DNA from: Planctomycetota bacterium
GTDB lineage: Bacteria > Planctomycetota > Planctomycetia > Gemmatales > Gemmataceae
Length of the DNA: 46,762 nt
Assembly: GCA_016873095.1 (NCBI GenBank)
Contig: VGYC01000037.1
Location: 1-46,762 of the forward strand
Reading direction: 5' to 3'
This document shows positions 1 to 46,762 of this stretch, piece after piece. Below the pieces are notes generated by a model. The model searched no databases and was not told the DNA's origin. It saw only the letters and a program-made list of their open reading frames with translations. The translations under genes were made by a program, and so were the position numbers. Position 1 is the first letter of the stretch, and every line of letters starts with the position of its first letter.

Positions 1-92
1 CACTGCCGCAGCAACCGCCGCCAAAACCGCTCCTTGCTACCCCGTCGCTGATTTGTTGTGGACATGGCCACCTCCTTTGCGGAGATTAGACC

Positions 93-422
93 ATGTCAGT
101 CAAGAACGCGGTTGGCCGGACGGACACGCAAGTATCGGCATTCAGCCAGCTACGCAGCGAGGGGCTGGGATTACGAGAGGCGCTAGTTGGCGGCATGGAT
201 CGGCTGATTCGTCCGGTGACAATGACGGCACTGGCTGCGATGTTTGGTCTCTTGCCGGCCGCCCTGTCCACCCGCATCGGCTCACAATCGCAACAGCCTC
301 TCGCCATCGTCGTCGTCGGCGGCATGATCGTCACCTTGATCTTCGCCAATCTTGTACCAGCGTTTTACAGCTTCTACGGAAAGCGCGCACCGCGCACCGG
401 CCAGGGCGGCATCGGACATTGA
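93..422 (+). pseudogene. RND efflux permease, C-terminal remnant
   Basis: The 109 codons match only the last part of a CzcA/CusA-type RND inner-membrane pump: a QLRSEGL-like loop, the conserved RPVTMTALAAMFGLLPAAL helix, IGSQSQQPLA, then the final helix ending LVPAFYSFYG. Full pumps have over 1000 residues. An in-frame TAG lies at 87-89, and no frame between 1 and 92 continues the pump homology, so the rest is not upstream. The first 15 or so codons after the ATG do not look like RND sequence. I read it as a decayed or rearranged remnant. It may be translated as a short two-helix protein, but export is not expected. It converges on the DevA gene at 442. Confidence 0.6.
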
Positions 423-441
423 AAGCAGACAGTTGCTACAA

Positions 442-1584
442 TTACTGCCGCTGAAAGTAGGCCTTGTAGATTTGCTGCTTGAACGAATCACTGGCGGCGA
501 TGGATTCGTTGAAGCCGGCCTTGTCGAGCGTATAGGCTTCGACCGGCTCGCGAGCGCGGACGGTGGCGCTGCGCGGTTCGCCGGTGAGCAAGGCTTTCTC
601 CCCGAAGAAATCTCCCTCCTTCAGGATCTTCCTGAACTCGCCGGGCTTGCCCTCGTCCACGATCACATCCACCAGGCCGCGGCGGATCAGGTAGAAGCGG
701 TCGCCTGCCTCGCCCTGGCGAATGATGTTTGCGCCCGGCTGAAAAACCTCCTTGCGCATTTGTTCGGCCACCTTGGTGAGCATGGCCGGGCGGAGGCTCG
801 AGAATGCCTCGCACTTGCTGAGAAACAGGCACAGCGCCACGGATTCCTCGACAAGGATATTGGAGATGATCTTGCCGCCGACCATGTTGACGATGCGATC
901 GGCCACGTCGAGTATGCGATTGTCATGAGTGACGATGAAGATCGACGCGCCGTCTTCGCGGACAAGCTTCTGGAAGAGTTCGACGACACGGCGGCCGCTC
1001 TTCTCGTCGAGGGCTGCCGTCGGCTCGTCAGCAAGGATGAGCTTGGGCCGATTGGCCAGGGCACGGGCAATGGCGACGCGTTGCTTCTGCCCGCCCGATA
1101 GCGACGCCGGCTTGTAGTGAATGCGATGTCCCAGGTCGAGCATCGTCAGCACCTCCTCGGCGCGGGCCTTCAGTGCCGACGGATCCCAGGCGTGCTGCTG
1201 CAGTGACATGCACACATTCTGATAGGCGCTGAGAGAAGAGAACAGGTTGTGCGCCTGGAAGATGAAGCCGATGTCGCGGCGGACCTCGACGAGTTCGGGA
1301 GGGCTCAGTTTCGTCAGATCGCGACCCAGTACATCCAGCCCCCCTTCCTGCACGGAACGGAGGGCGCCGATCAACGTCAACAGCGTGGTCTTGCCGGAGC
1401 CGGACGGGCCGGTCATGATGACGATCTCGCCGGGCATGACCTCGAGGTTGTTGTCGGTTAGGACCTGGTTGCGCGCTTCTCCCTCGCCGAAGTAGTGATT
1501 GAGCCGGTTCACGCGGACCAGCGGCGGGCCGCTGTGGTGCGGAAACTGACCGGCGGACAACTGATTGACATCGTCGCGGTCCAT
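442..1584 (-). CDS. DevA-family ABC exporter ATPase fused to a cyclic-nucleotide-binding domain
   Basis: 380 residues. Residues 22-245 form an ABC ATPase of the DevA/LolD type: Walker A GPSGSGKT at 59-66, signature LSGGQ at 162-166, Walker B LILADEP at 182-188, switch His 220. Residues about 255-375 form a cyclic-nucleotide-binding (CAP_ED) domain with a phosphate-binding-cassette-like GDFFGEKALL followed by RSATVRA. The ATPase would energise the DevC permease encoded just upstream. The fused domain suggests gating by a nucleotide or regulation of the pump; the ligand is not known. The ATG at 1584 shares one base with the TGA of the permease gene (TGATG), so translation is probably coupled. 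The frame stays open further upstream but there it only shadows the permease gene. Confidence 0.88.
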   Translation of the reverse strand: MDRDDVNQLSAGQFPHHSGPPLVRVNRLNHYFGEGEARNQVLTDNNLEVMPGEIVIMTGPSGSGKTTLLTLIGALRSVQEGGLDVLGRDLTKLSPPELVEVRRDIGFIFQAHNLFSSLSAYQNVCMSLQQHAWDPSALKARAEEVLTMLDLGHRIHYKPASLSGGQKQRVAIARALANRPKLILADEPTAALDEKSGRRVVELFQKLVREDGASIFIVTHDNRILDVADRIVNMVGGKIISNILVEESVALCLFLSKCEAFSSLRPAMLTKVAEQMRKEVFQPGANIIRQGEAGDRFYLIRRGLVDVIVDEGKPGEFRKILKEGDFFGEKALLTGEPRSATVRAREPVEAYTLDKAGFNESIAASDSFKQQIYKAYFQRQ

Positions 1585-2759
1585 CAAAACACCTCGGCAG
1601 GGTCCGCCTTGATGACTTTTTGCACGGCCAGCAGGCCGGCGACGATACACATCGCCGCCGACAGCAAAAAAACGAAGGCGATCCGACCGACGGTGAGATC
1701 CATCGGCAGCCGCGTCGTCGCGCCCAGGAACGCATAACTCAGAGCAGCGCCACCCAGCGCCGGCACAAAACCGGTCAGGCACAGCAATAGCGCTTGCTGC
1801 AGGACAACGCTCATGACGGCAGCGTTCGAGTAACCGATGGCCTTGAGGGTCGCATATTCCTTGAGATGATCGGTCACGTCGGCCGACAGGATCTGCGAGC
1901 AGATCACCATGCCGACGATGATGCCCATGATCAGGCCGCACAGAAAGATGAAGCCAATGGGCGTGCTCTGCTGCCAGAAGCGCGTCTCCACGGCGACAAA
2001 GTCATCCCGCGTCAGCACCTGCACGTCCATCGGCAACATGGCACGCAGCGACTTGAGGATGGCAGCGCGATCCGCGCCTTCCTCTAGCTGGATCAGGCCG
2101 ATGTCTGCCATGTCGAGGACCGCCCCAGGATAACGACTTTGCCCGAAGAGCTTGGCAAAAGTACGATCACTCGCGACCACATTGCCGTCGGCGCTGAAAT
2201 CCGGTCCTTGCGTGAAGCAACCGACGATCTCGACCGACTGATCGGCCAGTTCGCGGATGAGACCGCGATGCCGCTTGCCGAAGTCCTCGCTCGATTGCCG
2301 GTCGATCAGCACGGCCCCGGGCAACATCAGCTTGCGACGCTGCGCCTTGATTTCCGGGTTCTTCAAGGCATCGAACTGCGGATTGAATGCGACGACGCGA
2401 ATGTTCCTCCGATATGGCTCATCCGGATTGTAACTTTCCGAGTTCTTCCACAACGCGCGCTGCTCCTCGATGAACACCGGAAACGCCATGCGAACGCCGG
2501 GCACGGCGCGAGCCTGATCGAGTCGGCGTACGCTGAATGGCTCGCTGACGATCATCGCGTAGCGCGCCCGGCTGATAATCACGAGGTCCGCATTGAGATC
2601 GCGCAGGAGTTGCGTTGCAGAATCGAGCAACGCATTCCAGAAGCCAAGTTCGACAAACATCAGCAACACTGCCAGCGCGATCCCAGCCGTGGACACGGCA
2701 AAGCGGCGCTTGTCGTGAACCAGATTGCGCCAGGCCAGCGGTACGCGCATGAGTGTCAT
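1584..2759 (-). CDS. DevC-family ABC transporter permease
   Basis: 391 residues. The start MTLMRVPLAWRNLVHDKRR followed by a membrane helix is typical of DevC permeases, which belong to the FtsX/MacB fold: one N-terminal helix, a large periplasmic domain (about 45-260) and three C-terminal helices (about 265-390). In cyanobacteria DevBCA exports glycolipid through a DevB membrane-fusion protein. Here the ATPase follows directly with a one-base overlap, but no DevB/HlyD-like gene lies upstream within the window. The substrate is unknown. A start at the fourth codon (ATG) is also possible. Confidence 0.88.
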   Translation of the reverse strand: MTLMRVPLAWRNLVHDKRRFAVSTAGIALAVLLMFVELGFWNALLDSATQLLRDLNADLVIISRARYAMIVSEPFSVRRLDQARAVPGVRMAFPVFIEEQRALWKNSESYNPDEPYRRNIRVVAFNPQFDALKNPEIKAQRRKLMLPGAVLIDRQSSEDFGKRHRGLIRELADQSVEIVGCFTQGPDFSADGNVVASDRTFAKLFGQSRYPGAVLDMADIGLIQLEEGADRAAILKSLRAMLPMDVQVLTRDDFVAVETRFWQQSTPIGFIFLCGLIMGIIVGMVICSQILSADVTDHLKEYATLKAIGYSNAAVMSVVLQQALLLCLTGFVPALGGAALSYAFLGATTRLPMDLTVGRIAFVFLLSAAMCIVAGLLAVQKVIKADPAEVF

Positions 2760-2973
2760 GTTTTCGCAGGTCGGCCCTTTCGGGCAGACGTTGTACCGGC
2801 GACGTTCGTGATAAACCCGACCTGAAAAAATGCGCTATGCGCAGCGATTGTGCCGGGCCGGGGCTCATGTATGCATGATAGCCTGGGACTGGTTGCATCG
2901 CCAGCTTCGGCACAATCGGCACTATCGGCATGCTTGCCTGAGAGACATGAAGCGGTTTTCGCACGGAGCTGAA

Positions 2974-3555
2974 TCACGATGGGGCCGGGCGCAACACCCG
3001 GCAGGGCACTCCGGCGGCAAGCACGCCGTCCGGGATATCGCGCGTCACTACGCTGCCGGCGCCGATGACGCTGCGCGAGCCGATCTTGACGCCGGGACAG
3101 ATGACCGCACCGCCGCCCACCCAGACATCATGGCCGATCTCGACGGGCTTGCTGAACTCCTGTTTACGGCGCAGCTCGGCCTCGAGCGGGTGGGTTCCGG
3201 TGTAAATCTGCACCGCCGGGCCGAACAGCGTGAAGTCGCCGATCTTCACCTCGCATACATCGAGAACGACGCAATTGAAATTGAAGAAGACGCGCTCGCC
3301 CAGCAGGATGTTTGCTCCGTAGTCACAGAAAAACGGTGGTTGCATCCAGACCGAATCGCCACCGCTGCCGAACAGCTCGATGAGAATGCGCCTTCGCGTT
3401 TCCTGGTCGCGCTCACGAGTTGCGTTCAATTCCTGGCACAGGTCGCGAGCCCTTTCCCGGGCGCGAACCAGCTCTGGATCCAGCGGATCGTAGAGTTCGC
3501 CGGCTAGCATCTTGTCTTTCTCGCTGCGCACTGGCGTCCTCTCGGCCTGAGTCAA
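2974..3555 (-). CDS. maa: Maltose/galactoside O-acetyltransferase family (left-handed beta-helix)
   Basis: 193 residues. The N-terminal SEKDKMLAGELYDPLDPEL is the Mac domain of maltose acetyltransferases, followed by hexapeptide repeats such as IGDFTLFGPAVQI and IGHDVWVGGGAVICPGVKIG, with a likely catalytic His in YTGTHPL. It would transfer acetyl from acetyl-CoA to a sugar hydroxyl in the cytoplasm; the true substrate is uncertain. No ATG lies before the conserved EKDKM block. The start is therefore TTG at 3555, sharing TTGA with the folD stop, or GTG at 3531. The overlap with folD suggests translational coupling. Confidence 0.87.
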   Translation of the reverse strand: MTQAERTPVRSEKDKMLAGELYDPLDPELVRARERARDLCQELNATRERDQETRRRILIELFGSGGDSVWMQPPFFCDYGANILLGERVFFNFNCVVLDVCEVKIGDFTLFGPAVQIYTGTHPLEAELRRKQEFSKPVEIGHDVWVGGGAVICPGVKIGSRSVIGAGSVVTRDIPDGVLAAGVPCRVLRPAPS

Positions 3556-4424
3556 GCCGACGCGGTCGTGGCGTGGATCTGCGCCGCTTGCAGAGTGTTA
3601 TGCAAGAGCATGGTAATGGTCATGGGGCCGACACCGCCTGGGACGGGCGTGATCGCCGACGCGACGGCCTCGACATCGTCGAAATCCACGTCACCGATCA
3701 GCTTGCCATCCACACGGTTGATTCCGACATCGACGACGACCGCTCCGGGACGAATCATGTTTGCCTTGAGAAAACGCGCCTGCCCTATGGCCACGACGAT
3801 GATATCGCCTTGCCGCGTAATCTCGTGCAATCCGCGGCTGCGGCTGTGGCAGACCGTGACGGTTGCATTGGCGGCGGGGGCCTTCTGCATCAAGATCAGC
3901 GCCAGCGGTTTGCCGACAATGTTGCTGCGACCAACGATGACCACATGCCGGCCCTCGATGTCGATGCCGTTGCGCACCAGCAACTGCTGCACTCCCAGCG
4001 GCGTGCACGGCAGGAAGCGTGGATGGCCCGACGTCAGCAGCCCCAGACTTTCCGGGCCGAAACCGTCCACATCCTTGAGCGGCGATACGGCGCGGACGAC
4101 GGCGGCCTCGTCGATTTGCCTCGGCAGGGGTAACTGCACCAGGATACCATGCACTGCTGGATCGGCGTTGAGCTCGGCGACGAGTGCAAGCAGTTCGGGC
4201 TGGCTGGTCGTGACCGGCAACTGGTGCAGCCAGCTATCCATACCTGCTTGTTGACAGGCCTTTCGCTTGTTGCGAACGTAGACTTGACTGCCCTGATCGT
4301 CGCCGACGAGAACGGCGGCGAGCCCCGGCCTGACCTTGTGCTTTTCGACAAAGCGTGACACATCGGCCGCGATCTCCGCTTGCAAGGTCTGCGCGAGCTT
4401 CTTGCCATCGAGGATCGTCGCCAT
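3552..4424 (-). CDS. folD: Methylenetetrahydrofolate dehydrogenase/cyclohydrolase
   Basis: 290 residues. This bifunctional cytoplasmic enzyme interconverts 5,10-methylene-, methenyl- and 10-formyl-THF. It has the catalytic Lys region YVRNKRKAC, the PLPRQID substrate loop, the Rossmann motif GRSNIVGKPLALIL and the C-terminal PGGVGPMTITMLL signature. The family is usually about 285-290 residues long. The frame is open up to 4481, but the ATG at 4424 is chosen because MATILDGKK matches family N-termini and a GGGAG ribosome-binding site lies about 8 bases ahead. It overlaps maa by four bases and probably shares its transcript. Confidence 0.96.
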   Translation of the reverse strand: MATILDGKKLAQTLQAEIAADVSRFVEKHKVRPGLAAVLVGDDQGSQVYVRNKRKACQQAGMDSWLHQLPVTTSQPELLALVAELNADPAVHGILVQLPLPRQIDEAAVVRAVSPLKDVDGFGPESLGLLTSGHPRFLPCTPLGVQQLLVRNGIDIEGRHVVIVGRSNIVGKPLALILMQKAPAANATVTVCHSRSRGLHEITRQGDIIVVAIGQARFLKANMIRPGAVVVDVGINRVDGKLIGDVDFDDVEAVASAITPVPGGVGPMTITMLLHNTLQAAQIHATTASA

Positions 4425-4488
4425 GAGATAGCTCCCGGTCGCTTCGAAATGAAAACGCTGCCAGCAGGATATCTTAGTCATCGACGAC

Positions 4489-4920
4489 TTACACAGGCAG
4501 CATCTCGATCAAGAACAGCAGCCGTTCGAGGAAGATGCACACACCCACGATGCCGGCTATGACGCTGGCCAGCAGCACGGCGCCGGCGGCGATGTCCAGG
4601 CAAGGCGCAACGCGCTCGCGCGTCGTCTCGTCCAGTCCGCGCACCAGATGCTCGAGCGCGCTGTTGAAAAGCTCGAACCCAAGCACCATGCCGATGCAGA
4701 TGATGAGCAGCGCCCATTGCTCGACGGTGCAATTGAGGACCAGGGCGGCGGCCAGCACCAGGGCGGCGACAAAGAAATGTACAAAGAAGCTGCTCTGCCC
4801 ACGAATGCCACGCTTCAACCCGCGAAAGGCATCGCCGAACTTGCGACCCCAGGTTCGTGGCGGCCGCTGCGCGTCAACCTCGGCGGATGCCTGGTCCAGC
4901 CGATGTCTCATCATGGTCAT
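4489..4920 (-). CDS. dgkA: Diacylglycerol/undecaprenol kinase, DgkA family
   Basis: 143 residues. A small integral membrane kinase that phosphorylates diacylglycerol or undecaprenol. The family signature is visible in GFELFNSALEHLVRGLDE, with a first amphipathic part (FGDAFRGLKRGIRGQSSF) and three membrane helices. The ATG at 4920 (MTMMRHRL) is preferred over an upstream start at 4962 because AGAAAGG lies about 8 bases before it. It lies 64 bp upstream of folD on the same strand. It may recycle lipid intermediates; the sequence does not decide between diacylglycerol and undecaprenol. Confidence 0.92.
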   Translation of the reverse strand: MTMMRHRLDQASAEVDAQRPPRTWGRKFGDAFRGLKRGIRGQSSFFVHFFVAALVLAAALVLNCTVEQWALLIICIGMVLGFELFNSALEHLVRGLDETTRERVAPCLDIAAGAVLLASVIAGIVGVCIFLERLLFLIEMLPV

Positions 4921-4995
4921 CCAATGCCCTTTCTCTTGCCGGGAACCAGAGACTTCCGGCAAACGCGTCGTGCTGAGCCTGCCTGCGCTTTCTCA

Positions 4996-5805
4996 TCAAT
5001 TCGCCTGGCCGTTTTTGCCGTTGCGGCGATGCTTGTTGAAGAAGTCGAAGATGTCCGGCATCTTCTGAAAAGCGACGTCCACGTGGCCGCCGCCAGCGAC
5101 CTCGATGTAGCGGTGCGTCATGCTCAGCTTCTTCATTTCCACGGCCCAGCGGCGGGCGCCTTCGACCGAACAGAGCTTGTCCTGATCTCCCTGGACCAGG
5201 ATGACGGGAATGTGCTTGATCTTGGCGACGGCCGACGGATCGCGAAAGATGGCCGGCGCAATCGGCGCCAGGCCGGCCCAGAGGTCGGGATGCTTGAGGC
5301 CCAGGTGCCAGGTGCCGCCGCCTCCCATCGAGTGCCCCATCAGGTAAATGCGATCCGGATCAATCTTGAATTCCTTGCGGACGATGGCGAGAACGTTCAT
5401 CACATCCTTCTCGCTCAGCTCACCGAGGTTTTCCGGCTTGCTTTTCTTCGACTTCGGCCCGCGACTGCCGTACCAGCCCCGCGAGTTGTAGCCCATCGGC
5501 GCGACGACGATGTAACCGTGCTTCTCGGCCAGGTCTACGAGCCCACGATAACGCATGATCTGCTGCGGATTGCTGCCCAGACCATGCAAGGCGACCATGA
5601 GCGGCGACGGTCGCTCCCTGTCATACTTCGAGGGGACGAACAGGGCATACTCCATCTCTTGCCCGGCTTCCTTGAATTCGTAGGTCCGCTTCTGGATGCG
5701 TTCACGCGGCGACTTGCCTGGCTTGGTTTCATCCTGAGCGATCAGGGTGCCGGCCAGGCACAAGCCAAGGAACATGGCGCTGAGACACGATTGGCGCGCG
5801 AGCAT
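4996..5805 (-). CDS. Secreted alpha/beta-hydrolase (PHB depolymerase/feruloyl esterase-like)
   Basis: 269 residues with an N-terminal signal peptide (about 1-24, cleavage near LIAQ). The oxyanion loop is VALHGLGSN, the nucleophile elbow GHSMGG has Ser 159, and the acid and base are likely Asp 207 or 209 in QGDQDK and His 241 in GGGHVD. It resembles secreted esterases of the LpqC/poly(3-hydroxybutyrate) depolymerase group, which are common in planctomycetes. Substrate is unknown and may be a plant or algal ester. The ATG at 5805 has CAGGAGA 6 bases ahead; the longer frame to 5871 is rejected. The next gene upstream ends 62 bp away. Confidence 0.85.
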   Translation of the reverse strand: MLARQSCLSAMFLGLCLAGTLIAQDETKPGKSPRERIQKRTYEFKEAGQEMEYALFVPSKYDRERPSPLMVALHGLGSNPQQIMRYRGLVDLAEKHGYIVVAPMGYNSRGWYGSRGPKSKKSKPENLGELSEKDVMNVLAIVRKEFKIDPDRIYLMGHSMGGGGTWHLGLKHPDLWAGLAPIAPAIFRDPSAVAKIKHIPVILVQGDQDKLCSVEGARRWAVEMKKLSMTHRYIEVAGGGHVDVAFQKMPDIFDFFNKHRRNGKNGQAN

Positions 5806-5867
5806 GGTGAATCTCCTGAAATTCGCCCACGATGCGTTTGTTGATGATTGTAGCAATCGCGGTTGCT

Positions 5868-7259
5868 TCAACCCTCCGGCAACGGTTTGCCCTTGGTCTC
5901 CGGAGCGAAAGGCAGGACCGCGAGGCCAAGGAGGTAAATCGTTGCCACGGTCAGGGTGGCGTAGCGGAACGGCGTGTCGCCGGACGACGTACCCAGCATG
6001 TTGCCGTAGAAAATGACGAGGTAGCCGAGCGTGAACGGCCCAAAGGCGGCGAGGTAACGTGCGACATTGTAGCAGAATCCGGTCCCGGTGCTGCGCAGGC
6101 GCGTGGGGTATAGTTCCGGGAAGTAGATGGCGTAGCCTCCAAAGACCATCAAGTTGCAGAAGCCGAGCAGCGGCAGCATCCAGTACACGTCAGACTCGCT
6201 GTTCAACGTCCCGAAAACCAGGCAAGTCGCCGCCAGGGCCAGGACAAAACCCAGGGCAAAGGCCCAGCGCCGGCCAACCCTGGCGGCCATCAGGCTGAAC
6301 ACATAGATGCCGAAGAAGGCGCCGACATCTTGCAAGGCCGTACCCCAGGCGCGGATGCGGTTGATTTCTTCAGCGGAGAAGTTCTGGGCACGCAAGGTGT
6401 TGGTCACCAGCTCAAATGTCCAGAAGCCCACGCCCCACAGGCCGATGACGCCGGACAGGGCCAGCAGTACGCCGATGATCGTGTGATAGCGCCAGCGCGG
6501 GTTGTGCAACATCTCGCCGAGGCTGCCCATGCCGTCGCCAACGCCTTCCTTCTTTTCACGCACGGCCAGCTGCCAGCTTTCCGGCTCTTGCAAGCGGCGG
6601 CGGACAAGAATGACCATCAAGGCCGGGACGATACCGACCAGAAACAGGTGTCGCCAGTTGGAAAACGCCCAGCTCAGGAGCGACCCGGAAATATTGCCGA
6701 AGGCGGACAGAGCCTGAAGAGCGCCCAGCGCGTAGGGGCGGGCCCGCGACGGCATCACCTCGGCCAGCAGCGACACGCCGGCCGCAAACTCGCCGCCAAC
6801 GCCCATGCCAGTGATGAACCGGTAAATCATGAAGTCCCAGGTGTGCTGCGAAAGTGCCGTCAGCCCGGTGAAGAGCGAGTAGATGAGGATGGTCAGCAGC
6901 ATGGTCTTGGCCCGGCCCCAGCGGTCGCCGGTGATGCCGAAGATCAAGCCGCCCGTGGCCCAACCAAGCATGAAGATCGCTGTCGCCAGGCCGCTGTACC
7001 AGGCGATGTTCTCACGGCCGATCTCCTGCTGGCTGGCCGATAACGGTTCCTCGGTTCCCAGCACCACCAGGTCCTTGCCCTTGGCCTGGTAGCCGAGCAA
7101 CTCCGTCAGGGCCCGCTGGCGAGTGACCATGAAGATGCGTTGGTCCATGCAGTCAAACAACCAGCCCAGCGCGGCAACGATCAGCACAAACCAGTGATAG
7201 GAGTTCAGCTCGCGATACCACGGGCCGGCCGGCGTGGGAGAGGAAATGTCCGAAGTCAT
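5868..7259 (-). CDS. MFS transporter, sugar/aromatic-acid porter type
   Basis: 463 residues and about 12 membrane helices. The MFS loop 2-3 motif is GDRWGRAK, and the C-terminal half has PELYPTRLRSTGTG and PETKGKPLP, as in sugar porters and SLC22/AAHS-type proton symporters. An insert of about 45 residues between helices 1 and 2 (RQRALTELLG to the EIGREN region) forms a sizeable external loop. It probably imports a small organic acid or sugar with protons. The ATG at 7259 (MTSDISS) has a GAGAG sequence about 9 bases ahead. The gene lies upstream of the secreted esterase, so uptake of a hydrolysis product is possible but unproven. Confidence 0.88.
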   Translation of the reverse strand: MTSDISSPTPAGPWYRELNSYHWFVLIVAALGWLFDCMDQRIFMVTRQRALTELLGYQAKGKDLVVLGTEEPLSASQQEIGRENIAWYSGLATAIFMLGWATGGLIFGITGDRWGRAKTMLLTILIYSLFTGLTALSQHTWDFMIYRFITGMGVGGEFAAGVSLLAEVMPSRARPYALGALQALSAFGNISGSLLSWAFSNWRHLFLVGIVPALMVILVRRRLQEPESWQLAVREKKEGVGDGMGSLGEMLHNPRWRYHTIIGVLLALSGVIGLWGVGFWTFELVTNTLRAQNFSAEEINRIRAWGTALQDVGAFFGIYVFSLMAARVGRRWAFALGFVLALAATCLVFGTLNSESDVYWMLPLLGFCNLMVFGGYAIYFPELYPTRLRSTGTGFCYNVARYLAAFGPFTLGYLVIFYGNMLGTSSGDTPFRYATLTVATIYLLGLAVLPFAPETKGKPLPEG

Positions 7260-7312
7260 AAAGTGGTCTCTCGGGGTGGGACTATGGACATGAGATAGGG
7301 ATTTCACGTTAC

Positions 7313-7349
7313 AAAAAAAGGGCCGGCTGCCTCATGAGACAGCCGGCCC
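7313..7349 (-). terminator. Rho-independent terminator after the DUF1549/DUF1553 gene
   Basis: A perfect 10-bp stem (GGGCCGGCTG at 7320-7329 with CAGCCGGCCC at 7340-7349) encloses a 10-base loop. On the minus strand it is followed by seven T (7313-7319). It lies 50 bp after the stop at 7399 and 54 bp ahead of the MFS gene start. Confidence 0.9.
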
Positions 7350-7398
7350 GAACTTGTTTACGTTTCGCGCTGGCGCATCCCCACACGCGAAGATTGCC

Positions 7399-9936
7399 TT
7401 ACTGGACGAACACAAATTCCTTGGTGTTGATGAGCGCCCAGAGGATGTTCTCGTAGGCCACGCGCTTGTTCTGAGCATGGCGATTGACATGCTCGAGGGC
7501 AAGGCGAAGGTGGTCGGCAGTTGGCCTGCGGGCAAAGGACCAGAGGAACAGCTCCTCGATCTTCTCGGCATCCGGACGCGGGTCACGGGCCAGCATGTCG
7601 GCCCGGCCATTGGCGCGGGACAACTTGTTCTGGACTTCCTGAGAGTTGAGCAAGTGCAACGCCTGAGCCAGGTTGGCCTCGTTGACGCGCTCGCACTCGC
7701 AGGCGCTGATGCGCTGCGGCCGGCCGAAGACCTCCAGGAAGTACGACGAGAATGACTCGTCCGGCAGCTTGATGGCCCGGTTCGGCGAGTGCCGATCCTG
7801 CGGCAGGCCGCCGAACGCAGCCGGAGCGTGCGTCACCTGGCTGACCGCGTCGAACAACACTTCCGCTCCCATGCGGCGCGGGTAGTAGCGGGCATAGTTC
7901 TGCTTGTCGTGCTTGTTGAAGTCGTTGGGCACGGCGCTGAGCTGGTACGTGCGGCTCTTGCAGATGACCTTGATCAGGTGCTTGAGGCTGAACTTGCTCT
8001 TCACCAGCTCGTCGGCGAGTGAGTCGAGCAATTCCGGGTTCGACGGCGGGTTGGTGACGCGCATGTCGTCAATGGGATCGACGATGCCGCGACCGAAGAA
8101 ATGCGACCAGTAGCGATTGGCCACGGAACGGGCAAAGAAGGCGTTTTTCGGGCCCGCCATCCAATCAACGAGTTTGTGACGCGGATCTTCATCGGACGGG
8201 ATGTCCATCGGAGCGCCGTCCAGCGGCGTGATCTTGGCCGGCTGGCCGGTGCGGGTGTTGGTCACCGTGCCGGCTGGCTGATTGAAAATCACCTGTGTCT
8301 GGGCCTGGGCACCCTGAACACCGCCCGGAATCTGGATGTTCTTGCGGCCGACACGACCGAAGAAAGCCGCCAGGCCCCAGTAGTCGTCCTGACTCCATTT
8401 TTCGTAGGGGTGGTGATGGCACTGGGCGCAACCGATGCGGACGCCCAGGAATACCTGGGCTGTGTCATCGACGAACTGTTGCGGGCTCTGCAATTCCTTG
8501 TACCACACGGTCGGCGGCGAATGCGTCTCCTCGCCTGTCGCGGCGAGAATCTCGCGAGCGAACTGGTCGTAGGGCTTGTCCTTGGCCATCGCTTCCCGAA
8601 TCCAGTTGTGGAAGGCGAAGGTCCCGTGTGCGGCGCCGGGCATGTTGCGGCGCTTCACCCGCAGGATGTCGGCCCATTTGTTGGCGAAGAGGTACGTGTA
8701 CTCTGGCGTTTCCACGAGATGGTCGATGAGCTTGTCGCGCTTGGCGGCATCACCGTCGGCCAGGAATGATTTGACCTGCATCGGCGTCGGCAGCGTGCCG
8801 GTCAGATCCAGATACGCGCGGCGAATGAAGACTTCGTCCGAGCAGATCTCCGACGGCACAATGCCCAGCTCCAGCCATTTCTGGTGTGTGAAGCGATCAA
8901 CGACTGACTTGTACTCGAACTTGTACTCGGGCGATTTGGCGCCGAGCGGGACGATGGCACGGAAGACAGCAACGCTGGCCTGATAACGGGCCATGATGGC
9001 CGCCTGCCCACTCATGTCCATGGTTCGTACCAGGGCGGCACCGTCGACGACGGCGATTTCCTGGTCGTTGCTCTCGTACTGGGCGCGCTGGGTCACGTCC
9101 GCTACCGAGCCGTCGCTGTAGTGAGCGTAGACGGCAAACTGCTGACGGTTGTTGCGCGACAGGACCCGAGCTTCCGGATAAACGGTGATCTTGGTGACGA
9201 CGGGATCCTCAGCGTTGCCGAACGGCGTGCCCGAAGCGATCCAGCGACGAACCAGCTTGTACTCATCCGAGCCTGGTTCCATGCGCTTGCCGCCCCCATG
9301 CGCCATCAGGCCAGTGGCCTTGAGAAGCAGCAAGCTGTTGTCCGGCGAAGCCGGGAACAGACGGCGACCGCGGTTCTCCTTGACCAGGGTCTGGAAGTCG
9401 AGCTCGGGAACGAAGCCAAGCAGCGAAAGGGCGAAGCCGTTCTGGCCGCCCGACTTGCCGTGGCAGCCGCCTGAGTTGCAACCCAGCTTGGTGAAGATCG
9501 GCACGATCTGGTTCGGAAAGTTGATCGGCAAGTTGACGTCGCAGCTTTCGGTGGTGAGCGTCACCTTGGCGACCTTGTCACCATAGACTGCCTTGATCTC
9601 GGTGCTGCCGTTGGCCAGCGGCATGATGCGGCCACCCGTGGTGACACGTGCGACGTTGGGGTTGGCGACCTCATACTTCACGTCGCCGGTCAGGTCTTGC
9701 TGGCGATTGCCGGCGAGGTTGCCCGTCAGAATCAGCTGCGCGGAATCGTCCATTCCCTTGAGCGTGACCTGGGCGGGCGAAACGGACAGCGATTGAACTT
9801 CGGCGGGCGTGGGAATCGCCGCGGCTTCCGTCTTGGCGGCCTTCGGACTGGGGGTGTCCGCCGCGAACGGAGCGCCGCCGGATGACAAAGCCGCCAGCGC
9901 GGCCACAACGAACCAGAGTTTGCGCATGCGAGTCAT
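7399..9936 (-). CDS. Secreted DUF1549/DUF1553 protein with Ig-like domain and haem-type motifs
   Basis: 845 residues. A signal peptide (about 1-25) is followed by a BIG2-like Ig domain (about 45-130), then a planctomycete cytochrome-like region with CNSGGCHG, a second Ig-like segment (about 255-335), DUF1549 (about 345-550, containing CAQCHHHPYEKW) and DUF1553 (about 600-835, ending NTKEFVFVQ). DUF1549/DUF1553 proteins are expanded in planctomycetes, but their biochemical role is unsettled. The CxxCH motif suggests c-type haem, though one motif has three residues between the cysteines. They often sit beside a DUF1501 gene; none is adjacent here. A perfect terminator follows. Confidence 0.9.
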   Translation of the reverse strand: MTRMRKLWFVVAALAALSSGGAPFAADTPSPKAAKTEAAAIPTPAEVQSLSVSPAQVTLKGMDDSAQLILTGNLAGNRQQDLTGDVKYEVANPNVARVTTGGRIMPLANGSTEIKAVYGDKVAKVTLTTESCDVNLPINFPNQIVPIFTKLGCNSGGCHGKSGGQNGFALSLLGFVPELDFQTLVKENRGRRLFPASPDNSLLLLKATGLMAHGGGKRMEPGSDEYKLVRRWIASGTPFGNAEDPVVTKITVYPEARVLSRNNRQQFAVYAHYSDGSVADVTQRAQYESNDQEIAVVDGAALVRTMDMSGQAAIMARYQASVAVFRAIVPLGAKSPEYKFEYKSVVDRFTHQKWLELGIVPSEICSDEVFIRRAYLDLTGTLPTPMQVKSFLADGDAAKRDKLIDHLVETPEYTYLFANKWADILRVKRRNMPGAAHGTFAFHNWIREAMAKDKPYDQFAREILAATGEETHSPPTVWYKELQSPQQFVDDTAQVFLGVRIGCAQCHHHPYEKWSQDDYWGLAAFFGRVGRKNIQIPGGVQGAQAQTQVIFNQPAGTVTNTRTGQPAKITPLDGAPMDIPSDEDPRHKLVDWMAGPKNAFFARSVANRYWSHFFGRGIVDPIDDMRVTNPPSNPELLDSLADELVKSKFSLKHLIKVICKSRTYQLSAVPNDFNKHDKQNYARYYPRRMGAEVLFDAVSQVTHAPAAFGGLPQDRHSPNRAIKLPDESFSSYFLEVFGRPQRISACECERVNEANLAQALHLLNSQEVQNKLSRANGRADMLARDPRPDAEKIEELFLWSFARRPTADHLRLALEHVNRHAQNKRVAYENILWALINTKEFVFVQ

Positions 9937-10281
9937 GAGGCTTAACCCCCCTTGGTTAAGTTAGGACATCTTGCAACCAGGACAGGGCGAACAGGCGGTA
10001 AGCACACTGGCGGCCAAGGAAAGCGCGGAAGCCGCTCGGAAGGCACCCTTTTAAAATACCTAGATTACGCCCTTCAAGCAAGTCAGAAGCGCGAATTTTT
10101 GCCAATTCCGCCGAACCGGCGGACATTGCCGATTGTGGCGAGTTCTTGCAAAGTTGATCACGGTCACCGGTCGATCTAGGAGTCTACATCGTTGTCGATA
10201 CCCACAGGCCCACAGGTGATCCTGCGCTGACGGGATCGGATCGCTCTCCGCGCTTAACGCGCTTTCTGCAGGGATACTGCT
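9937..10281. other. Gene-free divergent region, 345 bp
   Basis: No coding frame is supported between the divergent DUF1549/DUF1553 gene and the small lipoprotein gene. It holds an AT-rich patch near 10048-10068 with a possible minus-strand promoter, described separately. Nothing else is recognised. Confidence 0.6.
10053..10081 (-). promoter_or_regulatory. Possible sigma-70-type promoter for the DUF1549/DUF1553 gene
   Basis: Read on the minus strand, TTGCTT (10076-10081) and TATTTT (10053-10058) are separated by 17 bases. Transcription would start near 10046, about 110 bases before the ATG at 9936. It is based on hexamer match and spacing only. Confidence 0.35.
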
Positions 10282-10503
10282 GTGCGACGTGTCGTCTTTC
10301 TGATCACCTTGGCCACAATGGCTCTTGCGTTTTCGAGCGGATGCTCGATGTGGCACGGCGCGGACGGCCGGCAAGATCCGCGCTTCCCCAGGCCCTGGGG
10401 CCAGGATCGCGTGCTGCTGCAAGGCCCCGGCGCCATCATGCTCGGACCGGGCCTCGGCAAGAATAGCTGGCGCTGGCTTGGCGACGGGGAATGGGGCTTC
10501 TGA
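10282..10503 (+). CDS. Small putative lipoprotein
   Basis: 73 residues starting at GTG. The N-terminus MRRVVFLITLATMALAF followed by SSGC is a good lipoprotein signal, with the lipidated Cys at about 21. The mature part of about 50 residues is rich in Gly, Trp and Arg (PRPWGQDRVLLQGPGAIML, NSWRWLGDGEWGF). No family is recognised. A CAGGGA ribosome-binding-like sequence lies 8-9 bases before the GTG. It is divergent from the DUF1549/DUF1553 gene. Small secreted lipoproteins of this kind are common in planctomycetes; coding status rests on the signal and RBS. Confidence 0.5.
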   Translation: MRRVVFLITLATMALAFSSGCSMWHGADGRQDPRFPRPWGQDRVLLQGPGAIMLGPGLGKNSWRWLGDGEWGF

Positions 10504-10825
10504 TCACTGCCCCAATACCTGGTTTACACAGCGCAACCTAAGTTTACAGTCGAAGTCGTTACAGGTTAAATGAACCTTTACACCTCACCGAGCTTGCATG
10601 TCCATAACCGTTAAGGCATGGCTGCGGTTTGACTTAGGGAATTTCCTTTCGTAACCCACGAATTGCGCGAGTCTGGCCAACCATTTGCTTTCACCGGGCG
10701 GCACCGGGGCCAGAGCCATCGGCAACAAGCGGCCGACCGTCACGCGCTGCCGTGCATCCCTTGGGTGTGCGCTGGCCGCACGGGCGTGCTGGGCCGCATT
10801 GCATTCTCAAACCATGAGGAATTTC
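10504..10825. other. Gene-free stretch ahead of the RfaH-like gene, 322 bp
   Basis: The frame of the next gene stays open through part of this stretch, but no start there has a ribosome-binding site and the translation is not family-like, so I read it as leader. A TTGACT at 10629-10634 could be a -35 element, but the matching -10 (TAACCC) is poor. No terminator or riboswitch is recognised. Confidence 0.5.
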
Positions 10826-11422
10826 ATGCCTCTTTTGACGTTGGAACCATTTGTTCATCCAGAAACGCTTCTTTGCAGCGATGAGTTGCCGGACGTGGAC
10901 GAAGGCTCCTGGTGGGTATTGCATACACGGCCCAGAGCGGAGAAGGCCCTGGCGCGGCGCCTGCTCGGCCGGAACATTTCCTTTTTTCTGCCACTGTACA
11001 AGCGGCAGTGGCGCAGCAACAACCGCCAGTTCAACTCGTACCTCCCCCTGTTCTCCGGGTATCTGTTCCTTCATGGCCAGAACCAGGATCGCGTTCATGC
11101 CCTGGAAACAAACATGGTGGCGCGGACCCTCAAGGTCGAAGATCAGGCACAGTTTCACTCGGACCTGGCACGCGTCCATCAGATGCTCGTCGCGGGGGTC
11201 ACCATCGCGCCGGAGGATCGGCTCCAGCCCGGCAAGTTCGTGGAGATTATCAGCGGCCCCATGGTCGGCATGCAGGGAAAAATCCTGGCCCGCGACAAGA
11301 AGATGCACTTCTTCATCGAAGTGCAATTCTTGCAACGAGGGGTGTCCGTCGAGATCGAAAGCTGGATGATTCGGCCGGTTGCCCCGCCCGCGCCGCTGCT
11401 GACTGCTGCCGCCAGGGCTTGA
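10826..11422 (+). CDS. RfaH/NusG-like transcription factor (specialised NusG paralogue)
   Basis: 198 residues. The NGN domain begins WWVLHTRPRAEKALARRLL, the classic NusG/RfaH/UpxY entry, and runs to about 120. The KOW part is GKFVEIISGPMVGMQGKIL near 135-155, ending in a hydrophobic strand. Proteins of this type bind RNA polymerase and prevent pausing, often on polysaccharide or secretion operons headed by the factor itself. Start ATG 10826 has GAGGA 6-7 bases ahead; an in-frame ATG at 10814 is the alternative. The FHA-like gene follows after 33 bp and is probably cotranscribed. No housekeeping NusG neighbours (secE, rplK) are present, which supports a paralogue. Confidence 0.82.
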   Translation: MPLLTLEPFVHPETLLCSDELPDVDEGSWWVLHTRPRAEKALARRLLGRNISFFLPLYKRQWRSNNRQFNSYLPLFSGYLFLHGQNQDRVHALETNMVARTLKVEDQAQFHSDLARVHQMLVAGVTIAPEDRLQPGKFVEIISGPMVGMQGKILARDKKMHFFIEVQFLQRGVSVEIESWMIRPVAPPAPLLTAAARA

Positions 11423-11455
11423 TTCCTCCTCATCAACTATTGGGATCGCCGTTTC

Positions 11456-12739
11456 ATGAATCCCTTTCTTGAGGCCTGCGGGGCGAATGGTCCCCTGGAC
11501 TTGTTGATCGCAGGGGCCGCGGAAAGGGAACTGCAGCGTTTCCGGCTCCTCCAGCCTTTTGCCGTGATCGGCAACGGCGCCAGCTGTGACGTGATTCTCG
11601 ACGATGACGAGATCTGCCATAGGCATTCCTATTTTCAGATCCTGGATGGCGAAATCTTTTGCGTCGATCTGGCTTGCCAGATGACGATGCACTGGCCCGA
11701 AGGCCCGCGCGCTGCTGGCTGGTTTCCATCTGCCGATTGCCTGCGACTTGGAAAGCAGCGACTACGTCTGCTCGACAGAAATCCATCGCATGCAACGGCG
11801 CCGAAACTGGATCCCATGGCGGCAGGCTCTCTCGAGAATCCATGGCTTGCTGTGGAATTCCTGAATGGCCGTGCCTCCCAGGGGCGCTGGACGATGAACC
11901 GTCGGCTGGCTCTGATCGGCACGGCGCCTCATTGCAAACTGCGCTTGCACCATTCGGAAGTGGCGCCCGTTCACGGCAGCCTGGTTTGCACTCCGGCAAG
12001 TGCCTGGGTAGTCGATTTGCTCGGGCCCGGCGGTATCACGCTGAATGGCAAGCAGGTTCGCATGGCCCGCCTCGAAGACGGCGATCTTCTGAACGTCGCC
12101 GGCTTTGTGATGCGTGTTCATGGCAGGGCTGCCTCGAGCTCGAACGCATCCACCTATTCGAATCGCGATGCAATCGCCGTCGCGGAATTATCTCCATGGC
12201 CCGCCTCCGGCAGCAACTCTTCGAGCCCACTGGCACCGATGACGACCGCGTCTTCTCTTGGCCCGCTTCACCCGGGTCAGGCCCTGCTGCAATCGATCCT
12301 GCTGCCGCTGGTTCAGCAATTCAGCGCGATGCAAAACCAGATGTTCGAGCAGTTCCGCCAGGCCACCGCAATGATGTTTCAGATGTTCGGCACGCTACAG
12401 AAGGATCAGATGGACTTCATCCGCCAGGAATGGAAGCAGATCCAGGAACGGCAGCAGAAGCAAGCGCCGCAACCTGAAGTCCAGCATGCAGAAGTTCCGA
12501 GCACGGCCACGATGGAGGTGAACGAAACCAGCGCCGTGAACAGGCAAGATGCCGGTTCAACTGCAACCGAGCTTATCACCCAGCCCGCTACAGACGCCAC
12601 AGAGATTCCCGAGTTTCCGAAGAACGGAGAAGTGCCTGGGCCGGAAATTCACGAGTGGCTGTGCCAGCGCATGGCCGAGCTGCAAAAAGACGGACAAAGT
12701 CGCTTGCACAAGATCCTGGGGTTTCTTTCGAGGAAATAG
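11456..12739 (+). CDS. Protein with two degenerate FHA-like domains and a helical C-terminus
   Basis: 427 residues. Two FHA-like beta-sandwich regions are visible: the first near 15-110 (FAVIGNGASCDVILDD then HRHSYFQILDGEIFCVDL), the second near 130-225 (LALIGTAPHCKLRL, VHGSL, WVVDLLGPGGITLNGKQV). Both lack the Arg after Gly and the Ser of the SxxH pattern that hold phosphothreonine, so phosphopeptide binding is doubtful. Residues 270-345 are Gln/Met-rich and probably coiled coil (QQFSAMQNQMFEQFRQAT); a short helical tail follows a disordered linker. It lies 33 bp after the RfaH-like gene. I infer a scaffold role. Confidence 0.72.
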   Translation: MNPFLEACGANGPLDLLIAGAAERELQRFRLLQPFAVIGNGASCDVILDDDEICHRHSYFQILDGEIFCVDLACQMTMHWPEGPRAAGWFPSADCLRLGKQRLRLLDRNPSHATAPKLDPMAAGSLENPWLAVEFLNGRASQGRWTMNRRLALIGTAPHCKLRLHHSEVAPVHGSLVCTPASAWVVDLLGPGGITLNGKQVRMARLEDGDLLNVAGFVMRVHGRAASSSNASTYSNRDAIAVAELSPWPASGSNSSSPLAPMTTASSLGPLHPGQALLQSILLPLVQQFSAMQNQMFEQFRQATAMMFQMFGTLQKDQMDFIRQEWKQIQERQQKQAPQPEVQHAEVPSTATMEVNETSAVNRQDAGSTATELITQPATDATEIPEFPKNGEVPGPEIHEWLCQRMAELQKDGQSRLHKILGFLSRK

Positions 12740-12760
12740 GCCTGCTCCTTCCTCCGCTGG

Positions 12761-13219
12761 TCAAGGCAGATTTCGCGGCGTCGGCAGTTGCTCGGGGGCC
12801 GCGTCGGGCGCGATGCCGCCATGCACTGGTTCTTCGCCGTGCGGAAAGGGCGGCGGCGGCATCACGTGATAATGGCGGAAACCTGATGGCATGGCCGGGA
12901 CGTGCCAGGGATATGGATTGGGCGCTATGTGCGGATCGTAACCATACTTCGGAATGACGCCCCCATAGGCATACGGATTCCCGGCTGGCGCCGGCAGGCT
13001 GATTGGCGGGCTCCTGTGTTTATGGAACACGTGTCTATGGAACGCCGGCGCCGTCGAAGCTACAAGCAAAAACCCGGTGAATGCAAATGTCCACAAGGTG
13101 AGATTGCTGCGCTGCCTGATGCTCTCTCCGGATGTGAGTATTCCAGATGATGTCAAGTCCGTGAGCAGCGTCTGAAAGGGAGGGCGAGGCTCCTGCTGAG
13201 CCGGAGCGTCATGAACCAA
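12761..13219 (-). CDS. Pro/His-rich secreted protein of unknown function
   Basis: Up to 152 residues. A signal-like segment (SNLTLWTFAFTGFLLVASTA) is followed by a low-complexity Pro/His/Tyr-rich tail (NPYAYGGVIPKYGYDPHIAP, FRHYHVMPPPPFPHGEEP). No family is recognised. No ATG starts the frame; TTG at 13219 is the outermost start. A GGAGAG sits just before the SIRQRSN segment, so translation may really begin there. It converges on the FHA-like gene, with 21 bp between stops. Similar small Pro/His-rich secreted proteins occur in planctomycetes. Coding status is moderately supported. Confidence 0.42.
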   Translation of the reverse strand: MVHDAPAQQEPRPPFQTLLTDLTSSGILTSGESIRQRSNLTLWTFAFTGFLLVASTAPAFHRHVFHKHRSPPISLPAPAGNPYAYGGVIPKYGYDPHIAPNPYPWHVPAMPSGFRHYHVMPPPPFPHGEEPVHGGIAPDAAPEQLPTPRNLP

Positions 13220-13472
13220 CCCGAAATTCTACCATCTGCTGATCAGAGACTCATGAAATGGCCATCTAGACTATAACATGTCCCTCGATTGAGAACGGCG
13301 CCTGCCGTCAAGCACCTTGGCGCAAGTCCAGTCGTGCCAGACGCCTTATCCCTTTCGCCGCCAAGGTTTCGCCAGATTCCGCGCAGAAGGACCGCGATCG
13401 TAATGCAAGCTTGTACTTGCCAGGAAAAACCGGCACGATAGGCGCTGTTGGCCGGCAACAGATTTGAGGGAT

Positions 13473-15308
13473 TCAGGCGTCCCTGCGACGGAAAGCCAGC
13501 GCGCTACGTCGCGGGCAAGCGACGTGCGACCACCCATGAGATTGCAAAATGGCCAGGGCTTCGCCCGGACCCTGCCAGCGCCGCGCGGCACTATCGACCA
13601 GCAGCTGCCAGTCGCCGGCAGGAATTGGCAATTCGAGCCTTACCTCTTGCTCGGCAAAGTTGAAGACGAGGACCACTTCATCCTGCTCGTGCCAGCGGCG
13701 CACGAACAAGCTCTTCTCGCGCTCGAAGCCGATGACTTTCTGGTGATCCTTGCTCAGCTGCGCCAGCGCCGGCACGTCGCGGCGCAGCGCCAGCAGGTCC
13801 CGATAAAAGTCGCGCAGGACCTTGTGGCGGCCCTCGTCCTTCAAGTGATGATCGAGACGGCAGCGCTCGAATGTGCCCTGGTCCTGTGGATCGGGAACTT
13901 CGCCCTGCCAGCCGAACTCGGCAAATTCCTCGCGGCGACCCTTGCGGACGTTCTCGATCAGCTGTGCATCGCCGTGGCTGACGAAGAACTGAAACGGCGC
14001 CGTCTCGCCGTATTCCTCGCCCATGAACAGCAGCGGTACGTAGGGCGAGAGGATGACCAGCGTGGCGGCGAGCTTGAGTCCCTCGAAATCGATAAGCCCG
14101 CTCAGACGCTCGCCGGCCATGCGGTTGCCGATCTGGTCGTGATTCTGCGCGCAGATGACAAACTGGCGGGCGGGCCTGCAGCGGGCGCTATTGCCGTATC
14201 TGCGCCGGCGAAACGGCGAATACTGTCCGGAGTAGGTGAAGCCGTCTCGCCAAGCCCGCGCCAGGTGTTCGATGCGGCCGAAGTCCTCGTAGTAGCCGTT
14301 GTGTTCGCCCGTCAAGAGTGTATGCACGGCATGGTGAAAATCATCGTTCCACAGCGCATCGTGTCCCCAGCCCCCAATCTCGGTCGGCTGTAACACGATG
14401 ACGTCGTTGAGGCTACTTTCGCTGATCAGATGAAAACGCCTATTCAGCTGAAGCGCACGCCGCGACGTTACCTCGGCCAGTTCCTGCAGGAACGGAAACG
14501 CCGAATGATCAAGGATGGCGTGAACCGCATCCAGTCGCAGCGCGTCGATGTGAAACTCCGTCTGCCACTGCAAGGCCGTGCCGAGAAAGAACCTTCTAAC
14601 CTCGTCGCTATCCGGTCCGTCAAAATTCAGCGCCGAGCCCCATGGCGTCTTGTAGCGGTCCGTGAAGTACGGGGCGAATTCTCCGAGATAATTGCCCTCC
14701 GGCCCGAGGTGGTTGTAGACCACGTCCAGAATCACCGCCAGACCGCGGGCGTGGCACTCATCGACCAGCCGCTTGAGGCCTTGGGTCCCGCCGTAAGAAT
14801 TCTGCACGGCGTAGAGGTAGACGCCGTCGTAACCCCAGTTGCGGCTGCCGGGAAACTGCGCCACTGGCATGATGTTCACCGCCGTCACGCCCAGCTCGCG
14901 GAGATCGTCCAGCCGCCCGATCACCGCGTCAAACGTGCCTTCCGGCGTGAACGTGCCGACGTGCAGTTCATAGCAGACGTAGCGATCGAGCGGCAAGCCG
15001 AACCAGTGCGCATCGCGCCAGTTGAAATCCGTATCCGTGACCTGCGACGGACCGTGCACGCCGTCCGGCTGAAAGCGCGACGCCGGATCGGGCCTTTCCT
15101 TTTGGCCGTCAAGGCGAAAGAAATAGCGACAGCCTGGTGTCACGCCGTCGATGCGCGCCGCATGATAGCCGCGCTCCGCGGGTGCAAGCGCGACGAAGCG
15201 CTCGTCGGGCCCGAGCAAATGGACCTCGACTTTCTTCGCAAAGGGAGCCCAGACCTCGAAACGGCAAGTCTCGTTGCCGAGATACCGGGCGCCCGGACTG
15301 TCAACCAT
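13473..15308 (-). CDS. treZ: Malto-oligosyltrehalose trehalohydrolase
   Basis: 611 residues. A GH13 enzyme that cleaves trehalose from maltooligosyltrehalose in the TreY/TreZ pathway. It has an N-terminal CBM48-like domain (about 10-95), then a TIM barrel: ILDVVYNHLG near 193-202, nucleophile Asp 260 in RLDAVHAIL, acid/base Glu 297 in LISESSL, Asp 391 in NHDQIGN, and a C-terminal beta domain. The MPVAQFPGSRNWGYDG block is typical of TreZ. ATG 15308 has CAGGATG ahead; the open frame to 15374 is rejected. The partner treY and glgX are not in the window, so the pathway must be completed elsewhere. Confidence 0.93.
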   Translation of the reverse strand: MVDSPGARYLGNETCRFEVWAPFAKKVEVHLLGPDERFVALAPAERGYHAARIDGVTPGCRYFFRLDGQKERPDPASRFQPDGVHGPSQVTDTDFNWRDAHWFGLPLDRYVCYELHVGTFTPEGTFDAVIGRLDDLRELGVTAVNIMPVAQFPGSRNWGYDGVYLYAVQNSYGGTQGLKRLVDECHARGLAVILDVVYNHLGPEGNYLGEFAPYFTDRYKTPWGSALNFDGPDSDEVRRFFLGTALQWQTEFHIDALRLDAVHAILDHSAFPFLQELAEVTSRRALQLNRRFHLISESSLNDVIVLQPTEIGGWGHDALWNDDFHHAVHTLLTGEHNGYYEDFGRIEHLARAWRDGFTYSGQYSPFRRRRYGNSARCRPARQFVICAQNHDQIGNRMAGERLSGLIDFEGLKLAATLVILSPYVPLLFMGEEYGETAPFQFFVSHGDAQLIENVRKGRREEFAEFGWQGEVPDPQDQGTFERCRLDHHLKDEGRHKVLRDFYRDLLALRRDVPALAQLSKDHQKVIGFEREKSLFVRRWHEQDEVVLVFNFAEQEVRLELPIPAGDWQLLVDSAARRWQGPGEALAILQSHGWSHVACPRRSALAFRRRDA

Positions 15309-15330
15309 GTTCACATCCTGAAAGGCAGGC

Positions 15331-15395
15331 GTCGGTGCGTAAGCCCGACGTGAACTGCGCGCTGCAAGATACAAGCATCGGGCTTACGCCCCGAC
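15331..15395. repeat. REP-like inverted repeat, type B
   Basis: Arms of 18 bases (15331-15348 and 15378-15395) match with one mismatch and enclose 29 bases. The core GCGTAAGCCCGACG is shared with the palindrome at 24249-24307. It begins 9 bp after the stop of the DUF4340 gene and lies ahead of treZ on the same strand. Confidence 0.8.
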
Positions 15396-15404
15396 GTCGC
15401 CACT

Positions 15405-18400
15405 TCATCCCTTGCCGGCCAGCAACGCCGCCAACGGCCGCACAATCATCCGGGCCTCGGCCTCGCCGATGAGGAACACCGCCCCGCTGTTCTCGCCCGG
15501 CACCATGGCGTAGTAGCGGCCGGAGCCACCTGCCTGGCGGCCGATCTTGAGGACGCGTTTGCCACTGCTGGTTTCAATCTCGAGCACCAGCAGCGGCGGA
15601 TCGAGTCCAAAAAGCTTGGGATCGGCACTCTTGTCCACGATCCACTGGTCGGCCTTGAGACGGGCCAGCGCGTCCAAGGTATCGCGGATGGCCTCGGCCT
15701 TGATCTTGAAATCGGGCTTGCCGACCACCTGCCAGTCGCCGCCGGTCTTTTGCAATGTGAACGGCGTTTTCTCGTAACCGAAGGTCAGCTTCTCGATCTG
15801 GAATGAGTCGAGCGCCGGCCAGACCTTGCGGCTGCGATACTCCGCCAGCGCCTGGCTGCTCTGCTTGTCGTCCAGCAGAAAGACAAGGTCATTATCGGCG
15901 AGCTTGGCGTAGCTGCGCTTGCCGTCCTTGTCCTTGCCGCCGATGAGCAGCGTCAGGGGCGGTTGCTTGGCGTCGTCGGAGAAAAGCTGCCAGCGAACCA
16001 GCGGGCGGTCGAGACCATAGGGCTTCAGATCGGTGGGCTTCTCGGCGATCAGCTTGTCGGCCCGTAGCGCGGCGAAGCTTTTCAAGAAATCGTCGAGCTC
16101 GGCACGTTCGGCGTCGGCCTCGAGTGGCTCGGTCATCTTCCAGTCGCCGTCGACCTTGGCGAATGTCACCTTGCGGACGCCGCGTTCCAGGACGGCCTTC
16201 GCGGTTGGCGGCGCTTTCGCCAGCAGCCGATCACGAAACTGCAAAGCCGGCGCCAGCAGTTCGTCGCTGAGCCGGCCGGGAAGGACCACGACAATGTCCG
16301 AGTTGTCCACCCGAGCGTAGCGGTCGGTCCCGCTCTTGTCGTCCACCAGCTTGCCGATGAAAAGCGAGTGCTTGGCCGTCTTGGCATCCGCGGCGACGAT
16401 GATCAGGGCGGCGACAGGAGTGTCGAGGCCGAACGGCTTCAAGTCCTTGGCCGGATAGGCGGCGACCTTCTTGGCGCGCAGGCGGGCCAGGTCCATGGTC
16501 AGGCCGCGCATCGTCGCCTCGTCCGCGGGGCGACTCACAGGTTTCACGATTTCCCAGGCGTCGGCCTTCCTGACCAGTTCCAGTACGTCGCTGCCCAGGC
16601 TGCGGGTGAGGGCCGTGATCCTGGCCGGATCCAGCTTCAGCAGCGAACGACTGACGAAGTCGAGCGAGGCGCGCTGCAAGTCGGCAACGACGGCGGCGTC
16701 GAGAATCGCCACCGCCGGCTTGCCGTCCAGCCGGACGTAGCGATCGCCCTTGCTGCCCTTCACCACGCTGCCGAGCAACAGCTTGTATTCCACGGTCTTG
16801 CCCGGCTTGTCCTTGTCGCCCTTCTCCTGTACGGTGGCGACGACGACGGCGGCCGGCTTGTCGAGCCCGAAGGAAGCGAGGTCCACCTTATCGCCGTAAG
16901 CCGCCAGCTTTTGAGCGCGGAGCAATACCCAGGCGTTCAGCGTGTCGTCAACGCTTTCAGCATCGGCAGCAAAGCTGGGACCGTCGCTGCGCTCCACGTG
17001 CCAACCGTCCTTGTTCTTTGTCAAGGTGAAGGTGTCCTTGCCGGACGTCGTGCGAATGCTCTTGATAGCATCCGCGTCGAGCGCAAGCAGTTTGCGATCC
17101 AGGAAATCGAGCGGCCCGCGGTCCAGGCCGGCGATGATCTTGTCGCCGAGGATGAAAATCGCCTCGGAATCGCCGAGGCGGGAATAGCGTGATTGGGCGT
17201 CTTTGGCCGTTGGCTTGCCGATCAGGAGGATACGTTCCTTGGCGTCTTTCTGCTTTTCCTTGCCGGTCGACTTCGGCTCCGCGCTCCCCGGCTTTTCGCG
17301 GAGGGCGATGCGCAGGTACGGCTTGTCGAGGCCATAATCGGCAAGATTGGCCGCCGTGTGGGCGACGTACTTCTCGGCCTTGAGCTTGGCCAGCTCGCTG
17401 GCAAGCGGCCGCACCTGGTCGGCGGGGACGGCCGACGTGAATGGGCCGGTCAGCTTCCAGGCGTCGCCGTCGCGCTCCAGCGTGAACGTGCCCGCGCCCT
17501 TGTCTGCCTTCACCTCGACGATGTCGTCCGCATCGACCTTCCAGAGCTCAGTTGGCAGGTAGGCCAGTGAGTCCTTCGTCAGCGTCTCGAATACATCCTT
17601 CTTGATGGTGAAGACGGCTGGATCCGACCCGAGCCTGGCATAGTATTCGTCCTTGCCGTCGCGCTTTGCGCCGATCTCGACGACTTGCTCCGGCTTCTTC
17701 TTGTCGCTAAAGGCGATCGTGATGATCGCCGCCGGTCTGGCGAGCTGATAGAGCTTGTCGAGTTCTTCCTTCTTGGGGTCGGCGCTGATGAACTCGACCG
17801 CCTCGAGCTGGCTCAGCTCGCGCGGCAGGTCGCTGGCCCTGGAATCCAGCTCGGCTTGCACCGGGGCCGCCAGTCGCCAGTCGCCCTTCGCTTGCTCCAG
17901 AGCATACTTCTGGGCGGCACGCTGCACGTCAATGCGCGAGGCGTCGCTGGTCGCAAAATTGAGTACCCGGCGATTGCGGTACGCCAGCGCCGGCCGCCGC
18001 GCCAGCTTGAGCAGATCTCCCTCGACCATGTTGATCCGGTCCCAGCCGGCCACCTGCACGTACAGCTTGCCCTTGTCGCTCTGTTGCTTGCCCAGGAGGA
18101 AAGTGATCTCTTGCGTCCTTGTGGACTTCTTCTTGGTCTTGTCGCCGTCGTCCTTATCCTTCGACTCGACAACGATCTTGATGGTCGTCGGCTTGTCGAG
18201 GCCGAATGCCTTCGGGTCGGCCATGTCGAGGATGTCCTTGTCGCCAACGCGCAACCCGGCCAGCTTGTCGAGGATGTCATCGACGCGACCGCGATCGGCG
18301 TCGAACGCCGGCTTGTCCAGCTTCCAGCCGTCGTCTTTCTTGACGAAGACCAGCGATTTGCCGCCTTCATCGAGGGTGAGCTTCTTGACCTCGTCGGCCT

Positions 18401-19466
18401 TGAAGCGAGCCAGCATTGGGTCGCGGAGCGTGTCGGCGGCGACGACGATGTCCTTGAGCCGGTCCGCCTTGATCTCGAAGAGCTGATCGTTGTCCTTGAG
18501 CTTGGCGAACTTGAACTCGGTCTCGACGATGTCGATGGACGGCTTGCCGAACGGCGGGCCGCCTCCCTTCTTGACGATCTTTGTTTGCTTGTCGGAAGTC
18601 TTGCCGATGAGCAAGGTGATCATGTCGCCGCGCGGCAGCTGGACTTTTACGACCTGCGCGGGATCCTTCAGTCCATAATCGTCGAGCGCTTTCTTACCGG
18701 CTTCCACAAACTTCTCGACCCAGATATCGGGGAGACCGCCAAGGATGCTCCTGATCTTTTCAGGATCAACGCGATCGCGAACTGGCTTGCTCAAATCCCA
18801 GGTGCTGCCGGCGCGGACCAGCGTGAACTCGTTGCCGTTCCCCTTGGCCGACACGCTCTTGGCGGCAACCTGTTCCACCTTCTCGCCGCTCTCGCCGCCA
18901 TCCCTGGCGACGCGCTCGATGGGAAAGAGCCGCCGCTGCATGTAGAATTCCTGCGAACGGTCCAGCATGGCGAGCAGACCCGGCGCGACTCGCAGCGCCT
19001 CGCCGGCATCGTCCAGGCGCACATAGGTCGGCCGCGAAAAACGGCTGGCGTCGCCAGGTTCCTCGCCAAAGGTGAGCTTGTAATCCTTGCCGCCGGCCTT
19101 GATCGTGACCTGCACCGCAGCGGCGCCGTCCAGGCCGAGCTTCTTCAACGCGTCCTTGTCGCCGGCCGGCAACGGCGCGAAGCGCGACTTCAGGCCGGCC
19201 AGGACATCTACGAGCTGTTCGACCTCGCGCTGCCGGACCGGCCATTTACCGGGCAGCGACCAGCCATCGGCCCCCTTCGCCAGAACGACTCGTCTGTCGC
19301 CATGCGCGATCTCGATGCGCGTGATGGCGTCTGCCTTGAGTTCACTCTCCAGCGTGGCCAGCGTATCGCTGGTAACGGTTGTGGGCCCGGTAAGCGCAAC
19401 GCCGACCCAGATGCCGGCGCCGACGAGAATGAGCAGCAGCAGGAAGATCGTAGTCTTGAGGTTCAT
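15405..19466 (-). CDS. Giant membrane-anchored protein with nine DUF4340-like repeats
   Basis: 1353 residues. One N-terminal helix (about 5-26) anchors a very long, presumably periplasmic chain. A motif of the form F/Y-GLD-x-P recurs near residues 111, 264, 421, 573 (degenerate YQLARP), 711, 866, 1012, 1150 and 1286, every 136-157 residues. Each is preceded by W-K-L-x-x-P and followed by a LLIGK-like strand, as in DUF4340. DUF4340 proteins accompany GldG-type ABC systems; most have one to three units. It is the last gene of the ATPase-permease-GldG-DUF4340 group, 54 bp after GldG. Function is unknown; a structural or substrate-guiding partner of the ABC complex is inferred. Confidence 0.88.
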   Translation of the reverse strand: MNLKTTIFLLLLILVGAGIWVGVALTGPTTVTSDTLATLESELKADAITRIEIAHGDRRVVLAKGADGWSLPGKWPVRQREVEQLVDVLAGLKSRFAPLPAGDKDALKKLGLDGAAAVQVTIKAGGKDYKLTFGEEPGDASRFSRPTYVRLDDAGEALRVAPGLLAMLDRSQEFYMQRRLFPIERVARDGGESGEKVEQVAAKSVSAKGNGNEFTLVRAGSTWDLSKPVRDRVDPEKIRSILGGLPDIWVEKFVEAGKKALDDYGLKDPAQVVKVQLPRGDMITLLIGKTSDKQTKIVKKGGGPPFGKPSIDIVETEFKFAKLKDNDQLFEIKADRLKDIVVAADTLRDPMLARFKADEVKKLTLDEGGKSLVFVKKDDGWKLDKPAFDADRGRVDDILDKLAGLRVGDKDILDMADPKAFGLDKPTTIKIVVESKDKDDGDKTKKKSTRTQEITFLLGKQQSDKGKLYVQVAGWDRINMVEGDLLKLARRPALAYRNRRVLNFATSDASRIDVQRAAQKYALEQAKGDWRLAAPVQAELDSRASDLPRELSQLEAVEFISADPKKEELDKLYQLARPAAIITIAFSDKKKPEQVVEIGAKRDGKDEYYARLGSDPAVFTIKKDVFETLTKDSLAYLPTELWKVDADDIVEVKADKGAGTFTLERDGDAWKLTGPFTSAVPADQVRPLASELAKLKAEKYVAHTAANLADYGLDKPYLRIALREKPGSAEPKSTGKEKQKDAKERILLIGKPTAKDAQSRYSRLGDSEAIFILGDKIIAGLDRGPLDFLDRKLLALDADAIKSIRTTSGKDTFTLTKNKDGWHVERSDGPSFAADAESVDDTLNAWVLLRAQKLAAYGDKVDLASFGLDKPAAVVVATVQEKGDKDKPGKTVEYKLLLGSVVKGSKGDRYVRLDGKPAVAILDAAVVADLQRASLDFVSRSLLKLDPARITALTRSLGSDVLELVRKADAWEIVKPVSRPADEATMRGLTMDLARLRAKKVAAYPAKDLKPFGLDTPVAALIIVAADAKTAKHSLFIGKLVDDKSGTDRYARVDNSDIVVVLPGRLSDELLAPALQFRDRLLAKAPPTAKAVLERGVRKVTFAKVDGDWKMTEPLEADAERAELDDFLKSFAALRADKLIAEKPTDLKPYGLDRPLVRWQLFSDDAKQPPLTLLIGGKDKDGKRSYAKLADNDLVFLLDDKQSSQALAEYRSRKVWPALDSFQIEKLTFGYEKTPFTLQKTGGDWQVVGKPDFKIKAEAIRDTLDALARLKADQWIVDKSADPKLFGLDPPLLVLEIETSSGKRVLKIGRQAGGSGRYYAMVPGENSGAVFLIGEAEARMIVRPLAALLAGKG

Positions 19467-19520
19467 GGGATATCCGCGATCCTGTATACTTGGCGACCTT
19501 TGCGCCGTGGCGGTTCATAT

Positions 19521-21974
19521 TTACCGAATCCGCCGGACCAGCAGCACCACGCACCCGAGCAGCACGAAGACCAGCGGCAGACCCAGGCCGGCGAGCCACT
19601 GCCACAGCGAGATGGCTTGCTCGCTCATTTGCACGCGGGGGAAGCTCCAGGTGCGTTCGCCGCGGGCCAGCAGGTCGTCGCGGCCCAGCAGCCAGTTGGT
19701 CACGTCGAGCAGCAGCTTTTCCTGTACGGGATTCAGGGTTGGGCCGCTGAAAACGCTGCCGTGGCCGATGACGGCAACGCGGTCCTTCTTCGCGCTTGGC
19801 CTGTCCTTGTCCTTGCTGTCACTCCATGAGGCCGGGATATTGACCTCGGCGGCGACGCCGATGGGGAACTGACCCTGGCGGCGCGCGCGGAGCGTGCCGG
19901 CGTCGGGGTCGTCCTTCTTGGGAGGCTCGTAGCGCGGCGTGCGCTCGCGCGTGGGGAACGGCTGCGACTCGTTCCAGGCGTCTGGGTTGGTCATGAGAAA
20001 GACGGCATCGTCTTTCGACTTTCCGGCGGCATCGGCAAGGTACACGGGCCGGGGATGGCGTAGCCGCAATTCAAGTCCTTGTCCCTTGCCAACGCTGCGC
20101 GCCGCCAGGCCAATGCTGGTGCGAATCGGATTGCCCTTGGCGGCATCGTCGATGACGCCCGGCCGGCCGCCCGGCTTCCAGTCAAATTCCACTGGTGGAA
20201 CCTCGACGCGCGTGGAACCCAGGATCAGCAGCGCCCCGCGCCGCTCGCCGAACGATTTGGTCTCTACATTGAACAGCACCGTCTGCTTGGGCAGCCTGAA
20301 GCCAAGGTCGGTAAGCAGGCTTTCGAGCCGGTCGCTGCCCGCTTCCAGCGGGTTGACCTCGCCAAGCACGTCGTTGCTGGGGCCGAGGCAGAAAAGCACG
20401 GGCTTGCCGGCGCGCATGAAATCGCGGATCGCGTCGATTTGCGCGTCCTCGAGCTTGTAGACGGCATTGGGGATTCGTTCCTTGCGGGCCACGTTGAACA
20501 GCGTCGCCCGCGGCACGATCAGCATGTCGCAATCCGCCAGCATGCGATTGAGCTTGGCCCGGAGGTCGGTGATGCGCCGCTGCTCGGAGATGTCCTCAAT
20601 GTTCAGTCCGCTCTGTTCCTTGGCGAGCAGATTGCGTTCTTCCTGGGCGCGTTGCAGATTGAGCTGATGCAAGGCCAGCGGCGTCTCGATGCTCATCTTC
20701 ACATATTGCTTGCGGATTTCGCTGGTGATCGGCACCGTCGGAACCTTGCGGCCGGTCTTTTTTTCGAATGCTTCGACACGGAGGCGATCTTCGATGAAGT
20801 ACCGGTCATCCTCGTCGATGACGACCTTGCGCTTGTTGACGCGCTTGTTGGCCTCCTCCTCGGTGCCCGATGTCCAGAACTTCTTCTCTTCCTCCAGTTC
20901 TTCGATGGCTTCCTTACGTGCCTTGATGGTGTCGTCCAGCTCGCTAATCTCATTCTCGAGGCGCTCGAAACGGCTTTCGCCGTAGGTAAGGACGGCAGGT
21001 TCGGGCGGGCCACCCTCACCCCATTTCTTCAAGATGATGTCGCGTGTGTCGAAGCCGCGGCTATGCAGCGCCTTCTTCACGCCGGCCATTCCCAGCTCCT
21101 TGTTGAAGTCATCTGCATACTCCAACCCCAGGACTTCATGGACAACGCCGACGCCGATGCGCGGCCGCTTTTCCTCTATGTTGAGCACCTTGCGGGCGAA
21201 CGGCTCGACACCCTGGTAGCGAAGAACGAGGTTGCCGCGGCCGTCTTCGGCCTCCTGCGATTCCTTGCGGTCCAGTTGATAGATGTCGTGAAAGGCGAGG
21301 CGTTGCACCCGGCCGTCGGCGTAGAAGAAGATGCTGTCCTCCGGAGCCGTGTCGATGGCCTTGGCCAGTTGCGGCGCTTCCTCCTTGAGGTTCTTCAGCT
21401 TCGCCTGGTAATCGTCATCCGTGATATCGAGGACATCGACACGGAAGCGCGGGCCCAGGTCCTGAAACTGCTCGACGTTGTCACGCACCTTGGCGATGAT
21501 CTTGCGCGACGCGGCGGCGGCGTAGTTGTCCTGCTTTTCGGCGAGCTGGCCGAACGGCCGGCCTCCCTTGAAAACGACGATCCGCGTTTCGCCGATCAAC
21601 CGTGCCAGGTCGTTGCGGAACGCCGGGTTTCGCCGCAGTTCGCTGAAATCGCTGTCCCGCGTCCAGTCAAAGCGCCGGTTATGGTGGAAGGAGAAGACAT
21701 TGACGCCGATGAGCAGCACCAAGGCCAAGAGGACCTGCAGAAAAGCCGTCGAACCCATGCGGCCACGGGCCGAGCGCACGGAGGCATGGGCGGACTTGAA
21801 CTCATAGCGCAGGGCAAAGCCGAGCAGAATGATCCCGATAGCAAACGCCAGCAGCGCGATTGTCAGCCCCGCGCCGGCGCGGCCCGATGCCTCAAGGAGC
21901 ACGAAGCCGGCGCCCAGCGACAGAACGCCCACCAACCCGATGACGCGCATCCACAGATGACCGGTCGTGTTCAT
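19521..21974 (-). CDS. GldG-like ABC transporter auxiliary protein
   Basis: 817 residues. Three N-terminal helices (about 10-100), a large extracytoplasmic part with two ABC_transp_aux (DUF7088/GldG)-like domains, a coiled coil near 345-390 (ENEISELDDTIKARKEAIEE), and a final helix followed by LLVRRIR. The segment AGKPVLFCLGPSND is typical of the GldG family. In Bacteroidetes GldG works with GldA and GldF in gliding; in other phyla the same trio has unknown tasks. ATG 21974 follows GAGGG closely; GTG 21989 is the alternative. It is preceded by two palindromic repeats and the permease gene. Confidence 0.87.
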   Translation of the reverse strand: MNTTGHLWMRVIGLVGVLSLGAGFVLLEASGRAGAGLTIALLAFAIGIILLGFALRYEFKSAHASVRSARGRMGSTAFLQVLLALVLLIGVNVFSFHHNRRFDWTRDSDFSELRRNPAFRNDLARLIGETRIVVFKGGRPFGQLAEKQDNYAAAASRKIIAKVRDNVEQFQDLGPRFRVDVLDITDDDYQAKLKNLKEEAPQLAKAIDTAPEDSIFFYADGRVQRLAFHDIYQLDRKESQEAEDGRGNLVLRYQGVEPFARKVLNIEEKRPRIGVGVVHEVLGLEYADDFNKELGMAGVKKALHSRGFDTRDIILKKWGEGGPPEPAVLTYGESRFERLENEISELDDTIKARKEAIEELEEEKKFWTSGTEEEANKRVNKRKVVIDEDDRYFIEDRLRVEAFEKKTGRKVPTVPITSEIRKQYVKMSIETPLALHQLNLQRAQEERNLLAKEQSGLNIEDISEQRRITDLRAKLNRMLADCDMLIVPRATLFNVARKERIPNAVYKLEDAQIDAIRDFMRAGKPVLFCLGPSNDVLGEVNPLEAGSDRLESLLTDLGFRLPKQTVLFNVETKSFGERRGALLILGSTRVEVPPVEFDWKPGGRPGVIDDAAKGNPIRTSIGLAARSVGKGQGLELRLRHPRPVYLADAAGKSKDDAVFLMTNPDAWNESQPFPTRERTPRYEPPKKDDPDAGTLRARRQGQFPIGVAAEVNIPASWSDSKDKDRPSAKKDRVAVIGHGSVFSGPTLNPVQEKLLLDVTNWLLGRDDLLARGERTWSFPRVQMSEQAISLWQWLAGLGLPLVFVLLGCVVLLVRRIR

Positions 21975-21999
21975 CGCCCTCACCGCCACGTCGGTGCTT

Positions 22000-22026
22000 G
22001 TAGGCGACGCTGGCAGCGTCGCCTAC
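22000..22026. repeat. REP-like palindrome, type A copy 1
   Basis: Perfect 13-base arms (GTAGGCGACGCTG and its complement) around a single G. It lies just upstream of the GldG start. The same palindrome recurs at 23002-23030 with a compensated base change. Confidence 0.85.
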
Positions 22027-22047
22027 GAAAATCGCCCAGCCCGACTC

Positions 22048-22159
22048 AGAGGCTGTCCGAAAAGGGGTCAGACCCCTTGCCCAACCAAGTGCAAAGTCCC
22101 CAGATTGACGCTGGATCACACGAAACGCAGGGGGTCTGACCCCTTTTCGGACAGCCTCT
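22048..22159. repeat. 112-bp element with perfect 29-bp terminal inverted repeats
   Basis: Arms at 22048-22076 and 22131-22159 are exact complements over 29 bases and enclose 54 bp. Each arm contains the nested near-palindrome GGGGTCAGACCCC. The outer end reaches the TGA of the permease gene (22159-22161), sharing one base. It has no coding capacity. The form fits a MITE or a REP doublet that a transposase elsewhere could mobilise; transcribed, it would fold into a long hairpin between permease and GldG. Confidence 0.9.
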
Positions 22160-22986
22160 CATCGCCACCTCCGGCTCTCCAGGCTGCGAACTGTCAGAAA
22201 CAGGCAGAAGAGTGTCACGCTCACATACAAAACAAGCTGCCGGGTGTCGACCTGTCCGCGCGTGAAGCTGCGCTCGAAGTGCAGCGGCACGGTGAAGTAG
22301 TAAAGCACCTGGTAGAGCTGGCTGCCGGTGTCCACCTCGACGCGGTTGAGGACGCCGGAGACGAACGCCAGCAGGAAGCCGCCGGCCACGAATGCCAGGT
22401 TGACAAACAGCGACAGCACGACTGCCAGCAGCTGGTCCGCCACCAGGCTGCTGACGAACAAGCCGAGGGCGACGAACATGGCGCCGGCCAGCGCCAGGCC
22501 CAGGTAGGCCGTGACAAACGGCCACGGGTCCACGCCGGTGGTCAACGCGGACACATCCATGTCCAGCAGCGCCGGCAGGTAAAGCAGCGTCGGCAGCCAG
22601 AGAATGACGAAAAAGGCGTAGCAGGCGACGAACTTGGCAAGCACGATCTGCCAGTCGTTGAGCGGCGAGGTGAGCAGCATCTCGAGCGTGCCGCTGGAGC
22701 GCTCGCCCGCCAGCAGCCGCATCGTCAGCAGCGCCGGAATGAGCAGGAAGACCAGCCAGAAGGCAAGAAACGCGAGAAAGCCGGGGATGGTTTGCAGGTC
22801 GCTGAGGCCGAGCATCGCCTGCATGGGATACTCGACGCCGCGCGGCCCCTGGGCGGCAAGCTGGCTGAGCGTGAACGCGAACAGCAACCCTGTGACCGTG
22901 AGGAACACCGCCAGCACGGCGTACGCGATCGGCGAGACGAAGTACGCGGCGATCTCGCGGCGGATGAGGCTCAGGGTCGCTTGCAT
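22159..22986 (-). CDS. ABC-2 type permease, GldF-like
   Basis: 275 residues with six membrane helices. The N-terminus LIRREIAAYFVSPIAYAVLA and the block LLAGERSSGTLEMLLTSPL are hallmarks of GldF/NosY-type ABC-2 permeases. It would form the membrane pore partner of the ATPase encoded upstream and of GldG downstream. ATG 22986 has GGAGAT about 6 bases ahead. The stop codon coincides with the edge of the 112-bp inverted-repeat element. The substrate is unknown; it may be an exporter or a mechanical complex, as proposed for gliding systems. Confidence 0.9.
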   Translation of the reverse strand: MQATLSLIRREIAAYFVSPIAYAVLAVFLTVTGLLFAFTLSQLAAQGPRGVEYPMQAMLGLSDLQTIPGFLAFLAFWLVFLLIPALLTMRLLAGERSSGTLEMLLTSPLNDWQIVLAKFVACYAFFVILWLPTLLYLPALLDMDVSALTTGVDPWPFVTAYLGLALAGAMFVALGLFVSSLVADQLLAVVLSLFVNLAFVAGGFLLAFVSGVLNRVEVDTGSQLYQVLYYFTVPLHFERSFTRGQVDTRQLVLYVSVTLFCLFLTVRSLESRRWR

Positions 22987-23001
22987 GGTGCATCTCCACG
23001 C

Positions 23002-23030
23002 CGTAGTCGACGCTGCCAGCGTCGACTACG
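23002..23030. repeat. REP-like palindrome, type A copy 2
   Basis: Perfect 14-base arms (CGTAGTCGACGCTG and its complement) around a single C. It contains the TAG stop of the ATPase gene (23026-23028) and fills most of the gap to the permease start. Relative to the copy at 22000, one arm base and its partner have both changed (G-C to T-A), which keeps the stem. Confidence 0.88.
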
Positions 23031-23961
23031 CAATTTGCTCTTCCCGGCCGGTGATGCGCACGAACAGGTCTTCGAGGGTCTGCCGTTCGGGCTTCAGCTC
23101 GCGAACCTGCCAGCCGCGCTGCGCGGCAAGGGCGCAGACATGCGGCGCCAGGCCGTCCACGTCGGCGGCGGTGAAGCGCAGCCTGGTACAGCCGTTGTCC
23201 GCCTGGGCCTCGACATTGGCGACGCCGGGCAGGTCGCTGGCCTCTTCGGCATCGACCTGCCCTTCGACCTTGACGGTGAGCCAGGCATGCTCGCCCGCCT
23301 GGCGGGACAGTTCCGCGAGCGCCCCCTGGGCCGCCACCCGCCCGCGATGGATGATGATGGCCGTGTCGCAGGTCATCTCCACCTCGGACAGGATGTGCGT
23401 GGACAGCAGGATGGTATGCTCTCGGCCCAGTTCCTTGATGAGCTCGCGCGTCGAGCGAATCTGCGTCGGGTCCAGGCCCGCCGTCGGCTCATCGAGGATC
23501 AGCACCGGCGGCTCGGCCAGCAGCGCATCCGCCAGCCCGACACGCTGGCGATAGCCCTTGGACAGCGTGCCGATGAGCTGCCGGCGCACGTCGCCGAGCC
23601 AGCAACGGCGGATGACATAATCGATGCGCTCGCGGCGCTTTGCCGACGGCAAGCCCTTGATGCCCGCGCGAAAGCGCAGATACTCGATGATGCGCATCTC
23701 GGGATAGAGCGGGCAATTCTCCGGCATGTAGCCGATGGAACGGCGGGCCTCGACCGGCTGCCAGAAGACGTCGTGGCCGTTGATGACGGCGCTGCCGCTG
23801 GTGGCCGCCAGCGAGCCGGCCAGCACGCGCATGGTCGTGGACTTGCCGGCGCCGTTGGGCCCCAGGAAGCCAACCACCTTGCCGGCGGGGACATCGAAGC
23901 TCACGTCCTGCACGGCGGGGTAGTCGCCATAAAACTTCGTCAGGTTGCTCACATGAATCAT
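23026..23961 (-). CDS. ABC transporter ATPase, GldA-like
   Basis: 311 residues. Walker A is GPNGAGKST, the signature is LSKGYRQRVGLADAL, Walker B is LILDEPTAGLD, and switch His is in LLSTHILSEVE. The block SIGYMPENCPLYPEMRI is typical of GldA/CcmA-like ATPases of ABC-2 systems. The C-terminal 90 residues form the regulatory tail seen in this group. It would drive the GldF-like permease that starts 39 bp downstream. MIHVSNLTKFYG at 23961 is chosen by homology; the frame extends to 23997 but there is no clear ribosome-binding site for either start. Confidence 0.92.
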   Translation of the reverse strand: MIHVSNLTKFYGDYPAVQDVSFDVPAGKVVGFLGPNGAGKSTTMRVLAGSLAATSGSAVINGHDVFWQPVEARRSIGYMPENCPLYPEMRIIEYLRFRAGIKGLPSAKRRERIDYVIRRCWLGDVRRQLIGTLSKGYRQRVGLADALLAEPPVLILDEPTAGLDPTQIRSTRELIKELGREHTILLSTHILSEVEMTCDTAIIIHRGRVAAQGALAELSRQAGEHAWLTVKVEGQVDAEEASDLPGVANVEAQADNGCTRLRFTAADVDGLAPHVCALAAQRGWQVRELKPERQTLEDLFVRITGREEQIA

Positions 23962-24039
23962 CGAGGATGTGATAGCACGGGTTGCAAAATGCGGCAACCC
24001 CTTGGTGGAAGCAGCTCGACGCGTCAGGCTCTGCTTCGC

Positions 24040-24228
24040 TCAGGGTGCGAGCAACAAGACGATCGCGGCTATGGCGAGGACCAGCACGCCCAGTCCGATC
24101 ACGCCGTAGATCAGCCAGCGCGATCGCTCCAGCCGGCGCGACATGGCCTGGTCAAGTTTCTTGGCCTTGCCGCTGTCCTTTGGCAGCAAGCACAGCACGT
24201 TGAGGATGAGTAGCAGCAAGTCCCACAT
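24040..24228 (-). CDS. Small two-helix membrane protein
   Basis: 62 residues. MWDLLLLILNVLCLLP is one short hydrophobic segment; WLIYGVIGLGVLVLAIAAIV is a clear membrane helix. A positively charged stretch (KAKKLDQAMSRRLERSR) joins them. No family is recognised. The ribosome-binding site is weak. It lies between the S9 peptidase and the Gld-like ATPase on the same strand, so it could be part of either transcript. Confidence 0.5.
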   Translation of the reverse strand: MWDLLLLILNVLCLLPKDSGKAKKLDQAMSRRLERSRWLIYGVIGLGVLVLAIAAIVLLLAP

Positions 24229-24248
24229 GCAAGCACCAGTCCTCCCGT

Positions 24249-24307
24249 CAGAGCCCGACGCGTAAGCGAGGGAAAAACGTCAACCCTCGCTTACGCGTCG
24301 GGCTCTG
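24249..24307. repeat. REP-like inverted repeat, type B, perfect 24-bp arms
   Basis: Arms at 24249-24272 and 24284-24307 are exact complements around an 11-base loop. The arm reads CAGAGCCCGACGCGTAAGCG then AGGG. It starts one base after the S9 peptidase stop, so it could end or stabilise that transcript. No T-run follows, so it is not a standard intrinsic terminator. Confidence 0.9.
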
Positions 24308-24308
24308 C

Positions 24309-26414
24309 TCATCTCCCGCCCGGCGCCACGTATTTCTTCAGCCAGGCGAACACCTCGCGGTGCCAGTAGCGGCTGTTCTGTGGCCGGAGGACCCAGTGCC
24401 CCTCGTCGGGGAAGTTGATCATCCGCGAAGGGATGCCCATGCGTTGCAGCGTCGTGAACAGCTGCACGCCCTCGCTGATGGGCACGCGGAAGTCGAGGTC
24501 GTTGTGGATGATGAGCATCGGCGTGCGGTGCTTCGCAAGGTTCTTGGCGAAGCGGTGCGGCGAGTATTTCTCGTAGGAGGCGCGGTTCTTGCCCCAGGGG
24601 ACGCCGCCGTGGTCCCACTCGTCGAACCAGAGTTCCTCCGTGGTGGCGTACATGCTGTCGAAGTTCCAGACGCCGCAGTGGGTGATGAGCGTCTTGAACT
24701 TGCCGGTGTTGACGGCAAACCAGTTCATCATGTAGCCGCCGAAGGAGGCGCCGGCGGCAGCCATGCGCTGGGCGTCGACGTACGGCTGCTTCTCCAGGTA
24801 GGCGACGCCGGCCATCAGGTCCTGGTAGCACTTGCCGCCCCAGTCGCCGCTGATCTCATCGACGTACTTTTGCCCGAAGCCGGTGCTGCCGCGCGGATTG
24901 GGCAGTGCGACCACGTAGCCCTGAGCCGCCCATAGCTGCGGATTCCAGCGGTAGCTCCAGGCATCCATCCACGCGCCCTGCGGGCCGCCGTGGACGAGGT
25001 AGACGAGCGGCCATTTCTTCGCCGGATCGAAGCCGGGCGGTTTCAGGATCCACATCTGCATGGGGACATCGTCGGCGCCTTTGACGGTGACGCTTTCGAC
25101 CTTCGGCAGATCAAGCTCGGCCAGCACAGCGGCGTTTTGCTTCGATCTGCCAAGGAGCTTGCCGGTATCCAGATCGATCGAGTGCACCGATGGCGGACTG
25201 AGAAAGGACGCCTGGCTAAAGGACAGCACTGGACCCTCATCGCCCATGGAGAGCGAGGAGTTGGTGGCCGCAGCGATGAGCTTGCGGACCTTCCCGGTGT
25301 TCAAGGACAGTTGGTAGATCGGCAAATGGCCGGCTGCCTCGGCCGTGAAAAGCAGCGTGTCGCTGCTCGGCGTCCAGACGAAGTCCTCGACAGAGCTGTC
25401 CAGGTCGGCGGTCACGCTCCGCGGCTTGTCCTGGAATGACCCGCTCGGATCGACGCGAATCACATACAGCTGCCAGCGATCCGCCTCGAAGCCCGCTCGT
25501 TTTTGTGCGCGAAACGCCAGTTGCTTGCCGTCCGGCGAGAAGCGCGGCGAACCGTCGGCGGCGGGATTGTCCTTCGTGAGACATTCGATCTTGCCACCCT
25601 TCACCGGCACGCGGCAGATGTCGTAGTTGGTGCTCCACGCCTCGTTCTTTTCCGGCGGCGCGGTGAACAGCAGATACTCGCCGTCCGGGCTGAAGGTGAA
25701 GTCGTCGCCCATCGAGAATGTGGACGAGGTCGGATCGGCATCGCGGTCGCCGGGGGTGACGTCGCGCGGCTCGCCCTTGGCATGCAAGCCCTCGGTCAAA
25801 TCGAGCACGAAGAGATGTTGCCGTTTGTCCTCGACGTACTCATCCCAGTGGCGGAAGAACAGCTTCGTGAAGACGCGGGCCTTGATCGGGCTCTTCGCCC
25901 GCTCGTCGCTGCGCTTCTTATTGAGGGCGTCGCTCTCTTTGAATAACTTCGACGAGAACTCCGGCCAGACGGCGGACACGAAAGCGATGCGCTTGCCGTC
26001 GCGCGACCAGAGGGCGTTGCGGGCGCTGGTGCTGACCTTGGTGAGTTGCCGGGCCTCGCCGCCGTCCACGCCGATGAGCCAGAGCTGACTATCGCCGGAG
26101 CGGTTGGACTCGAAGAGGATGTGCCTGCCGTCCGGGCTCCAGCGGGGATGGCGGTCGCTCTTGCCGGAGTTGGTGAGCTGCCGCGCCTCGCCGCCGGCCG
26201 TCGGCAACAGCCAGATGCTCGAAGTGACCTTGTTCGCGTCCATGTCCACGGTGCCGACGACATAGGCGACCAGGCTGCCGACCGGTCTCACGCGCGGATC
26301 GGAGACGCGCTGGAAGCGGAAGAGATCGTCCACGCGCATCGGCCGCCGCGTTTTCTCCTGAGCGGCAACGGGCAACGGCAGCAACAGCGCGACCAGTACG
26401 GCAGAGTGACGCAT
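24309..26414 (-). CDS. Secreted S9-family prolyl oligopeptidase/acylaminoacyl peptidase
   Basis: 701 residues. A signal peptide (about 1-19, ending VAAQ) precedes a WD40-like beta-propeller (about 30-430) built of repeats such as RWSPDGRHILFESNR and RFSPDGKQLAF, then an alpha/beta-hydrolase domain. The catalytic triad is Ser 557 in GASFGGYM, Asp 641 in NDLDFRVP and His 673 in DEGHWVL. It would cleave peptides after Pro or remove blocked N-terminal residues outside the cytoplasm. ATG 26414 has GAGGA about 7 bases ahead; the open frame to 26534 is rejected. Confidence 0.93.
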   Translation of the reverse strand: MRHSAVLVALLLPLPVAAQEKTRRPMRVDDLFRFQRVSDPRVRPVGSLVAYVVGTVDMDANKVTSSIWLLPTAGGEARQLTNSGKSDRHPRWSPDGRHILFESNRSGDSQLWLIGVDGGEARQLTKVSTSARNALWSRDGKRIAFVSAVWPEFSSKLFKESDALNKKRSDERAKSPIKARVFTKLFFRHWDEYVEDKRQHLFVLDLTEGLHAKGEPRDVTPGDRDADPTSSTFSMGDDFTFSPDGEYLLFTAPPEKNEAWSTNYDICRVPVKGGKIECLTKDNPAADGSPRFSPDGKQLAFRAQKRAGFEADRWQLYVIRVDPSGSFQDKPRSVTADLDSSVEDFVWTPSSDTLLFTAEAAGHLPIYQLSLNTGKVRKLIAAATNSSLSMGDEGPVLSFSQASFLSPPSVHSIDLDTGKLLGRSKQNAAVLAELDLPKVESVTVKGADDVPMQMWILKPPGFDPAKKWPLVYLVHGGPQGAWMDAWSYRWNPQLWAAQGYVVALPNPRGSTGFGQKYVDEISGDWGGKCYQDLMAGVAYLEKQPYVDAQRMAAAGASFGGYMMNWFAVNTGKFKTLITHCGVWNFDSMYATTEELWFDEWDHGGVPWGKNRASYEKYSPHRFAKNLAKHRTPMLIIHNDLDFRVPISEGVQLFTTLQRMGIPSRMINFPDEGHWVLRPQNSRYWHREVFAWLKKYVAPGGR

Positions 26415-26572
26415 ACCAGATCCTCGAGCATGATGAGTATCCAGAGATGTCATATGAGACGCGGCAAACGTCGTAGGGCAATTGGCGTGCATGCCCGGTG
26501 CGCGCCAGCGCGCCCGATCCCAATGGCCAGACAAGCGGGCCGCTTGTCCGATGGGTTCGCTACACTATCCCC

Positions 26573-27247
26573 ATGACCATCTACGAGCGGGCCATGGAGA
26601 TGATTGCCGACGGTTTCCGCGTCGGTCTGGGCTCGGGGCGGGCGGCGTCGGCGTTCGTGCGACTGCTCGGTGAGCGCTTGCGTGCCGGCCGGCTGCGGAT
26701 TCAGGGCGTGCCGACCTCGGAAGCCACCGCCGGCCTGGCCCGCGAGGTCGGCATCCCGCTCGTCGCGCTGGCCGACGCCGGCGAACTGGACATCACCGTG
26801 GACGGCGCCGACGAGGTCGATCCGCGGCTTGACCTCATCAAGGGCTATGGACGGGCGCTGGTTCGCGAGAAGATCGTGGCGGCATCCTCGAAGCGGCTGG
26901 TCATCCTGGTCGGGGAGGAAAAGCTCGTCGAGCGCCTCGGCAGCCGCGGCAAGCTGCCCGTCGAGGTGGTCCCGTTTGCCTTGCCGCTGTGCCAGCGACG
27001 GCTCATGAAGCTAGGCATGCGGCCCTTTGCCTACGAGGAAAACGGCAAGCTGTTTCGCACGGACAATGGCAACCACATCCTCGATTGCGGAATAGCCCCC
27101 ATTCCGGATGCTGCCGCTCTGGATTGCGACCTGAACCTTATCCCCGGCGTCGTGGGCACGGGCCTGTTCATCGGCATGGCGGATGAGGTGCTGATCGGGA
27201 CCGGCGACGACTTTCGCCAGGTCGAGGAACGCCGCCGCAAACTTTAG
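26573..27247 (+). CDS. rpiA: Ribose-5-phosphate isomerase A
   Basis: 224 residues. It interconverts ribose-5-phosphate and ribulose-5-phosphate in the cytoplasm. Seen: VGLGSGRAASAFV (phosphate loop; the usual GTGST pattern is altered), VDGADEVDPRLDLIKGYGRA, the catalytic LVREKIV, and SRGKLPVEVVPFA. Length matches the family. The ATG at 26573 fits family N-termini although no strong ribosome-binding site precedes it. It is divergent from the S9 peptidase with 158 bp between the starts. Confidence 0.93.
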   Translation: MTIYERAMEMIADGFRVGLGSGRAASAFVRLLGERLRAGRLRIQGVPTSEATAGLAREVGIPLVALADAGELDITVDGADEVDPRLDLIKGYGRALVREKIVAASSKRLVILVGEEKLVERLGSRGKLPVEVVPFALPLCQRRLMKLGMRPFAYEENGKLFRTDNGNHILDCGIAPIPDAAALDCDLNLIPGVVGTGLFIGMADEVLIGTGDDFRQVEERRRKL

Positions 27248-27358
27248 TCCTGCCAGTGCTTGTCTTGCTGGCCGGCGTCGCTATAAAATCCTGGTAATAC
27301 AAAGTATATCCCCTGGCCCCAGCCACCCCCGGATTCGTGGCGGGCACGCTCGGGCACA

Positions 27359-27372
27359 ATGCATAAGTGCAT
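27359..27372. promoter_or_regulatory. Possible operator ahead of the metal transporter genes
   Basis: ATGCATAAGTGCAT has 5-base inverted arms around TAAG, in an AT-rich patch about 150 bp before the metal-binding lipoprotein gene. Its position suggests a site for a metal-responsive repressor, but it does not match a Zur or MntR consensus I can state with confidence. Confidence 0.25.
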
Positions 27373-27518
27373 ATTTATCATAGGTTTGAGTTAAGAGATG
27401 AGGCCTGGTGCAATCCCGGAGCGCTGATGAGAGGCATGCGTCAGTGTGCAAAACTCGCATGTGCAATGCAATCAGTGGCCGAGGGGTGCATCTGGTCGTT
27501 CTTGGTTTGGAGCAGGCG

Positions 27519-28505
27519 ATGAAGCACTTGGTGCGAGCGGTCCTTTTTCTGGCTGTTTCGGCTTCGATCTTCACATTCGGCTGCCGCAAGGCGGACGATC
27601 CCTGGGTCAAGGTCCCCGGTGGACCGACGCGCATCCTCGTGACGATTCCGCCCCTTTTTTGCCTGACAAAGGCGGTGGCCGGCGACGATGCCGCAGTGGT
27701 GTGCCTGCTGGGTGAACAGGGACCGCACGGCTACGAGCCATCTCCCAACGATAGCCTCAAGGCGCGCGGCGCCGACCTGTTGTTTTTCGTCGGCATGGAC
27801 ATCGACGACTTCGCCAGCAAGATCGTCAACGCCTCTGGCAATCGCAAGATCGAACTTGTCCCGGTCGGCGAGAAAGCCATTCCCAAGAAGATGCTGCTGG
27901 CCGCTGATCCGCATGCCCATGCCCACGAGGAGAATGAAAAGGAAGGCGGACACCACCATCATCACCACGGCGAGCATGATCCACACGTCTGGCTCGGCGT
28001 GCCACAGGCAATCAAGATGGTCGAGTTCATTCGCGACAAGCTGCAAAGCGTCAATCCGGCGAAGAAGGATGCCTTTGCCAGCAATGCTGCCGCCTACATC
28101 AAGCAACTGCGCGACCTGGAGAAGCATGCCGAGAAGGCCCTGGCCGGCAAGAAGAACCGCAAGTTCATCGCCACCCACGATGCCCTGCGTTATTTCGCGG
28201 CCGGTTTCAAGCTGAATGTGCTCGACTCGATCCAGCCGCGTCCGGGCATGGAGGCCGAGGCGGCCAAGCTGGCCAAGCTCGTCACGCTGTGCGAGAAGGA
28301 AGGCGTGCGCGTCATCGCCGTCGAGCCGCAGTATCCGCGTACTGCCGCGGAAAACCTGGTCGCACAGCTCAAGCGCAAGGACATCACGATCAAGACCGCC
28401 GACGTGGACCCGATGGAGACGGTCCCGCCCGGCGATCTCAAGCCGGTCTATTACGTCGAGCGGATGCGCGAGAACATTGACAACCTGGCCAAGGCCCTGC
28501 CATGA
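27519..28505 (+). CDS. znuA: Zinc/manganese ABC transporter substrate-binding lipoprotein
   Basis: 328 residues. It has a lipoprotein signal ending FTFGC (Cys near 22). Cluster-9 metal ligands are visible: His in GPHGYEPSP, His in DPHVWLG, His in ATHDALRYFA, and Glu in AVEPQYPR. Between the first two lies a His-rich loop (HAHAHEENEKEGG then six His), typical of zinc-binding ZnuA proteins that collect metal. ATG 27519 has GGAG about 8 bases ahead; the open frame to 27408 is rejected. The ATPase gene overlaps its stop by four bases (ATGA), so the two are coupled. Confidence 0.92.
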   Translation: MKHLVRAVLFLAVSASIFTFGCRKADDPWVKVPGGPTRILVTIPPLFCLTKAVAGDDAAVVCLLGEQGPHGYEPSPNDSLKARGADLLFFVGMDIDDFASKIVNASGNRKIELVPVGEKAIPKKMLLAADPHAHAHEENEKEGGHHHHHHGEHDPHVWLGVPQAIKMVEFIRDKLQSVNPAKKDAFASNAAAYIKQLRDLEKHAEKALAGKKNRKFIATHDALRYFAAGFKLNVLDSIQPRPGMEAEAAKLAKLVTLCEKEGVRVIAVEPQYPRTAAENLVAQLKRKDITIKTADVDPMETVPPGDLKPVYYVERMRENIDNLAKALP

Positions 28506-29242
28506 GCCCCGACCTGGTCCGGATTCGAAAGCTGTCCGTCGAGCTGGGGGGCAACCGCATTCTGTCGGGCGTTGATGCCGGGCTGGCCCGCGGTCAAATC
28601 ACTGCGTTGATCGGACTCAACGGCTCGGGCAAGACCACGTTGCTCAAAGCCCTGCTCAAGGAAGTTCCATTCCGGGGCACCATCGAGTTCCACTGCGGCC
28701 ATGATCACAGCCACCCCACGCCGCAGCACATCGGCTACGTTCCGCAACGACTGCAATGCGACGCCAACATGCCGCTGACGGTGCGTGACCTGCTCGCCCT
28801 CGCGTTGCAGCGGCGACCGCTGTTTTTCGGCATTCCAGGCGCGATCCGCCGCGAACTGGCAGGCATGCTGTCCTCGGTCGGCGCCCCGCACACCCTGCTC
28901 GACCGGCCGGTGGAAAAGATCTCCGGCGGTGAATTGCAGCGCGTCTTGCTCGCGCTGGCGCTGCATCCCAAGCCGGAACTGCTACTGCTTGACGAGCCGG
29001 CCGCCGGCGTGGACTTCCAGGACCAGGAGAGCTTCTACGACTTCCTCGCACGTATCAATCGCGAGACCGGCGTCACCATCTTGCTGGTCTCGCACGATCT
29101 CAGCATCGTCAGCAAGCACTCCCATCACGTCCTGTGCCTGAAGGACGGCCGCATCCAGTGCCAGGGCACGCCAACGGAGATCCTCGGCTCGCTGCGGCAA
29201 ACCTTCGGCGACAAGGGTCTTTTCGGACACAACCACGATTGA
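28502..29242 (+). CDS. znuC: Zinc/manganese ABC transporter ATPase
   Basis: 246 residues. Walker A is GLNGSGKTT, the signature ISGGELQRVLLALAL, Walker B LLLLDEPAAGVD, and switch His is in LLVSHDLS. A His-rich stretch (HCGHDHSHPTPQH) sits between Walker A and the Q-loop (YVPQRL), unusual for an ATPase and perhaps metal-sensing. It overlaps znuA by ATGA. The expected membrane permease (ZnuB) does not follow: the next gene, 51 bp on, is hpt. The permease must be encoded elsewhere. Confidence 0.9.
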   Translation: MSPDLVRIRKLSVELGGNRILSGVDAGLARGQITALIGLNGSGKTTLLKALLKEVPFRGTIEFHCGHDHSHPTPQHIGYVPQRLQCDANMPLTVRDLLALALQRRPLFFGIPGAIRRELAGMLSSVGAPHTLLDRPVEKISGGELQRVLLALALHPKPELLLLDEPAAGVDFQDQESFYDFLARINRETGVTILLVSHDLSIVSKHSHHVLCLKDGRIQCQGTPTEILGSLRQTFGDKGLFGHNHD

Positions 29243-29293
29243 CGCTGCCGCCGCCGTCTCGGAAATCCGGCGAATTCCGCTACATCAATCGGG

Positions 29294-29803
29294 ATGAAGG
29301 TCTTGATATCAAGCGAAGAGATTCAGCAGCGCGTGGCCGAATTGGCCGCGCGCATCGTCGGCGACTACGCCGAAGAGCCGATCACCATTGTCGGCGTGCT
29401 GACAGGGAGCCTGATGTTTCTGGCCGACCTGGTTCGCCGGCTGGAATCGCCGGTCCGGATCGGTCTCATTCAGGCATCGAGCTATCGGGGGACGGCGACG
29501 GAGCCAGGCCAGCTGGAAATCGGCCCGGAGTTGTTGCCCGATCTCCGCGGCCGGCACGTGCTGCTCCTGGACGATATCCTCGACACCGGGCAAACGCTTA
29601 GCTATCTCGTCGAGCACGTGAAGCGGCTGGAACCGGCGTCTCTCAAAGTCGCGGTGCTGTTGCGAAAAATGGGCCGGCAGATCACGCCGCTGCAACCGGA
29701 CTACTGCGGGTTCGAGATTCCTGATCGCTTCGTCGTCGGCTACGGCCTCGATTTCAACGACCAGTATCGCAACCTGCCGTTCGTGGGTGTGCTCGACGGA
29801 TAG
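29294..29803 (+). CDS. hpt: Hypoxanthine phosphoribosyltransferase
   Basis: 169 residues. It converts hypoxanthine or guanine plus PRPP to IMP or GMP. The PRPP motif VLLLDDILDTGQTL, the early GVLTGSLMFLADL loop, LLRKMGR, and the C-terminal FVVGYGLDFNDQYRNLPFVG are all family-typical, and the length is normal. It follows znuC by 51 bp. It converges on the thioredoxin-fold gene with 24 bp between stops. Confidence 0.95.
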   Translation: MKVLISSEEIQQRVAELAARIVGDYAEEPITIVGVLTGSLMFLADLVRRLESPVRIGLIQASSYRGTATEPGQLEIGPELLPDLRGRHVLLLDDILDTGQTLSYLVEHVKRLEPASLKVAVLLRKMGRQITPLQPDYCGFEIPDRFVVGYGLDFNDQYRNLPFVGVLDG

Positions 29804-29827
29804 CAGGATTGCGACTGAAATCAACGC

Positions 29828-30982
29828 TCACGGACTCTGGAAATCGACGCGGCGCGTCGGCGTGCCCTGCAGCTGCTCAAGGCGGATCTGGGCGGATTCT
29901 GCTTGCCGCGTGCCGGGGAAGGCGCGAATCACCCGCTCGAGGAAGTGCTTGGCCTGTTGCGGCTGGCCGCGCTTCAGCCACGATTCCGCGAGCAGGAGAT
30001 ACAGATCGCCGAGGCGGTCGGCGAAGCTATCGCAGGCGCTCTGCAGCCATTCCGGGTCGTTCTTGAGATCGGCATAAAGTTGCGAAGCTTCCTGCCCCTC
30101 CGTCAAATCGCCGTAGCTCTTCATGAGCTTGCTGCAGCGCTCGACGCACAATGTGTATTCCTTGTTACGGTGGAAGTCCTTGGCTTGCTTGAGGAGTTCC
30201 TGGGCATGCTTGGCGCGCTGCTGATTCTGAATCTCGGGGCTGGCGGCCAGTCGACCGAGCATGTCGCGGGCATCCTTCGAGAGCATCAAACCGGGGAAGT
30301 CACGCATCGTATCTGTGAGGATCTCAATGGCCTGCGTGCCCTGGCCTTGCTCCTGCAACGCCTTCGCGCGATTCAGCCGCTCCCGGCCCATGGCCTCCAG
30401 GTCCTGCAGCAGCTTCTGAGCGCTTGCTTGAACGGGACGGTCGCGGCCGTCCTCAACGATGCGCGACAGCGCCGCCACGGCCCGGGCATATTCCTTGTTC
30501 GCGATCCACTTGCTCGCCAGCTGATAATCCTTGGCCATCCAATCGGGACTGGCAACGCCGGCGAGTGCCCGTTGCAACGTCTCGTGGAATTCCGGAGCTT
30601 CCTTGTATCCGGAGAACGTCTTCATGATCTTCTTGTCCGGAGTCGCCAGGACGTACGTCGGGTAACCGTCGATGCCAAGAACGCTGACTAGTTTTGGCTC
30701 TTGATCGCCGTTCACCTTCAGGGCAACGAATCGTTCGTTGATGAGTGCCACAACCTTTTCATCGCGAAACGTGCTCGCTTCCATTTTCTTGCAAGGGTTG
30801 CACCAGTCGGTGTAGAAGTCGAGCAGAAGCGGCAATCCCTTGCTCTCCGCTTCCTTGATCGCAGTGTTGTAATCCTTGTACCACTTGATTTCGGGAGCCT
30901 GTGCCCGGACGGAGCCGCGCGTGCCAAGTCCCAGGCCGATGGCCAGGACGGCAAGCGCTAGAGATGTGAATCGGCGGCTCAT
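29828..30982 (-). CDS. Secreted thioredoxin-fold protein with helical-repeat C-terminus
   Basis: 384 residues. Signal peptide about 1-27 (ending VRAQ). The thioredoxin domain (about 30-150) has the redox motif DWCNPCKKM and the cis-Pro region GYPTYVL, close to the DsbD C-terminal domain and thioredoxin_7. Residues 155-370 are helical and TPR-like. It probably acts as a periplasmic disulfide reductase or isomerase; the partner is unknown. ATG 30982 has AAGGAAG 7 bases ahead; a GTG at 31042 is the rejected alternative. It lies 56 bp after the recombinase gene. Confidence 0.85.
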   Translation of the reverse strand: MSRRFTSLALAVLAIGLGLGTRGSVRAQAPEIKWYKDYNTAIKEAESKGLPLLLDFYTDWCNPCKKMEASTFRDEKVVALINERFVALKVNGDQEPKLVSVLGIDGYPTYVLATPDKKIMKTFSGYKEAPEFHETLQRALAGVASPDWMAKDYQLASKWIANKEYARAVAALSRIVEDGRDRPVQASAQKLLQDLEAMGRERLNRAKALQEQGQGTQAIEILTDTMRDFPGLMLSKDARDMLGRLAASPEIQNQQRAKHAQELLKQAKDFHRNKEYTLCVERCSKLMKSYGDLTEGQEASQLYADLKNDPEWLQSACDSFADRLGDLYLLLAESWLKRGQPQQAKHFLERVIRAFPGTRQAESAQIRLEQLQGTPTRRVDFQSP

Positions 30983-31038
30983 GGCTGTCTTCCTTTTCTG
31001 GTACTTGGTTTCACTAATTCCTGCGAATTCATAACTGT

Positions 31039-32010
31039 TCACCGGGCTCGCGGGTGGGCTTTCTTGTACCCTTCCTGCAAGCGGTTGGCAGTCACATGGG
31101 TGTAAATCTGCGTGGTCGCCAGGCTGCGATGCCCCAGGAGTTCCTGCACGCCGCGAATGTCGGCGCCGCGATCGAGCAGGTGCGTCGCGAAGCTATGCCG
31201 CAGGCTGTGCGGGCTGGTGCGGCGATCCAGTCCTGCCTTGGCCAGGTACTTCTCCAGCAGCCGACTGACGCTTCGCGAGGTCAGGCGCGTGCCGTTCTTG
31301 TTCAAGAAGATTGCTCCGTTCGCCTTGCTCGCCGCCTTGCCGCTCAGCGCCGCGGAGCGTGCATCCAGCCAGGTCTTCAAAGCCTTCAAGGCTGGAGTGC
31401 CCAGCAAGGCCAGCCGTTCCTTCTTGCCCTTGCCGCGAATGGTGGCCATGCCGCTATCGAGATCGACGTCGGCCTGGTTCAACCCGGTCAACTCGCTCAC
31501 GCGCAGGCCGGCAGAGTACAGCGTCTCGAGGATCGCGCGGTCGCGCAGGCCAAGCGGTGTCGCGGGCGACGGCGCTGCCAGCAAGCGCTCGACGGCGTCC
31601 ACGGCCAGGAAGTGCGGCAGCGGCTTGTCCAGCCGTGGACCGCGCAGCCCTCCCGCCGGGTTGGACTGCATCGTCCCTTCCCGGCACAGGAACCGAAAGA
31701 ACGATCGCAACGCCGCCAGCCGGCGCGCGATGGTCGTCTTGGCGTAACCCTGGTCGTGCAGCCACACCTGAAACGCCCGTATCGAACGAGTGTTCATGTG
31801 CTCGATGGCCGCGCGACCGCCATTGCGTCCCGCGAAGAAGGTTGCCGCCTGCGACAGATCCTCTCGATACGACTTGACCGTGTGCTCCGAGGCGTTCTTC
31901 TCCAGGGCCAGGTGCCTCAGGAAATCGGCCAGAGCTTCATCAAAGCCGGCGATCGTGCTGGTATTGGTCACTACTGCCACTTTCACTGGCTGATCACGAT
32001 CCGAGCGCAA
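31039..32010 (-). CDS. xerC: Tyrosine recombinase XerC/XerD
   Basis: 323 residues. SAM-like N-terminal domain (about 20-110) and catalytic domain. Catalytic residues seen are Arg 170 (GLRVSELT), Lys 194 (GKGKKER), His 268 and Arg 271 (PHSLRHSFA), His 294 (LLGHRSLATT) and Tyr 303 (IYTHV). It fits chromosome-dimer resolution better than phage integration, since the length and QEGYKKAHPRA-type tail are Xer-like and the neighbours are housekeeping. The outermost start is TTG 32010; internal GTGs (for example 31986) are possible, and no start has a strong ribosome-binding site. Confidence 0.9.
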   Translation of the reverse strand: MRSDRDQPVKVAVVTNTSTIAGFDEALADFLRHLALEKNASEHTVKSYREDLSQAATFFAGRNGGRAAIEHMNTRSIRAFQVWLHDQGYAKTTIARRLAALRSFFRFLCREGTMQSNPAGGLRGPRLDKPLPHFLAVDAVERLLAAPSPATPLGLRDRAILETLYSAGLRVSELTGLNQADVDLDSGMATIRGKGKKERLALLGTPALKALKTWLDARSAALSGKAASKANGAIFLNKNGTRLTSRSVSRLLEKYLAKAGLDRRTSPHSLRHSFATHLLDRGADIRGVQELLGHRSLATTQIYTHVTANRLQEGYKKAHPRAR

Positions 32011-32027
32011 CGTAAAATCGTCAAGAG

Positions 32028-32261
32028 CTATAACCTGGAACCCACGCGCGGAGCTTCCGGCGCATCCGCGTCGGGCGACAGCGCCTGCTCGCGTGCCTTG
32101 TCGGATAGCACCGCCGCGTCGAACCAGGAAAAGCTGAGGTCGGGATCGGCCGCCTGGTCTCGGAAGGAGTCGAGCAACTCCCGCCGGCTGGCGTCGTCGT
32201 ACACGTAAATGTAGCGCTCTTGCCCCTTGATCAGCGCCAGAACATTGAACTCGTGCGGCAC
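32028..32261 (-). CDS. Small conserved-type acidic protein of unknown function
   Basis: 77 residues from a GTG start. The frame is open to 32441, but AGAGGTGA lies six bases before the GTG at 32261 and the sequence looks structured only from there (PHEFNVLALIKGQERYIYVY, then SFRDQAADPDLSFSWFDA). The C-terminus is acidic and disordered. No named family is recognised. It ends 17 bp before the recombinase start, so the two are probably cotranscribed. Confidence 0.65.
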   Translation of the reverse strand: MPHEFNVLALIKGQERYIYVYDDASRRELLDSFRDQAADPDLSFSWFDAAVLSDKAREQALSPDADAPEAPRVGSRL

Positions 32262-32486
32262 CGGTTCACCTCTTGCCGGCCAAACGGTTCTCATTCGCGG
32301 ACATTCTCGGGACTTCTGCCAGAATCCCGCATGTCTTATCGACCAGCCGCCACAATAGACTTCGCCAGAATCGTTTAAGTTGGGCAAGGATTTCCGTCCT
32401 GCCGCGCGCCAGCATCCCCCTCGCCGCGCAGCCTTGCGCAAATGCTGTAATCCGTCCCAGCCATGAAGTATGAGCCATCTGCAAAA

Positions 32487-33191
32487 TCACGCGAGATGCA
32501 GCAAATTGCGAAGACCGACTTCCTCTCGGCAAAGATAGGGCTCGCCGAAACCGGCGCCGATGGTCCAGCCCCAGTAGCGGTCACGGTCGCAAATCTCGTC
32601 GAGAAAGGTGGGAGCCAGGGTCGGCCGGCCAACGATGAACTGCGACTGATAGCAGGCCAGGACGCGCATCTTGTCCGCGTGAACACCGGAAACATCCAGC
32701 ACGAATGACGGCTTGACATGCAAGCGCAGATGGACGCTGAAGTAGTAAATGATCCGCGTCGGAAAATGCGGCTCGTGCGGCATGTCGGTCTTGCTCAACT
32801 TCGCCCAGAAGCGTGCCGCGTCGACAAGAGCGCTGGCCGCGACATGGTCTGGATGCGCATCCTCCCAGTACTGGGCCAGCAGACAGGTCGGCCGCAGTTT
32901 ACGAAGCACGATGGCCAGCTTGCGGCGCGACTCCAGGTCCGCCGTGACGCTGCGATTGGGCAAACCCAGGTTGCCGCGCCAGTCCAGCTGGAGTAGCGCC
33001 GTGGCTGCATCGGTTTCACGCCGGCGGATCTCCGGACTGCCATGCGGCGTCGGTTCACCGTCGGTCAGGTCGAGCACGCCCACGCGGGCGCCTTGAGACT
33101 TCAACGACAAGATCGCCCCACCGGCGCCAATCTCGGCATCATCCGGATGGGATCCTATGACCAGATAATCAAGCGCGTCATCCATCGGCAT
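32487..33191 (-). CDS. bshB1: PIG-L family deacetylase, BshB1 type
   Basis: 234 residues. A zinc-dependent N-acetylglucosamine deacetylase fold. The metal and catalytic motif SHPDDAEIGAGG is at 13-24, and a second HPDH motif is near 112-115. The segment VGVLDLTDGEPTPHGSPEIR and the C-terminal GWTIGAGFGEPYLCREEVGL match BshB1 (deacetylation of GlcNAc-malate in bacillithiol synthesis). In other bacteria it may process other GlcNAc conjugates. BshA and BshC are not in the window. It lies 225 bp upstream of the small acidic protein gene. Confidence 0.85.
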   Translation of the reverse strand: MPMDDALDYLVIGSHPDDAEIGAGGAILSLKSQGARVGVLDLTDGEPTPHGSPEIRRRETDAATALLQLDWRGNLGLPNRSVTADLESRRKLAIVLRKLRPTCLLAQYWEDAHPDHVAASALVDAARFWAKLSKTDMPHEPHFPTRIIYYFSVHLRLHVKPSFVLDVSGVHADKMRVLACYQSQFIVGRPTLAPTFLDEICDRDRYWGWTIGAGFGEPYLCREEVGLRNLLHLA

Positions 33192-33521
33192 ATCTCTCGT
33201 TCCCAGATTTGACTCTCAAGCTCTTCCCTGCGCTCGCCATAGGACGGGGCAGACTGCGTCGATGCGGCGAATCAGGAAGTCTGGGTAGCAGAAGAGTTTT
33301 GCGTAACCATCTTGAATTCCCACTTGCAGCCATCTACTATGTCCCCTGGCGTTTTTCGACCAGAGAGCCGGTCGTCTGTACGTTTTGACATCTATTTTTT
33401 TCGGGACCTCTGTGGCATTTTCTGGCGCTGGGCGGCGCAACAGGTGCCCGCCCCTGAGTGGCACGGGTCCTTTTTGGCATGCTGGAAGGCATCAGGCGAG
33501 GGAGTTGGTACGGAAAAAATC
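33192..33521. other. Gene-free divergent region, 330 bp
   Basis: It lies between the divergent bshB1 and HTH genes. A short minus-strand frame at 33216-33464 has no family match or ribosome-binding site. The frame of the HTH gene is open upstream but has no supported start there. Promoters for both flanking genes are expected; none is convincing. Confidence 0.5.
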
Positions 33522-33887
33522 ATGGCCAAGAAGCGAAGTGACACTCCGGTGCCGGTATCGTCCGCGGTGACGGCCGACCGAGCCGCCCGGCTTCATCGTC
33601 TGCTCACGCTTCTCGGCAAGGGACCACAAACCCGTGCCGGCCTCACGCGTAAACTCCAGCTGGGCATCCGCGGCTTTTATAGGGACCTTGAGGTACTGCG
33701 GACCATCGGTATCACTGTTGACCTCGCCAACGGCCGCTATTCCCTGGAGGAACGGCTCGCCGACGCCATCGACCGTTTGCCTTTCCCGGACCCCGGTCTC
33801 ACACTGGGCGAGGCCAAGCAGCTGGCCAAGGGCAAGTCGCCTGCTCATCGCAAGCTCAAGAAGCAGATCCTGCAGATCGTCAAGTAA
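33522..33887 (+). CDS. Small HTH protein (WYL/DeoR-like N-terminal winged helix only)
   Basis: 121 residues. ADRAARLHRLLTLLGKGPQTRAGLTRKL then IRGFYRDLEVLRTIGITVDL is the winged helix found at the N-terminus of WYL-domain regulators, ending YSLEERLADA. No WYL sensing domain follows; instead the tail is a basic helix (KGKSPAHRKLKKQILQIVK). It may be a stand-alone DNA-binding regulator. ATG 33522 has GGAAA and GGAG just ahead. kdsB follows after 36 bp and probably shares the transcript. Confidence 0.78.
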   Translation: MAKKRSDTPVPVSSAVTADRAARLHRLLTLLGKGPQTRAGLTRKLQLGIRGFYRDLEVLRTIGITVDLANGRYSLEERLADAIDRLPFPDPGLTLGEAKQLAKGKSPAHRKLKKQILQIVK

Positions 33888-33923
33888 GTCTCTCGCCAAC
33901 TTCCATCGACAAGGATGTCGAAC

Positions 33924-34688
33924 ATGAAAACAGCAATCGTGATTCCGGCTCGCCTCGCCTCAAGCCGCTTGCCTGCCAAGCCGCTGCTCATGGAAACGGG
34001 CAAATACCTCGTCCAGCACGTTTACGAGCAGGCTTGTCAGGCGCGCGCCGACACGGTGCTCGTCGCCACCGATGATCCGTGTATCTACCGTGCGGTCCGC
34101 GGCTTCGGCGGCCAGGCGACAATGACGCGCTCGGACCATGTCAGCGGCACGGATCGCGTTGCCGAGGCCGCCGCCAATCTCGACGCCGACATCATCGTCA
34201 ACCTGCAAGGCGACGAACCCCTGATCGAGCCAAGCGCTCTCGACTTGCTTTCCGACCTGCTCAAGTCACATGCCGACGGCGACATGGCCACGCTGGCCAC
34301 GCCGATCACCTGCTTGCAGCAGTGGCGCGATCCGAATTGCGTCAAGGTGGTCCGCGACGGCGCCGGAAAGGCCATGTACTTCAGCCGCAGCCCGATCCCC
34401 TTCGTTCGCGAGGGAGCGCCTGACCTATCGGCCGGACAGCAGATCTTCTTGCAACATCTCGGGTTATATGCCTATCGTCGCGAGTTCCTGCTGCGGATCG
34501 CACAGCTGCCGCGCTGCCCGCTGGAACATGTTGAAAAGCTGGAACAGCTGCGCATGCTCGGCGCGGGATGCTCAATCCAGGTTGGCATCGTGGACCATGC
34601 TGCACGCGGCGTGGACACGCCCGCCGACTATCAGCAGTTTGTCGAGACGTACTTCCGGCAACGACAGTCCGCGAACGTTGCGGCTTGA
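33924..34688 (+). CDS. kdsB: 3-deoxy-manno-octulosonate cytidylyltransferase
   Basis: 254 residues. It activates KDO with CTP to CMP-KDO for lipopolysaccharide core synthesis. Seen: IPARLASSRLPAKPL near the N-terminus, VLVATDD, the MTRSDHVSGTDRVAEA motif, NLQGDEPLI, YFSRSPIPFVR, and HVEKLEQLRML. The ATG at 33924 is chosen over 33915 because AAGGA sits eight bases before it. Presence of kdsB fits a Gram-negative envelope with KDO. pyrG, which makes the CTP substrate, follows 170 bp downstream. Confidence 0.94.
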   Translation: MKTAIVIPARLASSRLPAKPLLMETGKYLVQHVYEQACQARADTVLVATDDPCIYRAVRGFGGQATMTRSDHVSGTDRVAEAAANLDADIIVNLQGDEPLIEPSALDLLSDLLKSHADGDMATLATPITCLQQWRDPNCVKVVRDGAGKAMYFSRSPIPFVREGAPDLSAGQQIFLQHLGLYAYRREFLLRIAQLPRCPLEHVEKLEQLRMLGAGCSIQVGIVDHAARGVDTPADYQQFVETYFRQRQSANVAA

Positions 34689-34713
34689 GCCCAACGGTTA
34701 GCTCTCGCACGTT

Positions 34714-36507
<1,794 letters not shown>

Positions 36508-36549
36508 ACGACGGTGTTTTTGGCGTCTCGCGCAGCGCCGACGGAGAAC

Positions 36550-36930
36550 ATGGCAAAAAACTACGTCCGCCTCTGTGTAATCGCGTCCGCGATCGGCATC
36601 ATCGGCATCATGGGCATCGCCGAGCTTGCCGAGCTCGAAGCGCGTACCATTCTCTTCGTCACCGGCCCACACGTGCTTGGCCTAGCTTCGACGTGCTGGC
36701 TGGGATGGCTGCAGCCAACTGCAGGACAAATCAGCCTGAGTGGATCTCTGGGCATGGCCGTGCTGCAATGGTGGGACACGTTGGGCCGCCGAGCGGACGG
36801 CCTTGACTGGCGATTCAACAATGACCTCTCCGCGGGATTGACGTGCCTCGGTAACTATTTCATCGTCGTCATCATTCTTTGCGTGACGGGAACATACATG
36901 GCGCGGCATCAATGCAGGGAGCGCAACTGA
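36550..36930 (+). CDS. Small integral membrane protein of unknown function
   Basis: 126 residues with about three hydrophobic segments: LCVIASAIGIIGIMGIAEL, FVTGPHVLGLASTCWLGWL and NYFIVVIILCVTGTYMA. No family is recognised. ATG 36550 has GGAG very close (three bases), so initiation may be weak; an upstream start at 36514 is less likely. It follows pyrG by 42 bp on the same strand. Confidence 0.55.
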   Translation: MAKNYVRLCVIASAIGIIGIMGIAELAELEARTILFVTGPHVLGLASTCWLGWLQPTAGQISLSGSLGMAVLQWWDTLGRRADGLDWRFNNDLSAGLTCLGNYFIVVIILCVTGTYMARHQCRERN

Positions 36931-37072
36931 CGCCGATGCTCAGCCCTCGCTTCCCTATAATGGCCTGCACCGCAGAGGCCGTTTTACGTGGCGCCAGGCA
37001 CTCTCAGCGCAATCGGGAGTTGAGATTTAGCGGTGCATCGCGCAGCAGCTGAGAAGGTTGCCCTGCTTGCCC

Positions 37073-37090
37073 ATGTTCCGCGCGGAACAT
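37073..37090. promoter_or_regulatory. Perfect 18-bp palindrome ahead of the GYF_2/WD40 gene
   Basis: ATGTTCCGCGCGGAACAT is a perfect palindrome, 65 bp before the ATG at 37156. Thirteen bases of it (CCATGTTCCGCGC, 37071-37083) recur directly at 37112-37124, so there is one full site and one half site 41 bp apart. This layout suggests an operator for a dimeric regulator. Confidence 0.5.
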
Positions 37091-37155
37091 CTTGGCTGGC
37101 TTACCGGGGAACCATGTTCCGCGCATGCCGCAAGTCCGGCACCTGTGGAGAAATC

Positions 37156-39756
37156 ATGAGCAGCTGGTATCTTGCTCGCAACAAGAAGAAAGTCGGCCCG
37201 TTTTCCATGGCCAAGCTCAAGGAGATGGCCGACGCTGGCCAGCTGACGCGTCGCGATCATCTGCTACGTGAAGGGACTAAAAAATGGCTCGACGCGAGCG
37301 ATGTGCCCGGCCTGTTCGATGACGAGACAGCGGCCAAACAACCTCCGCAAAAACTACCGAAAAAAGTACTCGTTCCTCCGTCCGGCAAGAAATTCTGGCT
37401 TGGCGTTGGCGCGGGTGTTGGCGGAGCCTTGCTTCTTGTGTTCCTGGCCTTCTTGCTTTTCGGCGGCAGGAAGGACTTGAACGACACGCCGCCTGATCCG
37501 CTGGTCGAGAGCACCGACAAGAAAAGCGATCCTCGGTACAAAGAGACGCGACCCACCGGCGATCCCAAAGTAAAGACGCCTTCCGAAAACCCAAAGCCCG
37601 AACCGAAACGGCCCGAACTCGCCAGGAATGCATTTCGCGTTACCGGCAGCGCGAAGATGGACCCCATCGAGCGCATGGACAGCATCGGCGGCAAGCAACT
37701 CCGTTACACCATCAACCAGGTGCGCCTCAATGTCGTCATCAACAACAGTCTCGACCAGCCGATCAAGCTCGGCAACACTCTGATGTTTGTCGAAATGGAC
37801 GACAGCGAACAGATGGAAGGCATCCTGGCTGGTTTTCGCTTACCGGACGAGCCAGATATCGCCAAGGAGTCGGATCGCTGGTACTACAAGATGGCTTATG
37901 GCGTGACCACAATTGAGTCACGCTACGCCAACGGCCGGCGTTTCACTTTTGTCGGCCCGGTGCGCTCATTCGATCTGCTCACGGTCATCAACAACACGCG
38001 CTGGCAGGACGACTCCAGAGCGGACAAGATTCCGACCGACCTCGCTGCGCGGGGCATGACTAACCTGACAGCCACCTTCAATCGCATGTACTGGATCAAG
38101 GACGATGCGCGGCAGACTGTCCGGGTCGCCCTGCCCGAGTTAATCCTGCCGGACAGCGCTCGGTATCGCCTGATTGCGACCTGCAAGAAGGCTGACGCCA
38201 AGACCTGGGAAGTTGCCGAGACGGACCTGGTTCCGCTGAGCCCCGCAGCGCTCGAGCCCGTGGTAAGCCAGGCGAAGACGAGCCTCGACAAAGCCGTGCT
38301 GGCGACGAACTGGTGGGCGGAGACCGACGCGAAGACCGCATTTCCGGCCCTGGCCCGCCAGGCCGACAGCCTGAGTGGCGGACGACTCCTGCATACGATT
38401 CTGTTGCTGTCGTCCCGATACAAAGACCCGAACTGCCGTCCGCGCGCGCGGGCGTTGCTCTCCGCTGCCGCCACCAAGCTGGACGTCACGGTCGCGGCCG
38501 CATCGTATCTCGCCGCTCTGGGCGAAGATCCCGATGTGTCAACTCTCATCAACGCGGCTCGTGGTCCGAACGACGAGCAGGCCGCGGCCGTCATCTTCTC
38601 GCTGGGACAATTGAAAACTCCCGGCGCTATAACCGGACTCCGAAGGCTACTCGACGACACAAGCATCAAGCAACGACATGCGCAGATCAATGCCAATCTC
38701 GCCCTGGCGGAGAAACCGCCTGGTAAGGGACCGAAAGAGACGTTACCAAGGCAAGACGGCACCGTTAAACCAGCGACCATCCAATTTGACAGCCGCTATC
38801 ACCGATTCCGGATCGGCTTTTCGCCTGACTCCAAGAGCTTGCTCGCGCTGAGCATCTTCAAGGGCGGCACCGTCGAGGCAGGCGGTATGAAGATCACCTT
38901 GCCTCCACTGGGCGGCGGCGAACTGTTCCATGCGCACTCCGGGGCCCGGATCAAGAAAAACGTGTTCGAAACGCGGTTCAAGGACACCTTCTTCGATGAC
39001 ATTCGTGGCCACGCGTTCGCCCCGGATGGCAACACCCTGGCGATCGCGGGCGGACACATGGTGGGCCTCTTCGACTTGCAGTCCGGCAAGTTGCTCCGCG
39101 AGTTTGGCCCTCGCAATGACACGCGCGCCCCGCTTGTTTTCACTGCCGGCGGCAAGGAACTACTCACCAATCGCATCGGCAACAAGGTGAGCCGCTGGGA
39201 TCCTCTCAGCGGAAAGGAACTGGATGCGCTGTCGTTGACCGACCTCGACCGCGCCGATTCGCGAGTTTTCTCTCCGGACGGCAAGAAGCTAGCGGGCGGC
39301 TGGAAGTACAAGATGATCAAGTGGTGGGACCTGGCTGTTCCCGGCAAGGTCTACGACTTGCCCGGACACGAACAAATCATCACGTCGCTGGCGTTTTCTC
39401 CGGATGGAAAGACTCTCGCCAGCGGTTCCGTCGGCGGCGCCAAGGTGTGGGACCTCGCCAGCAACACGAAACGTGCCGTTCTGGGCGGGAAGTCATTTCA
39501 CGTCGCCTTCTCCCCCAACGGCCGCTGGATCGCCACCGGCGGAGAATACGCCGCCAAGATCTGGGACGCCAGCTCGCTGAAGGAACTGGCCACCGTTCTG
39601 CCGCCGAAGCGCGCGGACAAGTTCGTCAATGGGGTCGCCTTTTCGCCGGACAGCGCCACGCTGGCCATCTGGGACGGCGACAACTTCCTGTACCCAGATA
39701 AGTCTGCCGTGCGTATCACCTTGTGGCCCATGGAGCGAGTGTTGCAAGCGCCGTGA
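37156..39756 (+). CDS. GYF_2 domain, membrane-anchored WD40 protein
   Basis: 866 residues. GYF_2 domain at about 3-52 (SSWYLARNKKKVGPFSMAKL, TKKWLDASDVPGLF), one membrane helix at about 79-104, a charged linker, a beta-rich domain (about 155-365), HEAT-like helices (about 370-510), and a C-terminal WD40-type propeller (about 530-860; blades such as VFSPDGKKLAGGWKYKM and AFSPDGKTLASGSVGGAKVW). Planctomycetes have many proteins combining GYF_2, a helix and WD40. It may act as a sensor or scaffold. ATG 37156 has GGAG eight bases ahead. A palindromic leader site suggests regulation. Confidence 0.82.
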   Translation: MSSWYLARNKKKVGPFSMAKLKEMADAGQLTRRDHLLREGTKKWLDASDVPGLFDDETAAKQPPQKLPKKVLVPPSGKKFWLGVGAGVGGALLLVFLAFLLFGGRKDLNDTPPDPLVESTDKKSDPRYKETRPTGDPKVKTPSENPKPEPKRPELARNAFRVTGSAKMDPIERMDSIGGKQLRYTINQVRLNVVINNSLDQPIKLGNTLMFVEMDDSEQMEGILAGFRLPDEPDIAKESDRWYYKMAYGVTTIESRYANGRRFTFVGPVRSFDLLTVINNTRWQDDSRADKIPTDLAARGMTNLTATFNRMYWIKDDARQTVRVALPELILPDSARYRLIATCKKADAKTWEVAETDLVPLSPAALEPVVSQAKTSLDKAVLATNWWAETDAKTAFPALARQADSLSGGRLLHTILLLSSRYKDPNCRPRARALLSAAATKLDVTVAAASYLAALGEDPDVSTLINAARGPNDEQAAAVIFSLGQLKTPGAITGLRRLLDDTSIKQRHAQINANLALAEKPPGKGPKETLPRQDGTVKPATIQFDSRYHRFRIGFSPDSKSLLALSIFKGGTVEAGGMKITLPPLGGGELFHAHSGARIKKNVFETRFKDTFFDDIRGHAFAPDGNTLAIAGGHMVGLFDLQSGKLLREFGPRNDTRAPLVFTAGGKELLTNRIGNKVSRWDPLSGKELDALSLTDLDRADSRVFSPDGKKLAGGWKYKMIKWWDLAVPGKVYDLPGHEQIITSLAFSPDGKTLASGSVGGAKVWDLASNTKRAVLGGKSFHVAFSPNGRWIATGGEYAAKIWDASSLKELATVLPPKRADKFVNGVAFSPDSATLAIWDGDNFLYPDKSAVRITLWPMERVLQAP

Positions 39757-39822
39757 CATCGCGAGCCGGGAGCGCAAGCGTCTCACTCCGCTCGCTGTCC
39801 GGCTTGCCACGAGAACCCAATC

Positions 39823-40602
39823 ATGAATTCTGAATGGCGAAACCGCTACGAAGTCGCCCAGGAAGCCGCGTCCGCTGCCGGCGCCTTCGCCCTTGAACAT
39901 TTCGACAACGATGTCGCCGTCGAATGGAAAGCCGATGCCTCTCCCGTGACCCTCGCGGATCGTGGGGCCGAGGAAATGCTGCGCTCGACCCTGCTTGGGC
40001 GATTTCCCGACGACGGCTTTCTCGGTGAAGAGTTTGGCGAGCAGCCCGGAACTTCCGGTTACCGCTGGATCATCGACCCCATCGATGGCACGCGCAGCTT
40101 TGTCCGCGGCGTGCCGATCTGGGCGACGCTTGTTGGCCTGCAGTATCGCGGCGAGTGCATCGCCGGCGTCGCGTTCTTGCCGGCCATGAAGCAGATCTTC
40201 CGCGCAATGCATGGCGACGGCGCCTTTCGCGACGACCGGCGACTTCATGTCTCGCAGGTCAGCACCTTCGCCGAGGCGCACCTCTTCTACTCCAGCATCT
40301 CGTGGTTTCTCAAGGCCGGCTGCGAGCAGAAGTTTCTGCAACTCGTCAAGCAAACTCAGCGTCAGCGCGGCTTCGGCGATTTCTACGGTTTCTTGCTCGT
40401 CGCCCAGGGTTCAGGCGAACTGATGGTCGAGCACGGTGTTCACGCCTGGGATCTTGCCGCGTTGAAGCCCATCGTCGAGGAGGCCGGCGGGCGCATGACC
40501 GACTGGACCGGCGGCGGCGACATTTTTCGGCCAGATGTACTCACCAGCAACGGCCTGCTCCACGACGCAACGCTGGCTCTGTTATCAAACAGCCGTGAAT
40601 GA
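39823..40602 (+). CDS. hisN: Histidinol-phosphatase of the inositol monophosphatase family
   Basis: 259 residues. The metal motifs are GEEFGE near 68-73 and DPIDGTRSFVRGVP at 85-98, plus the C-terminal HAWDLAALKPIVEEAGG. The sequence matches HisN-type enzymes (DGTRSFVRGVPIWATLVGL) better than SuhB. It would dephosphorylate histidinol phosphate in histidine synthesis; action on inositol phosphate cannot be excluded. The gap of 66 bp after the WD40 gene contains a degenerate GAGCCGGGAGCGCAAGCG repeat-like sequence. Confidence 0.87.
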   Translation: MNSEWRNRYEVAQEAASAAGAFALEHFDNDVAVEWKADASPVTLADRGAEEMLRSTLLGRFPDDGFLGEEFGEQPGTSGYRWIIDPIDGTRSFVRGVPIWATLVGLQYRGECIAGVAFLPAMKQIFRAMHGDGAFRDDRRLHVSQVSTFAEAHLFYSSISWFLKAGCEQKFLQLVKQTQRQRGFGDFYGFLLVAQGSGELMVEHGVHAWDLAALKPIVEEAGGRMTDWTGGGDIFRPDVLTSNGLLHDATLALLSNSRE

Positions 40603-40722
40603 ACCTCGCTCGTTGGTCTTGCGAGCCATATCTCGCGCAAAACCCCCAAGCGAGCTTGCTTCACGCTTGTCCGACCTGTTATTTTTGACAGCCGCGTCGC
40701 CCAGCTTTTTTCAGGAGGAAAC

Positions 40723-41775
40723 ATGGACACCCCACGCACCATCCAGTGGATCGGCGGCACAGACGGTTTCGCCCGCTTGCTGGACCAGACGCTGCTTCCC
40801 GAGAAGCTCGAGTTTCGCGATTGCCGCAAGATCGAGGACATGTGGGAGGCGATCAAAGTGTTGTGCGTTCGCGGAGCGCCGGCCATCGGCTGCGCCGCCG
40901 CCATGGGCGTCGTCCTCGGCATGCAAACATTCAACGGCAAGGAGCGTGGCAGCTACCGCGACAAGCTGTGCGAAGTCGGCGACTACCTGCGCAGCAGCCG
41001 ACCTACGGCTGTCAATTTGGCCTGGGCCGTTGATCGTGTGCAACGTTTTCTGGAACCCTACCTGGAAAAGGAACCCGCGCAGAAGCTCACGCAACGACTG
41101 CTCGATGAGGCCCTTGCCATTGAAGAGGAAGACCGCCAGATGTGCCGGGCCATCGGCAAGTTCGGAGCGCCGCTGATCGGCGAAGGTCAAGGAGTGCTGA
41201 CGCATTGCAATGCCGGCGGCCTGGCCACGGCGGACTACGGCACGGCACTGGCCGTCATGTTTTCAGCCGCTGAGCAGGGCCGCACGTTCCGCGTGTTCGC
41301 CGACGAAACGCGGCCATTGTTGCAAGGAGCCCGGCTAACCACATGGGAGCTGCACCACCGCGGCATCGACGTCACGCTGATCTGCGACAACATGGCGGCC
41401 CAGGTCATGCGTGAAGGCCGAATCAACGTCGTCGTCACCGGGGCCGACCGCATCGCGGCCAACGGCGATACGGCCAACAAGATCGGTACCTACGGCGTCG
41501 CAGTTCTTGCCAGGGCTCACAATATCCCCTTCTACGTCGCCGCTCCTTCCAGCACCTTCGATCTCAGCATGCCCACGGGTGACAAGATCCCCATCGAGCA
41601 ACGTGACCCGCGCGAAATCACGCACGGCCTGGGCCGTTGCATCGCCCCCGACGGCATCAAGGTTTACAACCCCGCCTTCGACGTGACACCCGCCAGCCTC
41701 ATCGCCGGCATCATCACCGAGAAAGGTGTCATCCAGCCTGTCACCACGGAAAAGGTGCTGGCGATGCTCGGCTGA
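40723..41775 (+). CDS. mtnA: S-methyl-5-thioribose-1-phosphate isomerase
   Basis: 350 residues. It converts methylthioribose-1-phosphate to methylthioribulose-1-phosphate in methionine salvage. Seen: CVRGAPAIGCAAAMG near 48-62, the catalytic Cys 162 in LTHCNAGGLAT, Asp 242 in VVTGADRIAANGD, NKIGTYGVAVLA, and APSSTFDLSMPTG. A strong CAGGAGG lies seven bases before ATG 40723. No other mtn genes are adjacent. tRNA-Gln follows 53 bp downstream. Confidence 0.95.
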   Translation: MDTPRTIQWIGGTDGFARLLDQTLLPEKLEFRDCRKIEDMWEAIKVLCVRGAPAIGCAAAMGVVLGMQTFNGKERGSYRDKLCEVGDYLRSSRPTAVNLAWAVDRVQRFLEPYLEKEPAQKLTQRLLDEALAIEEEDRQMCRAIGKFGAPLIGEGQGVLTHCNAGGLATADYGTALAVMFSAAEQGRTFRVFADETRPLLQGARLTTWELHHRGIDVTLICDNMAAQVMREGRINVVVTGADRIAANGDTANKIGTYGVAVLARAHNIPFYVAAPSSTFDLSMPTGDKIPIEQRDPREITHGLGRCIAPDGIKVYNPAFDVTPASLIAGIITEKGVIQPVTTEKVLAMLG

Positions 41776-41828
41776 CCTGCGCTGGACAGGATAGGTGCGC
41801 TCGGTAAAATGAAGCGCGGCAGGATTCT

Positions 41829-41899
41829 TACCCGGTAGTGTAACGGTAGCACAAGAGATTTTGGCTCTCTTTGTCCAGGTTCGAATCCTGGCCGGGTAG
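41829..41899 (+). tRNA. tRNA-Gln (anticodon UUG)
   Basis: A full cloverleaf of 71 bases. Acceptor TACCCGG pairs with CCGGGTA; the D-arm is short (GTG/CAC); the anticodon stem AGAGA/TCTCT encloses TTTTGGC with anticodon TTG at 41861-41863; the T-arm is CCAGG, TTCGAAT, CCTGG; the discriminator is G, as for tRNA-Gln. CCA is not encoded. Gene content changes to phage/plasmid type just downstream, so the 3' end may be an attachment site. Confidence 0.95.
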
Positions 41900-42027
41900 T
41901 TTGACTTACGACGATTCGACGGCCGGCATGTACGCCAGCATGCACTCAAAAAAGGACTGATCGCGATGTGCTGACAGCGGCATGTACTGACTGAACTGGA
42001 TTGGGAAATAGCGGGTTCGGCTTTCGC

Positions 42028-42064
42028 AGGGCCGGTTCCACCTCGGAGCCGGCCCTTTATTTTT
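42028..42064 (+). terminator. Terminator-like hairpin in the leader of the 428-residue protein gene
   Basis: A 12-bp stem (42028-42039 with 42045-42056, one G-T pair) and a five-base loop are followed by TTATTTTT. It has the form of an intrinsic terminator on the plus strand. It ends only 15 bp before the ATG at 42080. It may end the mtnA/tRNA transcript or attenuate the next gene. Confidence 0.75.
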
Positions 42065-42079
42065 GGCGGGAGGGCAGCC

Positions 42080-43366
42080 ATGAAGCTGGAAGAAGTACGA
42101 GCTGCACTTGCGGAACTCGATGCCTTCGAGCTTCCAAGGAATCTCATCGAGTACGACCGGCGAGGTTTCATCAAAACGCGTCAACAGCTCCCAGAACTGA
42201 TCAGCCGCCTGATCCGCATGACGGCGGCGTTTGTGCGTTCTCTCGAAGCCGCTCGTGCAGACATCGAGTTGGCGCGGAGAGTCACCGCCCTCGGGGACCT
42301 GACTGGTCCGAACAGCGCCTTGGAGAAGTCTCGGCAAGCAGCCTACGATTGCGTCGCCCGAGCCATCAAGAGGTTCAAGCTGCCGGACGGCTCGTATCCA
42401 GCTTGCGGCCTCACGAAGAAGCGGGCCAGGGTCAGCCTCACTGGGTCGAGCCCTCGTTCGCTCGCCTGGGACCGAGTTGCTAACGAGTGGCCCAGGTTCG
42501 AGAGATTCCGTGGCGACATAAACGAGATCATCTGGAATGTCGCTGATGCGCTTCGCTACGCTGACTGGCTCCTGAAAGTCACTACGCCAGTTGCTAAACC
42601 CGAAGGTCTGAAGCTCTGGCGCGACCAGCTGTTTCATTTTTCGGCCGCCGTGGACGCGGGCCAGCTGCTAGGTTGTCGTCTCATTGGCCTCTGTGGCGAC
42701 GCCTTGCACGACAGGAAATGCAGTTACGACGCGTATCAAGACGTGACAGACGTGTTGAAAAACAACTTACCGGAGCGCCTGCGAGCAGTAAAAGAAGCCG
42801 CCGCAAGCTTGTTTCGGTCAGCGCTGGAGCGACAGCAGGGTGCGCAAAACGCTCAAAAGCCGATACGGTCGATTACGATGTCGGTCGGAGAACGCAGCTA
42901 TACGATGGAGACCGACGGCGCTCAGCCCCTCTCGTTCTCTGATGAGGAAAAGCCCATCATTGCTCTTGTTGCACAGAAGATCGCAGCGGGTGCGCCAACA
43001 GAGCTTGTGCCTTTGAAGGCTCTGCACTTGGCAATCCATGAGGTAAATCCTGACCGTCGCACGTTCTCGGATCGTTTGCGCCAAACGTTGCTCCGCCTCA
43101 ACAAGCGCGTCCGGAAAGCAATGGGCAGGTTGCCGGACGACATGAACTATCTGGAGTCGAAAAAGGGCAAAGGCATCCATCTGACCGCGCTCGTGGAGTG
43201 GAGAATCACGGACAAGTTTAGGGCAGTTTTGTCACCTTCGTCCGCTTGGGCGCATCCCGCCGACATAAACATCCTTGCGGAAACCCAGCCTGATCGTGGT
43301 CAAAAACTTCCTGCCCGCTCGCGGCATAGGGAAGCAAAAGATGATGAGAACGACGATCAGGATTGA
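42080..43366 (+). CDS. Unknown protein, first gene of the accessory element
   Basis: 428 residues. No family is recognised. The N-terminal half (1-275) looks all-helical (EEVRAALAELDAFELPRNLI, ISRLIRMTAAFVRSLEAAR). Residues about 290-385 look like a winged helix: VAQKIAAGAPTELVPLKALH, then FSDRLRQTLLRLNKRVRKAM and a wing-like NYLESKKGKGIHLTALVEW. The tail is charged. A strong GGGAGGG precedes ATG 42080, directly after the terminator-like hairpin. It could be a DNA-binding replication or control protein; this is inference. A minus-strand frame across 41906-42637 is judged a shadow. Confidence 0.65.
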   Translation: MKLEEVRAALAELDAFELPRNLIEYDRRGFIKTRQQLPELISRLIRMTAAFVRSLEAARADIELARRVTALGDLTGPNSALEKSRQAAYDCVARAIKRFKLPDGSYPACGLTKKRARVSLTGSSPRSLAWDRVANEWPRFERFRGDINEIIWNVADALRYADWLLKVTTPVAKPEGLKLWRDQLFHFSAAVDAGQLLGCRLIGLCGDALHDRKCSYDAYQDVTDVLKNNLPERLRAVKEAAASLFRSALERQQGAQNAQKPIRSITMSVGERSYTMETDGAQPLSFSDEEKPIIALVAQKIAAGAPTELVPLKALHLAIHEVNPDRRTFSDRLRQTLLRLNKRVRKAMGRLPDDMNYLESKKGKGIHLTALVEWRITDKFRAVLSPSSAWAHPADINILAETQPDRGQKLPARSRHREAKDDENDDQD

Positions 43367-43680
43367 GTCTCGTTGGATCACCGTTGAAGCACCGTGACAC
43401 CACCGTGACAAAAAAAGGACTTTCGCCTATCCGCGGCGAAAGTCATGCCAGCCACAACGATTTGGCGCGATTCTACTTGCGCGATTCATCCTTCCTGCCA
43501 GCCCCTTCAATTCCCTGCCACGAGCGTTGTTTTCATGTCAAGTGGGGCGAGTTCTTTGACAACTGAAGCCGACCACGCGGTCGGGACGGTCCAGTGAGCC
43601 ATTGAGGAATCTGGACCTGAGCAGGGTGGAACAAACTACCCGTTCATATTCGGATTGTTTTCTTGAATTGGAGGAATGCT
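43367..43680. other. Gene-free stretch ahead of the AlpA-like gene, 314 bp
   Basis: It holds a tandem ACCGTGACA-like motif near 43391-43410, a hairpin with a seven-A flank (described separately), a small CCGACC/GGTCGG hairpin at 43569-43584, and a TTGACA at 43556-43561 without a good -10. No coding frame is supported. It may contain the element's control region. Confidence 0.5.
43410..43444 (-). terminator. Intrinsic terminator oriented to the minus strand
   Basis: A perfect 10-bp stem (GACTTTCGCC 43418-43427 with GGCGAAAGTC 43435-43444) and a seven-base loop. On the minus strand it is followed after two bases by seven T. No minus-strand gene is seen just upstream of it, so it may end an untranslated RNA or protect against antisense readthrough. 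Confidence 0.7.
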
Positions 43681-43935
43681 ATGCGGAGCAAACATCAAGA
43701 CGATGTTACCGCGACGGCTGTCGCAGAGCCGTTGCTATTTGGTGCTGCGGAGTTGGCGAGGCTTACAGGCCGAAGCGTTCGCAGCATATGGAGAGATCAC
43801 GCAGCGGGCCGGCTTCCACGACCGGTTCGCCTGGGTGGAGCAGTTCGTTGGCGACGAGACGAGGTGATTGCTTGGATTGCCGCAGATTGTCCTACTCGCG
43901 AAGAGTGGGAGAAGGAGAGCGGTTGCCATGAGTAA
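43681..43935 (+). CDS. AlpA/excisionase-like HTH protein
   Basis: 84 residues. LLFGAAELARLTGRSVRSIW then GRLPRPVRLGGAVRWRRDEVIAWI is the MerR-like winged helix of AlpA regulators and phage excisionases (helix_turn_helix_17). Such proteins control integrase expression or bend attachment-site DNA. ATG 43681 has GGAGG seven bases ahead. It overlaps the RecT-like gene by eight bases, so the two are coupled. Confidence 0.85.
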   Translation: MRSKHQDDVTATAVAEPLLFGAAELARLTGRSVRSIWRDHAAGRLPRPVRLGGAVRWRRDEVIAWIAADCPTREEWEKESGCHE

Positions 43936-44707
43936 TTCTCTTGTTTCGGTAAATGCCGGCCGCCCAGCGAACGTAAGCGATGTACTGACACTGGGCAAGC
44001 TACTTGCCGAGAGCAAATTCTTCCCAGATGCCAGCGCTGCGGCCCAAGCCGTGGTCAAGGTACTCGCCGGGCAAGAAATGGGTTTCGGTCCGGTGAGCGC
44101 GATGACCGGCATCAACATTATCAGGGGGAAGGTGTCGGTCAGTGCCAACTTGATGGCTGCTGCTATTCGTCGCAGCGGGCGCTACGACTACACGGTCAGG
44201 CACCTCGACGATCAGCGATGCGAGATCGAGTTCTTCATGGATAAGCAGTCCATTGGCGTTTCCAGCTTCTCGCTGGGCGACGCCAAGAAAGCCGGCTTGA
44301 GCGGCGACAACTGGAGAAAGTACCCGCGAAACATGTTGTTTGCGCGGGCTATGAGCAACGGGGCGAAATGGTTCTGCCCCGACGTTTTCAACGGTCCGGT
44401 GTACACGCCGGACGAACTGGGTGCGGTCGTCGATGGCGAAAGCGGAAACGTCATCACGGTATTGCCCGAACAACAAGAAATGGTGCCGGCTCAGCAGTTG
44501 CCCAACTCTGAGCCTTATGTCGAGATCGAGCAGCTGGTCCGTCGCAAGGGAGCGGACATCGCTCGCCTGCTCGCCCACTACGAGGCCGCGTCACTGCACG
44601 ACCTCACGTCTGAACAATCTGCCGAAGTCGTCGAAACGCTGAGTAAGCGCCCCGACGTACAGCAGGGTCCGCATGGCGCGGAATCTGCCAGCACAGACAA
44701 AAACTAA
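43928..44707 (+). CDS. RecT-like phage ssDNA-annealing protein
   Basis: 259 residues. The core AAQAVVKVLAGQEMGFGPVS, IRGKVSVSANLMAAAIRRSG and GDNWRKYPRNMLFARAMSNG is shared by a family of RecT-like phage recombination proteins. It would anneal complementary single strands during replication or recombination of the element. C-terminal residues 180-259 are variable. ATG 43928 has GGAGAGC about nine bases ahead. It overlaps the AlpA-like gene and is followed after 12 bp by the next gene. No companion exonuclease is seen nearby. Confidence 0.75.
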   Translation: MSNSLVSVNAGRPANVSDVLTLGKLLAESKFFPDASAAAQAVVKVLAGQEMGFGPVSAMTGINIIRGKVSVSANLMAAAIRRSGRYDYTVRHLDDQRCEIEFFMDKQSIGVSSFSLGDAKKAGLSGDNWRKYPRNMLFARAMSNGAKWFCPDVFNGPVYTPDELGAVVDGESGNVITVLPEQQEMVPAQQLPNSEPYVEIEQLVRRKGADIARLLAHYEAASLHDLTSEQSAEVVETLSKRPDVQQGPHGAESASTDKN

Positions 44708-44719
44708 TGAGGATCAAGA

Positions 44720-45259
44720 ATGAACACGACATTTGCAAACAAGTCCGCAACGCTGCGCCCCGAGGGCGTGTACAAGGTCCGCGCAACCAGGTGGGGATGG
44801 TCGGAGACCAAGACCGGCAATGCTCGGTTTTGGATGGCCTTCGACATCCTGGGCCAGGCCGACTGGGACAACCTCAAAGCCGATCCGAAGCCGTGCGAAC
44901 CCGGCACCGGCACATGGTCCATCACCATTGCGTCCGAGGACAATGTGGCGTGGCTGATGAGCAACGTCCAATCCCTCGGATACGACCGTGATGACCTTCG
45001 TGGTCTCGATCCCGACGAACCCAACGCCTTCAACTTCGAGGGCAAAGAGTTCTTCGCGTCGTGCAAGCACGACGAGTACCTGGGCAAGACGAACGAAAAG
45101 TGGTCGTTGTTCAAGCCCCGAAAGCTCGGCAAGGATCGCTTCTTGGCGCTGAGCGAACGCTTCAGCGGGGTGGTGAAGCAGTTGCAGCAACAACATGCTG
45201 CGAAGGCGACCACGCAGACTGAATCCCCCAAGTCTGACGGCAAGCCCCTGCCGTACTAA
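44720..45259 (+). CDS. Phage-type protein, possibly ssDNA-binding (DUF669-like)
   Basis: 179 residues. MNTTFANKSATLRPEGVYKV, TKTGNARFWMAFDIL, and EGKEFFASCKHDEYLGKTNE suggest an OB-fold-like beta domain (about 10-140), as in DUF669-type proteins that stand beside RecT or primase genes in phages. The C-terminus (KATTQTESPKSDGKPLPY) is disordered, like an SSB tail but without the acidic tip. The family call is tentative; the position between RecT-like and primase genes supports a DNA-metabolism role. Confidence 0.55.
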   Translation: MNTTFANKSATLRPEGVYKVRATRWGWSETKTGNARFWMAFDILGQADWDNLKADPKPCEPGTGTWSITIASEDNVAWLMSNVQSLGYDRDDLRGLDPDEPNAFNFEGKEFFASCKHDEYLGKTNEKWSLFKPRKLGKDRFLALSERFSGVVKQLQQQHAAKATTQTESPKSDGKPLPY

Positions 45260-45273
45260 CAACCACAGTTCAG

Positions 45274-45302
45274 TCCCTCCCGGTACGCCCAGCCGGGAGG
45301 GA
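45274..45302 (+). promoter_or_regulatory. Intergenic hairpin before the primase gene
   Basis: A perfect 10-bp stem (TCCCTCCCGG with CCGGGAGGGA) encloses a nine-base loop. It is followed by TTCTTGGAG, so there is no true T-run, and the GGAG before the primase start follows directly. It may be a partial terminator or processing site that lowers primase expression. Confidence 0.5.
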
Positions 45303-45321
45303 TTCTTGGAGTAATGAATAA

Positions 45322-46716
45322 ATGGAACACATCGACCAATTCCTGGCCCGCCTGACTGGTGTGATCGAAACCGGCACCGGCTGGAAAGCCTGCTGCCCAT
45401 GCAGCCGTCATGGGCGTGATGGCAAAGACAAGAAGCCGTCTTTGAGCGTATCGCTTGGCGAAGACAAGAAGATCATCCTCTTCTGCTTCGCCGGCTGCAA
45501 TACCGACGACATCATCGCCGACATGGGCCTTGAGTATCGAGACCTTCGCCCCAAGGACGAAGCCGAAGCGACTGTGGATTCATCGGCCAATGCCGCTGAC
45601 ACCGCGCCAGTTACCTATGACCGCCCCCGACCTGCCGACTCTATCGACGCGGCGCTTCATCACAGCGTCTACAGCGTTTTGCAAGCGAAGCTCACGCTCA
45701 GCGACACGCATCGCCAAAACCTGCGCGACCGCGGACTGAGCGATGAGCAAATCGACCTGCGAGGCTATCGTTCCCTTTCCTACTTTTCAGTGCGACAAGG
45801 GCTTGGCGCTCTGCGTGAGCAGTTCGGCCAAGCGTTGTTGCAGGTGCCCGGCTTTGTTCACAAGGACGGCAAGATATGTGCCGTCGAAATGCCTGCCGGT
45901 ATTCTTATTCCGATCCGAGACATGCAGGAACGTATCATCGCGTTGCAGGTTCGGTGTGATGAGAATCGTGGCGGCGGCAAATACCGCTGGTTCTCTGGCG
46001 GCGACACGAGTAGCAGATCGCCGGCGCACGTTCCGCTTGGCGTCAAGCCATCCGACACCATTCGTGTGACGGAAGGCGGCCTCAAGGCTGACATCGCCTT
46101 CGCCCTCGATGGCGTTCCGACGATTGGCACTGGCGGCGTCTCTGCTTGGGACCCGGCAATTCCTGTGCTGGCTCAGCTAGGTGCCAAAACGGTCCGGGTC
46201 GCGTTTGACGCCGATGCGCGGGACAACTTCAGTGTTGCTACGGCAGTGACCATGTTCTGTACGGCGCTGTCTCATCAATTCGAGGTGCAGGTCGAAGTGT
46301 GGCCCCTTGAGAAAGGCAAGGGAATAGATGACCTGCTTCGTAGCGGAGGAAAGCCTGACCTGCTATCTCGCGGTTCTTCAGGACATTTCCTCCGAAGTCT
46401 TAACGCTGGCATTAAAGGCGGCTCGGCATTGTTCACAGTCGAACAGGTTGATCCACCGGCCGAGTTCACTTCTGACGAGCCAGAACCTATCACACCAGAG
46501 GAGTCAACACCTTGCGCGACTCCGTTGTCCGATTCGCTGGTTGAAGCATCACAAGCCATCGCAGCGCCGAGGGGACCTGACAAGTTCCCCTACGGCTCCG
46601 GTGATCCAGCTCCGTTTCCGCTCGACTTCTTTCCTGAACCGCTCCAGGCGGTCGCGAAAGAAATCGGGATCATCCGACTAGAGCGTATTTCGTCTGATGA
46701 ATGGCGAGGATCTTGA
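45322..46716 (+). CDS. Phage/plasmid primase with CHC2 finger and DUF3854-type Toprim, 3' end replaced by an insertion sequence
   Basis: 464 residues as read. A CHC2-like zinc finger has ligands among Cys 24, 25, 27, His 30, Cys 55 and Cys 59. The Toprim-like part (about 245-345) includes RVTEGGLKADIAFALDGVP and VRVAFDADARDN, as in DUF3854 primases of P4/phage type. After a linker, FPLDFFPEPLQAVAKE looks like the beginning of a DUF3987-type helicase domain, but it stops after a few residues. The last 15 or so codons (near IIRLERISS) come from an insertion sequence whose transposase is read on the other strand. It would prime DNA synthesis; the helicase part is lost. Confidence 0.75.
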   Translation: MEHIDQFLARLTGVIETGTGWKACCPCSRHGRDGKDKKPSLSVSLGEDKKIILFCFAGCNTDDIIADMGLEYRDLRPKDEAEATVDSSANAADTAPVTYDRPRPADSIDAALHHSVYSVLQAKLTLSDTHRQNLRDRGLSDEQIDLRGYRSLSYFSVRQGLGALREQFGQALLQVPGFVHKDGKICAVEMPAGILIPIRDMQERIIALQVRCDENRGGGKYRWFSGGDTSSRSPAHVPLGVKPSDTIRVTEGGLKADIAFALDGVPTIGTGGVSAWDPAIPVLAQLGAKTVRVAFDADARDNFSVATAVTMFCTALSHQFEVQVEVWPLEKGKGIDDLLRSGGKPDLLSRGSSGHFLRSLNAGIKGGSALFTVEQVDPPAEFTSDEPEPITPEESTPCATPLSDSLVEASQAIAAPRGPDKFPYGSGDPAPFPLDFFPEPLQAVAKEIGIIRLERISSDEWRGS

Positions 46717-46762
46717 GTTTGAAGAACTCGTGATCTCGGAAGCCATAGGCTTGGCGTTTCAT
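46670..46762 (-). mobile_element. Insertion sequence, C-terminus of an ISL3-like transposase (cut by window end)
   Basis: On the minus strand the last 30 codons read KRQAYGFRDHEFFKLKI, then an ending KYALVG and TGA at 46672-46670. This fits the conserved C-terminal region of ISL3 (IS204/IS1001) family transposases. The rest of the transposase and the other end of the element lie beyond 46762. It is inserted in the primase gene; the junction is probably between 46640 and 46670. No terminal repeat could be fixed because only one end is visible. Confidence 0.65.

Follow-up and report, generated by a model that had tools for sequence, protein, structure and literature searches.

An Orphan Gene behind a Terminator-Like Hairpin beside tRNA-Gln(TTG), at the Putative Left Edge of a Planctomycete Mobile Element

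Introduction

How does a gene come to be transcribed when a hairpin resembling an intrinsic terminator stands immediately in front of its ribosome-binding site? The question is raised by P0001, a gene that follows tRNA-Gln(TTG) in a genome that, by its gene content, looks planctomycete, and that would lie outermost on the left of a mobile element with phage-like replication genes. We address it within the window, by which we mean the whole 46,762-nucleotide stretch analysed; it is contig C37 in full, from an assembly of 548 contigs and 8.36 Mb, and its end, at 46762, falls inside the element.

Results

The Locus and Its Gene Order

The genes of the locus are read from the forward strand. An open reading frame at 40723–41775, which we take from its sequence to be mtnA, is followed by a sigma-70-like promoter (TGGACA-16-TAAAAT, 10/12 matches in the promoter scan, 41783–41810) just 5′ of tRNA-Gln(TTG) (41828–41900; ARAGORN, and Rfam tRNA at 63.4 bits). 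Next come the hairpin with its T-tract (42028–42064) and P0001 (42080–43366), whose start lies 179 nt 3′ of the co-directional tRNA; the hairpin itself stands 127 nt past the tRNA and 252 nt past mtnA. To the right of P0001 are an excisionase/AlpA-like helix-turn-helix protein (43681–43935; HTH_17 at 7.7e-6 and 26.5 bits, under the cut-off of 27, phrog_66 at 2.3e-11), a RecT-like single-stranded DNA annealing protein (43928–44707; phrog_561 at 6.6e-27, with 27 relatives on viral contigs at up to 62% identity), a 179-residue element protein of unknown function (44720–45259) with no family above cut-off and no viral relative, and a primase/TOPRIM-like protein (45322–46716; DUF3854 at 2.9e-7, phrog_6088 at 1.6e-10). 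The excisionase-, RecT- and primase-like neighbours, together with the use of tRNA-Gln as an apparent hotspot in relatives, support the presence of a mobile element beside the tRNA.

The evidence from relatives is as follows. The 3′ part of tRNA-Gln, anticodon arm included (about 41857–41899 in the window), is duplicated, the second copy lying on the same contig 3.8–20.2 kb away, in genomes G006, G009, G027, G028 and G089; the islands with the duplicated segment are L110, L111, L112/L113, L114 and L115. Because five relatives carry the second copy, and in three of these islands (L110, L114 and L115) an integrase gene adjoins the tRNA, facing it in L110 and L115, tRNA-Gln(TTG) is, judged by such comparison, an integration hotspot in the family. 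In L114 (G009) the integrase (Phage_integrase, 3.2e-15) is co-directional with tRNA-Gln and begins about 135 nt past it, and in its leader, 88 nt 5′ of the ATG, a hairpin of 11 bp (−12.8 kcal/mol) precedes a short run of T (TTT). The L110 island carries a primase of DUF3854, the family also matched by the primase of the window. A hairpin with a T-run was found no more than 320 nt from tRNA-Gln at 10 of 30 loci, that of the window included, with two of the 30 offering less than 320 nt for the scan. An integrase search at the same 30 tRNA-Gln loci gave matches at 12, of which we judge four to be real (L088, L095, L105 and L090, the last being island L110 again) and perhaps a fifth (L082). Short integrase matches on the other strand of the tRNA were discounted, the C-termini of integrases being encoded there by antisense tRNA.

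The left edge of the element, and hence the standing of P0001 as its first gene, is putative; the exact edge could lie either inside tRNA-Gln or near 41944. Homology between the window and the corresponding locus of G013 (L096) amounts to 85% over 41829–41943, that is, over the tRNA and a common 43-nt trailer (41901–41943), and it breaks off at 41943, 43 nt past the tRNA. The break is close to an 11-nt direct repeat, AAAAAAGGACT, at 41948–41958, which the repeat search found again at 43411–43421; when the two flanks were shuffled, 36 of 2000 trials had a common word of equal or greater length, and we keep the repeat as a remark only. A second att copy, sought as a 22-nt piece of the tRNA with up to three mismatches, was not found in the 548-contig assembly, in which the contig ends inside the element. 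Another search for the copy was likewise negative, its further matches falling on tRNA-Gln(CTG), tRNA-Met, tRNA-Thr and a single stretch that has no tRNA. Synteny around mtnA offered no help with the edge: at 29 loci in relatives, no tRNA lay in the flanking sequence covered (up to 1.5 kb) around this gene. Elsewhere in the same genome (L013, contig C257), a gene resembling an integrase adjoins tRNA-Met close to the end of its contig and could mark a second element.

The Hairpin as a Probable Terminator

The original prediction had described a 12-bp stem followed by a T-tract and, directly after it, a ribosome-binding site, and all three are in place. The stem, at 42028–42056, is a perfect 12 bp, nine of the pairs being G-C; it closes a loop of 5 nt and is followed by the tail TTATTTTTGG. 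The T-tract, TTTATTTTT, ends 15 nt 5′ of the P0001 ATG, and the Shine-Dalgarno sequence GGAGGG occupies 42069–42074. Folded alone, the hairpin has a predicted stability of −25.2 kcal/mol, and the segment 42005–42085 gives a folding z of −2.96, none of 200 shuffles being equally stable. In a scan of 2.1 kb, five terminator-like sites were found against a shuffle mean of 2.4, this hairpin having the most pairs. A stricter scan of the whole window, in which it was listed as its 14-bp one-mismatch version, returned seven sites, where 100 simulated windows averaged 1.87, and no simulated site reached a sum of stem and G-C pairs of 21 or more without a mismatch, the value (12 + 9) that the hairpin attains.

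Placement in the genome was surveyed over 40 stretches of 20 kb from contigs C1–C20 together with the window (846,762 bases), using home-made gene calls that miss atypical genes and into which P0001 and the primase were entered by hand. Although roughly 80% of the sequence was called coding, 16 of the 19 strong hairpin-plus-T sites are intergenic and three lie in genes; among the 16, three belong to the window and two are the two strands of a single palindrome in L131. At seven of these 16, a co-directional stop codon lies within 50 nt. Since like sites are so largely intergenic, and so often close behind a co-directional gene, the hairpin and T-tract at 42028–42064 are, by sequence, fold and genomic placement, very probably an intrinsic terminator, which agrees with the earlier description of the hairpin as terminator-like. 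The closeness of the terminator to the P0001 start codon is unusual: where the next gene is co-directional (n = 10), the gap from T-tract to start is 40 nt or less at one site, that of P0001, and 60 nt or less at three.

Two further hairpins in the window deserve mention, both on the reverse strand. One, at 7320–7349, is very strongly terminator-like and has the base GGGCCGG in common with the hairpin at 42028; it sits between two co-directional genes, 49 nt past one and 51 nt ahead of the next by the home-made calls. The other, at 43418–43444, is followed by a T-run and was picked up by both the terminator scans and the survey; it lies between P0001 and the excisionase-like gene, with no obvious reverse-strand element gene to its right, and overlaps the second copy of AAAAAAGGACT. 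Exact matches to the patterns tried for it were not found in viral_contigs or genome_contigs.

P0001 as a Gene and a Protein

A 428-residue protein encoded behind the hairpin had been predicted, and the frame, 42080–43366, is present and opens with ATG. Its stop-free stretch of 463 codons exceeds the longest (451; median, 220) in 200 Markov simulations of 41901–46762, and of the six frames it scores highest under the codon usage of the element as well as that of the host. Under element usage P0001 scores +12.4, and the best frame of an intergenic control (43367–43680) scores +3.1; under host usage P0001 scores −14.9 against −12.6 for the control, so that by the host model it does not pass for a gene. 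The GC3 of P0001 is 0.646, compared with 0.74–0.81 in four host genes and 0.51–0.79 in four element genes. Taken together, these observations weakly indicate that the frame is coding. They also bear on the possibility that the hairpin is a plain terminator of the tRNA and that P0001, whether accessory or in decay, has no functioning promoter and is expressed little if at all. An orphan so atypical for its host in GC3 and host codon score, with no good promoter and a terminator in front of it, would fit that description, but the intact frame, which surpasses in length every chance stretch simulated, and the good ribosome-binding site argue against it, and we regard silence as rather improbable.

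The protein had been said to belong to no recognised family, and the searches agree. No family came above threshold in the profile searches; DUF6415 (E 0.058) and phrog_22288 (E 0.003, residues 191–300, unknown function) appeared below it, matches too weak to be relied on as a family for P0001. No relative was found in viral_contigs with whole, N-terminal, middle or C-terminal queries, or in genome_contigs with one query, these being searches by short exact peptides that reach close relatives only. Plasmids and phages gave none by tblastn at E ≤ 0.1, and among 95 genomes of the family and 102 of the order (the latter including the former) the own genome alone matched. Two matches to the C-terminal part at 0.02–0.04 in the 95 genomes were not counted, the loci carrying a sigma-factor-like frame. 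In a draw from the phylum, other matches appeared in 6 of 392 genomes at 4.6e-4 to 0.009, among the matches listed and with at most four candidates scored per genome; we take these six to be chance, the frames of the two that were checked (L002 and L005) encoding unrelated proteins. A phmmer --max search at E ≤ 1 of loci L046–L079, among them 27 RecT-bearing viral loci, found P0001 only in L077, its own place. P0001 is thus an orphan in the collections searched.

Two structural features had also been proposed, a helical N-terminal half and a winged-helix-like C-terminal part, and both find some echo in the models. Single-sequence structure models are poor (pLDDT 39.2 for the whole protein and 48.4 for the C-terminal part), and at that low confidence residues 3–258 are mainly helical, residues from about 257 to 380 follow the order two strands, three helices and a final strand, which fits a winged helix, and an acidic tail ends the protein. 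Searched by sequence, the PDB gave best E values of 0.54 (whole P0001) and 0.44 (C-terminal part). Foldseek with the C-terminal model returned nothing at E ≤ 0.001 (best E, 0.25), and no winged helix was recognised among its top rows. Aligned by VIA-align with 427 chains picked by Foldseek, the model reached Z ≥ 2 with 22 and a best Z of 4.8, a value that the tool itself says may reflect merely a common arrangement. Sixteen of the 22 are, by their folds, winged-helix proteins; among these, seven chains are of OmpR type, at Z 2.6–4.2 (NsrR, PhoP twice, VicR, a response regulator complex and ToxR twice).

P0001 therefore resembles OmpR/PhoB-type (Trans_reg_C) proteins in its predicted order of elements and in these weak structural matches to NsrR, PhoP, VicR and ToxR, but it differs from them in having no sequence-profile match and in carrying a helical N-terminal part in place of a receiver domain. 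PF00486 (Trans_reg_C) at E ≤ 10 marks five places in the genome, and P0001 is not among them. A profile built from the OmpR-type proteins at three of those five loci, the motif filter having found no sequence in L123 and L124, gave P0001 1.9 bits, and 98 of 2000 shuffles did as well. The winged-helix likeness of the C-terminal part is weak. Read with the helical N-terminal part, the models suggest that P0001 is probably a DNA-binding regulator.

Transcription and Translation of P0001

In a scan of 41700–43800 the tRNA promoter was the sole site to pass (shuffle mean, 0.3). Between 41900 and the ATG the best candidates reach 7/12 matches, the commonest best score among shuffles (166 of 300), although the promoter rules of the host lineage may differ. 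It had been argued that a promoter for P0001 could lie only upstream of the hairpin. That is likely, with all candidates at chance level, but as a strict statement it goes too far, because one of the 7/12 candidates has its −10-like element, TATTTT, within the T-tract itself (42058–42063), coupled to a poor −35 (3/6). There is steric room for a weak promoter that overlaps the T-tract, and a transcript starting from it would have a leader that we estimate at roughly 9–11 nt.

Folding of the leader suggests a second obstacle. An outer arm at 42021–42027 is predicted, by the minimum free energy fold and by accessibility, to pair with 42066–42072 and so to cover the ribosome-binding site: the mean probability that GGAGGG is unpaired is 0.085 in the full leader but rises to 0.91 for an RNA beginning at 42028 and to 0.83 for one beginning at 42066. 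When 41901–42027 was shuffled, 11 of 300 sequences left the site equally or more closed. The predicted masking is suggestive only, because closed sites are found at other starts as well: elsewhere in the window, 12 predicted starts give values from 0.039 to 0.698, one of them falling below that of P0001.

These values frame a reading in which P0001 is insulated and has a promoter to itself: transcription from outside would be blocked by the hairpin and by masking of the ribosome-binding site, while the −10 element in the T-tract would yield a short leader with an open site. The presence of TATTTT and the opening of GGAGGG in an RNA from 42066 are what such an arrangement would predict; set against a −35 of three matches in six and a total at chance level, they leave it unlikely in our estimation. 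Regulated antitermination, by which a ligand, a protein or an element-encoded factor would turn the terminator off, is suggested by geometry, a terminator 15 nt ahead of a start codon with 127 nt of leader before it being attenuator-like. Yet in 41780–43700 the tRNA alone reached its Rfam gathering score and no cis-regulatory family did so (a psbNH match touching the hairpin scored 15.7 bits, with a cut-off of 45), the leader 5′ of the hairpin is structured at chance level (z = 0.58), and P0001 offers no relatives for covariation. We consider a regulated attenuator of this kind distinctly doubtful.

Insulation and antitermination had been put forward as the only alternatives, a choice that proves too narrow, since it leaves out read-through from the tRNA with attenuation, as in ICEKp1. 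It is this last reading that we tentatively favour, with a little less than even confidence: the terminator would attenuate transcription from the tRNA promoter and keep the element-borne orphan P0001 low. The leader hairpin would halt most of the transcription arriving from that promoter, so that P0001 would be made at a low, attenuated level through read-through. Read-through transcripts may, in addition, be poorly translated, given the predicted pairing of the arm at 42021–42027 over their ribosome-binding site.

Discussion

Attenuated read-through from a tRNA promoter has a precedent. In the ICEKp1 report (PMC13023037), the integrase gene of the element, int, lies 161 bp 3′ of a tRNA gene and is driven by the tRNA promoter when the element is integrated; stem-loops in the int leader act as a potential terminator and attenuate expression; and co-transcription, attenuation and a switch of promoter upon excision are demonstrated. 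The same report states that analogous control has been reported for ICEclc and ICEEc1 (PMC13023037). On anatomy, the P0001 locus resembles the ICEKp1 leader as described there: the leftmost gene, as P0001 appears to be, stands beside the tRNA in the same direction, at 179 nt here and 161 bp in ICEKp1, and the leader holds a stem-loop terminator, that of P0001 being known from sequence and fold (PMC13023037). Unlike ICEKp1, where the first gene is an integrase (PMC13023037), the element studied here would begin with an orphan that is not one.

The leader arrangement of P0001 is therefore ordinary and demands no new kind of system. If our reading is true, the tRNA-coupled, attenuated leader of ICEKp1-like elements extends to a first gene other than an integrase and to another lineage, and it bears on the way in which genes at an element's edge are screened from transcription of the host tRNA. 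A bolder proposal would make P0001 the founder of a new winged-helix regulator family, which elements in planctomycete-like hosts would carry on their tRNA side, the terminator and the hidden ribosome-binding site together forming a double lock that silences the integrated state, with protein made only on excision or on a resetting of transcription. We regard that as a long shot.

The islands of the relatives afford a further comparison. Like L110, L114 and L115, the element of the window would have tRNA-Gln(TTG) as its target, and in L114 the first gene is likewise co-directional, behind a weaker hairpin. In those islands, however, the gene adjoining the tRNA is an integrase, and P0001 has no similarity to one. 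Tyrosine recombinases are marked by the catalytic motif R..HxxR..Y. That P0001 might be a very divergent integrase, integrases holding this position in some relatives' islands, is suggested by its place and direction, which are those of the L114 enzyme, and by its length (428 residues versus 394). Against this, it lacks both a Phage_integrase match and an HxxR motif, and its similarity to four integrase-like proteins is at the level of shuffles; the idea is scarcely credible.

Two observations on tRNA-Gln in the relatives may be added. The integrase frames at L110:1142–3001 and L115:8782–10662 run, on the other strand, through the tRNA in L110 and into it in L115; the C-terminus of each integrase is thus partly encoded by antisense tRNA-Gln, and integration would change or restore the integrase tail. 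In L116 (G075), two tandem copies of tRNA-Gln stand about 50 nt apart.
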